64,000 nucleotides of DNA from contig JACQEZ010000007.1 of NCBI GenBank assembly GCA_016200325.1, positions 62,001 through 126,000 on the forward strand, written 5' to 3'. This DNA is from Candidatus Manganitrophaceae bacterium (GTDB lineage Bacteria > Nitrospirota > Nitrospiria > SBBL01 > Manganitrophaceae). Positions within the stretch are counted from its first letter, which is position 1, and each line of letters opens with the position of its first letter. Position numbers and translations under genes: made by a program. This document shows positions 1 through 64,000 of this stretch, in pieces. The notes beneath the pieces are model-generated. The model saw nothing but the letters and a program-made list of their open reading frames with translations. It was not told the origin of the DNA and searched no databases.

Positions 1-2
1 CC

Positions 3-563
3 ACCAAGCTCTGCTCGGACAAGCTCTTCATCACCGGCAACTCTTATGCCGGTCGAAAGAGCACCCGATTCAGCGTCGTCCGATACGGCAATGTCGTCGG
101 GAGTCGGGGAAGCGTTGTGCCCCATTTTATGCAGCTGAAAGAGGGGGACTCCGTTCCGGTGACCGATGAGCGGATGACCCGCTTTTGGATTACGCTCGAC
201 CAAGGGGTCGACTTTGTCATTAAAGCACTGGAGCGGATGCACGGCGGGGAGATCTTTATTCCGAAGATCCCGACCGCGACCATTACCGATGTCGCAAAAG
301 CGATTGCTCCGAAGTGCAAGATCAAGGTCGTCGGTATCCGGCCCGGTGAGAAATTGCATGAGCTTCTGATCTCGGCTGAAGATGGAAGGCGTACGCTGGA
401 ATATCCGGAGTACTTTGTGATTCAGCCCGACTTCCCTTGGTGGTCGGACGAGAAGAGGAAAAACGGCGGGGGGACGGTTCGGGAAGGGTTTGTCTATTCA
501 AGCGACCAGAATCCCTGGCGGCTCACCGTGGCGGAGATCGAGAAAATGGTAAAGGACTGTTAG
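3..563 (+). CDS. pseB: UDP-GlcNAc 4,6-dehydratase (inverting), PseB, 3' part
   Basis: First step of pseudaminic-acid-type nonulosonate synthesis: C4,6-dehydration and C5 inversion of UDP-GlcNAc in the cytoplasm. Only the C-terminal 186 residues are inside the window; the reading frame is open from base 3 and the Rossmann NAD motif and catalytic Lys/Tyr lie upstream. Visible signatures are TKLCSDKLF, RYGNVVGSRGSVVP, the substrate loop MTRFWITLDQGVDFV and the RPGEKLHELL block, all typical of the extended SDR family that includes PseB/FlaA1. The next gene, pseC, starts 4 bases after the stop, so the two are co-transcribed. The CapD/FlaA1 relatives are the main alternative; pairing with pseC and pseG favours PseB. 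Confidence 0.9.
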   Translation, partial: TKLCSDKLFITGNSYAGRKSTRFSVVRYGNVVGSRGSVVPHFMQLKEGDSVPVTDERMTRFWITLDQGVDFVIKALERMHGGEIFIPKIPTATITDVAKAIAPKCKIKVVGIRPGEKLHELLISAEDGRRTLEYPEYFVIQPDFPWWSDEKRKNGGGTVREGFVYSSDQNPWRLTVAEIEKMVKDC

Positions 564-567
564 CCCT

Positions 568-1728
568 ATGCGGACGATTCCTTATGGGCGGCAAACCATC
601 GACGAAGACGATATCCAGGCGGTCGTGGATGTGCTCCGTTCCGATTGGTTGACCCAGGGTCCGACGGTCGATTCTTTTGAAGCGGCGCTCGCGGCCTACT
701 GCGGGGCCCGATATGCCGTCACCTGCTCATCCGGCACGGCCGCACTTCATCTCGCTTATCAGGCGGCAGGCTTGAAACCGGGCGACCTTCTGCTGACCTC
801 TCCGAATACATTCGCGGCAACCGCAAACGCGGCGCTCTATCTTGGAGCAAAGCCGCTCTTTACCGATATTGATCCGACCACATATAACTTAAATCCATCT
901 CGGATTGAGGAGACCCTTTCCACTTTTCAATTGAAAGGGGCCCATCTCGGAGCAATCGTCCCGGTCCACTTCGCAGGGACCCCTTGCGACATGGAGTCGA
1001 TCGCCAAAATAGCCGAGCGACACCGGCTGATCGTGATCGAGGACGCCTGCCATGCGCTGGGTGCCTCTTATGCCGGTAAAAAAATCGGCGCCCTCTCCGA
1101 CATGACGGTGTTCAGTTTTCATCCGGTGAAGACCATTACCAGCGGAGAGGGAGGGGCGGTTCTCACGAATAGCGAAGGGTATTTTCAAAGATTGAGACGG
1201 CTGCGATCCCATGGGATCGAGCGGACCCATTTTGAAGAACCCTCTCACGGTGCCTGGTACCATGAGATTCAGGAGATCGGATACAACTACCGGATGACCG
1301 ATCTCCAAGCCGCACTCGGCGTCTCTCAGCTCCGAAAAGTGGACCGGTTCGTCGCAAGAAGAAGGGAGATCGTCGCGCTCTATCAGACCGCATTCAAAGG
1401 GAATCCCTATTTTGATCTTCCCATGGAACCCTCCGGAGCGGTCTCTTCGCACCATCTCTATCCGATCCGATTGAAAGATTCTCTCAAGGCGCGAAAGCGA
1501 GAGATTTTCCATCACCTTCGGGAGCAAGGCCTGGGGGTTCAAGTTCATTATCTTCCCGTTTACCGGCATCCGGTCTATCAGAAGATGGGATATCCGAAAG
1601 GCCTCTGTCCAGCGGCGGAAGATTTCTATCAAAGGGAGATCTCCCTTCCGCTCTTCCCGACGATGTCTCCGGAAGAGGTGGCTTACGTCATTGAAACGGT
1701 CGATCGGGTCTGCCGCGTCCATGCATAA
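568..1728 (+). CDS. pseC: UDP-4-amino-4,6-dideoxy-AltNAc transaminase PseC
   Basis: PLP-dependent DegT/DnrJ/EryC1 aminotransferase that aminates C4 of the PseB product. The 386-residue length is normal for the family. Sequence landmarks: CSSGTAALHLAY near residue 53, the cofactor Asp in VIEDACHALGA (D159) and the Schiff-base lysine in FSFHPVKTITSGEGG (K188). It starts 4 bases after pseB and is followed 37 bases later by the aldo/keto reductase. Assignment as PseC rather than a generic sugar aminotransferase rests on family resemblance and on the adjacent pseB, pseH and pseG genes. Confidence 0.9.
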   Translation: MRTIPYGRQTIDEDDIQAVVDVLRSDWLTQGPTVDSFEAALAAYCGARYAVTCSSGTAALHLAYQAAGLKPGDLLLTSPNTFAATANAALYLGAKPLFTDIDPTTYNLNPSRIEETLSTFQLKGAHLGAIVPVHFAGTPCDMESIAKIAERHRLIVIEDACHALGASYAGKKIGALSDMTVFSFHPVKTITSGEGGAVLTNSEGYFQRLRRLRSHGIERTHFEEPSHGAWYHEIQEIGYNYRMTDLQAALGVSQLRKVDRFVARRREIVALYQTAFKGNPYFDLPMEPSGAVSSHHLYPIRLKDSLKARKREIFHHLREQGLGVQVHYLPVYRHPVYQKMGYPKGLCPAAEDFYQREISLPLFPTMSPEEVAYVIETVDRVCRVHA

Positions 1729-1765
1729 TGCGGCGACGCTTATTTCCAGTCAGGAAGGCATGCGC

Positions 1766-2647
1766 ATGAAGTGGATTCTCGGCTCCGCCAATTTCGGTCT
1801 GTCGTATGGGATTGCAAACGGAAAAAAGCTGAGCCGGGAGGAGGTCTTCCAAATCCTCAGAGCGGCGGAATCGGAGGGGGTATGGGGAATCGATACCGCT
1901 AAGGCGTACGGGGATGCCGAAAGGGTGCTCGGAGACTATTTCAAAAGCCGGGGGCAGCGATTCCAGGTGATCACCAAACTGCCATCGAAGGAATACAAGA
2001 ATTCAAGGGAAGTGGAAAGAGAGATCAACGACTCGATGCTCGCAATGAACATCGAATCGATCGATGTTCTCCTCCTTCACTCCTATGAAATGTATCGACG
2101 AGCCGGAGCGGTGATCCTCCCGGTCCTTCAGTCCCTCCAAAAGGAAGGGGTGATCGGACGATGCGGTCTCTCCGTCTATCACCCGGAAGAAGCGATGCAG
2201 TCCGCCCGCGATTTTAAAGGAAGCCTGACGATTGAATTTCCACTGAACCTTTTTGATAGGCGATTTCTGAAGGGGAGTCTCCTGGAGCGACTGAAAGAGG
2301 AGGGGGCCTTCCTGATGGCACGCTCGGTCTTTCTGCAGGGACTCTTTTTCATGCCGGAGGGAGCGTTCGAGGGGAAACTAAGCGGAGCGAGGGAAAAGGT
2401 CATGCAGATTCGCGACCTTTCAGAAAAATCGAGTTTGCGTCCGGAGTGGCTTCCACTCACCTTCGTCGCAACGCAGCCGAAGATTGATGCGGTGGTGATC
2501 GGCGTCGACTCCGCGGATCATTTGAAGACCAACCTTCAGGCCCTCACCCAAGAGAATCTCACCCGATATCACCAAGTCGAAGATCAACTCGCCGACTTGG
2601 AGGTCGGGGATGAAGAGATCCTCCTCCCCTATCGATGGAATCGATGA
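1766..2647 (+). CDS. aldo/keto reductase in nonulosonate cluster
   Basis: A 293-residue aldo/keto reductase (NADPH-dependent TIM barrel). Signs are the N-terminal ILGSANFGLSYGIANG strand, GIDTAKAYGDAERVLG (catalytic Asp and Tyr), the lysine in VITKLPSKEYK and the histidine in DVLLLHSYEM, which together give the D-Y-K-H tetrad. The start at 1766 is chosen because AGGAAGG sits 7 bases upstream; an earlier ATG at 1760 is too close to that site. It ends inside the next gene (overlapping TGA/ATG), so translation is coupled. Its sugar substrate is unknown. Relatives occur in other NeuB/SpsF-containing surface-sugar clusters, suggesting reduction of a keto-sugar intermediate (inference). Confidence 0.8.
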   Translation: MKWILGSANFGLSYGIANGKKLSREEVFQILRAAESEGVWGIDTAKAYGDAERVLGDYFKSRGQRFQVITKLPSKEYKNSREVEREINDSMLAMNIESIDVLLLHSYEMYRRAGAVILPVLQSLQKEGVIGRCGLSVYHPEEAMQSARDFKGSLTIEFPLNLFDRRFLKGSLLERLKEEGAFLMARSVFLQGLFFMPEGAFEGKLSGAREKVMQIRDLSEKSSLRPEWLPLTFVATQPKIDAVVIGVDSADHLKTNLQALTQENLTRYHQVEDQLADLEVGDEEILLPYRWNR

Positions 2648-4035
2648 AGATCCTCTTCCCCGATATGACCCCTTTTGCCTCGATCAAAGGGGTAGCGCTC
2701 AAGCAAGGGACGATCCGGAAGGAGGGACCGGTCCTCTTTCCGCAATACCCGTGGGAGGGAATTCATGCCTATCTCTATGGCTCAGTCTTGGAGAGAGAAG
2801 GGCAACTTCGAATGTGGTATCAATCGTATACTACGGAAGATTATTTCTTCGTGAACTATGCCCGCTCCCGAGATGGAAAAATATGGGAGAAGCCCCTTTT
2901 AAACAAGTGGCGGGTTGATGAGAAGCAGCTTTATCCGATGCCAGGGACAGGGGGAAAGGATCAGAGCGAGTTCAGGAGTGGGAGTCCCGGCTATTGGAAA
3001 ACGAATATCGTCTCAACCTATCACATTCCGAGCGTCATCTACGATGCCGATGATCCGACCGCTCCTTATAAACTCTTTGGCTTCACCGACAAAGGTTATC
3101 AGGTCGCGTTTTCACGAGATGGGATCCGCTTCAAAGAGTATGCGGGGAACCCGGTCATCCCGCTGATGCGATTTCCGAATCCCAAAACCAAGAAAACCTG
3201 GGTCAGCGATGTCTCGCCCGTGTTCAAGGACCCTCTAAAAAAGAAATTCGTCGCGCATGTCAAAACCTACGTCATTGATCATGAAGAGAGAACCCGGCGA
3301 TCGGTCGGCTACTCCGAAAGCGACGATTTCATCCGGTGGTCCCAACCGGAAACGATTTGGACCCCCTCTGAAGCGGACGATCGGCTGGCGGTTGCGCGCG
3401 GATTCAAATGGGCCGACTTCTACGGGCTTTGCGGGTTCAATTACGGCCGGGGCTATCTTGGACTGCTCTGGCTCTTTTACTTGAATTATGAATTTGCAAA
3501 AGGAACCCACGAGGGAAAAATAGAGGTCTTTCTCGCAACGAGTCCCGATGGGAAGAAGTGGTCACGTCTCTCGGACGAGCCGTTCATCCCCCTCAGCGCG
3601 TCGGGGTGGGATTCGGGGATGATTACCACCGCCAACCTTCCGCTCTTCAGAAAGGAGAGAATCGACCTCTATTATGGAGGATCGAACTTCAGCCATGGCA
3701 TCGGGAATGCCCAACTCCGGTACGATGAAGGGAGCCATCGGTTCAGCGTCGGCCTGGCGACATTAAGGAAAGACGGATTTGTTTATGCGACCGGGTCAAA
3801 GGGGGTGATGACAACCAAACCGCTGGACTCTCAAAAAGGAACGATCGAGATCAATACAGATGCCACCCAGGGAAGGGTGATGATCGATTTGATGAAGGGA
3901 GGCCGGTCGATCGGGTTGTACCGGATCGAAGGGCTCGATGCCTCGGATCATTGCATTCGGACCGGGGTAAAGGGAGAGATTACGTTGAAGGTCTCTGTAG
4001 AAGGGGCGAAGCTTTATTCGTTGGAGGTCTGCTGA
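2644..4035 (+). CDS. beta-propeller glycosidase-like protein
   Basis: About 463 residues with a repeated pattern of aromatic and acidic blade motifs (for example MWYQSYTTEDYFFVNYARSR, YKLFGFTDKGYQVAFSRDG, VSDVSPVFKDP, IDLYYGGSNF). This resembles the five-bladed propeller of GH32/GH43/GH117-type and DUF-like glycosidases found in polysaccharide loci. No secretion signal is seen, so it is probably cytoplasmic. The start at 2644 overlaps the stop of the aldo/keto reductase; an in-frame ATG at 2635 is possible. The next gene begins 2 bases after its stop. Whether it cleaves, binds or rearranges a sugar cannot be told from sequence; catalytic carboxylates were not assigned. Confidence 0.55.
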   Translation: MKILFPDMTPFASIKGVALKQGTIRKEGPVLFPQYPWEGIHAYLYGSVLEREGQLRMWYQSYTTEDYFFVNYARSRDGKIWEKPLLNKWRVDEKQLYPMPGTGGKDQSEFRSGSPGYWKTNIVSTYHIPSVIYDADDPTAPYKLFGFTDKGYQVAFSRDGIRFKEYAGNPVIPLMRFPNPKTKKTWVSDVSPVFKDPLKKKFVAHVKTYVIDHEERTRRSVGYSESDDFIRWSQPETIWTPSEADDRLAVARGFKWADFYGLCGFNYGRGYLGLLWLFYLNYEFAKGTHEGKIEVFLATSPDGKKWSRLSDEPFIPLSASGWDSGMITTANLPLFRKERIDLYYGGSNFSHGIGNAQLRYDEGSHRFSVGLATLRKDGFVYATGSKGVMTTKPLDSQKGTIEINTDATQGRVMIDLMKGGRSIGLYRIEGLDASDHCIRTGVKGEITLKVSVEGAKLYSLEVC

Positions 4036-4036
4036 G

Positions 4037-6097
4037 ATGCCGCGTGCGGTGGTGGTTCAAGCGAGGAACGGCTCCAGTCGCTATCCTCGAAAGATGCTTC
4101 ACCCGTTGCTCGGGCGGCCGGCGCTGGAATGGGTCTTCGACCGGTGCGAGAAGATCGCCGAAAACAATACCCATATTACGATAGACCAGCGGATCTTAGC
4201 GACGACCGAGGAGAAGGAAGACGATCCTCTGGCCGAGATCGCTCAGCGGCGGGGCTGGCAGGTGATCCGGGGAAGTGTGGAGGATGTCCTCGGGCGTTTC
4301 GCCAAAGCGGTCCGCGCCTATCGGCTCGACACGGTGGTCCGGATCACCGGGGATTGCCTCCTCACCGATCCTCGACTGATTGAACATGCGCTTACCCAGT
4401 TCGATCTCCTCAAGCCCGATTATCTTCTCCTGACTAAAATTATCGACGGGTTTGATATCGAGGTGATGACCGGAAAAGCAATTTTGAAAGCCGATTCGGA
4501 GGCAAAGGTGCCGTCGGAACGGGAGCATGTCGGGCCCTATCTCCGGCGGTCAAAGCAATTCAACACCGTGCTTCTTCCTTATGGGGAGGAAGATCTCTCC
4601 CACATTCATCTCAGTTTAGACTACAGGGAAGATGCCGAGGTTCTTGAATCGATCATTAAACAGCTCGGGAGCGATTTTACTTATACCGATGTGGCCAAGC
4701 TCATCAAGGCGCATCCGCAGCTGATCGAGAAGACGAAGCACATCATACCGAACGAAGGGTATCGACGTTCGCTGGAGGGGGACAAGGCGGCCATTCTCGG
4801 AATGAAAGGAAAGCCGCTCCGGCTCGAGAAGAGCCTCTCCCAATTCGAGAAGGTGATGCAGATCATCCCGACCGGCTCGCAGACCTTCAGCAAATCGCAC
4901 CTTCAATTCAGCGTCGGGGCCGCCCCGCTCTTTGTGCGCGAAGGAAAGGGGGCGTTTCTCACCGACCTCGACGGCAACCGATTTATCGATTTTACGATGG
5001 GCCTGGGCGCCTGTCTCCTCGGTTATGCGTTCGAGCCGGTGAACCGGGAGATGGAGGCGACCCTGCGAAAGGGATCGACCTACACCCTTCCGCATCATCT
5101 GGAGTATGACCTGGCCGAGCTCCTCACGCAGGTCATCCCATCGGCTGAAATGGTCCGATTCGGGAAGAATGGCTCCGACGTCACCTCGGCCGCGGTGCGA
5201 TTGGCGCGGGCCGCGACCGGAAGGGAGGTCATCGCCTGCTGCGGCGATCACGGCTGGCAGGACTGGTATATCGCGACGACGACCCGGAGCCTCGGCATTC
5301 CGGAAGAGGTGAAGAAAAAGACGATCACATTTCAATACAACCAGATCGAGAGCCTTCAAGGCTGTTTCGACCGCTATCCGAATCAGATTGCCGGCGTGAT
5401 CCTGGAGCCGGTCAGCCTCGAAGCGCCGCAGAAAAACTTTCTCTCGAAGGTGAAAAAACTGGCCGAGCAAAAGGGGGCGGTTCTGATTTTCGATGAGGTG
5501 GTCACCGGTTTCCGGTTTGATATCGGTGGCGCGCAGGCCTATTTCGGCGTGACCCCGGACCTCACCTGCGTCGGAAAGGCGATGGCGAATGGAATGCCGG
5601 TCTCCGCCATCGTTGGAAAGCGCGATCTGATGAAGCTCCTCGATGAGATCTTCTTCTCCTTTACCTTTGGCGGGGAGACCCTCTCCCTTGCGGCGGCGCT
5701 TGCCACGATCCACTACCTCCTCGAGCAAAAGGTCACCCCCTTCCTCTGGAAGCAGGGGGAAAAGCTGAAGGAGGGGATCGGCCGGCAGATTCGGGAGAAA
5801 GGCCTCGAAGGAGTTCTCTCGATCGACGGCTATCCGATTCGAACGGTGCTCGGTTTTAAAGGGGAAGAGAAAGAAGTCCTCAAGATGAAAACCCTTTTCC
5901 AGCAAGAGTGCGTCAAGCGGGGAATTCTCTTCACCGGGGGACACAACATTTCCCTGCCGCACGATCAGGAGAAGATAGAACGGCTCTTGTCGGTCTACGA
6001 TGAGGTGATGGAGATCCTGAAATACACCCTCGAATATCAGATGCTCGACGAAATGCTCGAAGGGCGTCCACTGGAGCCGGTCTTTCGGAAAGTATAG
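4037..6097 (+). CDS. fused cytidylyltransferase (SpsF/NeuA-like) and class III aminotransferase
   Basis: A 686-residue two-domain protein. Residues about 1-240 are a nucleotide-sugar cytidylyltransferase: VVVQARNGSSRYPRKMLHPLLG carries the NTP-binding RxGSxRxxxK pattern and VRITGDCLLTDP is the SpsF acid motif. Residues about 265-680 resemble glutamate-1-semialdehyde aminomutase-type class III aminotransferases: FSKSHLQFSVGAAPLFVREGKGAFL, IFDEVVTGFRFDIGGAQAYFGV and the PLP lysine in CVGKAMANGMPVSAI (K514). GGAGGT lies 8 bases before the start. The first half could make the CMP-activated nonulosonate in place of a separate PseF; the second half would add or move an amino group on the sugar. That coupling is inference. 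Confidence 0.8.
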   Translation: MPRAVVVQARNGSSRYPRKMLHPLLGRPALEWVFDRCEKIAENNTHITIDQRILATTEEKEDDPLAEIAQRRGWQVIRGSVEDVLGRFAKAVRAYRLDTVVRITGDCLLTDPRLIEHALTQFDLLKPDYLLLTKIIDGFDIEVMTGKAILKADSEAKVPSEREHVGPYLRRSKQFNTVLLPYGEEDLSHIHLSLDYREDAEVLESIIKQLGSDFTYTDVAKLIKAHPQLIEKTKHIIPNEGYRRSLEGDKAAILGMKGKPLRLEKSLSQFEKVMQIIPTGSQTFSKSHLQFSVGAAPLFVREGKGAFLTDLDGNRFIDFTMGLGACLLGYAFEPVNREMEATLRKGSTYTLPHHLEYDLAELLTQVIPSAEMVRFGKNGSDVTSAAVRLARAATGREVIACCGDHGWQDWYIATTTRSLGIPEEVKKKTITFQYNQIESLQGCFDRYPNQIAGVILEPVSLEAPQKNFLSKVKKLAEQKGAVLIFDEVVTGFRFDIGGAQAYFGVTPDLTCVGKAMANGMPVSAIVGKRDLMKLLDEIFFSFTFGGETLSLAAALATIHYLLEQKVTPFLWKQGEKLKEGIGRQIREKGLEGVLSIDGYPIRTVLGFKGEEKEVLKMKTLFQQECVKRGILFTGGHNISLPHDQEKIERLLSVYDEVMEILKYTLEYQMLDEMLEGRPLEPVFRKV

Positions 6098-6131
6098 ACG
6101 GCGTATTTTTAAAGGGCTTGGGAGAAGTGAA

Positions 6132-7364
6132 ATGGCGGAATTAAGACGGTGCAGCCGGTGTGTTCTTCCGGAGACCCATGAGACGATCACCTTCGACGCG
6201 GAAGGGGTCTGCAACATCTGCCGCCAGCAGGAGTACAAGCAGACCCAGATCGACTGGACGCTGAAAAAGAAGGAGCTCGATGCGCTGATCGCGGAGCATC
6301 GGGGGAAGGCGGACTATGACTGCATCATCCCCTTCAGCGGCGGGAAAGACAGCACCTGGACCCTCTACTACCTGGTCAAAGAGTATGGCCTTCGGCCGCT
6401 CGTCGTCCGGTTCGATCATGGGTTCCTCAGACCGAACGTAATGGAAAATACCCGCCGAACCCTCCGGAAGCTCGGGGTTGACTTCCACCACTTCACCCCG
6501 AACTGGAAAGTGGTTCAAAAGCTGATGCTCCAGACCTTTCTGGAGAAAGGAGACTTCTGCTGGCATTGCCATACCGGCATTTTCGCCTATCCGATGTGGG
6601 TGGCGCTCCGCCAAAACGTTCCGCTGGTGATGTGGGGAGAGCCTTCGTCGGAATATACCGCCTATTACAGCTACGATCAGGCTGAAGAGGTCGATGAGAA
6701 GCGCTTTAATCGCTATATTAACCTCGGAATGACCGCACAAGACATGCTGGTCCGGCTGAAAGGAACGGTCGACGAGCGGGATCTGAAGCCGTTCACCTAT
6801 CCTCCTCTGAAGGAGCTGCGTAAGATCCACTATCGATCGGTCTGCCTCGGCTCTTATATCCCTTGGGATGTGAAGCGGCAGTCGAAGATCATTCAAGAGG
6901 AGCTCGGTTGGTGTGGAGATGCGGTGGAGAATGTTCCCCCCGCGTATGGCTATGAAAAGATCGAATGTTATATGCAGGGGGTCCGCGATTACATCAAATT
7001 CATCAAGCGGGGCTATACCCGTCCCGCTCATCTTGCCTCGCTCGACATTCGGAATCATCGAATGAGTCGGGAAGAAGCGTTGGACTTGATCGGGCAATAC
7101 GAAGGAAAGCGCCCCCCCAGCCTCGATCTATTTCTAGAGTATATCGGCTTGAGCGAGGCGGAGTTCATCCAGGTGGCCCTCAGCCATGTCGTCTCCCCCC
7201 ACGAGCATGACCCGCTGAAGGTCCTTTCCGGAGAAAAGGTCCACGATTTTGATCTCTGGCCGAGAGAGGGGGGGCTGTCGCGGAAAGAAGCGGAGGGTCA
7301 ACTCCATCGGTGGCAGCAGCGGAGCCAGACTCAAGAAAGGTCAGTGGAGCCAGAAGCGAGATGA
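6132..7364 (+). CDS. pseA: N-acetyl sugar amidotransferase, PseA/WbpG family
   Basis: A 410-residue ATP-pyrophosphatase-type amidotransferase. The family converts an acetamido group on a sugar to acetamidino, using ammonia delivered by a HisH/HisF-like pair. Seen here: two N-terminal CxxC pairs (Cys7/10 and Cys27/30, likely metal binding), the PP-loop SGGKDS at residues 69-74 and the FDHGFLRPNVMENTRR helix. hisH and hisF paralogues follow immediately, with hisH overlapping the stop by 4 bases, exactly the WbpG-HisH-HisF arrangement known from Pseudomonas O-antigen loci. This predicts an acetamidino-bearing sugar product. The exact substrate (nonulosonate or UDP-sugar) is not determinable. Confidence 0.85.
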   Translation: MAELRRCSRCVLPETHETITFDAEGVCNICRQQEYKQTQIDWTLKKKELDALIAEHRGKADYDCIIPFSGGKDSTWTLYYLVKEYGLRPLVVRFDHGFLRPNVMENTRRTLRKLGVDFHHFTPNWKVVQKLMLQTFLEKGDFCWHCHTGIFAYPMWVALRQNVPLVMWGEPSSEYTAYYSYDQAEEVDEKRFNRYINLGMTAQDMLVRLKGTVDERDLKPFTYPPLKELRKIHYRSVCLGSYIPWDVKRQSKIIQEELGWCGDAVENVPPAYGYEKIECYMQGVRDYIKFIKRGYTRPAHLASLDIRNHRMSREEALDLIGQYEGKRPPSLDLFLEYIGLSEAEFIQVALSHVVSPHEHDPLKVLSGEKVHDFDLWPREGGLSRKEAEGQLHRWQQRSQTQERSVEPEAR

Positions 7365-7978
7365 TCGGCGTCGTCGATTACGGAATGGGAAATCTGCTCT
7401 CGGTCCGCCATGCGCTGGAAATGGTCGGGGCGGAGGTGACCCTCTGCCGCGATGGCGAGGATCTGAAAGGAGTAGAGCGGATTGTTCTTCCCGGGGTCGG
7501 CGCCTTTCGTGATTGCATGATGAATCTTAAAAAGAGGGGGCTGGCCGAGGCGCTGGAAGAGGCGGTGCTGCGGTTGGGAAAGCCGATCCTCGGCATCTGT
7601 CTTGGAATGCAGGCGATGGCGCGACGGAGCTTCGAGGGGGGAGAGCATTGCGGGCTCGGTTGGCTGGCGGCCGATGTCGTCCGTCTGGATCCGCATCCAG
7701 CCACGCTTCGCGTTCCGCAGATCGGCTGGAACGAGGTCTGTTACCGGTCGGAGAGTCCCTTCTTTAAGACCCTCCCCCCGGCGCCCGACTTCTACTTCGT
7801 TCATTCTTATTTCGTGAAATGCGACGATGAAATGAGTGTCGAAGCAACTTGTGACTATGGCGGGTCGGTCACCGCTGCCATTCGGAAGGACAATATTTTC
7901 GCGACGCAGTTTCATCCGGAAAAGAGCCAAGAGTATGGTCTGAAAGTTCTTGAACACTTTCTCCATTGGAAACCGTGA
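7361..7978 (+). CDS. hisH: HisH-type glutamine amidotransferase for sugar amidation
   Basis: A 205-residue class I glutaminase subunit. The nucleophile is Cys80 in ILGICLGMQ and the His-Glu pair is in TQFHPEKSQ near the C-terminus; the oxyanion motif LPGVGAF is also present. The start at 7361 (MIGVVDYGMGN) overlaps the pseA-like stop as ATGA; upstream in-frame starts would run far into that gene. No other histidine-biosynthesis genes accompany it, and its HisF partner lacks a key residue, so it most likely hydrolyses glutamine to feed ammonia to the amidotransferase rather than to make imidazole glycerol phosphate. Confidence 0.85.
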   Translation: MIGVVDYGMGNLLSVRHALEMVGAEVTLCRDGEDLKGVERIVLPGVGAFRDCMMNLKKRGLAEALEEAVLRLGKPILGICLGMQAMARRSFEGGEHCGLGWLAADVVRLDPHPATLRVPQIGWNEVCYRSESPFFKTLPPAPDFYFVHSYFVKCDDEMSVEATCDYGGSVTAAIRKDNIFATQFHPEKSQEYGLKVLEHFLHWKP

Positions 7979-7985
7979 GCGATCG

Positions 7986-8774
7986 ATGCTGAAGCGCCGA
8001 CTGATTCCGAAATTACAGATGAAGACGACCACCCACGGCCGATCGGATCGAAAAGTGTTGGTGACCACCCGTCAATTCAAAGCGGTCTTTGAGATCGGCG
8101 ACCCCGTTTCACAGGCGAAGATCTATGAGGCCCAGGCGGCCGACGAGTTGATTTTCCTCGACCTCGACGCCTCCGCAGACCGGCGAAAGCCGACCCTGGA
8201 AGTGGTTCGTCGCGCGGCCGAGGAGATCTTCATGCCATTTACGGTCGGGGGCGGGGTGAGGTCGATCGACGATTTCCGAGACCTTCTTTCCAGTGGGGCG
8301 GATAAGGTGAGCATCAACACCGCCGCCGTCGAGACCCCCGATCTGATCAATGAAGCGGCCGATATCTTCGGCGCGCAATGTATCGTGTTAAGCATCGATT
8401 ATCGAATGGACCAGGAAGGGGCGTCCGCGGTCTGGATTAAGGGAGGGCGATTGAAGACAGATCTCCATCCGGCCACCTGGGCGGTCGAAGCGGAGAAGCG
8501 GGGTGCGGGCGAGATCCTGCTGACGTCGATTGATCGGGACGGCATGCGCGGCGGAGTCGACTTAGAAATGGTCCGGACGGTGGCCGAGGCGGTCTCGATT
8601 CCGGTGATCGCTTCGGGAGGGTGCGGCGCGGCGTCCCATTTTGTCGACGGTTTTCAGCGCGGGAAGGCTGATGCCGTCGCGGCGGGAACCTATTTCTGCT
8701 TTAAGGATGAGAATCCGATGCAGACCCGCTCTCAGATCCGGAATGCAGGGATCCCGATCCGGATGCATCGATAG
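7986..8774 (+). CDS. hisF: HisF-type ammonia-channel subunit lacking catalytic Asp11
   Basis: A 262-residue TIM barrel of the HisF family. In true imidazole glycerol phosphate synthases Asp11 lies in the segment IIPCLDVKDG. Here the aligned stretch is LIPKLQMKTTTHG, so position 11 is Gln (codon CAG at 8016-8018), while the second catalytic Asp (Asp130 equivalent, in VLSIDYRMD) is kept. Phosphate-binding glycine loops such as GGGVRSIDDF and VIASGGCG remain. The loss fits a barrel used only to bind a phosphate-like ligand and channel ammonia from HisH to the PseA/WbpG-type enzyme. The start at 7986 gives the standard family N-terminus but has only a weak ribosome site. Confidence 0.85.
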   Translation: MLKRRLIPKLQMKTTTHGRSDRKVLVTTRQFKAVFEIGDPVSQAKIYEAQAADELIFLDLDASADRRKPTLEVVRRAAEEIFMPFTVGGGVRSIDDFRDLLSSGADKVSINTAAVETPDLINEAADIFGAQCIVLSIDYRMDQEGASAVWIKGGRLKTDLHPATWAVEAEKRGAGEILLTSIDRDGMRGGVDLEMVRTVAEAVSIPVIASGGCGAASHFVDGFQRGKADAVAAGTYFCFKDENPMQTRSQIRNAGIPIRMHR

Positions 8775-8785
8775 GATAAAAAGTG

Positions 8786-9373
8786 ATGAAAAAGAGTTCC
8801 GCTCACACAGAATCAGGCCGGTTCCTGGAAGGAAAGCGGATTTATCTCCGCGAGGTGCGCTCCTCGGATGTCAACGAACGCTACCACCGTTGGATGAATG
8901 ATCCTGAGGTGACCCAGTTTTTGGAGAGCCGGTTCTTTCCGAACTCGCTGGAGAAACTCCAGGAGTATGTCTCCGGAAAACAGGGTGATCGAGATAATAT
9001 TTTTCTTGCGATTATTTTGAAAGAGGGAGAGCGCCACATTGGCAATATCAAACTGGGTCCGATCGAGTGGATTCATCGCATCGCCGATATCGGCGTTCTC
9101 ATCGGTGAGAAAGATTGTTGGGGGAAAGGGTATGCGACCGAGGCGATCCATCTGATCTCTGATTATGCCTTCAACGTTTTGAATCTTCACAAGGTGAACG
9201 CCGGCTGTTACGGTACCAACGAAGGTTCGGCCCGGGCGTTTCAAAAGGCCGGTTTCGTCGTGGAAGGAGTTCGAAAAGGACAATTCTACGCCAATGGCCT
9301 CTATGTCGATGACATTCTATTAGGCTTGATACGACCGGATTGTAATGGGGGAGGCGATTGGCACGATGATTAA
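8786..9373 (+). CDS. pseH: GNAT acetyltransferase, PseH-like
   Basis: A 195-residue GNAT (RimJ/RimL-type) N-acetyltransferase. Motif A, the acetyl-CoA site, is visible as CWGKGYATEAIHLISDYAF; upstream are IYLREVRSSDVNERYHRWMNDP and the core strands IGNIKLGPI and ADIGVLIG. In pseudaminic-acid synthesis PseH acetylates the 4-amino group of the PseC product. The gene sits directly before pseG, overlapping it by 8 bases. A GTG at 8783 is an alternative start 3 bases upstream. Specificity for the Pse intermediate is inferred from context. Confidence 0.8.
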   Translation: MKKSSAHTESGRFLEGKRIYLREVRSSDVNERYHRWMNDPEVTQFLESRFFPNSLEKLQEYVSGKQGDRDNIFLAIILKEGERHIGNIKLGPIEWIHRIADIGVLIGEKDCWGKGYATEAIHLISDYAFNVLNLHKVNAGCYGTNEGSARAFQKAGFVVEGVRKGQFYANGLYVDDILLGLIRPDCNGGGDWHDD

Positions 9374-10355
9374 TGTCTTGATCCTGACGGAAGGAGGCCG
9401 GGACGTCGGTTTCGGCCACATCACACGATGCACGGCGCTCTATCAGGCGTTTGAGGAACGGGGGATTTCTACGGAATTTATCGTGGAAGGGGATGAAAGT
9501 GTGGAAGGGCTTCTTCAGGGGAGGCAATACCGGATCATGCCCTGGCGGAGCGATCTGCAAAAACTTACTTCCTTATTGGAAAGCGCGGAGATCATCGTCA
9601 TCGACTCTTATCTCGCCGGAATCGAGATCTATGAAATCATCTCCAAGAGAGCAAAATATCCGGTCTATATCGACGATTACCAGCGGATCGCCTATCCGAA
9701 GGGGCTGTTGGTGAATGGAACCCTCTATGCGGAGGAGATGGATTATCCTCAGGGAAGCGAGCGGAGTTATCTGTTGGGAAGTCGATATATTCTCCTCCAT
9801 AAGGAATTCTGGAATATTCGGCATGAGGAAGCAAAAGAGACCGTCGGCCGCATTCTGATCACGTTCGGTGGAGACGATGTGAGAGGGCTGACGCCAAAGA
9901 TCATGAAGCTGCTCATTGATGCTTTCCCCGATTGTAAAAAGCGGGTGATTATTGGAAAAGGATTCCGGGAGGTTAACGAGATCGAACGGTTGAAAGACAT
10001 CCATACCGAGCTCGATTATTATCCGGACAGAGAAGGGATGAAGCGGGCCATCCTGGAATCGGATGTCGCCGTCTCGGCAGGAGGCCAAACCCTCTATGAA
10101 CTCGCGAGGGTCGGCGTCCCGGCTGTGTCGATTGCCGTGGCGGAGAATCAATTGAACAATGTGATGGGCTGGGAGCGTGCCGGTTTCATCGACTATGCCG
10201 GATGGTGGGAAAGCCGGATGCTGCTTGAGAGAGTCCTCGCCTCTCTGATTCGATTGAGAGATAAAGGTGAACGGGTGCGAAGAAGCCAGATTGGGAAAAA
10301 ATTGGTCGACGGTGGCGGGAGCGGGCGGGTCCGAGATTTCCTTTTGGGACTTTAG
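9366..10355 (+). CDS. pseG: UDP-2,4-diacetamido-trideoxy-altropyranose hydrolase PseG
   Basis: A 329-residue GT-B-fold hydrolase that removes UDP from the diacetamido sugar before condensation with phosphoenolpyruvate. The N-terminal motif GGRDVGFGHITRC contains His18, equivalent to the catalytic His17 of Campylobacter PseG. The C-terminal nucleotide region AVSAGGQTLYELARVGVPAVSIAV is typical of the MurG/PseG fold. The start at 9366 gives the family N-terminus MINVLILTEGG; a GGGGGAGG box lies 11 bases upstream. The pathway's next enzyme, a PseI/NeuB-type synthase, is not found in the window. Confidence 0.9.
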   Translation: MINVLILTEGGRDVGFGHITRCTALYQAFEERGISTEFIVEGDESVEGLLQGRQYRIMPWRSDLQKLTSLLESAEIIVIDSYLAGIEIYEIISKRAKYPVYIDDYQRIAYPKGLLVNGTLYAEEMDYPQGSERSYLLGSRYILLHKEFWNIRHEEAKETVGRILITFGGDDVRGLTPKIMKLLIDAFPDCKKRVIIGKGFREVNEIERLKDIHTELDYYPDREGMKRAILESDVAVSAGGQTLYELARVGVPAVSIAVAENQLNNVMGWERAGFIDYAGWWESRMLLERVLASLIRLRDKGERVRRSQIGKKLVDGGGSGRVRDFLLGL

Positions 10356-10412
10356 ATCATTTTAGAAGATGACACGGGAGAGCCGACCGGTCAGGAAGGA
10401 AAAACCATCTTT

Positions 10413-11489
10413 ATGATAAAAACGACTATCAAAATCGGACCGATCGATCGGCTGGTCCTCTTCGGGGGAGGCCCGTTGATGGTCGCGTTTGCGAAAGAGG
10501 CGATCAAACGGGGCATCAAACCCACCCTTTTCGCCGTGAAGCGACACTTGGAAGAGGCGTTGGAAGGAGGGATCGGCCCCACGTTAAGAGAGGTGTTGGA
10601 GCAGGAGCAGATCCCTTTCTTTCACGCGGACGATATCAATCGCGCGCCGACGCTTCGGTCCGCCGTTTCAAATGCGACGATCGGTATCGGGATGGGCGAA
10701 GCGTATACCTTTTCGAAGGAGACGATCGCCCTTTTTCAGGGGAGGCTCTTCGATTTCATGACGATCCGGCTGCCGCAATACCGGGGTGGGGCGCATTTTA
10801 CTTGGCAGATCCTTCGAAAGAATCGGATCGGCTGTTGGAATATCCAAGTGATCAATGAGGAGATGGTCCCGGGCGTTTTCGATTCCGGCGAGATCTTAAA
10901 GTCGAGGGAGTATCTCCTCCCGCCGTCGGCCAAGATTCCGAACGACTATTATGATGCCGCGCATGAAGAAGGGCTTAAGCTCTTCTGCGCGTTCCTCGAA
11001 GAAGTCCAGGCCGGGAAAGAATTCGGACTGGCGAAGCTCCAGGAGAACTTCAGCTCCTATTTTCCCAGGCTCCACACCCTCCGGCACGGGTGGATCAACT
11101 GGTCGTGGAGCTGTGATGAAATTGAGACGATGATCGCTGCTTTTGATGACCCCTATCCGGGGGCATCGAGCTATTTAAACGGCCGGCGGGTTTTTCTGAA
11201 ACGGTGCCAGGCCGAGGATAGCGACGGGACATTTCATCCTTTCATGTCGGGGCTGATCTATCGGATCGCCGACCGTTCGGTCTTCGTTGCGACTCGGCAG
11301 GGGGCATTGGTGGTCCGCAAGGTGTCGGACGAAACCGGGGCCGATCTCATTCCCAAACTGAGGGTCGGTCAGCGATTCTTCACGCCGATAAAGACCCTGG
11401 AAGAGGCGATGCAATACAGCGCGGAATATAACGCGGCCGGTCTGGTCGAAGAGCAGGCTACTCGGCGTACGACGGAGGAAGAAGAATGA
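10413..11489 (+). CDS. formyltransferase-fold protein with altered catalytic residues
   Basis: A 358-residue protein resembling methionyl-tRNA/sugar formyltransferases: an N-terminal Rossmann strand (VLFGGGPLMVAFAKEAIKRG), the LPQYRGGAHFTWQIL loop and GVFDSGEIL. In working enzymes the loop is preceded by Asn-x-His (N106, H108 in E. coli Fmt). Here these positions are Asp114 and Met116, while the Asp (D157 in FDSGE) is kept. A C-terminal domain of about 100 residues follows, like the OB-type tail of Fmt relatives. It may be a non-formylating homologue that still binds a nucleotide sugar or folate, or use different chemistry. It overlaps the following gene by 4 bases. Confidence 0.7.
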   Translation: MIKTTIKIGPIDRLVLFGGGPLMVAFAKEAIKRGIKPTLFAVKRHLEEALEGGIGPTLREVLEQEQIPFFHADDINRAPTLRSAVSNATIGIGMGEAYTFSKETIALFQGRLFDFMTIRLPQYRGGAHFTWQILRKNRIGCWNIQVINEEMVPGVFDSGEILKSREYLLPPSAKIPNDYYDAAHEEGLKLFCAFLEEVQAGKEFGLAKLQENFSSYFPRLHTLRHGWINWSWSCDEIETMIAAFDDPYPGASSYLNGRRVFLKRCQAEDSDGTFHPFMSGLIYRIADRSVFVATRQGALVVRKVSDETGADLIPKLRVGQRFFTPIKTLEEAMQYSAEYNAAGLVEEQATRRTTEEEE

Positions 11490-12793
11490 GCGAGATGTTT
11501 GACCTTCTTAAAAAGATCTACCCCCTTCGACTGGCTCCGGTGTCGGAAGACACCGACAAGGCGGCGGAGATTCTCCGCGGAGTCCTGCCGTTTCAGATCC
11601 ATGAATATGCATCGGGGTTGGAGCACAACGGATGGACCGTTCCGCAAAAGTGGAAGGCGGTTCGGGCCGAGATCAAGAAGAACGGAAAGGTCATCTATGA
11701 TGGGATGAAGCATCCGCTGGGGGTGATCGGATATTCCACTTCCTTTACAGGGAAAATTTCTCTCGAAGAGCTCAAGGAGCATCTCTTTTACCACCCGGTC
11801 TTTCCGGAGGCGCTGGTCTATCACTGCGATTATTACTATAAGCCGTGGCGGCGGGACTGGGGGATGTCGATCCCCCATCAGCTTTATAAGGAGCTCGACC
11901 GAGGGGAGTACGAAGTGATCTTGGAGACGGTCGCCGAACCGGGGACGATGAAGGTTCTCGATTATTTTCTGGAAGGAGAGACGCAGGAGACGATTCTCTT
12001 CAACGCGCATGATTGCCACGCGGGGCAGGCGAACGATGATGTCTCCGGAATCGTGGTGACGGTGGAGATCATGAAGCGATTGGCCCAGAGAAAGAAGAGA
12101 AGATACAGCTATCGGGCGATCATCGCGCCGGAGCACTTGGGAACCGTTTTTTATCTGGAGAATCTCCCCGAGAAGGTCGTGAAGACATTTCGGGGAGGGA
12201 TGTTCCTCGAAATGCTCGGCCATCAAAACCGATTCGCTCTTCAGAAATCGTTCACCGGAGAGAGTCTGATCGACAAGGCGGCGAAGGTCTATCTCGCGCG
12301 TCATTTCTCCGACTTCCACGAAGCCGATTTCAGAAAAGTGGTCGGCAACGACGAGACGGTCTGGGAGGCCCCCGGTTTCGAGATTCCCTTTATTTCGCTC
12401 TCCCGGGCCCATCCGATGTATCCGGAGTACCACTCCAGTCTCGACGACGAGCGGATCATTTTCGAGGACAAGTTGGAGGAAGCGGTCCAGGCCGTCTCAG
12501 GGATTCTCGAGATCCTCGAGACGAATACAACATTGAAGCGCCACTTCAAAGGGCTCGTCGCCCTGAGCAACCCGAAGTATGATCTTTACATCTCGACGGC
12601 CGATCCGAGCATCCGTCCGACGGTGGCCGAAGATCAAAAAAAATGGAACTACCTGATGGATTGTCTCTGCCGGTATTTTGATGAAAAGACGACCCTGCTC
12701 GATATCGCGATGAAGCATGAGATCGATTACGCCAAGCTCTATCAATATGTCAAAAAGTATGAGGAAAAAGGGCTGGTCTCTTTAAGTAAGTAA
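11486..12793 (+). CDS. DUF4910 M28-like aminopeptidase-fold protein
   Basis: A 435-residue protein of the DUF4910/DUF2172 group found in surface-polysaccharide loci. The segment FNAHDCHAGQANDDVSG (H175, H178, D184) parallels the zinc site of M28 peptidases, followed by APEHLGTVFYL (Glu/His) and SLSRAHPMYPEYHSSLDD (late His). The last ~80 residues look like a winged helix (MKHEIDYAKLYQYVKKYEEKGLVSL). No signal peptide is present. Amide hydrolysis, for example deacylation of an N-acylated sugar, would suit the cluster, but this is inference and the family has no firm function known to me. Confidence 0.75.
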   Translation: MSEMFDLLKKIYPLRLAPVSEDTDKAAEILRGVLPFQIHEYASGLEHNGWTVPQKWKAVRAEIKKNGKVIYDGMKHPLGVIGYSTSFTGKISLEELKEHLFYHPVFPEALVYHCDYYYKPWRRDWGMSIPHQLYKELDRGEYEVILETVAEPGTMKVLDYFLEGETQETILFNAHDCHAGQANDDVSGIVVTVEIMKRLAQRKKRRYSYRAIIAPEHLGTVFYLENLPEKVVKTFRGGMFLEMLGHQNRFALQKSFTGESLIDKAAKVYLARHFSDFHEADFRKVVGNDETVWEAPGFEIPFISLSRAHPMYPEYHSSLDDERIIFEDKLEEAVQAVSGILEILETNTTLKRHFKGLVALSNPKYDLYISTADPSIRPTVAEDQKKWNYLMDCLCRYFDEKTTLLDIAMKHEIDYAKLYQYVKKYEEKGLVSLSK

Positions 12794-12872
12794 CAGCGTG
12801 TTGAGAATTCTCAATGGCCATTTCCGAACGTCTAAGCAGAATGATGATCTGAAACACAAAAGGAAGGGCACT

Positions 12873-13649
12873 GTGACGAATCAAGAAATTGTTCGGCGGC
12901 TGCTGGATGGCGGATCATTAAGAACATTTATGATTCCCGATGACGCGATGGCGTCCAACCGACCTGAACATATCGAGACGTATGACCTGCCGCATGTCAT
13001 TATCAATGGAGATTCTTTTTGGGGAAAATCGGAGACGGCCCATCTGTTTCATGCGGTGGGATCGGAAGGGCGGGGAGAGGTGGCCTTCGCCTACTCCAAT
13101 ATCGGTCCGATTTTTTGCAGCTTCAACCCCTTTACCCGCGGGGCGAGGCTCATGAGTAAAAAAAGATACAAAAGGCATGAATGGATCGTCAGAGATCAGT
13201 TCAGGCTGGTTTGGGATTCGGAGAAAGAGGGGTCGATCGATGAGATAAAGAGGGAGATAGAATCGGGTTCTAAGTTCAAGATCGCCATGCTCGATTCGGA
13301 GGGGGTCTGGAATCTCCATCCGGTCGATCTGCCGATGTATTATCCGGAGGAAGGTGTATTCGAGTTCAAAACGGTCTCAGATCAATACCCGACCTTTTTC
13401 CGATATCCGAAACAGACGGAGGAGCTCCTTCAAAGATATCCCGACTTCTTCAGTCATCGGCCCGAAGAGGACGAGCCCGGGTTCATTCGATTGAATGAGT
13501 GTCAGCGGTTCTATTCTTTTTATTCCGTCCGCTCCGGCGGGGATTATTATAATTTCTTTGATATTCCGAGGAAGACGGTACAACGGTATCAGCGGTTGAA
13601 GGTGTTCGCTGATACTTTTCAGGACCGGTCCCAAAATGATCGAATTTGA
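12873..13649 (+). CDS. hypothetical protein in nonulosonate cluster
   Basis: Not recognised. About 258 residues from the GTG at 12873, which has AGGAAGGG 4 bases upstream; the frame is open back to a GTG at 12798, which has no ribosome site. The protein is soluble-looking, acidic and aromatic-rich with clusters such as HVIINGDSFWGKSE, CSFNPFTRGARLMSKKRYKRHEW and RLNECQRFYSFYSVRSGGDYYNFFDIP. No membrane segment, signal peptide or known motif is seen. It lies between the DUF4910 gene and a tetratricopeptide-like gene on the same strand, so it probably belongs to the sugar or glycosylation operon. Confidence 0.6.
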   Translation: MTNQEIVRRLLDGGSLRTFMIPDDAMASNRPEHIETYDLPHVIINGDSFWGKSETAHLFHAVGSEGRGEVAFAYSNIGPIFCSFNPFTRGARLMSKKRYKRHEWIVRDQFRLVWDSEKEGSIDEIKREIESGSKFKIAMLDSEGVWNLHPVDLPMYYPEEGVFEFKTVSDQYPTFFRYPKQTEELLQRYPDFFSHRPEEDEPGFIRLNECQRFYSFYSVRSGGDYYNFFDIPRKTVQRYQRLKVFADTFQDRSQNDRI

Positions 13650-13779
13650 AGCGGAACTTTGAGTCAGATGATTTAAATGAAGGGCTCCGGAATGTCTCGG
13701 AGCGGTTCTTGGAAGAAATCGAAGGTCCACATTCAAAAAGAGAACGCCGCTGACCGGGGCGTTGTCGAAGGGACATCAG

Positions 13780-14343
13780 ATGACGACTGAATCATATGCG
13801 GCCAATTATCAATCGGCCCTCTCTTATCTCAAGTTGAATTTAAAGGATCCGGCCAAAGAGACGTTAAAGAGGGCGCTCGCGCAGGTCTCCCAGGACGATA
13901 TGCGGGAAGACAATCCGGTCTATTTGGGAATCGTCTCGACCCTTGCCTTTTTATCGCTGGAACAAGCCGATTTCAAGAGGGCCTGCCAATATGTCGACCA
14001 GGGGCTTTCGGCCAAAAAAGACCATCTCGACCTCCTCTTTCTCAAGGCGCTTCTCCTGATGGATCAAAAAAGATATGACGAAATGCTCGAGACGATTATC
14101 CATTACTTGTTGGCGAAGGGAAGTGGGGAAGAGACGGTGTATGGGTATCGATATGCCCATGAGGGAGCGCTAAAAGAGGTCTATGAAAATCTGATTCCGA
14201 CTTCTTATCGCCTTGCGCTTCAGCAGGCCGAGATAAGAGAATTGGTCCAGAAGTTATCTCAGGCGGCCCAAAGTGAATGGCTCAAAAAAGCGCATGAAGT
14301 GATGATTCAGGTCGACGGCCAACGAAATCAACAGGAGCACTGA
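13780..14343 (+). CDS. TPR-like hypothetical protein
   Basis: A 187-residue helical protein with tetratricopeptide-like periodicity (NYQSALSYLKLNLKDPAKETLKRAL, FLSLEQADFKRACQYVDQGL, LLFLKALLLMDQKRYDEML). The ATG at 13780 follows a CGAAGGGA box; in-frame codons upstream lack one. The stop overlaps the next start (TGATG at 14341-14345), implying coupling to the putative glycosyltransferase. TPR domains commonly present protein substrates to glycosyltransferases, so a flagellin-docking role is possible but unproven. Confidence 0.65.
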   Translation: MTTESYAANYQSALSYLKLNLKDPAKETLKRALAQVSQDDMREDNPVYLGIVSTLAFLSLEQADFKRACQYVDQGLSAKKDHLDLLFLKALLLMDQKRYDEMLETIIHYLLAKGSGEETVYGYRYAHEGALKEVYENLIPTSYRLALQQAEIRELVQKLSQAAQSEWLKKAHEVMIQVDGQRNQQEH

Positions 14344-15527
14344 TGAAAAAGGTGTTACTTCCCATCGGCGATAGAGATTATGAAACCACTCAAGGGAGAG
14401 TCACGCATTTAATTCAGTCGTTGTCGAAGACGTTTCGAGTCGAAGCGATCACGAATTCCAAAACGGTTTATGACGACATTCAGAAAAGGCTCAGTTCGAA
14501 TCCGAACCTGACGGTCGCCTATGTCGAGCCAAAGTTTCTTCCGCTCGATTTTGACTACCGCGACAATCTCGCAAAAATATTCGTGCAATACACCGATGAT
14601 CTCTACCTTCCGAACACCGACTTCAAAATATGGAAGGCCGCCGCGTTTGATGACTTTTGGGGGCATATCTCGACCTGCTCGTTTCCCGAAATCCAAGCGG
14701 TCGACGCCGATGTGATGATGATTCCATTGATGTCCCACGATGATTCGCCCTGGGAGGAGACCGATACCTTTTACACCACTTTGCTGTTTATGGCGAAGGA
14801 AGCGGGGGTCAAGGTTGTCGGCTATCAACTTTATCCCGTCTTTAGCGGTGTCAAATTAATGCCTAAGTTGATGGATGCAATTCTCGTTCGAAGAGAATTT
14901 GAAAGGGAATTCCATATCAAGATGGGGATGCCTCCCGACAACGTTCATCTGTTGACGGAGGAGAAGGATATCTACTCTCTTTCCACCATCGAGGATGTTT
15001 ACAAAAACCACCTCTACAACTCTAAGGTGGAAGTCAGTCGGGATCAGTTGGCCGTCGTCGTCTGCAATCACGGGAAACTCAGGCCGCAAATCATTGAAAT
15101 CTTCAAGGCCATTGAGGAGTCGAAAATTCCGACGGTGCTGTTTTTGATCAAACGGGACTTCGTCATTCGGGAATTAAAGGAAGACGAGATCATCAAAGAT
15201 CTTTTCTTTGATCCGATCAAAAAGATCGGCTGCCAATTTTATTTGGTGGAGCAGCAGAGTTTGGTCCCAATTGCGATGAGCGCCGATGTGGTGATTTCCC
15301 CGTCTTATGTGGTCCCCTTAGAGTTTGCGGCGCGATACGACATTGCGGCGTGGGTCTATAACCGTTGCTACGATCCCCATCCGGATGTGAACGGCGTGAA
15401 ATTCATGAATCGTCTGGAGGATCTTAAGCTCGCCTTAAAAAAAGCCTATGAGACCAAGAAGAAGAGGGTTGGGGTCGCCGATGTGTTAAACCATCTCACA
15501 AGGAATTTCCATGAAGTTAAAAAATAA
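14343..15527 (+). CDS. putative GT-B-type glycosyltransferase
   Basis: A 394-residue protein with two Rossmann-like halves: KKVLLPIGDRDYETTQGRVTHLIQSL at the N-terminus and QLAVVVCNHGKLRPQIIEIFKAI in the second half, then VVISPSYVVPLEFAARYDIAAWVYN, where a nucleotide-sugar site would sit in GT-B enzymes. No family could be named with certainty. It overlaps the TPR gene at one end and the large fused glycosyltransferase by 17 bases at the other. The position immediately before csrA-fliW-flagellin makes transfer of a sugar to flagellin a reasonable guess. Confidence 0.5.
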   Translation: MKKVLLPIGDRDYETTQGRVTHLIQSLSKTFRVEAITNSKTVYDDIQKRLSSNPNLTVAYVEPKFLPLDFDYRDNLAKIFVQYTDDLYLPNTDFKIWKAAAFDDFWGHISTCSFPEIQAVDADVMMIPLMSHDDSPWEETDTFYTTLLFMAKEAGVKVVGYQLYPVFSGVKLMPKLMDAILVRREFEREFHIKMGMPPDNVHLLTEEKDIYSLSTIEDVYKNHLYNSKVEVSRDQLAVVVCNHGKLRPQIIEIFKAIEESKIPTVLFLIKRDFVIRELKEDEIIKDLFFDPIKKIGCQFYLVEQQSLVPIAMSADVVISPSYVVPLEFAARYDIAAWVYNRCYDPHPDVNGVKFMNRLEDLKLALKKAYETKKKRVGVADVLNHLTRNFHEVKK

Positions 15528-17526
15528 AAAGATCGCTTGTTTTCTGGCGCTCCCGCATCATACCCGTTTTTTCATCCCGCTCAGAGAGGAGGTTAAGAAG
15601 GAGGGAGGAGAAATCTCATTCATCGTCCCCTTGTCGGACTATCCCTTTGAGAGAGATTTGATCAAGCGAAACCTCTCCTTTCGGTATTTTACCGACTACA
15701 TGACGGAAGACGTGCGAAGAAAGGTGCGAGAGACCCACATGGCGCTGTCGGATCTCTGGAAGAACACCGTTTATAAATGGGATGGTTTCGGCCGATGGTC
15801 CTTGTTCAAGCAGGCATGGTTTTTCGATTCACTCGTCGAGGAGTACTTCTGCATGGAGAAGTATATCGAGGTTGAAAAACCCGACATGTTCATCGCCCAC
15901 CATGAATGTAATCGATGGGGGCAGATCATTGGGGATCTGGCCCGGAAAAAAAAGGTTCCGTTTGTGACCTTTCAGGAAGGGGACTACTACAACGACTATA
16001 TCGGATTCGTCGTCCATACCGAGTACTCTGATGTCGATTTGTTGTGGGGGAATAAGACGAAGGAGGTCTTAAAGGGGTATCGCTGTTCGGACGACAAAAT
16101 GTTTTTGATCGGAAACACGCATATCGACAGTGCCATTAAGACGTATGGTTCCCCGGAAGCGGTGCACAAACTCAAGAAGGAGCTTTCCATCCCGCAGGAC
16201 AAGAAGGTGATTCTTTTCCTGGTCGATATTAAATATGGAGGGATTGCCGATCGGGAGGTCTGGATGCAGTTCTTAAAGGGCTTGGACCAGCTCGATTCGG
16301 AAGCGGTTCTTATTTTTAAGTGGCATCCGAACGTGTTTCAAGGAGCCTATGAAAAAGTTGAGGAGATGTTTAAGGAGATCTTTCCGTCGGCCATTCTTTA
16401 TTACATGTACGATCCTTATAAACTCATTGCCGTCTCGGACTATTGTGTGACGTTGGGAAAGACCACCTTGGCGATCGAGGCGGTCGCCTTCGGAAAACCG
16501 CTCTTTGCCCTTCCGACATCGGATACCTTGGATGACTATTATGTCAATATGGGAATCGCGCAAACCGCCTTTCCCCCTGGAAATTGGTCGAATCTGCTGA
16601 ATACCATTAAAAACGGCGTCCCGCCGGAGGTGTCGGAAAAGGTGGATCAGTATCTGAAGGAGTATTTTTATCGGCTTGACGGTCGATCCGTCGAGAGGGC
16701 CATTGAAGTAATGGGGACAATTTTTAATGCGAGAAATGGGCGCGCAAAACCGAAACGCCTCAAGCCGCAAAAGACGATTGCACACCGCGTCAGCATAATC
16801 GTCCCTTCCGGCACCGATCCGGAAGCGCTTTTAGCAACAATGACATCGCTCGCGCAAAATGTCCAATGGCCCGATTGGGAAGTCGTGGTGGTCGTGAACG
16901 ATAAGGAGATGAAACGATTCCTCCCTGCTTTCTCCGGTGATGTGCGGTTGGTAGAGGTGCAGGATGACCGACTCCCGTTTCTTTACAATCTGGGGGCGGA
17001 GCATTCCACCGGCGACCGGCTTATTTTTATGAAGCCGGGGGTTCTCTACGTCAAAGGAGCCGGTTTTGAAGATGCCATTCAGGCCGGTGTCGCAGGAGTA
17101 CCGATCCGGAATATCGACCTGACCGCCTATTGTCTCGGAATGGCATTTGATTTCAACGCGGCCCCTTATCGGATCACGTCTGAGGGCCCGGCGCCATCTC
17201 AGCGTCCCGAGTTTGTGGGAGGGGGGATCATCGGCATCGCGCGGGTTCTTTTCGAATCGCTCGGAGGATTTGATGAAGGGATTTCGAATCATCTGACCGA
17301 GGTCGATTTTTGCCTTTCAGCAAGGGAGAAGGGTCATCCCGCACAATATCTTCCTGAATGTCTTGGCATTCTGTTTAGAGAGTCTTTCAATCAGACTTCT
17401 GGTGATGAAGTCTCCGATTCGGATGAGGTTTGGAAGCGGAGGGTCCAGTTTTTTGCGAAATGGGTCGGACAGCTTCCGAAAGATGAAGATTTTATCCACT
17501 TCGCAAAGGATTTGCTGAAGGTTTGA
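15511..17526 (+). CDS. fused GT-B-like/GT2-like glycosyltransferase
   Basis: A 671-residue protein. Residues about 1-410 resemble CDP-glycerol/UDP-GlcNAc-epimerase-like GT-B proteins (KIACFLALPHHTRFFIPL, FIAHHECNRWGQIIGDLARK, FKWHPNVFQGAYE, VTLGKTTLAIEAVAFGKPLFALP). After a short basic linker, residues about 425-660 resemble a GT2 GT-A domain (RVSIIVPSGTDPEALLATMTS, EHSTGDRLIFMKPGVLY, GGFDEGISNHLTEVDFC). In the second domain the usual DxD is not obvious, with DRLIFMKPG where GT2 enzymes often have DDD or DAD, so it may be degenerate. No membrane segments. It ends 16 bases before csrA. Confidence 0.65.
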   Translation: MKLKNKKIACFLALPHHTRFFIPLREEVKKEGGEISFIVPLSDYPFERDLIKRNLSFRYFTDYMTEDVRRKVRETHMALSDLWKNTVYKWDGFGRWSLFKQAWFFDSLVEEYFCMEKYIEVEKPDMFIAHHECNRWGQIIGDLARKKKVPFVTFQEGDYYNDYIGFVVHTEYSDVDLLWGNKTKEVLKGYRCSDDKMFLIGNTHIDSAIKTYGSPEAVHKLKKELSIPQDKKVILFLVDIKYGGIADREVWMQFLKGLDQLDSEAVLIFKWHPNVFQGAYEKVEEMFKEIFPSAILYYMYDPYKLIAVSDYCVTLGKTTLAIEAVAFGKPLFALPTSDTLDDYYVNMGIAQTAFPPGNWSNLLNTIKNGVPPEVSEKVDQYLKEYFYRLDGRSVERAIEVMGTIFNARNGRAKPKRLKPQKTIAHRVSIIVPSGTDPEALLATMTSLAQNVQWPDWEVVVVVNDKEMKRFLPAFSGDVRLVEVQDDRLPFLYNLGAEHSTGDRLIFMKPGVLYVKGAGFEDAIQAGVAGVPIRNIDLTAYCLGMAFDFNAAPYRITSEGPAPSQRPEFVGGGIIGIARVLFESLGGFDEGISNHLTEVDFCLSAREKGHPAQYLPECLGILFRESFNQTSGDEVSDSDEVWKRRVQFFAKWVGQLPKDEDFIHFAKDLLKV

Positions 17527-17542
17527 TGCGGGAGCGCTTCTT

Positions 17543-17818
17543 ATGTTGGTCCTGACACGGAAGTTGGGCGAAGAAATCGTAATCGGAGAGGAAATCCGAG
17601 TGATCGTCGTAGAAATTAAGAGAGGGGCCGTAAAACTTGGCATCGCAGCGCCGCCTCATACATCGATCCATCGGCAGGAGGTTTTCTCCAAAATACAGGA
17701 TGAAAATAAAAAGGCAGGAGTGCTCCCAGAAAACATCCGGGAGATCTTAAAAAACGCAAAGCCGGAATCGTTCAAGATGAACCGTAAGAGCCCTTTAACA
17801 AATAATGAACTTTCATAG
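17543..17818 (+). CDS. csrA: carbon storage regulator CsrA
   Basis: RNA-binding post-transcriptional regulator. The first ~60 residues are canonical: MLVLTRKLGEEIVIG, VVEIKRGAVKLGIAAP and HRQEVF. The protein is 91 residues, longer than the usual 60-75; residues about 62-91 form a charged tail (ENIREILKNAKPESFKMNRK) of the kind implicated in FliW contact in species with a csrA-fliW pair. fliW follows 13 bases downstream and flagellin is next, the same arrangement as the CsrA/FliW/flagellin partner switch of Bacillus and Campylobacter. Confidence 0.95.
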   Translation: MLVLTRKLGEEIVIGEEIRVIVVEIKRGAVKLGIAAPPHTSIHRQEVFSKIQDENKKAGVLPENIREILKNAKPESFKMNRKSPLTNNELS

Positions 17819-17831
17819 GAGAGCGGAGTCG

Positions 17832-18284
17832 ATGATCATCGAAGTCAACAGCGCCAAACTGGGGTCTCTGAAAGTGGACTCGGACCGGTTGATCACATTC
17901 CCGGATGGCATTCCTGGATTTCCGAAGGTGAAAAGGTACTTCGTGGTCGAAAACGATAAAGGGCATCCTCTTTGCTGGCTTCAAGCGGTAGAGGATCCGG
18001 AGCTCGCCTTTGTTGTGACCGATCCGTTTATCTTTGATTCCCAGTATCAACCGCCGATCCCCGCGGAGGAATTCAAGCGTCTTGAGATTGACGGGGGAGA
18101 GTCGCTTGCATTACTGATCATTGTGAATGTTCCCCAGGAAGACCCGCTCAAAATGACCGCCAATTTCATGGCGCCGCTGGTCATCAATGCCAAAACTCGC
18201 CTGGGAAAACAAGTCATTCTATACGATTCGCATTACAGCCACCATAAACCTCTCTTGACAGCGCCGGCCGCCAGCCGACCCTAA
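17832..18284 (+). CDS. fliW: flagellar assembly factor FliW
   Basis: A 150-residue protein matching FliW: an N-terminal strand MIIEVNSAKLGSLKVDSDRLITFPDGIPGF, then FVVENDKGHPLCWLQAVEDPELAFVV and VNVPQEDPLKMTANFMAPLVIN. FliW binds CsrA and flagellin, relieving CsrA repression of flagellin translation when free flagellin is low. The ATG at 17832 is preceded by GGAGAGCGGAG; an in-frame ATG at 17805 would overlap csrA and has no ribosome site. Its TAA (18282-18284) is part of the -35 element of the flagellin promoter. Confidence 0.93.
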   Translation: MIIEVNSAKLGSLKVDSDRLITFPDGIPGFPKVKRYFVVENDKGHPLCWLQAVEDPELAFVVTDPFIFDSQYQPPIPAEEFKRLEIDGGESLALLIIVNVPQEDPLKMTANFMAPLVINAKTRLGKQVILYDSHYSHHKPLLTAPAASRP

Positions 18285-18308
18285 AGTTTTTGTCATCCGA
18301 TCCGATAA
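18282..18308 (+). promoter_or_regulatory. sigma-28 (FliA) promoter of flagellin
   Basis: TAAA at 18282-18285, exactly 15 bases, then TCCGATAA at 18301-18308. The enteric FliA consensus is TAAA-N15-GCCGATAA, so 11 of 12 defined positions match. The -35 box contains the stop codon of fliW. Transcription would start near 18315 and give a leader of about 140 bases. Confidence 0.85.
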
Positions 18309-18315
18309 GTAAAGG

Positions 18316-18454
18316 TGACGGGAACAATACCATATAAGGATCTCCCGTTTCGGAGGAGAATTTAGGGTTTTAACCATTCGGGCAAGGTGGCCCGGCGGTG
18401 TCTGGGACGGTTTTTTAGGACCTCCCGGCTGACATTATTCAAGGAGGAAGTTCT
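18316..18454 (+). promoter_or_regulatory. flagellin 5' leader with clustered GGA (CsrA-type) motifs
   Basis: The leader carries GGA triplets at 18321, 18338, 18352, 18355, 18405, 18418, 18443 and 18446. The last two are in the Shine-Dalgarno sequence AAGGAGGAAG (18441-18450). CCTCC at 18421-18425 can pair with GGAGG at 18443-18447. TCTCC (18341) and GGAGA (18355) can form a small hairpin. Multiple GGA sites, one on the ribosome site, are what CsrA repression of flagellin needs; binding itself is inferred. Confidence 0.6.
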
Positions 18455-19990
18455 ATGGCTTTAACAGTTAATACCAACATGTTTTCGATTATTGCGCAGG
18501 GTAACCTATCCAAAACGCAGAATCCGTTGATGTCTGCGATGCAGCGTCTCTCTTCAGGTCTTCGAATCAACTCCTCGAGGGACGACGCAGCCGGTTTGGC
18601 CATCGCCACCCGGATGACCCGGTCGATCAACGGTCTTACGGTTGCCGCTAGAAACGCGAACGACGGGGTCTCTTTCGCCCAGACGGCGGAAGGTTCCATG
18701 GGGGAAATGCTCAACAATCTCCAGAGAATTTATGAACTGGCGAACCAGTCTGCGAGCTACAACACCTCGACAGACCGGAGTTCGATGAACCAGGAGGTCA
18801 CCCAGCTTGTTTCCGAATTGAACAGGGTGGTCAGCCAGACTCGGTTCAATGGAGAGACCTTCCTGAACCAAGCGTTCAGCGGCGCCTTTCAGGTCGGGAT
18901 CGAGGTCAATGAGACGATCTCGATTGCAACGACCAACGTGTCGCCGGATACCTTGGGTGTCCAGTCTACGAGGACCGATTTTACGGACATCAGCACCAAC
19001 AGAACGGCGATTGCAAGTTCGATTGCGGGATCGTCATTGCGGGCGACCGGCGGTTTGGCGGCCAGCGCTACATTGGCTGGGGTTGATCTCGGCGCCGTCA
19101 TTCTCCAGAGCGATATGATCAATCGGAGCCAAGCTGTGATCAACCGGGTCAACCAATATACCGGGTCAACCAATATCACCGCCTTCTCCTTCGGGAATGC
19201 GTTTGTCGGGACGGCAGCCACCGGAAACGGAAGCGCCGGGGATGTAAATTCTGGTTACCTGACGATCAACGGGATTGCGATTGGCTCTACTTCTCTTGGA
19301 GCTCTTTCGAGCGGTTCAATCGTGGCGGCGGCCTTGGCATCGGCAATTAATGCCAAGACGGCGTCGACAGGAGTCTACGCGATTGTCCTTGGCAGCGCCG
19401 ACATCGGCTCTGCGAATACCGCCAGCATCGCACTGGTCAACGCGACGGGCGCGGCTATTACGGTGGCTGTTGCGACGGCGAATGCCGGCGCGGCAAGCGC
19501 TGTGGTGAGTTACTTTGGCGCGACCGGAGGGAGCGTTTCCGCGGGGCAAAATGGACAGATCGTCTTGAGCGCTCCACTCGGGACCACCAGCGCCTCAACC
19601 AACGCGGCGATCGACAGCCTGGCACTTGGTTTCAGCTCTTCAGCTGCATCGGTTTCAATCAGCGGCAGCGCGTCGGTCAACTCGGTGTCGGTCAACACGG
19701 TCGGCAACGCCAACCTGGCAATCTTGGCGGTGAAGCAAGGTCTGGACACCCTCAACGCCGAACGGGCCAAACTCGGCGCGGTCATGAACCGGCTTCAATC
19801 GACGATCGCCAACATCACGAATAGCAATGAAAACACCACCGCGGCGAGATCCCGAATCATGGACACCGATTTCGCGATGGAAACCGCGAACCTGACGAAA
19901 GCGATGATCACCCAGCAGGCGGGTATTTCGATCCTCGCTCAGGCGAACACATTGCCTCAACAGGTGTTGGCGCTATTGCAAGGAAGATAA
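18455..19990 (+). CDS. fliC: flagellin
   Basis: A 511-residue flagellin. The conserved N-terminal D0/D1 region (VNTNMFSIIAQGNLSK, RLSSGLRINSSRDDAAGLAIATRM, NDGVSFAQTAEGSMGEM) and C-terminal region (ILAVKQGLDTLNAERAKLGAVMNRL, ARSRIMDTDFAMETANLTKAMI, ILAQANTLPQQVLALLQG) flank a variable centre, about residues 170-410. The centre is very rich in Ala, Ser, Thr and Gly, giving many possible O-glycosylation positions. AAGGAGG lies 7 bases before the ATG. It has its own sigma-28 promoter and is followed by a strong terminator. The adjacent nonulosonate cluster suggests a glycosylated filament. Confidence 0.95.
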   Translation: MALTVNTNMFSIIAQGNLSKTQNPLMSAMQRLSSGLRINSSRDDAAGLAIATRMTRSINGLTVAARNANDGVSFAQTAEGSMGEMLNNLQRIYELANQSASYNTSTDRSSMNQEVTQLVSELNRVVSQTRFNGETFLNQAFSGAFQVGIEVNETISIATTNVSPDTLGVQSTRTDFTDISTNRTAIASSIAGSSLRATGGLAASATLAGVDLGAVILQSDMINRSQAVINRVNQYTGSTNITAFSFGNAFVGTAATGNGSAGDVNSGYLTINGIAIGSTSLGALSSGSIVAAALASAINAKTASTGVYAIVLGSADIGSANTASIALVNATGAAITVAVATANAGAASAVVSYFGATGGSVSAGQNGQIVLSAPLGTTSASTNAAIDSLALGFSSSAASVSISGSASVNSVSVNTVGNANLAILAVKQGLDTLNAERAKLGAVMNRLQSTIANITNSNENTTAARSRIMDTDFAMETANLTKAMITQQAGISILAQANTLPQQVLALLQGR

Positions 19991-20006
19991 CACAATCAAG
20001 GAGGAA

Positions 20007-20034
20007 GGGGGTGGGGATTTCCCCACCCCCTTTT
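20007..20034 (+). terminator. rho-independent terminator after flagellin
   Basis: GGGGGTGGGGA (20007-20017) pairs perfectly with TCCCCACCCCC (20020-20030) and is followed by TTTT. It lies 17 bases after the flagellin stop and 8 bases before flaG, so flaG-fliD-fliS depend on read-through or another promoter. Confidence 0.88.
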
Positions 20035-20042
20035 GAGGTGAC

Positions 20043-20369
20043 ATGGAAATAAAAAATATAGATACCGGCCTTCCCTCCATGGTTTCCGAGATCGGTCGAA
20101 CCGAAAAAGGGGGGAAAGACGTCCAAACAGAACAAATTGCGGCGCGGACCGACACAAGTCATCACAATTTGGAAAGCGTTCCCGCCATTAAAAGTTTTGA
20201 AGTCATTTCTTTTAAGGCATTTTTCGCAGTCGATGAGAATAAGAATGTCGTGATCAGAATTAGAGACGCTGAGGGGAATATCGTCAAGCAGATCCCGCCC
20301 GCAGAATATTTAAAAATGGCGGAGATTCTTTCCGAGAGCAATAAAAACCTATTACACCTCGAGGCGTAA
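20043..20369 (+). CDS. flaG: FlaG family flagellar protein
   Basis: A 108-residue FlaG protein: variable, charged N-terminal 55 residues, then the conserved block FEVISFKAFFAVDENKNVVIRIRDAEGNIVKQIPPAEYLKMAEIL. FlaG proteins influence filament length; the molecular role is poorly known. GAGGTG ends 2 bases before the ATG, directly downstream of the flagellin terminator. fliD starts on the base after its stop. Confidence 0.88.
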   Translation: MEIKNIDTGLPSMVSEIGRTEKGGKDVQTEQIAARTDTSHHNLESVPAIKSFEVISFKAFFAVDENKNVVIRIRDAEGNIVKQIPPAEYLKMAEILSESNKNLLHLEA

Positions 20370-21809
20370 ATGGCGACGAACCCGATTTCCGGACTGTTAT
20401 CAGGTATCACAGGCATTGATACCGACACCGTTGTGAATCAGTTGATGACGGTCGAAAGGCAGCCGCTGCAGTCGCTAACGAATAAAAAGGCTGCCTATGA
20501 TGCGAAGATCACCGCCTATGGAAATCTTTCGAGCGCCCTGGCCAGGCTGAAGAGTTCGCTCTCTTCCCTCAAATCGACATCGATCTTAGGGATGACCGCC
20601 TCTTCCTCCGACGTCACTGTTTTTACCGCCACCGCCACCGCCGCCGCTTCGGAAGGAGCTTATAACATCAAGGTGAGCAATGTCGCCACCAAACAAAGCG
20701 TTTATTCGGAGCCATTTCTTTCGGGTGGCTCCGCCGTTGCCGATCTTTCCTCGGTTGCAACTCAGAAATTGAAAATACAGGTCGGCTCCGCCACAGAGGT
20801 CGAGGTGACGGTCGATTCGACGAATAACACGCTGAATGGTGTCCGGGATGCGATTAATGCCGCAAGTGCCGGGGTGACCGCATCCGTTGTGAATGATGGA
20901 TTGGGGTACAGATTGGCCCTCTCGTCGAACACCACCGGTGCATCCAGCCGGATTACCGTCAAAGCCGATGAGGACAATGATGGCGTTTATTCGGAGACAG
21001 GCGCCGAGTCCGATACTACAGGACTCTCCAAACTCGCTCTGAATGCCACTTATGCTGCGGATGGGTCGGTGACCGGCGGAATTACCAACATGACCCAATC
21101 TCAAGGTGCGGTCGACGCATCGTTGGTGGTAGATGGGTTGACCATCACTCGGGACTCCAACACCATCACCGATATCCTCGGCGGGGTGACCCTTAATTTA
21201 CTGAACAACTCGGCCGGCAAAACATTGATCCTCACTGTTGCAAAGGATACCCAAAAGATAAAAGACAATGTCAATGGATTCATCAGCTCCTATAACACCG
21301 TCATGGGGCTTGCCAGGAGTCTCTCCACATCTACGCCGGGCAAATCAGTGATTCTGGCAGGAGACAGCACTGCGAATGGCATTATCAATCAGCTGAACTC
21401 GGCCATCACCGCCTCATACGGCGGAACGAGTCCCGTGAGCCTCGGCTTAAGCCATGATAAGCAGGGAAATCTTTCCGTAGATACAAAAATCTTAGACAGT
21501 GCGGTCAAAGCCGGCCTTCAAGGGGTCACCGATACTTTTGACGGCATGGCGACGTCGCTTGAGAGCAACGTTACAGATCTTATCAATATTCAGATTCCGG
21601 CGCGCAACAATGGGCTGAACATTTCAAGCAAAGGGGTCCAGCGGAACATAGACAACCTGACCGTTCGGCTTCAAACGGTAGAGGCCACTTATAGAAAGCA
21701 ATTCGCCGCTTTAGGTCAGACCCTTGCTCAGCTTCAGTCGACCGGAAACTTTTTATCGCAGAGGCTCGCGTCGATCACAAATAGTGGAAGCAGCTCGTCC
21801 GGCGGATAA
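20370..21809 (+). CDS. fliD: flagellar cap protein FliD (hook-associated protein 2)
   Basis: A 479-residue filament cap protein that assists flagellin polymerisation at the tip. Matching features are the N-terminal ISGLLSGITGIDTDTVVNQLM, the FliD_N coiled coil (RQPLQSLTNKKAAYDAKITAYGNL), central FLG repeat-type segments rich in Thr/Ser/Val, and the C-terminal coiled coil (NIDNLTVRLQTVEATYRKQFAALGQTLAQLQSTGNFL). Exported by the flagellar type III apparatus, so no Sec signal is expected. Confidence 0.93.
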   Translation: MATNPISGLLSGITGIDTDTVVNQLMTVERQPLQSLTNKKAAYDAKITAYGNLSSALARLKSSLSSLKSTSILGMTASSSDVTVFTATATAAASEGAYNIKVSNVATKQSVYSEPFLSGGSAVADLSSVATQKLKIQVGSATEVEVTVDSTNNTLNGVRDAINAASAGVTASVVNDGLGYRLALSSNTTGASSRITVKADEDNDGVYSETGAESDTTGLSKLALNATYAADGSVTGGITNMTQSQGAVDASLVVDGLTITRDSNTITDILGGVTLNLLNNSAGKTLILTVAKDTQKIKDNVNGFISSYNTVMGLARSLSTSTPGKSVILAGDSTANGIINQLNSAITASYGGTSPVSLGLSHDKQGNLSVDTKILDSAVKAGLQGVTDTFDGMATSLESNVTDLINIQIPARNNGLNISSKGVQRNIDNLTVRLQTVEATYRKQFAALGQTLAQLQSTGNFLSQRLASITNSGSSSSGG

Positions 21810-21881
21810 TATTTTAGCACTGGTCCTCTTTTTAGAGAAATCAGCTCACGCCAATACGGCCAATACGATGGAGTCGATACG

Positions 21882-22343
21882 ATGAATCTCAGTTCCAACT
21901 ACCCGATGAATGCTTATGTTCAAGCCAGCCTTGAAACGGCTGCTCCTTCCGCCGATCCCCACAAGCTCATCCTCATGTTATTTGATGGGGCGATCGAGTC
22001 GGTTCATTCCGCGAATGAACAGATCCTGAAAGGGAATTTTTCGGAAAAAGGCCGTGCTATTTCAAAAGCCATCGCCATTATCGGAGAGCTGGCCGGAAGT
22101 TTAAATTATGAAGTGGGCGGTGAGATTGCGGCAAGCTTGGGTCTTTTATATGCTCACATGACGCTCGAATTGCTCGATGCCAGCGCCGAAAACAAACCGG
22201 AGGGTATCAGTCACGTGGGACAACTCCTCTCCGAGTTAAGAAGCGGATGGGAGGCGATCAGTCCCAAACAACCAACCCTGGCGGAGATCGCTGACGAACC
22301 GCCCACGCCGCAGCAGGTCGCAGTCAGCTATGGAAAGGTCTAG
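21882..22343 (+). CDS. fliS: flagellin export chaperone FliS
   Basis: A 153-residue all-helical chaperone. YPMNAYVQASLETAAPSADPHKLILMLFDGAIESVHSA is the FliS signature, with YAHMTLELLDASAENKPEGI in the third helix. FliS binds the flagellin C-terminus and also contacts FliW pathways in some bacteria. About 30 extra residues follow the normal end, with a proline-rich stretch. The downstream small gene is FliT-like, the usual partner. Confidence 0.93.
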   Translation: MNLSSNYPMNAYVQASLETAAPSADPHKLILMLFDGAIESVHSANEQILKGNFSEKGRAISKAIAIIGELAGSLNYEVGGEIAASLGLLYAHMTLELLDASAENKPEGISHVGQLLSELRSGWEAISPKQPTLAEIADEPPTPQQVAVSYGKV

Positions 22344-22449
22344 CGCGATGAAAAGAGGGACCATACAAATTCGTTAACAGAAGCATTTCTGTCGCCTGAC
22401 AGATTTTAGGATAAATATTTGACCAACTTTTCGACGAAAGGCCAAATCG

Positions 22450-22776
22450 ATGAGAACGGAAGATGTAATGAGAGAATATGAAAGCTTCTGGGCATTAACG
22501 AAAGAGATGTTGGACAGCATTAAAAATGATGAGTGGGATCGGATCGCCTCTATTAGCGATCGCCGTGAAAAACTGCTAAAGGATCTAGTGGCCCTGGATG
22601 ACACTCTCATAACAGATAGCTTCGAGCGGATGCATTGGTCTGACCTGATCCATCAATGCCTTGAAATGAATGGAAAGATGCAGGCGCTGATTGAGGAAAA
22701 AATGATGGAACTGCAAAAAAATTACGGTGATGAAAAGAAAGTGTTTCAAGCCTATCATCTGAATTCAGGACGATAG
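22450..22776 (+). CDS. FliT-like flagellar chaperone
   Basis: A 108-residue helical protein, sequence-variable like other FliT proteins. The pattern is LTKEMLDSIKNDEWDRIASISDRREKLLKDLVAL, with an R-R-x-x-L-L-x-x-L turn, then a last helix MNGKMQALIEEKMMELQKNY. Position after fliS supports a role as export chaperone for FliD. Identification is by size, helix pattern and synteny. Confidence 0.65.
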   Translation: MRTEDVMREYESFWALTKEMLDSIKNDEWDRIASISDRREKLLKDLVALDDTLITDSFERMHWSDLIHQCLEMNGKMQALIEEKMMELQKNYGDEKKVFQAYHLNSGR

Positions 22777-22779
22777 CCT

Positions 22780-22800
22780 ATCGCCTTTCGGCGATTTATA
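22780..22800 (+). terminator. weak hairpin after fliT-like gene
   Basis: ATCGCC (22780-22785) and GGCGAT (22790-22795) form a 6-bp stem with a TTTC loop, followed by TTATA. Short and only moderately T-rich. Confidence 0.4.
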
Positions 22801-22850
22801 TCCTGCAATCACAGAAAAATTTATTTTAATTATTCCGTCCAGGAGAAAAG

Positions 22851-23408
22851 ATGCAGACGGAAGAACCGATTCAAATCCTGGTTGTGGATGACGAGAACGG
22901 CCCGCAAGAGGTCCTTCGGATTGCCTTATCAAGCCGTGGTTTTCAGGTTAAGATCGCCAAGAGTGGCAACCAGGCCTGTCAAATGTTTGACACGGAGCAT
23001 TTTGACCTCGTCCTGACCGATCTCCGAATGCCGGGGATGAGCGGAATTGATCTGCTCCGGACAATTAGAGAAAGATCCCCGGAAACGATTGTCATCTTTA
23101 TTACAGGCTATGCCTCTCTTGACTCGGCGATTGAGGCGGTTCGAGAAGGTGCCTATGATTATCTTACAAAACCCTTTCGGATCGAAGAGTTGTATATAGC
23201 GGTCAAAAACGCCACCGAAAGAATCAAATTAATTAAGGAGAACAAGAAGCTCTTCGAGGAACTCAAGACTGCTTATCAAACGATGGAGGGCGGTCCCGGC
23301 GATATCAATGGTGAAAGCAAGAACCTTGAACTGCTCCAATCCCTTCAACTCCAACTTCTGCAGATTTATACCCGCACCGGTCCGATCAATCTGAAAATTG
23401 AAAGATAA
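22851..23408 (+). CDS. response regulator, receiver domain only
   Basis: A 185-residue protein with one NtrC-like receiver domain: acid pocket VVDDE (D13, D14), phospho-acceptor D57 in LVLTDLRMPG, the Thr in FITGYASLD and the Lys in YLTKPF. The last 45 residues form a predicted helix without HTH, GGDEF or AAA domain. It resembles an NtrC-type activator cut off after the receiver and linker helix. Output is therefore likely through protein contact. It lies between the FliT-like gene and a sigma-54-type promoter. Confidence 0.88.
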   Translation: MQTEEPIQILVVDDENGPQEVLRIALSSRGFQVKIAKSGNQACQMFDTEHFDLVLTDLRMPGMSGIDLLRTIRERSPETIVIFITGYASLDSAIEAVREGAYDYLTKPFRIEELYIAVKNATERIKLIKENKKLFEELKTAYQTMEGGPGDINGESKNLELLQSLQLQLLQIYTRTGPINLKIER

Positions 23409-23472
23409 TTTTTTATTTGTCACGTCGCGACCTGTCGAGGGACAGAGCATCGCCTTCTAAGCGTCTTGTTTC

Positions 23473-23488
23473 TGGCACACTCATTGCA
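23473..23488 (+). promoter_or_regulatory. sigma-54 (-24/-12) promoter
   Basis: TGGCACA-CTCA-TTGCA, matching the consensus TGGCACG-N4-TTGCW with GG and GC exactly 10 bases apart. The predicted start near base 23500 is about 25 bases before the ATG at 23525, so the diguanylate cyclase and PilZ genes would be RpoN-dependent like many flagellar class genes. Confidence 0.75.
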
Positions 23489-23524
23489 CATCCCAATGGG
23501 GTATCGCATCCAGAGATAAAAACG

Positions 23525-24976
23525 ATGAAGAAGCCGGCTCACATCCTGTTGATACACCGGAACCTCAGAGAAATGGATCGGGTGATCCCATTTCTGAAGG
23601 GGCGCGGTTTCTCTATGTCTTCTGTAGCCCCTCCCCCCAAAATGAAGGCGATCTTCAAAACATTCGATGTCGGTACAACCGATGTGATTATTCTGGATGG
23701 GCATCTCCCCTCTACCGATATTTTTAGATTTCTAAGGACGCTCCGATCCATGCATTCAACGGCCTGTGTCCTTCTTATCGGAGTGTTATCCAATGTGAAC
23801 GAGACGGCTGCTTTTCTTCGGGCAGGTATTTTCGATATATTGGCAGCCCCTTCCCCTTTGAGCTTATTAGAGAAAACCATTCGACAGGGCTTAAGGAACC
23901 GAGAGAAGCTGACCCACATATTGCAGCTTTCGGCCCGATTGGACTCGGCCTACAAGCTTTTGGAGAAGGACCGCAATCGGCTTCAAAAGTGGAGTGAGCA
24001 TCTTCAGCGCCTCTATGTTTTGAATCAGACCTTATCCGAATCGCTTCATATTGATGAAGTGGCCCAATCGCTGGCGGTCAACCTCAGAAAGGTTATTCAA
24101 TACGATATTGCTTGCCTCTTCTTAAAGAATGAGAATCGGGTGAGGATTTACACGCACCTCCAAAAGCGGCCCGCTTTTTTAGAGAAGGTCTCTCAGGAGA
24201 CGATGCAGAATCGTCGGTCCTTCCTGGACAAGGGGAATTCGCCGTCGGGACCGATCGTCTTAAAGGGGGGGACCGAAATCTTGGTTCCGCTCCGGGTTGC
24301 AACGGAAGGAATTGGATTTTTGAGGCTCATTCGATATTCGAACGACCTGTTTGATGATTATCAATCGAGAATTCTCGCAATGATTTCCGTTTCCCTCTCT
24401 CTTGCTATACGAAATGCCGAAGTTCACCAGGAGGTCCAGGCATTGGCCAGTAGAGATGAACTGACCTCTCTGTTGAACCGACGTGCCTTTTTAAACGTCG
24501 TCCATCAAGAGTTTCGACGTGCGGCTCGCCATGAAACCTCATTAGCGCTCATTCTCATCGATATTGATCGTTTTAAGCAGATTAATGACCATTATGGTCA
24601 CCTCGTCGGGGACAATGTGATCCGGGAAATAGGGGAGATCATAAAAAAGAGCGTTCGAGAGGTCGACATCGTCGCCCGCTACGGGGGGGATGAGCTGGTT
24701 GTGGTTTTGCCAAAAACCAATTTGGAGGAAGCGATGGTTGCGGCGCAACGGATTCGAAAGAAAATCGGGACCACTTTGTTCAAGAGCGATGATCGCGCCA
24801 TTCAGATTACGATCAGCATGGGGGTTGCACAGTCCCCGGCTTCCTTGATTAGAACGCCGGATGATCTTTTTCGATTGGCCGATCAGGCGCTATATGTTGC
24901 AAAGGAGAAGGGACGAAACCGAATTGAAATTCCGCCACGACCGCATATCACGAGAGGGCAGGGTGTTTTAAAATGA
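23525..24976 (+). CDS. diguanylate cyclase with receiver-like and GAF domains
   Basis: About 483 residues. An N-terminal receiver-like domain (HILLIHRNLREMDRVIPFL, VIILDGHLPSTDIF) has Asp in the acceptor area but a degenerate acid pocket. A coiled-coil and GAF region follow, about residues 150-310 (LNQTLSESLHIDEVAQSLAVNLR). The GGDEF domain has DELTSLLNRRAFL, DIDRFKQINDHYGH, the inhibitory-site motif REVD five residues before the active loop, and GGDEL as active motif, so catalysis and product inhibition both look possible. The start at 23525 is preferred because the sigma-54 promoter lies just upstream. It overlaps the PilZ gene as ATGA. Confidence 0.85.
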   Translation: MKKPAHILLIHRNLREMDRVIPFLKGRGFSMSSVAPPPKMKAIFKTFDVGTTDVIILDGHLPSTDIFRFLRTLRSMHSTACVLLIGVLSNVNETAAFLRAGIFDILAAPSPLSLLEKTIRQGLRNREKLTHILQLSARLDSAYKLLEKDRNRLQKWSEHLQRLYVLNQTLSESLHIDEVAQSLAVNLRKVIQYDIACLFLKNENRVRIYTHLQKRPAFLEKVSQETMQNRRSFLDKGNSPSGPIVLKGGTEILVPLRVATEGIGFLRLIRYSNDLFDDYQSRILAMISVSLSLAIRNAEVHQEVQALASRDELTSLLNRRAFLNVVHQEFRRAARHETSLALILIDIDRFKQINDHYGHLVGDNVIREIGEIIKKSVREVDIVARYGGDELVVVLPKTNLEEAMVAAQRIRKKIGTTLFKSDDRAIQITISMGVAQSPASLIRTPDDLFRLADQALYVAKEKGRNRIEIPPRPHITRGQGVLK

Positions 24977-25566
24977 CGGAGCCGGAAGATTTAGAGGACA
25001 GTGCAGGCCCCCAAACGGGAATGAACAGCCGCGAGTATATCCGGGTTCCTTCCGAATGCCCGGTCATTTATCGGATGATCGACCCTTTGGCTCCCAAAAG
25101 GAGCCCTAAAAAAAGCGGTCCCCCTATTCCAACCCTTCTCCCCTTCGATTTGACGCAGAAATATGGCACTGAAGAGGGGCTGAACCCTCAAATCGTCGAG
25201 CTCATCCTTTGGCTCGACTGGAAGATGAACTATCTTTTTAAAACGCTGACCCGAACGAAGGATTCTGAGGTTTTCTCTTATCAGGCCATTTTGATGGACC
25301 TCAGCGCGACAGGAATGAGGTTTTCCACTCCAAAAGAAATCTCTGCCAAAACACTCCTTGAATTCGAATTTATCCTTCCGATTCTTCCATTTCAGGAAAT
25401 TGTCTTAACAGGGGAGGTCATCCGCTGCATTCGTGCCCACGACAATGCCCCCGAAGAATACGAGATTGCCGTGGAGTTCAGCCAAATTAAAGAATCCGAC
25501 CGGGAACAGATTATCCGCTACGTTGTCAAAAGGCAGCTCCAACTTCAACGGGAGCGGCCTCTCTAA
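24973..25566 (+). CDS. PilZ domain c-di-GMP-binding protein
   Basis: A 197-residue protein. The c-di-GMP binding arginine motif is REYIRVPSECPVIYR near residue 20, and the second PilZ motif is LMDLSATGMRFSTPKEI near residue 110, with an unusually long insertion of about 70 residues between them (including LNPQIVELILWLDWKMNYLFKTL). Overlap with the diguanylate cyclase gene by 4 bases suggests that signal producer and receiver are translated together, probably to tune motility given the flagellar surroundings. Confidence 0.82.
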   Translation: MTEPEDLEDSAGPQTGMNSREYIRVPSECPVIYRMIDPLAPKRSPKKSGPPIPTLLPFDLTQKYGTEEGLNPQIVELILWLDWKMNYLFKTLTRTKDSEVFSYQAILMDLSATGMRFSTPKEISAKTLLEFEFILPILPFQEIVLTGEVIRCIRAHDNAPEEYEIAVEFSQIKESDREQIIRYVVKRQLQLQRERPL

Positions 25567-26055
25567 GAGATATGGAATTCATCCCCTTCAAAACAATCCA
25601 TTCGCCGCCTGATGGAATAAAGAAGCGATGTCTGTCCGTTTTACAACGTCTCACTCCTTTTGAAAAAAAAGACATCTTGTCCTGAGTCAAAGTTGACAGA
25701 CATTTTTCCTGAGGGTATAGTGCGTATGCGCGCTGGGCATACCTATTCCTTGCCTCGCCTGCCCTCCGAAAGGGCTGCTATGCTCCTGACTATACCTAGA
25801 TATATTCACCTGTTTATGCGTTTCTCTTCAGTCCCCCCCTCCGTTTGTGCCAAGCGATCACCCATAGCGGGTTCATTCAAATATATCGACTCGATCGTTT
25901 CCATTCGGGCTAATCGAAGAGCGTGTCGTCAATTGAATATTTTGATGCTATACCTTATTAGTATAATATGGCTATGGAAATAATAGGGGAGGGAGTGCCG
26001 TTACAATTCTTGAGAGAAATATGAATAGTTCAATGCGACGCGCGTCGGAAGGAAC
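25567..26055. other. 489-base intergenic region, no convincing gene
   Basis: More AT-rich than the flanks. Open frames here have poor codon character and no good ribosome site. A TATAAT hexamer at 25962-25967 might be the -10 of a promoter for the downstream hybrid kinase, but no good -35 is seen at the right distance. Confidence 0.5.
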
Positions 26056-28605
26056 ATGATCCCTGAACACAATCCACCACAAATCGGCCGGCCCTTTGAC
26101 AGGATCCGGAAAATTATTCCTGAGGGGCGGGCCCTTCCGGAGAGAGAATGGAGGGTCCGACATCGCGTCATTCTCCTCTTGACCTGGCTCCACGCGCTCG
26201 GACTCTCCTTATTCGGAGTCTATCAAGGGTTCGGTGCCTTCCAGAGCTTTGCCGAGGGAGCGGTCATTGCCGCCGCTGCGCTCGCGGCAAGCTGGACGAG
26301 AATTGGCCGCAGTGCCCGATCCGCGGCGGCAAGCCTCGGCCTCATTACCTCTTCAGCCATCCTGGTCCAATTCTCCGGCGGCTTCATCGAAGCCCATTTC
26401 CACTTCTTCGTGATGCTGGCGGTGATCTCTCTCTACGAAGATTGGATTCCCTACCTTCTCGCCATTCTCTTCGTGGTGGTGGAGCACGGTTTCACCGGTC
26501 AATTCGTTCCGCTGGTCGTCTACAATCATACCGATGCATTCGCTCATCCGTGGAAGTGGGCGATCATTCACGCTGTCTTTGTTTTATGCGAAAGTGTCGT
26601 CCTCTTGGCCAACTGGAAGATCAGCGAGTGGGCACGCGCCCGCATCGATCTTCTGTTGAACTCCGCGGGGGATGCAATCATCGGATTGGACCTCGATGGG
26701 ATCATCGCTTTTGCAAATCCGGCCGCGGTGAAGATGGCGGCATATCCGTTGGAAGCGCTGGTCGGCCAGCCGATCGAGCGCATCCTGTTGGATGAAGAGA
26801 AAATTCTCTCCTATCCTGGCGTGACTCTAAACAACTCGGTCCCGCCGGAGCGGGCGTCTCCCCGCGCCGATAAGGTGGTTTTGCGCAGAGATGGCATGCG
26901 CCTCTTGGTCGATTTATCGAGCAATCCAATTCTCGAACAGGGGGTGATCGTCGGCACCGTTGTGACTCTCAAGGATGTTACTGAGCGTAGACTCGCTGAG
27001 GAGAAGTTAAAGAAAACCTTCTCCCTGCTCAGCGCGACGCTGGAATCGACGACGGATGGAATTCTGGTGGTCGATAGAGAGGGGAGAATCGAAAGATATA
27101 ATCAGAAGTTTATACAGATGTGGACCATTCCCGATTCTATTGTGGCGTCCCAAGATGACAGCAAAGTGCTGGGCCATCTCCTCGATCAATTGAAGGATCC
27201 GGAAGGATTTTTGAAGAAGGTGAGAGAGCTGTATACCCGATTGGATGCGGAGAGCTATGATCTGTTGGAATTCAAGAACGGACGGGTTTTCGAGCGCTAC
27301 TCGCAGCCGCAGCGGGTCGGCGGGGAGAATGTCGGGCGGGTCTGGTGTTTTAGAGACATCACCGAACGGAAGCAGCTGGAAGAGCAGCTTCGGCATGTCC
27401 AGAAGCTTGAAGCGGTCGGACAACTCACCGGCGGGGTCGCCCATGAATTCAACAATATTCTTATGGCCATTACGGGAAACCTGGCGCTCGCACTCGACCA
27501 GTTGCCGCCGGAAAGCGATCTGCATGGTCTCCTCGATGGAGCCGAGCAGGCCGCTTGGCGGGCAGCGGGGTTGACCAAGCAGCTTCTCTCATTCAGTCGG
27601 CGGAATCCCATTGACCTGAAACCCCAGCATCTCGGCGCGGAGGCCAAGGAGGTTGCCCGCTTGGTGCGCCAAGCGATCGATCGGCAAATTCAGATGAAGG
27701 TCGAGACCGACGGCGACCTCTGGCCTGTATTGGCCGATTTGGGGCAGGTGAACCAGCTCATTATGAACCTCTGTGTCAATGCCCGCGATGCCATTCTGGA
27801 GCGGGTCGGAAAAAATGTCGGGAGTGCTTCTTCGGCGAGTTGGGAGCCGAGGATCGTGATCCGGGTCGAAAATGTTCATGTCGATGAGGTCCACTGCCGG
27901 GTTTACCCCAATGCCAAAACCGGAGATCATGTCTGCCTCCAGGTCTCGGACAACGGCATCGGAATCGATGAGGACATTCGCCACCGGATCTTTGAACCGT
28001 TCTTCACAACAAAAAAGGTCGGCCGCGGCACCGGTTTGGGCTTATCCGCAGTGTATGGAATTGTCACCGTACATCAAGGCTGGATTGAATTGCAGAGCAC
28101 GAAGGGAGAAGGGACCCTTTTCTCGGTTTATTTCCCTCGGACCGAGAAGACGGCGAATCCACCCCCATTACCTTCAGCCGAGAAGCTGGTGACCGATGGG
28201 GGAAAAACCATTTTCCTGGTCGATGATGAGGAGGCGATTCGCTTCTTGGGAAAGACCATCCTGGAACATAAAGGCTACCGGGTGCTGACGGCCGGGGATG
28301 GCCGGGAAGCAATCGAGGTTTTCTCCCAAAAGAAAGAAGAAATTGATCTCGTCATCCTCGATCTAACGATGCCTTACCGATCGGGGGGAGAAGTCCTTCA
28401 CCTCTTGCGGCAAATGGAGCCGACATTGAAAGTAATCATCTCAAGCGGCCATCAGGCCGAACATTCTTTCGACTTCGGGGAGGTCGTCTTTCTGCCGAAG
28501 CCTTACCGTCCCGCCGATCTTCTCCGCATTGTGATTGAAGCCTTTGAGCAGCCTTCCAATACGGCCAATACACATTCGATTAAACAGTCCGAGGGAGATT
28601 TGTAA
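26056..28605 (+). CDS. membrane-bound hybrid histidine kinase with PAS domains
   Basis: An 849-residue hybrid kinase. Residues about 35-195 hold five to six membrane segments with buried histidines ([44 protein letters not shown]). Two PAS-type domains follow ([23 protein letters not shown] and [20 protein letters not shown]), then the dimerisation/phosphoacceptor helix with His463 in [11 protein letters not shown], the ATPase domain ([34 protein letters not shown]) and a C-terminal receiver with Asp769 in VILDLTMPY. Ligand unknown; the His-bearing membrane domain also occurs in front of other signalling outputs. No dedicated partner regulator lies next to it. Confidence 0.88.
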
Positions 28606-28911
28606 GGAGCGATCTTGGCCGAATGGTAGAAGCGGCCATGAAACGAACCGCTTTCCCTCGCCGCCGCCATCCATGCTTCATTGAATTCCTTAGCCAGGTA
28701 ACGGATTGCATCAGAGGGAAAATATTGCCTTCGTCTGATGCTGCATAGGCAAATAGTGCCACTTGATCGGTTGGAGAAGGGTTCCCTTCTGCGATTCTAT
28801 GCCATCATTGTGGATGTTAAAGCGATGGTCCGTAACTTGCTCCGGTATCATTCCGATTGCCGTTCCAAAGTATCCGGTGTTCGGCCGGTTGATGTCCATT
28901 GCGGAGGAGAG
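28606..28911. other. 306-base gap before motA
   Basis: The frame of motA is open upstream to 28738, but that extension lacks the family's start and a ribosome site. Nothing else recognisable. Confidence 0.4.
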
Positions 28912-29709
28912 ATGAACGCCATTTTAGTTATTATTTTTATCGTTGCCCTATCCTTATTCTCCTCCACGGTGTTCCGGGATATCGGGATCGGCATGATGAT
29001 CAATCCCGATGCGCTGATGATTGTCGGCGGCGGCACCCTGATCTCCATTTTCCTCGGATTTCCGTTGAAGCGATTAAAAAGGACAGGGCACTACCTCCTC
29101 GATGCATTCCGGACGAAGTGGGACCGGGAAGGAACGACCGAAGATCTTCTCGAGATCGCGAAAATACACCGAAGGGCCGATATCAGAGGGATGGAAAGAG
29201 GGATCAAGCGAATCAAGGACGATTTTCTAAAGCTTGGCGCGAATCTTCTCATCAACAATCAAACCAATGACGAGATCAGGACCGCCATGGAAAAGGCGAT
29301 GGCGATCCGAATGATGGATCATCATTTTAGCCAAAATGTGCTGAAGACTGTCGCCAGGCTGACCCCTTCTTTTGGTTTGGCCGGTACGGTAATCAGTCTG
29401 ATCAAGATGTTTAATCACATGCAATCGATTGAGTCCATCGCACCGCATATGGCGGTGGCGATGATGTCGACCTTCTATGGGGTGATCATCGCAAACCTAT
29501 TTATGCTGCCGCTGAGCGCGAAATTAGAAGAACGCTCCATTCAGTCCGAGGCGCTGATGCAAAGCATCATTGAAGGAATCGAGGCGATTAATAATCGAGA
29601 ACATCCGATCCAGATCGAAGAGCGGATCAATGGATACTCCGATTTCGGCGACATCGGTCCGGTCCGGATCGGCAGTCTTCAAGCCGCCGTCAGAGGAAAC
29701 GATCGCTGA
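28912..29709 (+). CDS. motA: flagellar stator protein MotA
   Basis: About 265 residues of the MotA/PomA type, the ion-channel subunit of the flagellar stator in the inner membrane. Visible: TM1 ILVIIFIVALSLFSSTVF, GGGTLISIFLGFPL, the cytoplasmic loop carrying charged helices, and the TM3-TM4 region VARLTPSFGLAGTVISLIKMF and MAVAMMSTFYGVIIANLFMLPL with the conserved Pro and Gly. GGAGGAG 4 bases before the ATG at 28912 fixes the start. motB follows 49 bases downstream. Confidence 0.88.
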   Translation: MNAILVIIFIVALSLFSSTVFRDIGIGMMINPDALMIVGGGTLISIFLGFPLKRLKRTGHYLLDAFRTKWDREGTTEDLLEIAKIHRRADIRGMERGIKRIKDDFLKLGANLLINNQTNDEIRTAMEKAMAIRMMDHHFSQNVLKTVARLTPSFGLAGTVISLIKMFNHMQSIESIAPHMAVAMMSTFYGVIIANLFMLPLSAKLEERSIQSEALMQSIIEGIEAINNREHPIQIEERINGYSDFGDIGPVRIGSLQAAVRGNDR

Positions 29710-29758
29710 TCGCGCCCCCCGTCGATTGATTTGCGGTCGAATCGTAAAGGAGGACAGT

Positions 29759-30496
29759 ATGGAAGGATCGAAGAGAGAAAGAACGGCGGCTCAGCGGCGT
29801 TCGCCGGCCGCTTCCGTTCAGTCGCTTCAATCGCTCGTTGAGAGATCCAAGTCGTCGATCGACATCGATAGCAATTGGCTCATCACCCTCAGTGATGTTC
29901 TCTCGCTGTTGCTCGTCTTTTTCATCACGTTTATCGTGATCTCCAAAACGGCGGTGAAGCCTGCGCTTTCGGCATCGGAACCGGCCGATCGCCTCTCCTC
30001 TCCCGAGGCGGTCCCGGCAGGCCTTCCCTCCGACCGTGATCGGATCTTAGAGGAGATGCGCTCTGAAATAAAAAAACTCAACTTAGAAAAAGATGTTTCC
30101 ATCCATCCGGTCAACAAAGGGATGGTGATTACCCTAAAGGAAAAAGTGACCTTTCGGCCGGGAGAGGCCGAGGCGCTGGTGAGTTCGGAGCCGATCCTCG
30201 ATCAGATCGCCCGCCTTATTCAACGGAATCCCTCGTTGCAAATCGAGATCGAAGGACATACGGACAATCTCCCGATCAATACCCCCCTTTATCCCTCGAA
30301 TTGGGAGTTGTCGGTTGCGAGGGCGACGAACGTGTTAAAATATTTCATCACCCGTCACAATATCGCGCCGTCCCGTCTCTCGGTCCAGGGAAGTGCCGAT
30401 CAACGACCGATCGCCTCAAATGACACGCCGGAGGAGCGGGCGCTGAACAGGAGGGTCGAGATCAGATTGAAAGAGAAAGACCCTCGGCGCGATTAA
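29759..30496 (+). CDS. motB: flagellar stator protein MotB
   Basis: A 245-residue MotB. The single TM segment WLITLSDVLSLLLVFFITFIV includes the channel aspartate (the D of LSDVLSLL), then a plug/linker and an OmpA-like peptidoglycan-binding domain (IEGHTDNLPINTPLYPSNWELSVARA, RVEIRLKEKD). The start at 29759 follows AAAGGAGG; the frame upstream overlaps motA and is not used. The motor pair is separated from the filament genes by the hybrid kinase gene and two intergenic gaps. Confidence 0.9.
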   Translation: MEGSKRERTAAQRRSPAASVQSLQSLVERSKSSIDIDSNWLITLSDVLSLLLVFFITFIVISKTAVKPALSASEPADRLSSPEAVPAGLPSDRDRILEEMRSEIKKLNLEKDVSIHPVNKGMVITLKEKVTFRPGEAEALVSSEPILDQIARLIQRNPSLQIEIEGHTDNLPINTPLYPSNWELSVARATNVLKYFITRHNIAPSRLSVQGSADQRPIASNDTPEERALNRRVEIRLKEKDPRRD

Positions 30497-30612
30497 ATCC
30501 TCTGTCTGATTCTCTCCCTCCTTTTCTCTCAAGCCACCTTCCTTGACGTTCCGACCCCGCTGATATATTGTTGCCGTCAATCATTCGCGTTTCCACCCTG
30601 CGAGACCGCTCA

Positions 30613-31620
30613 ATGCGAGAATTAACGCTGTCCGATATTCAGGCTGCGGCGGAACGCCTGCGGGATCATGCCCGGCGCACCCCGATCGCCACGTCGCGTC
30701 AACTCAACCGGCAGGTCGGCACCGAGGTCTTTTGTAAGTGCGAAAACCTGCAGCGGGTCGGTGCCTTTAAATTCCGTGGCGCGCTGAATAGGATCAGCCG
30801 GCTGACTGAAGCGGAGCGCAAGCGGGGGGTCGTGGCATTTTCATCCGGAAACCATGCGCAGGCGGTCGCACTGGTTTCTCAGCTGTTCAATCTCCCGGCT
30901 GTGATCGTCATGCCGCACGACTCGCCTGTCGTTAAGCTCGCGGCGACGCGCAGCTACGGCGCGGAGGTCCTCCTCTATGACCGTTTGAAAGATGATCGCG
31001 AGGTGATCGCAAAAAAACTCTCGGACGAGCGGGGCCTGACGCTGGTGCCGCCCTTTGATCATCCCGATATTATCGCCGGGCAGGGGACCGTCGCGATCGA
31101 GCTTCTCACCGACCTGCCCGATCTCGATATTTTGGTGGTGCCGATCGGCGGCGGCGGACTTATCAGCGGATGCAGCATTGCGGCGCATGCGTTACGGGCC
31201 GGCATCCGTATCTTCGGCGTTGAGCCGGAGGGTGCAAACGACACCGCGCTCTCCCTCAAGCAGGGTGAAATTGTCTCGACCCCGCTCTCTCAGTCGATTG
31301 CGGACGGATTGCTCTCTCCCGCCCCCGGCCGGCTGACCTTCCCGATCATGCGACAACACCTGGAGTCGGTGGCGCTCGTCACCGACGCTGAAATCGCCGA
31401 GGCGGTCCGGTTCGTTTTGATTCGGATGAAATTGTTGGTGGAGCCGAGCGGGGCGGCCGCGCTTGCTGCGTTGATGGCGGGTAAAATTCCAAATGTGCAA
31501 GGCAAGAAAGTCGGCGTGGTTTTCTCGGGCGGCAATGTCGATCGGGAAGTATTGGCGAGGATATTGGTTTCAGGTTCAGAAAATGAAAGAAGCCCCGCGG
31601 CGGATGATTTATCTATTTAA
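30613..31620 (+). CDS. threonine/serine dehydratase-like PLP enzyme
   Basis: A 335-residue fold-type II PLP enzyme. Key features are the Schiff-base lysine K53 in GAFKFRGALN, the substrate loop SSGNHAQA, the phosphate-binding GGGGLISG and the late SGGNVD. There is no ACT regulatory domain, so it is of the catabolic or threo-3-hydroxyaspartate/serine racemase group rather than biosynthetic IlvA. Choosing among these needs more than sequence. Start at 30613 gives the family N-terminus MRELTLSDIQAA; no strong ribosome site is seen. Confidence 0.85.
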   Translation: MRELTLSDIQAAAERLRDHARRTPIATSRQLNRQVGTEVFCKCENLQRVGAFKFRGALNRISRLTEAERKRGVVAFSSGNHAQAVALVSQLFNLPAVIVMPHDSPVVKLAATRSYGAEVLLYDRLKDDREVIAKKLSDERGLTLVPPFDHPDIIAGQGTVAIELLTDLPDLDILVVPIGGGGLISGCSIAAHALRAGIRIFGVEPEGANDTALSLKQGEIVSTPLSQSIADGLLSPAPGRLTFPIMRQHLESVALVTDAEIAEAVRFVLIRMKLLVEPSGAAALAALMAGKIPNVQGKKVGVVFSGGNVDREVLARILVSGSENERSPAADDLSI

Positions 31621-31858
31621 ATAAGCTAAAATGCAATCCTGTCGGGGTGGAATCGTCCGCAAATCCGTAACAGAGCCCCCAACCGGTCGGTTGCGCTCCC
31701 TTGTTTTTATGCAGGTCTGAGCTGTCTTCATGACGGTTTGAGGTCGGTACCGAATGTCTCTTCATCGTCACACCCGCTTGTGTCCACGACGGCAATTTAA
31801 TTGCTCCCCTCACTTTCGGCGCCCGGATCGATCTCTCGAACGCTGACCCTCTGGATGA

Positions 31859-33481
31859 ATGATGGAAGTGATCAGTGTGATTCAACTGGTTTTGGCGTTA
31901 TTGGCGGCGATGGTAGTCTTGACCGCCCTTGCCAACCGACTTTCGGTGCCGGCGCCGCTGGTTTTAGTTTGCGCCGGAGTGGTCCTCGGGTTTATTCCTT
32001 GGTTCCCGCGGATTGAATTAAATCCCGATCTGGTTCTCTTTGTCTTCTTACCCCCACTGATTTATGCCGGGGCCTTTTATAGCTCTTGGCAGGCGGTCCG
32101 AAAGAACTTAAGACCGATTATTCTCCTCTCGTTCGGGCTGGTTCTCTTTACGATGGGGGTGATCTCTTTCCTGGCGCATTATTTTATCCCGGGGATGAGC
32201 TGGCCGGTGGCCCTGGTGCTCGGGGCGATCGTCGCCCCAACCGACGATGTGGCGGCGGCAACGATCGCCCGGCGCCTCTCATTGCCCCACCGAATTGTAA
32301 GCGTCCTGGAAGGGGAGGGGCTCTTTAATGATGCCGCATCTTTAACGGCGTTTCGGTTCGCCGCGGCGTCGGTTGTCTCTGGATCGTTTTCATTCGGCGG
32401 CGCATTATCGACGCTTTTCATGGTCATCGTCGGCGAGGTGGGCTATGGGCTGCTCCTCGGTTGGATCGTCGTCCATCTTCGACAGAGACTGAAAGACCCC
32501 ACCCTGGAGATTACCAGTTCCTTCCTTACCCCTTTTTTAGCCTACCTTCCGCCGGAGCTTTTGGGCGGATCGGGGGTGTTGGCCACTGCGGTCACCGGTC
32601 TTTATATCGGAAGTCGGAACTCGGAGACATTCAGCTGGAGCGTCCGATTAACTGGGATCCCGATCTGGCAGATGATGGTCTTTATTTTTAATAATCTTCT
32701 CTTTCTAATGACCGGCCTTCAGCTCCGGTCGGTGTTAAGACAGACCGCTGATTTTCCTCCTTCCACCCTTCTTTATTATGGCGTCTTAATTAGCGCCGGG
32801 GTGATTCTCTCCCGGATCGTCTGGGTTTTTCCCGCCTCTTTTTTACCCCGCGCGCTCAGCGCGCGCCTCAGAAAACGTGACCCGATGCCCCCGCTACGGC
32901 AGGTCTTCCTCGTCGCTTGGACCGGAATGCGCGGGTCGATCTCTCTGGCGGCCGCTTTTGGAATCCCCGTGGTCACGGAACTTGGAACCGCTTTTCCTCA
33001 ACGCAACCTGATTATCTTTCTTACCTTTTGCGTGATCATGAGTACGCTGGTTCTTCAGGGAATCACGCTCCCGCCGCTGATTGGTTGGCTCGGCCTTGAT
33101 CGGGATGGGGCAAGGGAGAAGCGGGGAGAGCACTATCAAGAAGCGCGCGCCCGGATGGAGGCGGCGAAAGCCGCCCTCGTCGAGATCGATACTTGGGAGG
33201 AAGAGGAGAAGTGCTCGGCCGAGACGGCGGAACATCTACGGGAACATTATGGAAAGCAACTTAAAAAGCTCAACCATCATCGAGACGAAGAGAGCGATGA
33301 GGCGTTTGGGCATCTGTCGCGAAGAGATACGGAGCTGCAGCTGAAGGTCTTGGCCAGAGAGCGATCCAAGGTAGTCGAACTTCGCAACGACGGGGTGATT
33401 ACCGACGGCGTGCTTCGCCTCATTGAACTTGATTTGGATCTGCAGGAGATGCGATTAAGGCAGAATGCGCATCTGGATTAA
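31859..33481 (+). CDS. Na+/H+ antiporter, CPA1 family
   Basis: A 540-residue inner-membrane cation/proton antiporter with about 12 membrane segments (residues 1-410). Ion-site motifs are LGAIVAPTDDVAAATIARR and EGEGLFNDAASLTAFRFA (catalytic ND pair); the late WTGMRGSISLAAAFGIPV is also diagnostic. The final ~130 residues are cytoplasmic and strongly charged, probably coiled coil, as in YjcE/NhaP-type proteins. Tandem ATGs begin the gene. Stands alone on the plus strand; its neighbour downstream is convergent. Confidence 0.88.
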   Translation: MMEVISVIQLVLALLAAMVVLTALANRLSVPAPLVLVCAGVVLGFIPWFPRIELNPDLVLFVFLPPLIYAGAFYSSWQAVRKNLRPIILLSFGLVLFTMGVISFLAHYFIPGMSWPVALVLGAIVAPTDDVAAATIARRLSLPHRIVSVLEGEGLFNDAASLTAFRFAAASVVSGSFSFGGALSTLFMVIVGEVGYGLLLGWIVVHLRQRLKDPTLEITSSFLTPFLAYLPPELLGGSGVLATAVTGLYIGSRNSETFSWSVRLTGIPIWQMMVFIFNNLLFLMTGLQLRSVLRQTADFPPSTLLYYGVLISAGVILSRIVWVFPASFLPRALSARLRKRDPMPPLRQVFLVAWTGMRGSISLAAAFGIPVVTELGTAFPQRNLIIFLTFCVIMSTLVLQGITLPPLIGWLGLDRDGAREKRGEHYQEARARMEAAKAALVEIDTWEEEEKCSAETAEHLREHYGKQLKKLNHHRDEESDEAFGHLSRRDTELQLKVLARERSKVVELRNDGVITDGVLRLIELDLDLQEMRLRQNAHLD

Positions 33482-33550
33482 GGCCGGGAGGGGGCGCTGA
33501 TCCTAGACGCGGCGGAATGATATGATCGATCCATTGATGAATCGTCGGTA

Positions 33551-33835
33551 TTAAGAGGCTTTTTCCCAAACCGAGATCTTGTCTGGAGGGATATCTGTCA
33601 CGATAATATTGATTAAGCAGAAATCGCCTCCATTCGGATCCAAGCGATAGGAGAAATGTCGGTTTACGACTTTGAATACTTTCCGCGTGTTGTCAAAAGA
33701 GTAGCTGACACTGTCGCCGATATTCGGGACCGGAATAAACTCTCCATTTTTAAAGATCAGTTCGGGGTCTTGACTCGTTTCATGGGGAGTTGAGTCGTTT
33801 TCCGGTTTATACTGGAAGATGATTTTATAAGTCAT
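33551..33835 (-). CDS. small hypothetical protein
   Basis: A 94-residue protein, not recognised. Beta-rich with short charged turns (YKIIFQYKPENDS, GDSVSYSFDNTRKVFKVVNRHFSYRL). No signal or membrane segment. An AGAGGA box lies upstream of its ATG, and it follows the radical SAM gene on the same strand. Confidence 0.55.
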   Translation of the reverse strand: MTYKIIFQYKPENDSTPHETSQDPELIFKNGEFIPVPNIGDSVSYSFDNTRKVFKVVNRHFSYRLDPNGGDFCLINIIVTDIPPDKISVWEKAS

Positions 33836-33869
33836 CAGCGACGTCCTCTTTATAAAATAAAAGCGGCAA

Positions 33870-35726
33870 TCAGGATAAATCGGACGGGCTGTTCAGAGGT
33901 CCTTTGGCGTTGCCTCGCCCCACTTCTTGCAGCGTCGTTTCCGACGGTTCGGTGGAGAGGGTGGGGAGCACCCGGAGGGGGTGGCCCTTGCGAGCCGTCG
34001 GCGTGGTTGCCAGATCCAGATGGGTTTTCGCCGTTGGATCGTTCTCGACCCGGCGGCTGATCCGATACAGCTTCAACGACAGACGCGCCATCCCGAAGAG
34101 GGCCGCGCTCACCTCCCGCAAGCGACGCCAGGCGAAGGTCGCCGCCCCTTCACGCGGAAAAGAGGGCCGCCGCTCGGAGGGATGTTTTCTCCGGAAGACG
34201 CCGGCTTGAAGCGGGTGAACCCGCTCGACGAACATCGATCCACAAAACCAGATCATCTGCCCCAGCAGCTTTCCGACGCTGTGTCCTTCTGCTTTTCTCC
34301 GGCGAAAGATCGTCTCAATGTGCTCATCCGTGTAGAAGGATCTCCACGCGCTGTTATACGCCCGCATCCACTCTTGTTCGGACATCTTCGGATGGTGCGT
34401 GCAGGGGTGTTCGGTATCATACTTGTTTAGGTCGGGATCGAGCCAGCTCCCTTCTTTGACCATAATCTGATGGTCCTCCGATCCGGGGAGGGGGGTGAGA
34501 ACGAAGAACTCGACCAGGTCGAGCGGCAGCTCGTTCTTGAGGACCTCGACGTCGCGCATGACCGATTCGTAGGTGTCGTTCGGAAAACCGATGATGTAGC
34601 CGGCGAAGGTCACCGCATTGGCCTTTCGCCAGGCCTGAAGCATCTCGCGGTATTCTTCGACATGATTCTGTTTCTTGCCGGTCTCTTTCAAGGTTTCCGG
34701 ATTGACATTCTCCAATCCGATAAAAACCTTTCGGCAGCCGGCTTTCGCCGCCTTTTCGATGAAGCGCGGAAGCCGATGGCTGGCAGTATCGACCTGGATG
34801 GTGAGGGAGATCTTGATCTTATCCCGCTGGCGCAGGAGGATGATTCGGTCAAAGATCGACTCCCAGTTTCGATTCCTTGCAAAATCGTCGTCGGTAATAA
34901 AATAGCAGCTCAGGCCGCGGCGATGGTTCTCGCGAATAATCGCCTCGATGTCGTCGGCGGTCCGCCAGCGTGATTTTCTCCCTTGAACATTGATGATCGT
35001 GCAGAAGCTGCATTCAAACGGACATCCTCTCCCGGCGTCAAACGTGGTCATTTGGCCGACAATGCGCGAGACCACGTGGTGCGGCAGAATCGGCATCGGC
35101 TGACCTTGAAGCGACGGCAGATCGTTCATGAAGTTATAGAGCGGTTTTAATCGATCATAGAGGGCATCTTCCAGGACCTCTCCCCATTTTTCTTCCACCT
35201 CGCCGGCGACGAGCGTGATTCCGTCCGCCATCGCCGCGGTGAGCTCCTCGGGAAGGGTCTCCAGCATGGAGAGACAGCCGCTGACATGGAACCCGCCGAT
35301 CAGGGTTTGGACCCCCGCGGCGCGGAACGGTTTTGCCAGGTCCAAGGTCCGTGGATATTGATTCGATTGAACCCCGGCAAAGCAGACGATCCCCTTTGCT
35401 CCCGGCTCGGTCAGCTGCCGAATAATTTGGTTGACCGGAATTCTCTGGTTAATCTCGTCGTAGACATCGATGGTGAGATGGATCCCCGGTCCCAGGCGCC
35501 CCGAGAGCTGAACCGCCTCGGTGATGGTGTAGAGGCAAGCCAATGTATTGCTTGGAATGCACGAGCGCATCCATCGAATGACGTATCCTTCTTCATCATA
35601 ATGAGAGGGCTTGATCAGGACGACGCGGAACAGTTGAGAGGGGATAGACTCTTTTTTAGAGGCGAGCGTATTGGTCATTTTCATATCTGCTGTTTTGTCT
35701 CCCATACCACTTTGGTGATCCGGCAT
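33870..35726 (-). CDS. B12-binding radical SAM protein
   Basis: A 618-residue protein with an N-terminal cobalamin-binding-like Rossmann domain (about residues 30-190; VVLIKPSHYDEEGYVIRWM, IVCFAGVQSNQYPRTLDLAKPF) and a radical SAM barrel with GRGCPFECSFC, a CX3CX2C cluster motif that binds the SAM-coordinating [4Fe-4S]. Later segments ITDDDFARNRNWESIFDRI and FIGLENVNPETL are typical of BchE/HpnJ-like methylases and cyclases. The C-terminal ~100 residues are basic. A GGAGAGGA box precedes the ATG. Substrate unknown. Confidence 0.85.
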   Translation of the reverse strand: MPDHQSGMGDKTADMKMTNTLASKKESIPSQLFRVVLIKPSHYDEEGYVIRWMRSCIPSNTLACLYTITEAVQLSGRLGPGIHLTIDVYDEINQRIPVNQIIRQLTEPGAKGIVCFAGVQSNQYPRTLDLAKPFRAAGVQTLIGGFHVSGCLSMLETLPEELTAAMADGITLVAGEVEEKWGEVLEDALYDRLKPLYNFMNDLPSLQGQPMPILPHHVVSRIVGQMTTFDAGRGCPFECSFCTIINVQGRKSRWRTADDIEAIIRENHRRGLSCYFITDDDFARNRNWESIFDRIILLRQRDKIKISLTIQVDTASHRLPRFIEKAAKAGCRKVFIGLENVNPETLKETGKKQNHVEEYREMLQAWRKANAVTFAGYIIGFPNDTYESVMRDVEVLKNELPLDLVEFFVLTPLPGSEDHQIMVKEGSWLDPDLNKYDTEHPCTHHPKMSEQEWMRAYNSAWRSFYTDEHIETIFRRRKAEGHSVGKLLGQMIWFCGSMFVERVHPLQAGVFRRKHPSERRPSFPREGAATFAWRRLREVSAALFGMARLSLKLYRISRRVENDPTAKTHLDLATTPTARKGHPLRVLPTLSTEPSETTLQEVGRGNAKGPLNSPSDLS

Positions 35727-35829
35727 ATCGTCCTCTCCCGAAGATGAGGTTTATTAAAGAATGCATCCGAAACAATTCCGAGGACCTTCTTGGGAGATGA
35801 AACGAATCCGAAATCGAAAGGGGTTGCTC

Positions 35830-36078
35830 CTAGGAAGCCTCTTCCATTTTTAGAAGTCTCTCCAACTTTCCTTTAATGAATACCTCGGCCGATTTATCCT
35901 TGGAGTCAAGATAGTCATCGATATAGACTCTGCGTATTTCCTTATAGCCGTGCCCCTTTCGAGCCACTTTATAGGAAGCACCGCTGAACCAATCCGATGC
36001 AAAGTGAAGTTCATGTTGATTTCCGCCGATTTCTTGATAAAAATCTAAAATGATCTGTTTTGCAGCTTCTTGATCCAC
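35830..36078 (-). CDS. small hypothetical protein
   Basis: An 82-residue charged protein starting with GTG, with AGGAG 3 bases upstream. Helix MDQEAAKQIILDFYQEIGG is followed by VARKGHGYKEIRRVYIDDYLDSKDKS. No family recognised. It lies 45 bases after the 37-residue lysine-rich gene on the same strand and 103 bases upstream of the radical SAM gene. Confidence 0.55.
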   Translation of the reverse strand: MDQEAAKQIILDFYQEIGGNQHELHFASDWFSGASYKVARKGHGYKEIRRVYIDDYLDSKDKSAEVFIKGKLERLLKMEEAS

Positions 36079-36122
36079 ACGCTCCTCTTATTTCGGATGG
36101 AAGATGAATCGATCCGGCCATT

Positions 36123-36236
36123 TTATCTGATGGAGCCTCGGGTCTCCTTCGCAGCCCTTTTGTCGGCTTTTTTTTCTTTCATGCTCTTGGCCGGTTTCTT
36201 TTTGGTCTGTTTCTTTGCATCTTTTCCTTTACTCAT
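36123..36236 (-). CDS. 37-residue lysine-rich small protein
   Basis: A short gene found by reading the minus strand: the product starts MSKGKDAKKQTKKKPAKS and ends in GSIR; 14 of 37 residues are lysine. AGGAG lies 7 bases before the ATG. Small basic proteins beginning MSKGKDxKKxTKKKPAK occur widely in proteobacteria as uncharacterised proteins. Strong charge suggests nucleic-acid or ribosome contact (inference). Confidence 0.7.
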   Translation of the reverse strand: MSKGKDAKKQTKKKPAKSMKEKKADKRAAKETRGSIR

Positions 36237-36272
36237 CGTTTTGCTCCTGTTCTGATAAGGATCATTGGCGAC

Positions 36273-36443
36273 TTACATCCGAACTTCTTCGGAAACCCTC
36301 AGCTCACTCTGATCGAGGATATCATCGAGACAGGTAAAGCAGGTGAAGGGGAAATCATTCTCCAAGATGGCGCAGCTTTCCGATTCGAGAGAATTGGTTT
36401 CAAGGGCCGGTCCGCTACAGACTTTATGAGAGATGATAATCAT
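36273..36443 (-). CDS. 56-residue cysteine-containing small protein
   Basis: Read from the minus strand: ATG at 36443 preceded by AAGAGGA about 7 bases upstream, stop at 36273. The product is acidic with four cysteines, two of them in FTCFTC, and a helix DDILDQSELRVSEEV. It lies 36 bases upstream of the lysine-rich gene on the same strand. Not recognised; coding status rests on ribosome site, frame integrity and neighbour spacing. Confidence 0.4.
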   Translation of the reverse strand: MIIISHKVCSGPALETNSLESESCAILENDFPFTCFTCLDDILDQSELRVSEEVRM

Positions 36444-36820
36444 ATTCAGATCCTCTTAAATGGGTGGACGGTCTGGAACAATCAAGAGGATGCGGATATC
36501 TCGATTTTTGTTGTTTCGGTCTGTTTAGAGTCTACTCGCAATGGGGAAGAAGAGCAATCGTTAAATCGAGGAGTGAACACCGTTGCAGAGAGGGAAAATG
36601 CCTTGACTCTTTCTCATCCGTATCGTCGATTGTTTCTCATCATCCTGTTTACGTGGGATTGCCCTTATCTTTAGAGTGGATCAGGTGGTAGGGAATAACG
36701 CTTCCCGTCATCATCTAAGTTTTACATGTAATGTGATCGATTCCGATGAGCAATAAAGGCGGGGAGATGATGAAGGGGTCTTTTTCGTCGATGCAGATTT
36801 CCTTCTCCTGTACGCGACGC
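36444..36820. other. 377-base region without a supported gene
   Basis: Open frames on the plus strand here have no ribosome site and unlikely composition. AT-richer than flanks. Nothing recognised. Confidence 0.4.
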
Positions 36821-38161
36821 TCACGCAGCGCCTCGCAGAGAAGCGCCCGGTTCTGAACCGCTCTCTATTTTCTTAACCGATCGGATGGGAAGTCGGACCG
36901 TTAACGTTGTCCCTCTCCCCTCGCCGGGACTTTCCGCCAAGACCGATCCACCATGCAGCTCTACCAGGTGTTTTACGATCGCAAGGCCGAGCCCGAGTCC
37001 TCCGTAGGACCGGGTGTTCCCCCCGTCCGCTTGACGAAAACGATCAAAAACATACGGAAGAAAATCGGCAGGGATGCCGATTCCAGAATCTCTGACGCGA
37101 ATCTGAACAGAGGAGTCGACACGTTCTAAGAAGATCTCGACCTGCCCTCGACCTGGGGTAAATTTAATCGCATTGGAGAGAAGGTTCCAGATGACTTGTT
37201 GCAGCCGATCCGGGTCGACCATCACCGGCCCAATGGAGAGATCGATGTCCAATTTAATCTCAATTTCTTTCGCCTCGGCCGCCTGTTGAACCGTCTCGAT
37301 GGCCGCTTCGATAATCGGCACCAAATTGAGCGGACGGGCCTTCAGGCAGAGCTTCCCTGTAATAATGCGAGAGAGATCTAAAAGATCATCGATGAGATGT
37401 TCCTGGGCTTTTGCATTCCGCTCCATCGTCTCCAGCGCGGTTTCTTCTGTCTCCGGATCGACTTCTCCCGTTCGAAGGAGATTCGCCCAACCACAGATGG
37501 CGTTCAGCGGAGTGCGCAATTCGTGGGAGACCGTCGCTAAGAATTCATCTTTTAACCGATTCGCCTCCTGTGCTTCTAATCTTGCCTTTTGCTCACCGGA
37601 AAGGAGCTGCTCTCGCGCTTGCTCGGCCTGCTTTTGACGGGTAATGTCGAGAATGGCCATTCGGAGGAGAGGATATCCACCCATAGAAGTCCCGATGCTC
37701 TCTTCTATTTGCGCGTCAAAAGAGCTCCCTCCCAATGAATTTAATTTGAGTTCATAGCTTTCCCGAACGCCACCTTTTGAAATCCCGCTCAGACGCTCCC
37801 TGAACCGGGCGCGATCTGCCTGCGCGACATAAACGATAAAGGGTTTTCCGATGAGATGTCTTCGTTCAACTGCAAGCAGTTCTGCCCCTTTTAGGTTCAC
37901 CTCCAGGACGAGCCCATTCTCATCGAGAGTAAAGTAACCGATCGGCGCAAAATCATAAAGATCGGTATAGCGGTTCAGTAACTCTTCCAGTTGAGACTGA
38001 CTGGATCGTAGATCCTCGTTCTGCATTTCTAGTTCGATTTGATGAACCTGTAGTTCATGAAAGAGATGTTCTGTTTCTTGAGGAGAGAGGATATTTAGAA
38101 GGTCACTGGTTTTCTTTAGTTTTTCTATCGCCCTGCTTCGAAGACTCGGTTTGCTTTCCAT
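36821..38161 (-). CDS. soluble PAS-domain sensor histidine kinase
   Basis: A 446-residue cytoplasmic kinase with no membrane segment. The N-terminal helix has repeated Glu/Gln (ELQVHQIELEMQNEDLRSS), then a PAS domain about residues 65-180 (YDFAPIGYFTLDENGLVLEVN, LLRMAILDITRQKQ), HisKA with His213 in VSHELRTPLN, and HATPase with NLLSNAIKFTPG, DSGIGIPADF and GGLGLGLAIVKHLVE. The N-box, G1 and G2 are intact. No cognate regulator is adjacent. Confidence 0.9.
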   Translation of the reverse strand: MESKPSLRSRAIEKLKKTSDLLNILSPQETEHLFHELQVHQIELEMQNEDLRSSQSQLEELLNRYTDLYDFAPIGYFTLDENGLVLEVNLKGAELLAVERRHLIGKPFIVYVAQADRARFRERLSGISKGGVRESYELKLNSLGGSSFDAQIEESIGTSMGGYPLLRMAILDITRQKQAEQAREQLLSGEQKARLEAQEANRLKDEFLATVSHELRTPLNAICGWANLLRTGEVDPETEETALETMERNAKAQEHLIDDLLDLSRIITGKLCLKARPLNLVPIIEAAIETVQQAAEAKEIEIKLDIDLSIGPVMVDPDRLQQVIWNLLSNAIKFTPGRGQVEIFLERVDSSVQIRVRDSGIGIPADFLPYVFDRFRQADGGNTRSYGGLGLGLAIVKHLVELHGGSVLAESPGEGRGTTLTVRLPIRSVKKIESGSEPGASLRGAA

Positions 38162-38485
38162 GAGAGAACCTAGGATATGAAGGACATGGATCGGAAGTTC
38201 GCTTCGAACTTAGGTCATTGAGGAGAAGAGAGGGTCCTTCTTCAAGAACATCTCTGCATCTTACAAGAAACGCATCGCCAATTACAAGGGGGAATGACGT
38301 AATCGGATTGGTCGGTTTCGATCTAGGTTCTGCGCCGTGTTCTCTCCAGAATGCAGAGACCCTTTGTCTGATACCGATGGTGTCTGCGGCTGCAGGAAGA
38401 CGCCCACTACCGGGATCGGGTGGGCGTCTTCCTTTGCATGTCCGGAGGCATGAAGCACCATTCGGTCATCGCTTTATTCAAAGGC
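38162..38485. other. 324-base intergenic region
   Basis: Contains the long hairpin at 38394-38433. Otherwise no gene or promoter could be supported. Confidence 0.4.
38394..38433. terminator. 14-bp perfect inverted repeat, possible terminator
   Basis: AGGAAGACGCCCAC (38394-38407) and GTGGGCGTCTTCCT (38420-38433) are perfect complements with a 12-base loop. It lies about 50 bases beyond the end of the minus-strand dehydrogenase unit. The T-run on either strand is poor, so a rho-independent role is only likely, not certain. Confidence 0.5.
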
Positions 38486-39061
38486 TTACCGCTCAGCGCT
38501 ACCGTTTTGCGCAATGGCGCGGCCCAGCGCATAGATGGCGCTTCCAACCGCCAGCCACGTGCCGACCATGATCAAGAGATCGAGCGGCTGATGTTTCAAG
38601 TCTGCCCGGTGCTGTCCGAGTCGTGAGCGAAGGCCGTGGTGTTTGATCTCACTTTGTAGCCCGGCTTCTGTAATCGGGTTGTCGGGGCGGCCGGTCAGCA
38701 GGCCGGTCACGCGGCTCTCGAGCACATCGACCCGATCGGCACCCATTAGAAGAAGCCAGTGTGCCGCGCGTCCTTCACTGAATTTATAAGCATATCTGCG
38801 AATCATTCCGGAGATCCCTTTGGGCGGACACACCGTGCCGAAGACCGGCGTGAGAAACTTGTGCTCGGGAGATCTCTCCCGCGGCCAGCGCTCGGCCTGA
38901 CGCTCCGGAAAGGTCCAGTGGGCTCCGGTATTTGGATTGAACTTCTCTTTCGGAACCGCTGGCCGATCCTTCGGATCGAGATCGACGCCCCAGCCGGGAA
39001 TCCGGTTGCGAAGCTCATTGGAGTCATATGCTATTTTGGATTTCTGTGCCGTGTATGCCAT
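38486..39061 (-). CDS. hypothetical protein paired with zinc dehydrogenase
   Basis: A 191-residue protein with a proline- and charge-rich N-terminal two-thirds (MAYTAQKSKIAYDSNELRNR, PNTGAHWTFPERQAERWP) and one likely membrane helix near the C-terminus (LLIMVGTWLAVGSAIYALG). AAGGAG precedes its ATG and it starts 13 bases after the dehydrogenase stop, so the two form an operon. Function unknown. Confidence 0.7.
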   Translation of the reverse strand: MAYTAQKSKIAYDSNELRNRIPGWGVDLDPKDRPAVPKEKFNPNTGAHWTFPERQAERWPRERSPEHKFLTPVFGTVCPPKGISGMIRRYAYKFSEGRAAHWLLLMGADRVDVLESRVTGLLTGRPDNPITEAGLQSEIKHHGLRSRLGQHRADLKHQPLDLLIMVGTWLAVGSAIYALGRAIAQNGSAER

Positions 39062-39074
39062 TGCCGACTCCTTG

Positions 39075-40223
39075 TTATGCTGCTTGTGGTTGAACCAACG
39101 GTTTGATGCAGTTGTCGAGCTTGCTCGACATCATGTGATAGCCTTCGGCAATCTCCTCGAGCGGGATGCGATGCGTGACGATTTCGCTCGGTTTGAGCAC
39201 ACCGTTCTTGACATGTTCGAACAAGCGGGGCCAATGCCGCTTGACGCTACATTGGTTCGAACGAAGGGTCAGGCCTTTATTCATCACATCTCCAATTTTG
39301 ACGGCGCTAAACAGCGGGCCATAGGCGCCGATGATCGACACCGTCCCCGCTTTTCGGACCGAATCGATCGCCCAGTTGAGCGCCACCGGCGAGCCCCCCT
39401 GGAGTTTCAGCTTCGTGGTCATCACCTCTTGAAAAAAGCTTCCATCCGCCTCGGCTCCAACGGCGTCGATACAGACATCGGCGCCGAGGAAATCGGTGAT
39501 TTTCTTTACATGCATCACGAGGTCGTCATGCTCCGTAAAATTGATCGTCTCGGCTTGCGCGAAATCTCGCGCCTTTTCCAGGCGATAGTCGAGGTGGTCG
39601 ATCACAATCACGCGACCCGCCCCCATGAGCCAAGAAGATCGGGCGGCGAAGAGCCCGACCGGCCCGGCGCCGAAGACCACCACGACATCGCCTTCTTTGA
39701 TCTCCCCCAGTTCGGCGGCAAAATATCCGGTCGGACAGGCGTCCGTCAGTAAGACCGCATCCTCCTCATTCATCCATTCCGGTATCTTGCTCGGTCCGAC
39801 ATCGGCAAACGGTACGCGAACATACTCCGCCTGCCCGCCGTCATAGCCGCCGCAGGTATGCGAGTAGCCATAAATGCCGCCGATGGCGCTCGCGTTTGGA
39901 TTGGTGTTATGGCAATTGCTGTAGAGCTCCCTCACGCAGAAGAAGCACGAGCCGCAGCAGATATTGAAGGGGACCAAAACGCGATCGCCGCGCTGCAAGT
40001 TCTGAACGGACGAGCCGATCTCTTCGACGACCCCGGTGAACTCATGCCCGAACGTCATTCCCACGCGCGTGTCGGGCATAAGTCCATGGTACAGATGAAG
40101 ATCCGAGCCGCAGATCGCCGCGCACGTGACCCGGACGATTGCATCATTCGGATGCTCGATCGACGGAATATCTTTTTCCTCCATGCGAACCCGATAAGGG
40201 CCGCGATAAACCATTGCACGCAT
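39075..40223 (-). CDS. zinc-dependent alcohol/formaldehyde dehydrogenase
   Basis: A 382-residue medium-chain dehydrogenase. The catalytic zinc ligand motif AAICGSDLHLYHG, GHEFTGVVEEIG, the structural zinc cysteines in NICCGSCFFCVRELYSNC, and the NAD site VVVFGAGPVGLFAARSSWLMGA are all present. The length and the long insertion after the structural zinc resemble glutathione-independent formaldehyde dehydrogenases and related threonine-dehydrogenase-like enzymes; substrate not certain. AAGGAGGAG lies 5 bases before the ATG. Confidence 0.88.
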   Translation of the reverse strand: MRAMVYRGPYRVRMEEKDIPSIEHPNDAIVRVTCAAICGSDLHLYHGLMPDTRVGMTFGHEFTGVVEEIGSSVQNLQRGDRVLVPFNICCGSCFFCVRELYSNCHNTNPNASAIGGIYGYSHTCGGYDGGQAEYVRVPFADVGPSKIPEWMNEEDAVLLTDACPTGYFAAELGEIKEGDVVVVFGAGPVGLFAARSSWLMGAGRVIVIDHLDYRLEKARDFAQAETINFTEHDDLVMHVKKITDFLGADVCIDAVGAEADGSFFQEVMTTKLKLQGGSPVALNWAIDSVRKAGTVSIIGAYGPLFSAVKIGDVMNKGLTLRSNQCSVKRHWPRLFEHVKNGVLKPSEIVTHRIPLEEIAEGYHMMSSKLDNCIKPLVQPQAA

Positions 40224-40921
40224 TGATCTCCTCCTTAAAACGGGATTAACGCCCAGCTGTTTTCATTTAATTGACAAGACCGGAATGTCATTAAGCATTT
40301 CTGAGTCGGCCGGTGCCTTCGGATAACGAAATAAAGGGCCTTCAGAGAGCAACTTCATTGCAGCAATAGAATCCTCTGATGGATCGAGTTTATCAGCCTC
40401 TCTCGCGACCGATCAATCGCTCTAATGGGCAGAGGAAAGAATAGCCCGATGGAGTAGCTTGCTTGAAGGTAAGGACGCTTACGCGATGCGGTCCTATCCG
40501 GTCCGAGGTGTAATAGAGCCGATGGACGGATCGATATTTTAAAAGAAATCGGAATGAAGGATCTCGGTCCTGTAGGGGTCTCGCTTTGGGAAGATGAAGA
40601 GGGATCCTATTCTTCCTGTTGCCTTAATATACCACCGGAGTTTATACCGATTTTTGAATCCTCTGCTATACTTTTGAGTTATATTTTCCTTGCGTACTCG
40701 ATGCGAGGCCGTCTTTAAAAATTGATAAATCGAGACGTCTCATCGTAGTCCGGTGGAAAAAGAATAACGCCTGACTCGTATCAAAGTGATTTTACATAAA
40801 GGGGCGCAGTTGGCTTGGTCTGCCCGACGATCCGGGGCGCGGGGCGTTGGAGACGTGCCGTAATAGGAGCATTACAGACCCCACACAAAAATCGAGGTGC
40901 CCCATAAATTAGGAGATGGCA
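40224..40921. other. 698-base divergent intergenic region
   Basis: Separates the dehydrogenase unit (minus) from the molybdenum hydroxylase operon (plus). No gene supported. A TATACT hexamer at 40668-40673 could be a -10 box. Near the operon a GGTCTG (40817) and CAGACC (40875) could pair across a GC-rich stretch; no known riboswitch fold was recognised. Confidence 0.4.
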
Positions 40922-41377
40922 ATGTTGACACTGAACATTAACAATAAAGATTTTCAAGTGGATGCGCCGGAGGACATGCCGCTGCTCTGGGTCCTTCGGG
41001 ATGTGGTCGGTCTGACCGGCACGAAATTCGGCTGCGGGTCCGGCCTGTGCGGGGCGTGCACCGTCCATCTCAATGGGGTCGCGGCCCGTTCATGCCAAAC
41101 CGCGGTGTCGAAGGCGGTCGGCAAAAAAATTCTCACGATTGAAGGGATGAGCGACAACGCGGTCGGCCAGCGGGTGCAGCGGGCATGGCTCGACATCGAT
41201 GTCGTCCAGTGCGGCTACTGTCAACCCGGCCAGATCATGCAGGCCGCTTCCCTCCTGATGCAGACGAAGAACCCGTCGGATGAGCAGATCGACTCGGCCA
41301 TGTCGGGCAATATCTGTCGCTGCGGGACCTACCCGCGCATCCGGGCCGCAATCAAACAGGCGGCCAAGGGGGTTTAG
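40922..41377 (+). CDS. molybdenum hydroxylase [2Fe-2S] subunit (IorA-like)
   Basis: A 151-residue iron-sulfur subunit of the xanthine oxidase family. Two [2Fe-2S] clusters are encoded: a plant-ferredoxin type in [18 protein letters not shown] with the later Cys of ARSCQT, and a helical type in [11 protein letters not shown] and [11 protein letters not shown]. The ATG at 40922 is 6 bases after AGGAG; another ATG at 40916 abuts it. It passes electrons from the Mo site in the large subunit. The closest described type is isoquinoline 1-oxidoreductase, but aldehyde oxidation is equally possible. Confidence 0.9.
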
Positions 41378-41500
41378 AGTGCTTTAGCGCACCGGTAAGA
41401 ACAGATCGCAGACCAGGAATGACGATCTAAAATGGACGGGCGCTCGTTTTGCGCCGGCCCCCATATAAACACATATAACATATATAAATGGAGTGATGGT

Positions 41501-43798
41501 ATGACAATGCCACCGAAAAAACCGACAGAGACACCGCTGCCGAAGATAGCCACCCTGTTGGAGTCTCAGGTGTCAAAGGAGGTGTCCAGGCGCACCTTCC
41601 TTCAGATGTTTGGTCTCAGCGCCGCCGGTCTGGTGCTCGCCGTGCATTTCGGAGAGCTGCCGGCGTGGGCCGAGGAGAAAGGCCCTCCCCCCGGCCTCCC
41701 GCTGACGCCGAATGCGTATCTCAAGGTCGGGCGCGACGGCAAGATCACCTTTATCGGTCCGCGGGCCGACATGGGACAGGGAATCCATACTTCGACCGCT
41801 CAGTTGGTTGCTGAAGAGCTCGATGTCGATCCGGCGGACTTCAAGATAGAACATGCGCCGCCAAACGATCCCGTTTACGGCATTCCTTCCGGCGTCCAGT
41901 TGACCGGTGCATCTTCCTCCATCGCCGGCCTCTGGCTCCCGATGCGTCAGGTCGGCGCCATCACCCGGTCGATGTTTGTCGCCGCGGCCGCGAAGGAATG
42001 GAATGTCAATCCTACGGCCCTCCGTACCGAGAAGGGGGTCGTTTATCACGATGCAAGCAAGCGCAAGATTTCTTATGGTGAGCTCGTCGACGCGGTCGCG
42101 AAGATAGATCCGCCGAAAGCCGACGTGCCGCCCCGATACTTCTTCCTCTTCGATGGAAATACCCCACCGACGGAAGTCCGGTCCGGGGTCAAATTAAAAG
42201 ATCCAAAAGACTTTAAGGTCATCGGCAAGTCGATCCCTCGCATCGAGGCTCTGGAAAAGGTCCAGGGCGCGCCGATCTATGCGATCGATGTTCATCTCCC
42301 CAATATGCTGGTAGGGACGGTCAAAGCTTCCCCGGTTTTCGGGGGTAAGCTCAAGTCGGTCAACGACGCGAAGGCCTTGGGGATCAAGGGCGTACAGAAG
42401 GTGGTGAAGCTGGAGAACGCAGTGGCGGTGGTCGGCGATCATTTTTGGGCGGCTAAAAAAGGTCTCGAAGCCCTAGAGATCAGCTGGGATGAAGGAGCGC
42501 ATGCGAAGGTGAGCAATGCCGATGTCGTCCATGATTTGATTAAGGCGGCGGAGTCGGAAGGGCTGGTGATCCGCAATGAGGGGGATGCAGCCAAGGGATT
42601 CAAAGAGGCGACCAAACGGGTCGATGCTACCTACGAACTTCCTTTCCTCGCCCATGCCACCATGGAGCCGATGAATTGTACCGTTCACATCCGGCCCGAC
42701 AGCTGCGAGGTCTGGGTCGGCACCCAGACCCCTTCCATCACCCAGGCCGTGGTGGCCCAGGTGGCAGGACTGAAGCCGGAAAAGGTGACGATTCACAACC
42801 ATTGGCTTGGCGGCGGCTTCGGCCGACGGCTTGAGATGGACTTTATCGTCCAGACGGTCCTGATCGCCAAAAATTTCGATCGCCCGGTGAAAATTGTCTG
42901 GACACGTGAGGAGGATATCCAGCATGACCTCTACCGTCCCTATTATTATGACAAAGTCTCAGGCGGCGTTGACAAAAGTGGAAACATCGTTGCCTGGACC
43001 CACCGCTTGGTCGGTTCTAGCGTCGTCGGCCGCTATGCTCCGGTGTTGATCGGGCCTGACAAGATCGATCCGGACGCGATGGATGGGGTGCGGCAGTACC
43101 CCTATGATCTTCAGAACGTGAAGGTCGATTATGTCGCGAAAGAGCCGCCCGGTGTTCCAACCGGATTTTGGCGCGGCGTCAGTGTGGGGCATAATACCTT
43201 CGTCATGGAGAGTTTTATCGACGAACTGGCGCACGCAGCAGGAAAAGATCCGGTCGCCTTCCGGAAGCAGCATCTCTCGAAGGACAAGCGCGCTCAGGCG
43301 GTGCTCGAAAGGATCGCCAAAGAGGCGGGTTGGGGAAGATCCATGCCGGCAGGAAAAGGCCGCGGTATCGCGGTGAGCCGTGTGTGGGGGAGCTACCTCG
43401 GAATGGTTGCCGAAGTCTCCGTTTCCAAGGCGGGTGATGTCCGGGTCGAGCGCGTTCTCTGCGCGGTCGACTGTGGTACCGCGATCAATCCCGGCCACGT
43501 TAAGGGCCAGATCGAGAGCGGCATCATCTTCGGTCTCGCGCCGGTCCTCCTCGACGCCATCACCATCAAGAACGGCCGTGTCGAGCAATCCAACTTTAAC
43601 GACTATCGGCTGATCCGTATGTCGGATGCGCCGAAAATCGAGGTTTTCGTGATGGACAGCAAGGAGGCGCCGAGCGGCATCGGTGAGACTGGAACCGCAA
43701 TGGTGGTGCCGGCGGTTGTAAACGCAATCTTCGCCGCCACCGGCAAGCGGGTTCGCAAAATACCGGTCAAGGCCGAGGAGCTGAGAACGACGGTCTAA
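41501..43798 (+). CDS. molybdenum hydroxylase catalytic subunit (IorB-like), Tat-exported
   Basis: A 765-residue Mo-binding subunit. The N-terminus holds a twin-arginine signal, SRRTFLQMFGLSAAGLVLAV with cleavage likely near PAWAEE, so the enzyme is periplasmic. Moco-contact motifs are GPRADMGQGIHT, HNHWLGGGFGRRLEMDF and, near the end, GIGETGTAMV with the catalytic Glu. The length fits IorB-type proteins that carry the two Mo domains in one chain without FAD. The start at 41501 has GGAG 7 bases upstream. Substrate unknown: aldehydes and N-heterocycles are the known range. Confidence 0.9.
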   Translation: MTMPPKKPTETPLPKIATLLESQVSKEVSRRTFLQMFGLSAAGLVLAVHFGELPAWAEEKGPPPGLPLTPNAYLKVGRDGKITFIGPRADMGQGIHTSTAQLVAEELDVDPADFKIEHAPPNDPVYGIPSGVQLTGASSSIAGLWLPMRQVGAITRSMFVAAAAKEWNVNPTALRTEKGVVYHDASKRKISYGELVDAVAKIDPPKADVPPRYFFLFDGNTPPTEVRSGVKLKDPKDFKVIGKSIPRIEALEKVQGAPIYAIDVHLPNMLVGTVKASPVFGGKLKSVNDAKALGIKGVQKVVKLENAVAVVGDHFWAAKKGLEALEISWDEGAHAKVSNADVVHDLIKAAESEGLVIRNEGDAAKGFKEATKRVDATYELPFLAHATMEPMNCTVHIRPDSCEVWVGTQTPSITQAVVAQVAGLKPEKVTIHNHWLGGGFGRRLEMDFIVQTVLIAKNFDRPVKIVWTREEDIQHDLYRPYYYDKVSGGVDKSGNIVAWTHRLVGSSVVGRYAPVLIGPDKIDPDAMDGVRQYPYDLQNVKVDYVAKEPPGVPTGFWRGVSVGHNTFVMESFIDELAHAAGKDPVAFRKQHLSKDKRAQAVLERIAKEAGWGRSMPAGKGRGIAVSRVWGSYLGMVAEVSVSKAGDVRVERVLCAVDCGTAINPGHVKGQIESGIIFGLAPVLLDAITIKNGRVEQSNFNDYRLIRMSDAPKIEVFVMDSKEAPSGIGETGTAMVVPAVVNAIFAATGKRVRKIPVKAEELRTTV

Positions 43799-43859
43799 AG
43801 TTGTTAACGCGCCCCGCCCTTGTAAGGAGGGGTGCTTTAACTCCACAAACGGGGATGAA

Positions 43860-44468
43860 ATGGTTGCTGCCGTTATTTTGGCCGCCGGGCTCTCCCGCCG
43901 GCTGGGTCAACCGAAACAGCTTCTTCCATTCGAAGGAAGAAGCCTCATCCGACGCACCACGGAGCAGGTGATTGCGGCGGGGGAGAGTCAATGGGAAGAA
44001 GTGGTCGTCGTCCTGGGCCATGAGGCTGCAAAGGTTCAACAGGAGCTGAAGGGGTTGGCCATCCGAACGGTTTTCAACCCTCGGTTCGCGATGGGAATGA
44101 GTGCCTCCCTAATTGCGGGACTGCAAGCGGTCATCCCACAAGCCGAAGGGGCGATGATTTTCCTCGGTGATCAGCCGATCGTCTCGACCGAGATCATCCA
44201 ATCGATGCTGACTCGTTACAGAAAAAGTCACAAATCGATCATCGTCCCCGCCTATGGCGGAGTGAGGGGGAACCCGGTTCTTTTCTCCCGATCCGTTTTC
44301 TCGGAATTGATGGACCTGGAGGGAGATCGGGGAGGACGTGAGGTGGTGATGCGGGATCCCAAGAGGGTAGAAACTGTGGCGTTTCCTTCCGATTTCGCGC
44401 CACAGGATGTCGACACGTGGGAAGATTATGAAACCCTTACAAGCGCGTTTAATCGGGCGAGAGGATAA
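43860..44468 (+). CDS. mocA: molybdenum cofactor cytidylyltransferase MocA-like
   Basis: A 202-residue NTP transferase. AAVILAAGLSRRLGQPKQLLPFEG is the nucleotide signature (LAAGxSxRxGxxK) and MIFLGDQPIV holds the metal-binding Asp. MocA converts Moco to the cytosine dinucleotide form used by hydroxylases of the xanthine oxidase family, which is what the two genes upstream encode. It ends 3 bases before xdhC. Confidence 0.88.
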   Translation: MVAAVILAAGLSRRLGQPKQLLPFEGRSLIRRTTEQVIAAGESQWEEVVVVLGHEAAKVQQELKGLAIRTVFNPRFAMGMSASLIAGLQAVIPQAEGAMIFLGDQPIVSTEIIQSMLTRYRKSHKSIIVPAYGGVRGNPVLFSRSVFSELMDLEGDRGGREVVMRDPKRVETVAFPSDFAPQDVDTWEDYETLTSAFNRARG

Positions 44469-44471
44469 GAG

Positions 44472-45617
44472 ATGATCGAGTCGCTTGAGCTGTTCGAGAA
44501 AGCCAGGGCCGCCGGGGGGCGTGCGGTGATGGCAACGCTGATCAACACCAAAGGTCCCACCCCGCGTAAATCAGGGGCGAGAATGTTCGTCGGTGAAGAG
44601 GGGCGGATCCTCGGATCGGTGACGATCGGGGGTTGTGTCGATGCCCGCGTTATTGAAGAAGCCGAGGCGATCATCCTTAACCGCGCCTCGAAACGACTGA
44701 AGGTGGCGTTGGGGGATGAAGAGGCCGGGGAACTCGGTCTTACCTGTGGCGGAAATGTCGACGTTCTGATCGATTTTATCGATTTCTCCGATCTGGCCGA
44801 CCCGGTGGTCCGATTGCATGAACTCGCCCATCGAGAGATGCAGGCCGGGCGACGAACGGCGCTGGTGACATGGGTGAGCGCTGAGAGCGACGGCTCCGCT
44901 TCATCCCGAAAGCGAATGTTGATCGACGACGATGGAAGGGTGCATGGCAGTCTTGGCAATCGAATGGGTGTCCCGGGTAAACAGATCGTTGAAGACGCCC
45001 GCGGTATGATGCAGTCCGGAAGGTCTCGGATGCTCTCCTATGAGGTTGAAGGGAAGACGATTGAACTCTTCATCGAAGTTTTCGGTCCCCCGTTTCCGCT
45101 GATTATCTTTGGTGGCAGCCATGCGGCGATCCCATTGGTGTCAATGGCGAGGGTCCTGGGATTGCGGACCGTGGTGGTCGATGGCCGGCCCCGCTTTGCG
45201 AATCGGGAGCGCTTTCCGGAAGCCGACGAGGTGATTGTGGGAATCCCCTCTGAAGTCGCTGAAGGCCTTACGCTCGACGCCACGACTTCAATCGTGCTGC
45301 TGACCCATGACTACAAATACGAAGTGCCGGTGCTGAAGCGGGCGCTGTCGACCGAGTGCGGCTATATCGGCCTCCTCGGCAGCCGAAGGCGGGGAAAAGC
45401 GATCCTCGATCTGCTGCACGAGCTGGGGGTGGAAGAGCGCCAACTTCAGCGGGTCCGTGTGCCGGTCGGTCTGAATATCGGCGCGCAAACGGCTCCGGAA
45501 ATTGCTCTGAGCATCCTGGCGGAGATCCTCGCCGTCCGAAACGGCCGATTCGGCGGCTCTCTGAGCGAGGCCGATCGACTCCCCACAGGAACCGTGAAAT
45601 CAAGCGTCATCTGTTGA
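44472..45617 (+). CDS. xdhC: XdhC-type maturation factor
   Basis: A 381-residue XdhC/CoxI protein with both domains: the N-terminal XdhC_CoxI segment (RAVMATLINTKGPTPRKSGARMFV, GGCVDARVIEEAEAI, LGLTCGGNVDVLID with the conserved Cys) and the C-terminal Rossmann domain (LIIFGGSHAAIPLVSMARVLG, VVVDGRP, CGYIGLLGSRRR). XdhC binds Moco and assists sulfuration before insertion. It lies 16 bases before the SufU-like gene. Confidence 0.9.
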   Translation: MIESLELFEKARAAGGRAVMATLINTKGPTPRKSGARMFVGEEGRILGSVTIGGCVDARVIEEAEAIILNRASKRLKVALGDEEAGELGLTCGGNVDVLIDFIDFSDLADPVVRLHELAHREMQAGRRTALVTWVSAESDGSASSRKRMLIDDDGRVHGSLGNRMGVPGKQIVEDARGMMQSGRSRMLSYEVEGKTIELFIEVFGPPFPLIIFGGSHAAIPLVSMARVLGLRTVVVDGRPRFANRERFPEADEVIVGIPSEVAEGLTLDATTSIVLLTHDYKYEVPVLKRALSTECGYIGLLGSRRRGKAILDLLHELGVEERQLQRVRVPVGLNIGAQTAPEIALSILAEILAVRNGRFGGSLSEADRLPTGTVKSSVIC

Positions 45618-45633
45618 AGAGGAAGAAGCATTG

Positions 45634-46017
45634 ATGCTGTACGGAGGCCGCATCCAAGAGCATGCCCGTCAGCCGAGGAATGTCGGTTCCTTGGAGAATC
45701 CGGATATCCGGCATGAAGAGGTCAATCCTCTCTGCGGCGATCGGATTCGGATTGAAGCTAAACTCGATGATCATCACAGGATCGCCGAGATCCGGTTTCG
45801 CGGCGATGCCTGTATGATCTGCCAAGCCGCCGGTTCGATCCTCACCGAGATGGTCAACGGCTGGCCGATCGAAACCATTGAGGCGCTGAAGCCGGCCGAC
45901 CTCTTAAATGCGCTCGAAGCGCCCATTCGACCGGCCCGCGTCAAATGTGCGCTGCTCCCTTTGGAAATCCTGCAATCCGGTGTCGCCTCTTATCGGCACC
46001 TTCACCCGGTCTCCTAA
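45634..46017 (+). CDS. sufU: SufU/IscU-like sulfur or Fe-S scaffold
   Basis: A 127-residue SufU-type protein with the three conserved cysteines: NPLCGDRI, DACMICQAAGSIL and PARVKCALLPLE. The C-x-x-C in CMIC adds one extra cysteine relative to common SufU. GAGGAAG precedes the ATG. sufS follows after one base, the usual SufS-SufU partnership in which SufU accepts persulfide sulfur. Next to xdhC, the sulfur may go to Moco as well as to the [2Fe-2S] subunit. Confidence 0.85.
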   Translation: MLYGGRIQEHARQPRNVGSLENPDIRHEEVNPLCGDRIRIEAKLDDHHRIAEIRFRGDACMICQAAGSILTEMVNGWPIETIEALKPADLLNALEAPIRPARVKCALLPLEILQSGVASYRHLHPVS

Positions 46018-46018
46018 G

Positions 46019-47257
46019 ATGTCCGACCCAAAAATGAAATTCGATCCCGAGGCGGTCCGAAAAGATTTCCCGATTCTCGGCCGGACGATTCAGGGGAAGC
46101 CGCTCATCTACCTCGACAACGCTGCGACATCGCAGAAGCCGTATCAGGTCATCGACCAGATCACATCTTACTATGAACGTTCCAACGCCAATGTCCACCG
46201 GAGCATCCACACGCTGGGTGAAGAAGCGACGGCGCTCTATGAAGCGGCGCGAGACGCCGTTTGTCGTTTTACCCATGCGCCGCGCCGAGAAGGGGTCATT
46301 TTTACAAGAGGGACGACCGAAGCGATCAACCTCGTCGCCTCCAGTTGGGGACGCGCCCACCTGAGAGAAGGCGATGAGATCCTTCTCTCAGTACTCGAGC
46401 ATCACAGCAACCTGATCCCATGGCAGCTTTTGGCCGAAGAGAAGGGGGCAAGGTTGGTTTTCCTCGATATCGACGAGGAGGGAAGGCCACAGCTGGACCA
46501 ACTGGATTGTCTCTTGACCGACCGGACACGTCTGGTGGCTGTCACGGGCGCATCCAATGTGACCGGCACGATCACTCCGATCCGCCAGATCGTCGAACAG
46601 GCGCATGCGGTCGGAGCGGTGGTCGTCGTGGACGGTGCCCAGAGGGTTCCGCATCTCGCCGTCGATGTGGAGGCGCTGGGATGCGATTTCTTTGCCTTCT
46701 CGGGACACAAAATGCTCGGCCCCACCGGAATCGGCGTGCTCTATGGAAAGCCGGAGCTTTTGGAGCAGATGCCTCCTTTTATGGCAGGCGGAGAGATGGT
46801 TCGAGAGGTATCGGCGGACCGGGCCACTTGGAATGCACTTCCTTGGAAGTTCGAAGCGGGCACCCCGAACACGGCCGGGGCGATCGGCCTGGGTGCCGCC
46901 ATCAAATATCTCGATCAACTGGGGATGGAAGCGGTTCGGGTGCACGGGCAGGAATTGGTCCGCGAGGCATGGACCGCATTGTCGGAATTGGAAGGGGTGA
47001 CGATTTACGGAAAGCAGTCAGAAGAGCGGGTCCCGCTGATTTCCTTTAACTGTCGCGGCATCCATCCGCACGATCTCGCCGCCGCGCTCGACGAAGACGG
47101 CATCGCCGTCCGTGCCGGTCGGCACTGTACCGACCCTTTGATGAAACGCCTCGGCGTTGCAGGAACGGCCCGAGCCAGTTTCTACCTCTATAATACCGGA
47201 GACGAAGTGCGCGCCTTTGTGCAGTCGGTTCATCGTGCGATCGATCTCTTATCATAA
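46019..47257 (+). CDS. sufS: cysteine desulfurase SufS
   Basis: A 412-residue group II cysteine desulfurase. YLDNAATSQKPYQVIDQI, the PLP lysine in FSGHKMLGPTGIGVLYG and the persulfide cysteine in RAGRHCTDPLMKRL are present. The ATG at 46019 begins 1 base after the SufU-like stop; upstream in-frame starts run into that gene. Dedicated placement at the end of the molybdenum hydroxylase operon points to sulfur supply for the sulfido ligand and Fe-S clusters (inference). Confidence 0.9.
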   Translation: MSDPKMKFDPEAVRKDFPILGRTIQGKPLIYLDNAATSQKPYQVIDQITSYYERSNANVHRSIHTLGEEATALYEAARDAVCRFTHAPRREGVIFTRGTTEAINLVASSWGRAHLREGDEILLSVLEHHSNLIPWQLLAEEKGARLVFLDIDEEGRPQLDQLDCLLTDRTRLVAVTGASNVTGTITPIRQIVEQAHAVGAVVVVDGAQRVPHLAVDVEALGCDFFAFSGHKMLGPTGIGVLYGKPELLEQMPPFMAGGEMVREVSADRATWNALPWKFEAGTPNTAGAIGLGAAIKYLDQLGMEAVRVHGQELVREAWTALSELEGVTIYGKQSEERVPLISFNCRGIHPHDLAAALDEDGIAVRAGRHCTDPLMKRLGVAGTARASFYLYNTGDEVRAFVQSVHRAIDLLS

Positions 47258-47284
47258 GGCGCCATTCAATCTCGGACGGCCTTC

Positions 47285-47521
47285 CCTTGACACCCGATCG
47301 TTTCAGGTTCTGGATCGATACCACTTTCCCTTTTTCGATTTTTGTCAAAAAGAGCGGGTGCAGACCTTGATGGTCGGCGGGCTGAACGAGATCTCCAGCC
47401 CTCCGGCATCCATCTTCAGCTTCTCCCGCCCAGGAGGGGACCGACAAGAGCAATAGAATGAGGGGAGGGATAAAAAAAATGCGGATGGATTTCAAGTCAG
47501 AGGTTTCTGAAGTGTCATCAT
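47285..47521 (-). pseudogene. remnant of a LivJ-type substrate-binding protein
   Basis: The minus strand encodes the two ends of a binding protein with the middle gone. A start ATG and Q-K codons match the beginning of the 50621-51790 gene but a one-base loss shifts the frame. A signal peptide (LILLLLSVPSWA) then runs straight into KLKMDAGGLEISFS, which in intact copies lies about 35 residues from the end. Another one-base loss follows, then DHQGL and FLTKIEKGKV of the C-terminus. Roughly 320 codons are missing and the original stop is lost. Confidence 0.85.
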
Positions 47522-47600
47522 TTCCATCCCCTTCTTAAGGGTTGGAATGAACCCTGCTTTACCCACCTTCGTACCAAGATCGCTTTCCAAACGGACCCGA

Positions 47601-49100
47601 TCATCGATTGGCTTCAAATCGGAAGTTGTTCACCATCATCGTCAGATCGGCTCCCATCTCGGCGAGCTTCTTCGAGGCGATCAGGATCTCCGCCGCTGTT
47701 TTCGCCGTGCTCTTGGAGGCATCGGCGACCCCCGTGATGCTCTGATTCACCTCATTGGTTCCTTGGGCCGCCTGTGCGACCCTGCCGCTGATTTGGTTCG
47801 TCGTTGCCGTCTGTTCCTCGACGGCCCCCGAAATGTCAATAGAGATCTGATTAATCTGATCGATGATCTCTCCGATCTTTCCAATTTCAGAGATCGCCTC
47901 CTTGGTCTCCGCCTGGATGGCGGTTATTTTGGGGGTGATCTCCTCGGTGGCTTTGGCCGTCCTTTTGGCGAGATCTTTCACCTCGTTTGCCACGACGGCG
48001 AATCCCTTTCCGGCTTCCCCGGCACGCGCCGCCTCGATGGTCGCATTCAGGGCCAAGAGATTCGTCTGCTTGGCAATGGCGGTGATCACCTTGACCACCT
48101 CCCCGATCTCAATGCTCGATTCCCCCAGCTTGGAAATGGTTTTGTTGGTCGACTCGGCCATTCTCACCGCCTGGGTGGTGATCTGCGTTGCGTTTACAAT
48201 GTTTCGGGAGATGTCTTTCAGGGTGGCCGATATCTCCACGCTGGCCGTCGCAACCTCTCCGACCGTCCGGTTGATTTCCTGACTGGTCGAGGAGACCCGG
48301 CTCGCCAGAAGCTCCGTTTCCGAGGAATTAGAGCTCATCTGCTCGCTCGCGGTCGAGAGCTCCTTGGAGGAGAGGGTGATCTGCTTGCAGCTGTCGCGGA
48401 CGGCATAAACCAGCTCTTGCATCACCCTTTTTAAGCTGGCAGACATTTCTGAGAAAGCCCGAGCAAGAATGCCGATTTCGTCCTGCGCACCAAGGAGTTT
48501 CGATTCAACCTCGACCGTCATGTCTCCCTGAGCGACCTTTTGAATCACCCCGACCAGATGTGCGAGGGGCTGGGTGATCCCCCGGAAGAGAATGGTGACC
48601 CCGAGAATGAGCAAGATCAATGCGACGAGATTGCTGATCACAACCGTCTGGATGCCGCTGCGCAGATTTTTGGAAAGGGCCTCCTGGCTGTAGCCGATCT
48701 GAAGGTACCCGACCGGCTTTCCATCCCCTCTGAGACTTTGAATCTCCCGGTTATAAATCGACAGCGAAGTGGTATCGCTCGGCGGCTTGCTGGTTTCTGT
48801 GAGTGGTTTTTTCTCTATATCATAAAAAACAACAAAAACCACATCGGGATCTTTTAATGCGACTTTAACAAAGGTTTCCAAAGCTTGAAGATCAAAATTC
48901 ATCACGTAACTGGCGCTGATCTGGGAGAAGGTATCGGCCAGAGCGTTTCCTTTGGATTCCATGAGGGATCGGATGGTGGTATGGTTCTGATTGATCATGA
49001 TGGTTCCCAGTCCGCCGAGCAGAATCACCATGAAGATCAGATTCGGGATCAAGAATTTCTTGCTAATGGAGTTCAACATCAAAGGATTCGGAAGCGCCAT
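47601..49100 (-). CDS. methyl-accepting chemotaxis protein
   Basis: A 499-residue chemoreceptor. TM1 is about residues 16-36 and TM2 about 150-172, enclosing a ~113-residue extracytoplasmic sensor of Cache-like size. HAMP follows (residues ~173-226; [17 protein letters not shown]), then a long signalling coiled coil with the conserved tip [37 protein letters not shown]. No CheR-binding pentapeptide at the C-terminus. Its first ~190 residues are nearly the same as the adjacent histidine kinase. Eight bases separate the two genes, so they are co-transcribed. Confidence 0.92.
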
Positions 49101-49107
49101 CTTTCCC

Positions 49108-50601
49108 TTACCTCTTCATTATTTGAGATTTAGGACCTTCACTGCTTTGTCCTTTTAGACCCTTGTCAGAAAAACGGGCTTCGAGCCTGGGGGAGCGTGA
49201 CTGACCGGCCGGTTGAAGTTTGTTATTCTGAGGGAGCCAAATATAGAACGTCGCCACCTTCCCTTTCTCTGATTCCACCCAGATCTTTCCATCATTCAGA
49301 TCGACGATCTTCTTTACGATCGGAAGTCCCACGCCGGTCCCCTCGACATTGACATCTTGCAAACGTTGGAAGATGGCGAAGATCTTATCGTGATAGGCCG
49401 GATCGATTCCGATCCCGTTGTCTTTCACATAGAACTCGACCCCTCTCTCCGACTCTTTCCCGCCGATCTCAATTTGAGGATGGGATTGATCTCCCATGAA
49501 TTTGGTGGCATTGGAGATCAGGTTCTGGAAAATTTGAGCCAGCTGGATCGGGTTGAACATGAAGTGGGGGAGGGGAGCGTGAACGGAGACCGCGATGTTG
49601 CGCTTTGTGAGTTGATTTTGAAGAATTTCCAAAACATTCTGAATCACCTCTTTTACCTCGATCAGTTCCCGGCGTTCCTGCATTCTTCCAATACGTGAGA
49701 GGGCCAAGAGCCCTTGAATCAGCTCTTCCATATAGTTTGCGTTTCCGATGATTCGGTCGAGGTAATGCCTTGCGGTTTCATCCAACTGTTCGAAATACTG
49801 GTCCTTCATCATGGAGGCCATCCCATTCATCGAGACCACGGGAGACTTGAGGTCGTGCGAGACGGTATAGATAAATGCTTCCAGCTCCGCCGTGCGCGCC
49901 TTCACCTGTTCCTCCAGATGTTCGTGGGACCGAGCGAGTTCCTCGCTCATTCGGTTGAAGCTGACGGCCAAAACCCCCATCTCGTCGCGGCGGTCGACCA
50001 GACGGGATGAGACGCGGGCCGTCAAGTCCCCTTGGGCGACCTTTTCGATCACGCCGACGAGATGGGCCAGTGGATTCGTGATCCCCCGAAAGAGAATGGT
50101 CACCCCCAGAATAAGCAAGATCAACGCCACGAGATTACTGATCACGACTGTCTCAATGCCGCTGTGCAGGTTTTTGGCGAGGGTTTCCTGGCTATAGCCA
50201 ATCTGGAGGTATCCGACCGGTGTTTGATCCTCTCTGAGACTTAGGATCTCCCGGTTATAAATCAACAGCGTAGAGAGATCACTGGGAGGCTTGCTGCTCT
50301 CCGTGAGTGGCTTTCTCTCGGCGTCATAGAAAACAACAAAAACCACATCGGGATCTCTCAAGGCTTCATTGACAAACAATTCCAACGCCTGGAGGTCGAA
50401 ATTCATCACGTAATTGGCGCTGATCCGGGCGAGGTTATTCGCCAAGGCGTTCCCTTTGGATTCCATCAAATATTGAATGGTGGCATGATTTTTATTGATC
50501 ATGATCGTGCCCAATCCACCCAGCAGAATCACCATGAAAATGATGGCCGGGATCAAGAACTTCTTGCTGATCGAGTTCAACGTCAAAAGCCTTTGAGGCA
50601 C
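49108..50601 (-). CDS. sensor histidine kinase sharing its sensor half with the chemoreceptor
   Basis: A 497-residue kinase. TM1 (about 16-36), extracytoplasmic region, TM2 (about 152-172) and HAMP are near-copies of the neighbouring chemoreceptor. The output half is a HisKA with His249 in [14 protein letters not shown] and an HATPase ([47 protein letters not shown]), of the group found in phytochrome-like kinases. No response regulator gene is adjacent. It starts 19 bases after the stop of the binding protein 50621-51790. Confidence 0.9.
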
Positions 50602-50620
50602 GATCTTCCTTAAACGGTTT

Positions 50621-51790
50621 TTATTTCAGGGTCTGAATCGTAATCACCTTGCCGTTTTCGATCTTGGTCAAAAAGACCTGGTGTAAGCCTTGATGGTCGG
50701 TGGGGCTGAAGGAGACCTTCAGGCCTCCCGCATCGATACTGAGATTCTCCAGCGTCGAGAGAAGATTGTCCCGGGTCAGCGGAGAAGTTTTCTTGAGCGC
50801 TTCCACCAACACCTTGGCATCAAGATACCCCTCTAAGCTGATCAGGTCAGGGACGAGCCCTGCAGCCTTCATCTCCGAGACAAACCCCTTTACGATCGGC
50901 AAGGGGCTATCAGCGGGATTCGGCACAACCTGGGTTGCGATCAACCCGTCGGCCTCTTTTCCCGCCTCGGCGATGAGGGACGTTGTGCCGACCCCCAGGT
51001 GTAAAAATTGGGGGAGGAATCGACGCGCCTTTGCCTTTTTGAGAAAGGCGGCGGAGGGGGTGTAAGGGGCAATCATAATCACCGCCTCGGGATTCGCCTT
51101 CATCAACGTCTCCACGGCCTCGTCGACATCAACCGTATTCCGCTCAAAGGTCCCATCTCCGGCCAAGGTCATATTCCGCTTACGCAAGGCCCGCAACACG
51201 CCGGAGCGACCCGCTTCCCCCAAAGCGTCATTCTGGGCAAAGACGCCGATTCTTTTGATCCGAAGGTCCTCGGTCAAGCGTTCCACCATGACTTCAATCT
51301 CTTCAGCGTAACTGGCACGGAGGGTGAAGGCATATCGATTGACCGGATGACGAAGGAACCGGGCCCCGGTGAGTGGAAAGAGATAGGGGACGCTGGCCCT
51401 TTGAAAGATCGGTACGATCGCCGCGGAGATCGGCGAGCCGATATATCCGAATAAAGCAAATACCTTTTCCTCCTCGATGAACTTCCGGGTATTCTCGATT
51501 GCTTTGGCGGGTTGATAGACGTCATCGTAAATGAGCAGCTTGATCTTGCGGCCGCCGATCCCTCCGGCGGCATTGACCTTGTTGAAGTAGATTGTTGCCC
51601 CTTCCTTTATCAGAATGCTGACAGCGGAGGTGGGGCCGCTCTGGCCGTTCGACATACCGATGAGGATCTCTTTGTCGGTGATCCCGTCTTCGGCCCAGGA
51701 AAGAGCGGCCGATAAAAGCGTTAGAAGAATGACGAAGATCAATAAATATTTGCCTGTCGTTTTCAATGTCGAACGTTTCTGAAACGCCAT
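50621..51790 (-). CDS. LivJ-type periplasmic substrate-binding protein
   Basis: A 389-residue type I periplasmic binding protein. The N-terminal signal (YLLIFVILLTLLSAALSWA) is followed by EILIGMSNGQSGPTSAVSILIKEGA, FNKVNAAGGIGGRKIKLLIYDDVYQPAKAIEN and FALFGYIGSPISAAIVPIF. These are the branched-chain amino acid/amide binding-protein signatures. No permease or ATPase is found near it; instead it lies directly upstream of the histidine kinase on the same strand, so a receptor-accessory role is likely. Ligand unknown. Confidence 0.88.
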   Translation of the reverse strand: MAFQKRSTLKTTGKYLLIFVILLTLLSAALSWAEDGITDKEILIGMSNGQSGPTSAVSILIKEGATIYFNKVNAAGGIGGRKIKLLIYDDVYQPAKAIENTRKFIEEEKVFALFGYIGSPISAAIVPIFQRASVPYLFPLTGARFLRHPVNRYAFTLRASYAEEIEVMVERLTEDLRIKRIGVFAQNDALGEAGRSGVLRALRKRNMTLAGDGTFERNTVDVDEAVETLMKANPEAVIMIAPYTPSAAFLKKAKARRFLPQFLHLGVGTTSLIAEAGKEADGLIATQVVPNPADSPLPIVKGFVSEMKAAGLVPDLISLEGYLDAKVLVEALKKTSPLTRDNLLSTLENLSIDAGGLKVSFSPTDHQGLHQVFLTKIENGKVITIQTLK

Positions 51791-51809
51791 CGTTCCAACT
51801 GTTTTTTCA

Positions 51810-52952
51810 TTATTTGAGGTTTTGAATCGACATTACTTTTCCTTTTTCGATCTTCGTCAAAAAGACCTGGTGCAGGCCTTGATGGTCGGTGGGACTGAAC
51901 GAAACCTCCAGGCCGCCCGCGTCCATCTTTAGCTTGTTCAATGTGGAAACAAAGGCCTCCCGGGTCAACGGAGCGGTTCTCTTGAGCGCTTCGACCAGCA
52001 CCATGGCGCCGACGTAGCTCTCTAAGCCGACCGGGTCGGGGGTAATTCCGGCCGCCTTCATGTCTGAAAGAAATTCTTTGACGATCGGCAACGAGCTGTC
52101 GCTTGGATTCGGCACAATCTGGGTTACAATCAGCCCATCGGCGTCTTTTCCCGCCTCGCGCATCAGGGCGGCGGTGCCCGACGAAATGACAAGGAATTTG
52201 GGGTTGAACCCACGCGCCCTCGCCTTTTTGAGAAAGGCGGCACAAGGGACATAGGTACACGCCATCACGACCGCGTCGGGTTTGGCTTTGGCCAATGTTT
52301 CCAAGGCCTCATCGACATAGGTGGTATTCCGCTCATATTTCCCGTCCCCGACCAGGCTCATATTTCGTTTCCGCAATGCCCGGATCGCTCCGGCACGGCC
52401 CGCTTCCCCCATGGCATCATCTTGGGCAAAGACGCCGATTTTTTGGATGTGAAGGTCTTCGGTCAACCGCTCGACCATCACTTCGACCTCATCGGCATAA
52501 CTGGCCCGGACGTTAAAGATATATTTATTGATCGGGTTGCGAATGACCTCCGCTCCCGTCAATGGGAAGAGATAGGGGATACCGGTTCGGGTGACGATCG
52601 GCACCACCGCTGCAGAGTTCGGCGAGCCGATATATCCAAACAAGGCGAACACCTTATCCTCTTCGATCAATTTCCGCGTGTTCGAAATCGTAACGGCGGG
52701 CTGGTAGACGTCGTCATAAATCACCAGTCTGATCTTACGGCCTCCAATCCCTCCGGCGGCGTTCACCTTGTTAAAGTATGTGGCTGCGCCGTCTCTCATC
52801 ATAAAACCCAATGCGGAAACGGGTCCGCTCTGCGCGTTGGTCATCCCGATGAGAATCTCTTTCTCGGTGACGCCATCCTCTGCCGAAGAAAAAGAGACCG
52901 ATAAAAGCAATAGCAATATACTGAGGACGCATTTTCTTTTGCACTTCATCAT
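51810..52952 (-). CDS. LivJ-type periplasmic substrate-binding protein, paralogue
   Basis: A 380-residue paralogue of the next gene downstream, similar along its whole length (EILIGMTNAQSGPVSALGFM, DDVYQPAVTISNTRKLIEEDK, HQGLHQVFLTKIEKGKV). Signal peptide CVLSILLLLLSVSFSSA precedes EDGVTEK. The start at 52952 (tandem ATGs) has GGAGA upstream; an earlier in-frame ATG at 52985 lacks one and would lengthen the signal by 11 residues. Ligand-pocket differences, such as VTRTGIPYLFPLTGAEVIRN against FQRASVPYLFPLTGARFLRH, suggest a different ligand. Confidence 0.88.
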   Translation of the reverse strand: MMKCKRKCVLSILLLLLSVSFSSAEDGVTEKEILIGMTNAQSGPVSALGFMMRDGAATYFNKVNAAGGIGGRKIRLVIYDDVYQPAVTISNTRKLIEEDKVFALFGYIGSPNSAAVVPIVTRTGIPYLFPLTGAEVIRNPINKYIFNVRASYADEVEVMVERLTEDLHIQKIGVFAQDDAMGEAGRAGAIRALRKRNMSLVGDGKYERNTTYVDEALETLAKAKPDAVVMACTYVPCAAFLKKARARGFNPKFLVISSGTAALMREAGKDADGLIVTQIVPNPSDSSLPIVKEFLSDMKAAGITPDPVGLESYVGAMVLVEALKRTAPLTREAFVSTLNKLKMDAGGLEVSFSPTDHQGLHQVFLTKIEKGKVMSIQNLK

Positions 52953-53387
52953 CGTGATCTCCGTCAGAGAGAACCAAACGGTCATGAAAAGCAGCTGATA
53001 TGGATCAAATTATGAGGTCTTTCGTTGATGGTCGATCGATTGCGAATGTATTCCCTGAAGGCGGTCGGCCGACAGGATCCTGGAAGCTGCCGTCATCGGG
53101 GAGGTGGGGGAGGTGGCGGCGGCAGTGACCTTTGCATAACGCTGCCGAGAAAGGCAGGTCACTTGGTTCGATGGATAAACTCCTCCCTGATTGCGTTTAC
53201 ACCGGTGCTTCTAATAATCATCCGAAAGCAAAGTATAGCACCGAAACTGCGGCTGTCTACATCTAGCGGTCTATACTGAACAGCGTAACCAAAGTGAATA
53301 CACTCATGCTTCCGACGGTATGGAGGGGGGGATCAAGAAAGCCAGTGAGAGTGGATTGCTTAGATGCCAGGAAATCTTGATCGGCCG
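52953..53387. other. 435-base intergenic region
   Basis: Lies upstream of the binding-protein operon and downstream of the HTTM-like gene on the minus strand. A G-rich run (GGGGAGGTGGGGGAGGTGGCGG, about 53098-53119) is present. No gene or clear promoter identified. Confidence 0.4.
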
Positions 53388-54644
53388 TTACATCTCTCCA
53401 CAGTGGTACAGATGACTCCTTTTCGGGAAAAACCAACCCGACTTTTCATGGAGGAGGAGGTAAACGGAGTTGTCCGGCACATACGAACAGATCGTGCCGA
53501 GGACGGCCTTGAACACTCTTTTTTCCGGATAGGGGTTGGCGTTGAATTCATGCATGGTCCATGCGTTCAAATTAAGGAGCGCTTCGCCCTCCCGCTCGGT
53601 CACAAATCGAGAAAGCGCTGCGGGCAGCTTGCGTGCCGCCTCGGGCTGCATCCGTATTTGGGCATAGTCGACATTCCCCGTATACACGTTGAAGGAGAGG
53701 GCCGAATCCCAGCGATTTACATTGTTGAAAAGCGGCAGGATTCCGATAAAGAGAAGCGCACCCGCCTGCGGGAGGTTATAGAGAGGGGGCGCATCGAACA
53801 TTTTTTTAAATGAGAACGGAGGTGCTTTGTAAAAAAGAACCCAGACGAGTACCGCCATCGTCTGGCCCCAGATCCAGGCGCTGTCATTCCAGTCATTTCG
53901 GATCGGTCCGATGCAAAAGAAGATCAGCACATGCATCAAGATCGCATCGTAAAGCGCAATGACGCGAAATCGCTTCGTCAGCAGTCCGATTCCGAACAAT
54001 ACTTCGAAGACTGCGGCAAAAACACCGAGGGCCGGCAAATAGGGAATATCGAATGGAAGAAGGTGGGTCAGCGGTTGGACGAACCAGGGGAATTCCTCGT
54101 TAAAAAAATGCGGGTTCAGCTTCTGGACGCCGCCCCAGAAATAAATGGCAGCGATGATGAACCGGAATCCGTCGAGGATGCGACGTGCCTCGTCTTCTCC
54201 CGCGTCGTTTCTATCAGTCAGCAGAAGGAGAAAAAGGAAAAAGAATTCATAAAACGACGGCCAAAGGCGGCTCTGGTCCTGTAGAAAGAAAAGGGTGAAA
54301 GCCGCAACGATCAATCGAACCAATATTTTCGACCGAGGCCAAATGACCAGGGCGAGAAGAAGTGCGGAGAAGAGTGCGAGAAAAAGATAGTCGAACGGAT
54401 ACGGAAAGGCCGGAATGAGCTTAAAGAGAGGAACCAGGGGATAGAGCCGGGTGGAAACCCAGAGTTTCCAGGAGAAACCGAGGCAGAGTAAAACGAACAC
54501 CGCCAGAAGACGGATCGAAACGGTCAGCCGTTTTTGTTCGCTTGTGAAGATCGACCCGGGGCGCTCCGGCGCCGATCTTTCCCCCCCGCGCGGAGACGAC
54601 CGAAGTCCCTTCAGAACAAGGCCCGGTTTGCGCCTTGCTTTCAT
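53388..54644 (-). CDS. HTTM-like integral membrane protein
   Basis: About 418 residues from the ATG at 54644, with roughly eight hydrophobic helices, resembling HTTM/VKGC-related and DoxX-like membrane proteins (FRFIIAAIYFWGGVQKLNPHFFNEEFPWF, AVFEVLFGIGLLTKRFRVIALY, MHVLIFFCIGPIRNDWNDSAW). The lysine in GGVQKLNPHF and the histidine of ILMHVLIFF sit where such proteins keep polar residues. A farther upstream start would overlap the XRE-cupin gene and is not favoured. Role unknown. Confidence 0.6.
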   Translation of the reverse strand: MKARRKPGLVLKGLRSSPRGGERSAPERPGSIFTSEQKRLTVSIRLLAVFVLLCLGFSWKLWVSTRLYPLVPLFKLIPAFPYPFDYLFLALFSALLLALVIWPRSKILVRLIVAAFTLFFLQDQSRLWPSFYEFFFLFLLLLTDRNDAGEDEARRILDGFRFIIAAIYFWGGVQKLNPHFFNEEFPWFVQPLTHLLPFDIPYLPALGVFAAVFEVLFGIGLLTKRFRVIALYDAILMHVLIFFCIGPIRNDWNDSAWIWGQTMAVLVWVLFYKAPPFSFKKMFDAPPLYNLPQAGALLFIGILPLFNNVNRWDSALSFNVYTGNVDYAQIRMQPEAARKLPAALSRFVTEREGEALLNLNAWTMHEFNANPYPEKRVFKAVLGTICSYVPDNSVYLLLHEKSGWFFPKRSHLYHCGEM

Positions 54645-54681
54645 CCTCTGCGATCTCCTCTCTATGATATTGCTGAAAGAA

Positions 54682-55254
54682 TCAAACACCGACCGGGGCA
54701 AGGACCACGACGCTGAACCCGACCGCCTTCTCTCTGCCGGTATTCTGGTAAGAGTGGGCTTGGTCTCCGGGAAACGCCAGAACATCGCCGGATCGCACGC
54801 AAAAGGCCTCCCCGGCGACATGAACCGTGATTTCGCTTTGAACCACCGTTAGATACTCCTTCGTCCCTCCGACGTGCGGCACCCCGCCGATTCTTCCTCC
54901 GAGCGCGATCTCCATCCGGTCCATTTCCATTCCGGGAATGGCGTCGGGAAGAAGTTTGTAAATTGCAGAGACCCCTTGCCGGCTCCGCCGCGCAGGCATT
55001 TCGTCCGCCCGAATCAGCTTGCAGTTCGCCCGAGGAGCCGCCAGGAGCTCTTCGACCGAAACCCGCAGCGCCGCCGCAATCCGGACGAGATTGATGAGCG
55101 AAGGATTCCCGGCTCCCGATTCCAAATGGGTGACCGTGGAGCGGGGAACGTCTGCCAAGCGGGCGAGCGCCGCCTGGGTCAAGCCTCTCTTGCCCCGTAA
55201 TGTGACGATGCTGAGGGCAAGATTCTTTGAAACCTGATTCAATCCATTGGCCAT
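54682..55254 (-). CDS. XRE-family regulator with C-terminal cupin domain
   Basis: A 190-residue regulator: helix-turn-helix at about residues 10-65 (LTLRGKRGLTQAALARLADVPRSTVTHLESG) and a small cupin barrel at about 105-185 (GTKEYLTVVQSEITVHVAG, SGDVLAFPGDQAHSYQN). The cupin usually binds a small effector. It is divergent to the SDR/QueA-like pair with only 77 bases between starts, so it probably controls both directions. Confidence 0.88.
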   Translation of the reverse strand: MANGLNQVSKNLALSIVTLRGKRGLTQAALARLADVPRSTVTHLESGAGNPSLINLVRIAAALRVSVEELLAAPRANCKLIRADEMPARRSRQGVSAIYKLLPDAIPGMEMDRMEIALGGRIGGVPHVGGTKEYLTVVQSEITVHVAGEAFCVRSGDVLAFPGDQAHSYQNTGREKAVGFSVVVLAPVGV

Positions 55255-55331
55255 ATGACAATATATTAGCATAAATGATGACGCACTGCCGGAAATGAGA
55301 GAGAATCGGATTCCATAAGGAGGAGAAAAGT
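55255..55331. promoter_or_regulatory. divergent promoter/operator region
   Basis: 77 bases between the XRE-cupin and SDR starts, AT-rich on the regulator side (CAATATATTAGCATAAAT at 55259-55276). GGAGGAG precedes the SDR ATG. Likely binding site for the XRE protein; no exact operator repeat was resolved. Confidence 0.45.
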
Positions 55332-56045
55332 ATGGAAACCATTTTGAATCAGAAACGGGTTATGATCACCGGTGGAACGTCCGGCCTGGGACGCGCGCTG
55401 GCACTGACGCTGGCCGACCAGGGAGCCCGGGTGGCGATCGTCGCACGACATCGCGTCGCCCTCGACGAAACGGTCACGGCGGCGCACCCCGCCGAGCTGA
55501 TTGCCATTCAGGCCGATGTCTCAGCCAAAGAGGAGGTCTACCGGATCTCATCCGAAGCGATCGCACGGCTGGGCGGGGTCGATCTGTTGATCAACAATGC
55601 AAGTTACCTCGGAGTGACCCCGTTAAGGACCCTGCTCGATACAGAATGCGAAGAGTTTCAGCAGGTCCTTGAAACGAACCTCCTCGGCCCGTTTCGGCTG
55701 ACGAAGGCGATCTTGCCGACGATGCTCCTTCAAGGAGGGGGCCTTGTCATCAACATCTCGAGTGACGCCGCGGAGAGCGCTTATCCAGGCTGGGGCGCTT
55801 ATGGATCTTCGAAAGCGGCGCTGGCGCATCTCTCCCGGATCTGGGATGAGGAACTCAAAACGCATCGGGTTCGATTTTTTGCAATCGACCCCGGAGAGAT
55901 CGACACCCCGATGCATGCGGCGGCCCTTCCGGAGGCCGACCCCGCCACGCTCCGGAGCCCGAAAGCGGCGGCGCTGTTGTTGCTGGAGCCGATCTCGAAC
56001 GCCTTTCAGGAGATGCTGACGGGGGAGACCGATGACCGCCGCTGA
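55332..56045 (+). CDS. short-chain dehydrogenase/reductase
   Basis: A 237-residue classical SDR. NAD(P) motif ITGGTSGLGRALAL, the NNAS motif in DLLINNASYLG, the catalytic Ser in VINISSDAAE and the YxxxK in YGSSKAALAHL are present. VARHR after the second strand hints at NADP. It overlaps the QueA-like gene by 14 bases, so the two are translationally coupled and probably act on linked substrates. Confidence 0.88.
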   Translation: METILNQKRVMITGGTSGLGRALALTLADQGARVAIVARHRVALDETVTAAHPAELIAIQADVSAKEEVYRISSEAIARLGGVDLLINNASYLGVTPLRTLLDTECEEFQQVLETNLLGPFRLTKAILPTMLLQGGGLVINISSDAAESAYPGWGAYGSSKAALAHLSRIWDEELKTHRVRFFAIDPGEIDTPMHAAALPEADPATLRSPKAAALLLLEPISNAFQEMLTGETDDRR

Positions 56046-57087
56046 TACCAAAAGAGGTCCCCGATCGGAGACAAAACTTTTGGCGATCTCAAAGGAGGGG
56101 CCCTTCCTCCGAACGCGCCACCTGAACTTCTCTGCGCTTCCAACCTGTCTGCATGCCGGCGATCTGTTGGTCGTGAACGATGCCGCCACGCTGCCGGCCA
56201 GCCTCTCGGGGGTTCATTTGCCGACGGGAGATCCCATCGAGATGCGGCTAGGCGGTTCTCGGTCGGAAGCGGTCGAGGACCTTTCCCGGTGGTTTGCAAT
56301 CTTCTTCGGCGCCGGCGACTGGCGCACCCCGACAGAGAATCGGCCCTTGCCGCCGCCGCTCCGCCGCGGAGATCGACTCGCATTCCAATGCGGGCTTGAG
56401 GCCGCTGTGGAAGGTCTCTTATCTCCAGACGGAAAGCTCGCTGAAATTAATTTTCTCGGACCGCCGTCGTCTCTTTGGAGGAAGGTCTATGCAGCGGGAA
56501 AGCCGGTCCAGTATTCTCATCTTCGCGAAGATTTGGCGCTCTGGGATGTCCAGACGATTTTCTCCGGCGCGCCCGTCTCTTTGGAGGCCCCTTCCGCCGC
56601 TTTCCCGTTCAATTGGGAGAGGATATTCGCGCTGGAGAAAAAAGGGGTCAGGCTGGCCCGGTTGACCCATGCGGCGGGACTCTCCAGCACCGGCGACGAA
56701 AGGCTCGATCGACGGCTGCCTTTCCCGGAGCGCTACTCGATTCCAAATTCGACGGCGGCGGCCGTCCGGCGCGCCCGCTCCGAAGGCCGTTGTGTCATTG
56801 CGGTCGGAACGACGGTAACGCGTGCGCTCGAAAGCGCGGTGCAACCCGACGGCACGGTCCGTCCCGGAAGCGAAATAACCTCCCTGAAAATTTCGCCGGT
56901 ATATCGGCGGCGGATCGTGAGTGGGATTCTGAGCGGATTTCATGAAAGCGGCGCCTCTCATCTGAGCCTGCTGGGGAGTTTCATAGAGCCGGAGAACCTT
57001 GAAGCAATCTATAATGATGCGGAAGTAAGAGGATACTTCGCACATGAATTCGGAGATGTCTGTCTGCTTCTTTCAGAAAATTTCTAA
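56032..57087 (+). CDS. QueA-like protein (divergent paralogue)
   Basis: A 351-residue member of the S-adenosylmethionine:tRNA ribosyltransferase-isomerase superfamily. The C-terminal half is clear (IAVGTTVTRALESAV, SGFHESGASHLSLLGSFI). But the N-terminal signature, NDTRVIPARL in ordinary QueA, reads NDAATLPASL here. That variant, with LTHAAGLSS in the middle, is typical of a QueA-like branch rather than the queuosine enzyme. Pairing with an SDR and an XRE-cupin regulator instead of tgt/queuosine genes also argues against a housekeeping role. Confidence 0.8.
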   Translation: MTAADTKRGPRSETKLLAISKEGPFLRTRHLNFSALPTCLHAGDLLVVNDAATLPASLSGVHLPTGDPIEMRLGGSRSEAVEDLSRWFAIFFGAGDWRTPTENRPLPPPLRRGDRLAFQCGLEAAVEGLLSPDGKLAEINFLGPPSSLWRKVYAAGKPVQYSHLREDLALWDVQTIFSGAPVSLEAPSAAFPFNWERIFALEKKGVRLARLTHAAGLSSTGDERLDRRLPFPERYSIPNSTAAAVRRARSEGRCVIAVGTTVTRALESAVQPDGTVRPGSEITSLKISPVYRRRIVSGILSGFHESGASHLSLLGSFIEPENLEAIYNDAEVRGYFAHEFGDVCLLLSENF

Positions 57088-57093
57088 AAAGAT

Positions 57094-57123
57094 TTGACAT
57101 CGAAACCTTCACAGATGTATAGT
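57094..57123 (+). promoter_or_regulatory. sigma-70 promoter for RND efflux operon
   Basis: TTGACA (57094-57099), an 18-base spacer, TATAGT (57118-57123). It lies 130 bases before the adaptor start, giving the operon its own promoter right after the QueA-like stop. The quasi-palindrome ATGAATCAT just after the -10 (57131-57139) could be an operator half. Confidence 0.65.
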
Positions 57124-57252
57124 TCACGTATGAATCATATGTCGATATTCTGAAATGAAATACTTCAGCCGGGTGCGGCCTCCGACCTATGAGTGGGAGC
57201 CGTTTGCTCGCAGTGATAAAGAAGTATTGAACGAGAACAGTGGAGGCATCTC

Positions 57253-58473
57253 ATGGCGAATGGCATCCCAACGTTGAAACTGATGGCTCTTTTGGCATGC
57301 GCCGGAATGGCGCTGGCAGGCTGCGAAAAAAAGGCGGCCTCCGCCCCCCCCCCGCCCGTCCCTGAGGTCGCGGTGGTGACGGTGCAGCCGCAAGCGATGC
57401 CGGCGACGTTCGAATATGTCGGTCAGACCGTCGGTTCGCGTGAAGTTGAAGTGCGCGCGCGGGTCTCCGGAATCTTGGAGCATTGGAACTATCGGGAAGG
57501 GGCGAAGGTGACGGCGGGAGAGAGCCTCTTCACGATTGACCCCGCCCCCTTTCGCGCCGCCTTGGCGAAAGCGGAGGCCGCCCTGGCGAGCGCCGAGGCG
57601 ACCCTTTCGATGACCTCGCGCAACGCCGCCCGAATCAAACCGTTGTGGGAAGCGCAGTCGGTGAGTCAAAAAGAATATGAAGACATCCTCTCCGGCGAGC
57701 AGATTGCCGCCGCAAATGTAAAGGCGGCTCAGGCCGCGGTTACCGAAGCGCGGCTCAACCTCTCCTACAGCCGGGTCGAGGCGCCGATTTCCGGCGTCAC
57801 CAGCCGCGCGCTCAAATCGGAGGGGAGTCTGGTAGAGGCGCAGCAGACCTTGCTCACCACGATTTCGCAGAACGACCCGATTCATGTCATTTTCAGCTTC
57901 ACCGAGGCGGAGCATTTGAAGTTCACCCGCGCCATGTCGGAGGGACGGCTGACCCTGCCGAAGGATGGGAAGTTCGATGTGACGTTAAAGCTGGCCGACG
58001 GGAATGATTATGCGCAGGCGGGCAAAGTCGACTTTACCGATGTCCGGGTCGATTCCACCACCGGAACGATCCAAGCGCGGGCCGTGGTTCCGAACCCGCA
58101 GCAGATCCTCCGCTCCGGTCAGTTCGTCCGGGTGCGGCTCTCCGGCGCGACCCGTCCCGGCGCGATCGTCATCCCGCAGCGGGCGGTCCTCGAAGGACCG
58201 AGCAGCAAGATCGTCCTGACGGTGAACGGACAAGGGATGGTCGAGCCGCGTCCGGTGCAGGTCGGCGATTGGTCGGGCGAAGATTGGCTGATCACCGGCG
58301 GTCTCAACCCGGGGGATAAGGTGATCGTCGACGGCATGGTCAAGGCCCGTCCCGGCGCACCGGTGAAGATTGCACCGGCGACCGCAGCACCCCCGGCGCT
58401 TGCGGCCGGCGCGGCTCCCGCAAACCCGGAACCGAAAGGGAACAAGAAACCGGACGAGGCCAGAACGCCCTAG
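57253..58473 (+). CDS. RND efflux periplasmic adaptor lipoprotein
   Basis: A 406-residue membrane fusion protein of the AcrA/MexA type. The signal ends with lipobox LAGC, so Cys24 would be lipidated. Barrel-sandwich and hairpin segments follow: EVEVRARVSGILEHWNYREGAKVTAGESLF, a coiled-coil hairpin about residues 100-165, and SYSRVEAPISGVTSRAL. The tail after residue 385 is Ala/Pro rich. GGAGG lies 6 bases before the ATG. It links the AcrB-type pump to the TolC-type channel encoded downstream. Confidence 0.93.
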   Translation: MANGIPTLKLMALLACAGMALAGCEKKAASAPPPPVPEVAVVTVQPQAMPATFEYVGQTVGSREVEVRARVSGILEHWNYREGAKVTAGESLFTIDPAPFRAALAKAEAALASAEATLSMTSRNAARIKPLWEAQSVSQKEYEDILSGEQIAAANVKAAQAAVTEARLNLSYSRVEAPISGVTSRALKSEGSLVEAQQTLLTTISQNDPIHVIFSFTEAEHLKFTRAMSEGRLTLPKDGKFDVTLKLADGNDYAQAGKVDFTDVRVDSTTGTIQARAVVPNPQQILRSGQFVRVRLSGATRPGAIVIPQRAVLEGPSSKIVLTVNGQGMVEPRPVQVGDWSGEDWLITGGLNPGDKVIVDGMVKARPGAPVKIAPATAAPPALAAGAAPANPEPKGNKKPDEARTP

Positions 58474-58549
58474 ATCGGACCGTCTCCCTTTATTCGTCAT
58501 CCCCACATCAGCGGGAATAATAATAGAAGCGTTCGCTTAGGAGCCGATC

Positions 58550-61500
58550 ATGTTCTCACGGTTTTTTATCAATCGTCCGATCTTTGCCGCGGTGCTCTCC
58601 ATCTTTATCGTATTGGCCGGATTGGCCTCTATTCGGAATCTGCCGATTGCCCAATACCCGGAGATCGCGCCGCCGGTGGTGACGGTCCGTGCCATCTATC
58701 CGGGCGCCTCCTCCGAGGTGCTCGAGCAGACCGTTGCCGCGCCGATCGAGAACCAGATCAACGGCGTCGAGAACATGCTCTACATGAGCTCCAACTCCGG
58801 CTCCAACGGCGTCGTCGAGATCAACGTCTCTTTTGAGATTGGCAGCGACGTCGATCAGGCGGCATTAAACGTCAACAATCGGGTCAAGCAGGCGGAGGCC
58901 CGGCTGCCGCAGGAGGTTCGCCGGCAGGGGGTCACGGTCGAGAAAAACTCATCGGCCTTTCTCCAGGTGCTTGCGTTTTACTCCCCCGACGCAACGCTCG
59001 ATGATCTCCGGATCAGCAACTATGTGACGCTGAACATCCTCGATACCCTCAAGCGGATTCCGGGGACAACGAATGTCCAGATCTTCGGCGCGAAAGATTA
59101 TGCGATGCGGATCTGGCTTCGACCCGATCGGATGGCGCAGCTGAAGCTGACGACGTCCGATCTCCTCCGATCGTTAAACGAGCAGAACGCCCAGTTCGCC
59201 GCGGGGAAGGTCGGCCAAGCGCCGACCGGCGGACCGCAGGAGCTGGTTTATACCATCACGACCCGGGGCCGGCTCTCCGAAGCCCGAGAGTTCGAGAATG
59301 TCATCGTCCGATCGAACCCCGACGGCTCGGCGCTTCGGCTGAAAGATGTGGCGCGGGTCGAGCTTGCTTCCAAAGACTACGACTTCATCGGCCGGGTCAA
59401 CGGCAAAGAGGCGGCGTTGGTCGGCATTTTCCTCCAGCCCGGGGCGAACGCCCTCGATGTCGCGAAGGAGATCGGGAAGACCCTCAAGGGGCTCTCGGCG
59501 CGCTTTCCGGCGGGGCTGACCTATTCGATTCCGTACGACACCACCCGATTCGTTGAAGTCTCGATCCGGGAAGTGGTCAAGACGCTCGGCGAAGCGATGG
59601 TCCTCGTCTTTCTCGTCGTTTTCCTCTTCTTGCAGGACTGGCGCGCCACCCTGATTCCGTTCGCGGCGGTGCCGGTGTCGCTGATCGGCGCTTTTGCCGG
59701 CCTTTACCTGCTCGGCTACTCGATCAACACCCTGACCCTCTTTGGGATGGTGCTGGCCATCGGGATTGTCGTCGATGACGCCATCGTGGTCTTGGAGAAT
59801 GTCGAGCGGATCATGCACGAGGAGCACCTCTCGGCGCGGGAGGCGGCGATCAAGGCGATGGAAGAGGTGACCGGTCCGGTCATCGCGATCGTCTTGACCC
59901 TTTGCGCCGTCTTCGTGCCGATCGCTTTCTTGGGCGGGCTGACCGGCCAGCTCTACCGGCAGTTTGCCGTCACGATCACGATCGCCGTCGTCCTTTCCGG
60001 GATCGTGGCGCTGACCCTCACCCCCTCGCTCTGCGTGATGGTCCTCAAGCGGAAAAACAAATCGCCCAACCGTTTCTTCGGCGCGTTCAATAACTGGTTC
60101 GCCCGGATTACCGGTCGGTATGCCGACGGCGTCGCCTGGATCATCCGCCGGGGCGCCATCGGGATGTTCCTCTTCATCGGGATGGTGGCGATTACCGCCG
60201 GGCTCTGGCGGTGGACGCCGGGCGGCCTGGTGCCGGATGAGGACCAAGGCTACTATATCGGCGTCGTCTTCCTGCCGGACGGGGCGACGCTGCAGCGGAC
60301 CGACAAGGTGGTCGGCGAGGTGGTGAAGGCGGTCCAGTCGAATCCCGACAACGAATTCGTGATCGCGTTTACCGGGATGGACTTCATCGGCGGCGGCTTC
60401 CGGAACAATGCCGCGACGATGTTCGTCACCCAGAAACATTGGGATGAACGGAAATCGAATACCCATCAGCTGGTCGGCGAGTATTATATGAAGACCGGCC
60501 AGATCAAAGAGGCGTTGGTGCTCGCCTTCGGCCCGCCGCCGATCTTCGGCCTCGGGAACTCGGGCGGTTTCGAATTTTACATTCAGAACCGGGGCGAAGG
60601 GGGACCGCATCGTCTGGCCGAGGTGATGGGGCAGTTTCTCGCCGCCGCGAACAAAGACCCGCAACTCGCCGGCGTGCAGACCCTCTGGCGGGTGAACACC
60701 CCGCAGCTCTTCGTCGACGTCGACCGTGAGAAAGCGAAGGCGCTCGGTGTCCCGATCAACGACGTGTTCGATACCCTCTCGGCGACCCTCGGCTCGGCCT
60801 ATGTGAACGACTTTAACCGGTTCGGCCGGACCTGGCAGGTGCTGATGTCGGCGGAGCCGTCGTTCCGGAACCGTCCCGACTCGATCGGCGAGCTCTACGT
60901 CCGGTCCGAAAAGGGGGGGATGGTGCCGGTGAAAGCGCTTGCGACAGTCACCCATACCTCCGGTCCCGATTCGATCGACCGGTTCAACAACCTCCCCTCG
61001 GTGAAGCTGATCGGGCAGGGGGCGCCCGGCGTCTCCTCCGGCCAGGCGATTGCGGTCGTCGAGCGGATTGCCAATGAGGTCTTGCCGGCCGACTTTAGCT
61101 TCGATTGGGGGGGCGCCTCTTTCCAGGAAAAGAAATCGAGCGGGACCTCCGGGATCGCGCTCGGCTTGGCGGTCGTCATGGTCTTCTTGATCCTGGCCGC
61201 ACAATACGAAAAATGGTCGCTGCCGTTTTCCGTCGTAATGGCGCTGCCGTTCGGGACGTTCGGGGCGTTGGCGGCGGTCTGGATCCGGGGGATGACCAAC
61301 GATGTCTATTTTCAGATCGGGCTGGTCACGCTGCTTGGTCTCGCCGCGAAGAACGCGATCTTGATCGTTGAATACGCGGTGATGAAGAACCATGAGGGGC
61401 TCTCTCCTTCGGCGGCCGCCTTGGAGGCGGCGCGGCTTCGATTCCGGCCGATCTTGATGACCTCGCTTGCGTTCATATTGGGCGTCGTTCCGCTCGCCTT

Positions 61501-61774
61501 CTCGCACGGCGCGGGGGCGGGGGCGCGGATCTCCGTCGGGACCGGCGTTATGGGGGGGATGCTGGCGGCGACCTTCCTGGCCATCTTTTTTGTCCCGATG
61601 TTCTTTAAGCTGATCGCCGACCGGCACCTGACCGAGCGGCGCTCGACGGCGCAGATCCGGGCCGAGATTGCGCAGCACAAAGCGCGCCACGAGATGACGC
61701 CGGGCGAGGTTCCGATCGACGGAGCGGAAGCGGTGACCGTCGGAGACGCCGGACCGGCAAGGGAGGGGAAATGA
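58550..61774 (+). CDS. RND efflux inner-membrane transporter, AcrB/HAE1 type
   Basis: A 1074-residue proton-driven pump with 12 membrane segments and two large periplasmic loops. Proton-relay residues are present: the Asp pair in GIVVDDAIVVLENVERIM and the Lys in GLAAKNAILIVEYAV. FSRFFINRPIFAAVLSIFIVLAG begins TM1. Length and the HAE1-specific PDxQGYY-like motif (PDEDQGYYIGVVFLPDGA) point to hydrophobic/amphiphilic drug export. It overlaps the outer-membrane gene by 4 bases. Confidence 0.95.
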   Translation: MFSRFFINRPIFAAVLSIFIVLAGLASIRNLPIAQYPEIAPPVVTVRAIYPGASSEVLEQTVAAPIENQINGVENMLYMSSNSGSNGVVEINVSFEIGSDVDQAALNVNNRVKQAEARLPQEVRRQGVTVEKNSSAFLQVLAFYSPDATLDDLRISNYVTLNILDTLKRIPGTTNVQIFGAKDYAMRIWLRPDRMAQLKLTTSDLLRSLNEQNAQFAAGKVGQAPTGGPQELVYTITTRGRLSEAREFENVIVRSNPDGSALRLKDVARVELASKDYDFIGRVNGKEAALVGIFLQPGANALDVAKEIGKTLKGLSARFPAGLTYSIPYDTTRFVEVSIREVVKTLGEAMVLVFLVVFLFLQDWRATLIPFAAVPVSLIGAFAGLYLLGYSINTLTLFGMVLAIGIVVDDAIVVLENVERIMHEEHLSAREAAIKAMEEVTGPVIAIVLTLCAVFVPIAFLGGLTGQLYRQFAVTITIAVVLSGIVALTLTPSLCVMVLKRKNKSPNRFFGAFNNWFARITGRYADGVAWIIRRGAIGMFLFIGMVAITAGLWRWTPGGLVPDEDQGYYIGVVFLPDGATLQRTDKVVGEVVKAVQSNPDNEFVIAFTGMDFIGGGFRNNAATMFVTQKHWDERKSNTHQLVGEYYMKTGQIKEALVLAFGPPPIFGLGNSGGFEFYIQNRGEGGPHRLAEVMGQFLAAANKDPQLAGVQTLWRVNTPQLFVDVDREKAKALGVPINDVFDTLSATLGSAYVNDFNRFGRTWQVLMSAEPSFRNRPDSIGELYVRSEKGGMVPVKALATVTHTSGPDSIDRFNNLPSVKLIGQGAPGVSSGQAIAVVERIANEVLPADFSFDWGGASFQEKKSSGTSGIALGLAVVMVFLILAAQYEKWSLPFSVVMALPFGTFGALAAVWIRGMTNDVYFQIGLVTLLGLAAKNAILIVEYAVMKNHEGLSPSAAALEAARLRFRPILMTSLAFILGVVPLAFSHGAGAGARISVGTGVMGGMLAATFLAIFFVPMFFKLIADRHLTERRSTAQIRAEIAQHKARHEMTPGEVPIDGAEAVTVGDAGPAREGK

Positions 61775-63093
61775 AGAGAGCGATCCACCTGTCAGCGGTT
61801 TTTCTGATCTCCCTGCTTGTCCTGCTGGGCGCCGGACGATATACCGAAGCGGCGGAGGGAGAAGCTCCCCTCGAGCTCCGTTTGAGCCTTCATGATGCGA
61901 TCGCGGCGGCGATGGAGAGCAATCCGACCCTCCAGTTGTCGAGGGAGCGGGCGGAGGAGGCGGAAGGGGTGGTCCAGGTCAGCCGGGGTGCGTTTCTTCC
62001 CAATCTCTCCGGAACGGTCAGCCGGACCAATGAAACCATCTTTTTCGGGGCGATCGGCTTGAGCGGAACGTCCGACCCGATCGATCTGTTCGATGCGCGG
62101 GTTCAGCTGACCCAAAATCTATTTAGCCTGAGCCTCATTCAGCAGTGGCGGGCCAGCAAAGTCGGGGCGAAGGCCGCCTCGCTCGATGCCGAGGTCAGTC
62201 GGCGCGACACGATGGCGCTGATCGGCCTGCTCTATATGGAGGCGCTTCGCGCCGAGGCGGCGGTCAAGGCGAGCGAGGCCAACGTCGATCTCAGCCGGCA
62301 GCTGCTGGCTCTGGCACGGGATCGAAAAGCGGCCGGTCTGGCGACCAACCTCGACGTGACCCGTGCGGAAGTCCAGCTGGAGAGCGAGAAGCAACGTCTC
62401 CTGGTGGCGCAGAACCAGCAGGACCGGACGAAGTTAAATCTCCTCCGAAGCCTCGGAATCAGCCGGGAAGTCGCCCTCGTCCTGACCGATACCCTCACGC
62501 TGGTGGAGGTGGATCGACAATCTCCTGCGGAGGCGCTCGTCGCGGCGCGGGCGCAGCGGGTGGAATTGCAGACGCAGGCGATGCGGGAGAAGTTTGCTTC
62601 GCTCACTTTGCGATCGATTCGAAATGAGATTATTCCGTCGTTGAGGTTGAACGCGAACTACGGACGGATCGGGACCCGTTTCGATGACACGGTCAGCACC
62701 CGGTTCGTCGGCCTCGTCTTGTCGGTCCCGATCTTCGAGGGGGGATCGCGCCAGGGCCGGATCTCGCAGAGCCTGAGCCGAATTCGCCAGGAGGAGATTC
62801 GAACACGCGACCTCGTCCAACAGATCAACCTGGAAGTGCGCGATGCGCTCTTGACCCTCGCCTCCGCGAGACAGCAGGTTGCGGTCTCGGAGGTCGGTCT
62901 TCAACTTGCCCTCAAAGAGCTGGAGCTGGCCCGCCAACGGTTTGAGGCCGGTTTTATCAATAACATCGAAGTGACCAATGCCCAGACCTCCGTCGTCCGC
63001 GCCCGGGACAATGAGATTGAAGCGCTGTTTAATTTTAACGCCGCCCGGATTAACCTGGCGCGGGCGAAAGGGGAGATTGATACCCTGAACTGA
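61771..63093 (+). CDS. TolC-family outer membrane efflux protein
   Basis: A 440-residue outer membrane factor. Signal peptide (FLISLLVLLGAGRYTEA) precedes two OEP repeats. Each has long coiled coils (LSLHDAIAAAMESNPTLQLSRERAEEAEG; LALKELELARQRFEAGFINNIEVTNAQTSVVRARDNEIEALFNF) and short strand regions. NxxLxxV-type repeats complete the TolC pattern. Completes a tripartite pump with the two genes upstream. Confidence 0.93.
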   Translation: MKRAIHLSAVFLISLLVLLGAGRYTEAAEGEAPLELRLSLHDAIAAAMESNPTLQLSRERAEEAEGVVQVSRGAFLPNLSGTVSRTNETIFFGAIGLSGTSDPIDLFDARVQLTQNLFSLSLIQQWRASKVGAKAASLDAEVSRRDTMALIGLLYMEALRAEAAVKASEANVDLSRQLLALARDRKAAGLATNLDVTRAEVQLESEKQRLLVAQNQQDRTKLNLLRSLGISREVALVLTDTLTLVEVDRQSPAEALVAARAQRVELQTQAMREKFASLTLRSIRNEIIPSLRLNANYGRIGTRFDDTVSTRFVGLVLSVPIFEGGSRQGRISQSLSRIRQEEIRTRDLVQQINLEVRDALLTLASARQQVAVSEVGLQLALKELELARQRFEAGFINNIEVTNAQTSVVRARDNEIEALFNFNAARINLARAKGEIDTLN

Positions 63094-63301
63094 GGCGTAA
63101 AAACCGTCACTTGGACACTCAAGAGCCATGGCCACATATCCCGCTCAGTTAGAATTCCGCAGCGTTGTTAAATCGTACTACCGCCTCTCACGTTATCCTG
63201 CCGATAGGATTGGCCGAATGGCCCTTCTTCTATTCCGAATCGTCGTTTGTATTTGAGCTTTAATTCGCATTTCGGATGAGCCGTGATGAAACAATAACGG
63301 C

Positions 63302-63391
63302 CGGTTTTATGAAGAAAGCTTTGACCGGCTGGACACGTACCTGAAAGAACTTCAAAAAAAAGAGAAGAAACATGGCCGAAAAAAGAAGTAA
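63302..63391 (+). pseudogene. C-terminal remnant of an ArsR-family regulator
   Basis: A frame running into the AHSA1 start encodes RFYEESFDRLDTYLKELQKK and a basic tail ending at TAA 63389-63391. This is the usual C-terminal helix of ArsR-type regulators that precede AHSA1/SRPBCC genes, including the normal overlap with the ATG at 63372. A stop at 63287-63289 and unrelated sequence upstream show that the winged-helix domain is missing. Confidence 0.7.
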
Positions 63392-63905
63392 TCCAGAGGC
63401 GCAGGGGGAGCAGGGGGAGATAGAGCCGTTTGTAATCTCGCGGGTGTTCGATGCACCGCGCGATCTCGTTTGGAAGGCCTGGACCGAGGCGGACCGTCTC
63501 AAGGAATGGTTTGGACCGAAAGGTTTCACGATGGGAACCTGCAGGCTCGATTTTCGACCCGGCGGGACCTTTCACTACTCCATGCGGGGACCGGACGGCA
63601 AAGAGATGTGGGGCAAGTTCGTTTATCGCGAGATCGTCGCGCCGGAGCGGATCGTCCTCGTCAATTCCTTTTCGGATGAAAAGGGGGGAATCACCCGTCA
63701 CCCTTTCAGCGCCACCTGGCCGTTGGAAATGCTCTCGACGACGACGCTCGCCGAGCATCAGGGAAAGACGACCATGACGATACAGTGGCGCCCACTCCAT
63801 CCAACAGAGGCCGAGCTCAAAACCTTTGAAGCGGGTCGCAAGGGAATGGAGCAGGGCTGGACCGGCACCTTCGACCAGCTCGCTGAATACCTCGCGAAGG
63901 GATGA
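63372..63905 (+). CDS. AHSA1/SRPBCC-domain protein
   Basis: A 177-residue hydrophobic-cavity protein. Typical segments are ISRVFDAPRDLVWKAWTEADRLKEWFGPKGF, CRLDFRPGGTFHYSMRGPDGKEMWGKFVYREIVAPERIVLVNSF, TTLAEHQGKTTMTIQW and the final helix GWTGTFDQLAEYL. The role of this family is ligand binding of mostly unknown kind. Normally encoded with an ArsR regulator; here only the tail of that regulator remains, so control is probably lost or changed. Confidence 0.9.
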   Translation: MAEKRSNPEAQGEQGEIEPFVISRVFDAPRDLVWKAWTEADRLKEWFGPKGFTMGTCRLDFRPGGTFHYSMRGPDGKEMWGKFVYREIVAPERIVLVNSFSDEKGGITRHPFSATWPLEMLSTTTLAEHQGKTTMTIQWRPLHPTEAELKTFEAGRKGMEQGWTGTFDQLAEYLAKG

Positions 63906-64000
63906 GGTCTCCCGTGAAATCGTGAAGTGCGCCGACCCACGAAGGAGAAGCACAGATCTGCAAAAAAACAAAAAACTTGCCGAGCCTAATAATAGACTAA
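63906..64000. other. window end, no feature
   Basis: 95 bases after the AHSA1 gene; A-rich near 63960. Nothing recognised. Confidence 0.3.

Follow-up and report, generated by a model that had tools for sequence, protein, structure and literature searches.

The stretch of DNA analysed here, referred to as the window, comprises 64,000 nucleotides from the genome of a Candidatus Manganitrophaceae bacterium (4.2 Mb in 20 contigs, 99% complete), which is congeneric with Candidatus Manganitrophus sp. GAC4 of the Nitrospirota. Its minus strand carries a run of four consecutive genes in the order SBP1–SBP2–HK–MCP, with intergenic gaps of 19, 19 and 7 bases. SBP1 (51810..52952; Pfam Peripla_BP_6, 4e-70; signal peptide visible) and SBP2 (50621..51790; Peripla_BP_6, 2e-60) are exported binding proteins; the open reading frame of SBP1 reaches 52985, and comparison with congeners makes the ATG at 52952 its probable start. 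The third gene encodes a histidine kinase (HK, 49108..50601, GTG start) composed of TM1, a PDC-like sensor, TM2, HAMP, HisKA and HATPase_c, and the fourth a methyl-accepting chemoreceptor (MCP, 47601..49100; Pfam HAMP and MCPsignal, the latter at 3.2e-35) with a TM1-sensor-TM2-HAMP half as in HK. An earlier sequence-only reading had placed two binding proteins directly upstream of a kinase and a chemoreceptor, an arrangement that Pfam confirms. At these scores, chance is no concern for the genes or their paralogy. Overlooked in that reading was a decayed remnant of a third SBP gene on the same strand (47301..47495), detected by tblastn and blastn against SBP1. It consists of a start-like and signal-peptide-like segment fused to a frameshifted C-terminal tail, and 123 bases of it match the 3' end of SBP1 at 83% nucleotide identity (E = 1e-31); in two congeners an intact third SBP gene occupies this position. 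Among the flanking genes examined, no response regulator gene was seen beside HK, and promoter and terminator scans gave about as many matches as shuffled sequence.

SBP1 and SBP2 are 70% identical over 357 residues (BLASTP). A further intact paralogue in the same genome, at 76% identity, lies on contig C19 (C19:446348) with no adjoining receptor gene; the cell may therefore still have three binding proteins. The AlphaFold2 model of SBP1, computed from an alignment with three plasmid rows left out, shows the canonical type I binding-protein fold (pLDDT 92.5), and its best PDB match is 4kv7. The designation of these proteins as LivJ-type thus holds for the fold, but not for the pocket or the family score. 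Upon alignment with LivJ (pocket residues Ser79, Thr102 and Glu226), both array proteins keep Ser79, have Gly at the position of Thr102 and replace the acidic Glu226 by Ser in SBP1 and Gly in SBP2, whereas a binding protein from a LIV operon on contig C11 of this genome carries Thr and Asp at the latter two positions. Against the NCBIfam LivJ-type model, the array proteins reach only 71.5 and 55.1 bits, far below the cut-off of 477 bits. The predicted pocket segments also differ between the two proteins, being TGAEVI, ACTYVPC and ISSGT in SBP1 versus TGARFL, IAPYTPS and LGVGT in SBP2.

No permease or ATPase genes were found in or near the array, which sets it apart from the LivJ/LivK importers (LivHMGF), to whose binding proteins it is otherwise similar in the Peripla_BP_6 fold. 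The earlier claim that there is no transporter is right for the operon and its surroundings, but a search for LIV permease genes elsewhere in the genome yielded two operons, the only ones of LIV type found, both on contig C11. One of them adjoins urease genes and probably takes up urea. Their presence raises the alternative that the array SBPs supply one of these permeases and that their adjacency to receptors is incidental. We regard this as highly improbable, as each C11 operon owns a distant SBP (22–28% identical to the array SBPs), the C11 LIV protein keeps the amino-acid pocket residues that the array proteins miss, one of the two operons probably imports urea, and the array SBPs belong to a receptor-linked clade that excludes the transporter SBPs. 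Transport as their main role was rejected on the lack of a local permease, the self-supplied C11 operons and the separation of this clade from the LIV-operon SBPs. From these comparisons, the array SBPs are very probably signalling proteins.

The clade emerged from relatives gathered across the phylum by sequence alone, whose gene neighbours were read only afterwards. In a tree of 42 SBPs, with its deepest joins on long branches and its root unsure, 37 group together and the LIV-operon SBPs fall outside. Within this Nitrospirota sample, 34 of the 37 clade members lie beside or near a receptor-type gene, a count that ignores relatedness and includes three loci (L082, L083 and L090) with one intervening gene, as well as the Manganitrophus arrays, where other array genes intervene. 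The partners are chemoreceptors (some in che operons, as at L079 and L084), histidine kinases, GGDEF proteins and a protein of 710–712 residues with a PDC sensor and no recognised output domain; the other three members (L029, L078 and L085) have no receptor nearby. A similar division is seen on plasmids. Relatives with at least 37% identity are followed by an MCP gene (Terrarubrum, Phaeobacter, Ruegeria and Thioclava) or a hybrid kinase gene (Burkholderia), while those below 33% sit in LIV operons (Rhodococcus, Leisingera, Paracoccus and Sulfitobacter) or among other genes. Receptor adjacency is thus 5/5 versus 0/7 (Fisher P = 0.0013, on a small count that ignores relatedness and excludes one unannotated Cupriavidus relative). 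The plasmid relatives are alpha- and betaproteobacterial, and the MCP partner in Terrarubrum carries the Pfam TorS sensor domain, which belongs to a well-known kinase activated through a binding protein. Most members of the lineage display the motifs GTPT, FTGA and VSF[VI]G. Judged by gene neighbourhood, the lineage appears to accompany receptors rather than importers across phyla.

In both HK and MCP, two TM helices flank a periplasmic sensor and a signalling output part follows, as seen by Pfam and AlphaFold2. Their TM1-sensor-TM2-HAMP halves, described earlier as almost identical, share 75% of residues (168/224, ungapped) and about 79% over TM1–TM2, and the alignment does not extend beyond about 224 residues. 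The two halves are therefore clear recent paralogues, if less alike than that wording implied. No Pfam model matched the periplasmic sensor of either protein. An AlphaFold2 model of HK residues 1–197, built with 28 relatives in the alignment (pLDDT 81, pTM 0.57), begins with a long helix and another helix, continues with three strands that include a short loop (residues 94–111), and ends in a long helix running through TM2. In this model the sensor adopts a minimal three-strand PDC fold, with a central antiparallel sheet between TM-linked helices; PDB matches include CitA, DcuS and the LapD orthologue CdgS9. The periplasmic domain of LapD binds a protein partner, LapG. The sensor profile also gives a weak match (E = 0.0018) to 5o7j, the detector domain of GacS, likewise a three-strand PDC between helices. 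GacS differs from the array sensor in having a loop of 49 residues (PMC5595915) versus about 18, and no binding protein has been reported for it.

This kinship gives some weight to the alternative that the PDC sensor itself binds a small molecule, the SBPs being unrelated to it or mere scavengers or buffers. The PDC relatives CitA and DcuS bind their ligands directly (PMC5595915), and BarA binds acetate (PMC8639471). Moreover, adjacency of SBP and kinase genes can mislead: genes are neighbours in 10 of 11 characterised SBP–kinase couples, and yet AgtS and AruS showed no binding to their neighbouring SBPs (PMC11113362). Direct sensing nevertheless seems quite unlikely for this array, considering the minimal fold with its short loop, the lack of a conserved charged residue set across the 28 sensor relatives, and the repeated association of unrelated binding-protein families with this sensor family.

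That association was found at many loci. In G181, G169 and G166, which have three of the closest sensor relatives from beyond the genus, the sensor gene follows that of one of the closest SBP relatives at a distance of 13–26 bases. Among remoter family members, six MCP genes lie directly 3' of Phosphonate-bd proteins (L133, L135, L140, L142, L143 and L145) and one directly 3' of a different Peripla_BP_6 protein (L136), and at three further loci (L131, L132 and L138) an ABC_sub_bind gene is followed by a multihaem MtrC/MtrF-like cytochrome gene and then by the sensor MCP. The exceptions are L141, which comes after a rhodanese protein, and L137 and L144, which have no binding protein. No sensor relatives were found in viral contigs or plasmids, and a scan of genome contigs with the sensor alignment returned three loci only, all from Nitrospirota, so that the evidence on the sensor is limited to one phylum. 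A sensor family with unrelated SBP families, together with an SBP lineage with unrelated sensors, would be better explained by docking than by a shared small ligand. The shared sensor as a dock for SBPs finds support in this variety of partners, and also in the exchange of sensor sequence between the receptors, as described below.

Comparison within the genus revealed a fuller order, SBP–SBP–HK–MCP–SBP, in the congeners G002 and G004, with one SBP reading frame broken in G004; the congener G003 has SBP–MCP only. Neither SBP nor sensor occurs in G005 (98% complete, one contig) or G001 (72% complete); within the genus, the two thus occur together or not at all. For an empty-site comparison, G005 was searched for the SufS-like gene that flanks the array, and no close orthologue was found. 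In G002, the HK and MCP sensor genes are identical over 77 consecutive polymorphic sites (codons ~98–155), third positions included, a length reached in 0 of 2000 site permutations. This tract spans the loop, two strands and the stretch leading into TM2, and the codons flanking it are in paralogue-specific states in common with G004. By this pattern, half of the sensor was copied between the HK and MCP genes of G002 by gene conversion. Recent conversion was tested in the window genome and not found; the two genes there differ by ~20% through the sensor, and conversion is therefore episodic. It is seen in G002 only, and may reflect the mechanism of conversion and not selection.

The same data bear on a split pairing, in which SBP1 and SBP2 both signal, each to one receptor (for example SBP2 to HK), the shared sensor merely reflecting recent duplication. 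The recent paralogy of HK and MCP is compatible with such an arrangement, as are the single SBP and single MCP of G003 and codons 50–100, which remain paralogue-specific in G002 despite conversion of the remaining sensor. It is unlikely, however, because the strands and TM2-proximal half have been homogenised in G002, the three strands are 100, 78 and 100% identical between HK and MCP in the window genome, and the three SBPs of G002 allow no one-to-one fit with two receptors.

We therefore consider it probable that the four genes specify a sensory unit with two outputs, fed by binding proteins, of which we infer the docking, the use of the same surface, the ligands, the direction of the responses and their targets. 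In this putative model, SBP1, SBP2 and probably the C19 paralogue would be exported and devoted to signalling. In the periplasm, each would bind a small molecule of its own and then close, and the closed form would dock on the small PDC-like sensor common to HK and MCP, thereby moving the sensor-TM2-HAMP relay. In the kinase arm, autophosphorylation would be altered and transcription changed via a response regulator encoded elsewhere; in the chemoreceptor arm, CheA activity and hence swimming would be altered. The latter arm is plausible given that the genome holds eight MCP genes, two che clusters and flagellins. The earlier proposal that one ligand signal feeds both outputs does not fit well: since the predicted pocket segments of SBP1 and SBP2 differ, a single ligand is doubtful, and with up to three SBPs sharing a receptor pair, several cues may converge, so that multiple ligands acting on one sensor seem at least as likely. 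Against a dual-output unit stand the AgtS and AruS precedents, the three clade members with no receptor nearby, and another genome, G026, in which SBP and sensor MCP lie on separate contigs, neither adjoining its partner. A broader version is more tentative, and we hold it to be somewhat less probable than its negation: the small PDC sensor family could be a general dock for unrelated SBP families, the Peripla_BP_6 lineage could have left transport, and conversion could keep a many-input, two-output matrix compatible in Manganitrophus.

For most bacterial receptors the signal has yet to be found, in part because some read it through a separate binding protein, which is missed when isolated sensor domains are screened. 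The locus and its relatives point to an SBP lineage, marked in most members by GTPT, FTGA and VSF[VI]G, whose sequence would indicate a receptor as partner and not an importer. With this operon, one can ask directly whether a single SBP drives kinase and chemoreceptor alike via their common sensor, and whether twin receptors are kept in step by gene conversion. With a sensor shared in this way, common cues may guide swimming as well as gene expression. Given that the host genus includes Mn(II)-oxidising chemolithoautotrophs, an SBP ligand could reveal what such an organism swims towards.

Activation of a receptor by a binding protein is in itself a known principle, established for TorT–TorS, LuxP–LuxQ, XylFII–LytS, PstS–CtpL and AibA/AibB–TlpB (PMC6321045). 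In the searchable literature, subscription papers aside, we found no description of a paired kinase and chemoreceptor with a common sensor and two or three binding proteins, nor of a phylum-crossing receptor-linked Peripla_BP_6 lineage or of the varied partners of the sensor family. The individual features of the array have nevertheless clear counterparts. As in TMAO sensing by TorT–TorS, where protein contact carries the signal, the gene for a periplasmic binding protein adjoins that of the receptor (PMC6321045). That system comprises one binding protein and one kinase, with no twin chemoreceptor. The sensor of TorS has a helical fold, unlike the PDC sensor of the array. In Halobacterium, BasB and CosB copurify with the chemotaxis transducers BasT and CosT (PMC3579733). 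These systems are archaeal, with one binding protein per receptor and no kinase twin. Binding proteins of this type reportedly act in chemotaxis without transport, a finding ascribed to Kokoeva in 2002. The requirement of one sCache-type chemoreceptor for two binding proteins has a precedent in Helicobacter AI-2 chemotaxis via AibA/AibB–TlpB (PMC6321045), which differs in lacking a kinase twin to the receptor. Finally, in Pseudomonas, the single binding protein PstS serves both chemotaxis, through CtpL, and transcription, in the Pho response (PMC6321045). PstS also serves a transporter and reaches its two outputs without a duplicated sensor, whereas the array pairs its two putative outputs with twin copies of one sensor.

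The periplasmic sensors of the array's histidine kinase (HK) and chemoreceptor (MCP) share a gene conversion tract in the congener G002 (locus L040:6252-9268). Within this tract, codons ~98-155 of the HK and MCP sensors show no difference, even at third positions, and the flanking codons are paralogue-specific. Another sequence change affects the MCP of the present genome, in which residue 390 (window 47931-47933) is Pro (CCC), the corresponding residue being Gln (CAA) in three congeners. This position belongs to a helix of the signalling domain, shortly beyond the hairpin tip; Pro390 may make that helix less stable in the present strain, or may do no harm.

The exported binding proteins (SBPs) also vary in state and location. 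An intact paralogue sharing 76% identity with the first SBP of the array is encoded on another contig of the same genome, C19 (L029:8343-9509), unlinked to the array, and neither a receptor nor a permease is found among its neighboring genes. In the congener G004, the reading frame of the first SBP is broken (L041:10480-11878), which could be either true decay or an assembly error. Two different contigs of a further genome, G026, carry a closely related SBP (L078) and sensor MCP (L044), and neither is adjoined by its expected partner; they are possibly a split pair.

Upstream of the array, the minus strand encodes a predicted membrane protein of 477 residues (window 53388-54821), which yielded no match against Pfam and NCBIfam. 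About 29 kb from the array is a plus-strand flagellin gene (window ~18467-18874; Flagellin_N, E 2e-38), and a second one lies shortly beyond the window edge.

Relatives of the sensor and SBPs occur with other partners. At L131, L132 and L138, a multihaem MtrC/MtrF-like cytochrome is directly followed by an MCP with the array's sensor family, and an ABC_sub_bind protein precedes the cytochrome in all three loci tested; L130, L134 and L139 have the same cytochrome–MCP layout. In this one family of Nitrospirota, chemotaxis is possibly tied to extracellular electron transfer. At L082:8228-12083 and L090:8593-13836, one receptor is preceded by tandem binding proteins from unrelated families, the first being Peripla_BP_6 and the second either Phosphonate-bd or NMT1. 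On a plasmid of Terrarubrum flagellatum (L180:4926-8272), a relative of the first SBP directly precedes an MCP with the Pfam TorS_sensor_domain. In this pair, the chemoreceptor would have a TorT–TorS-like input.
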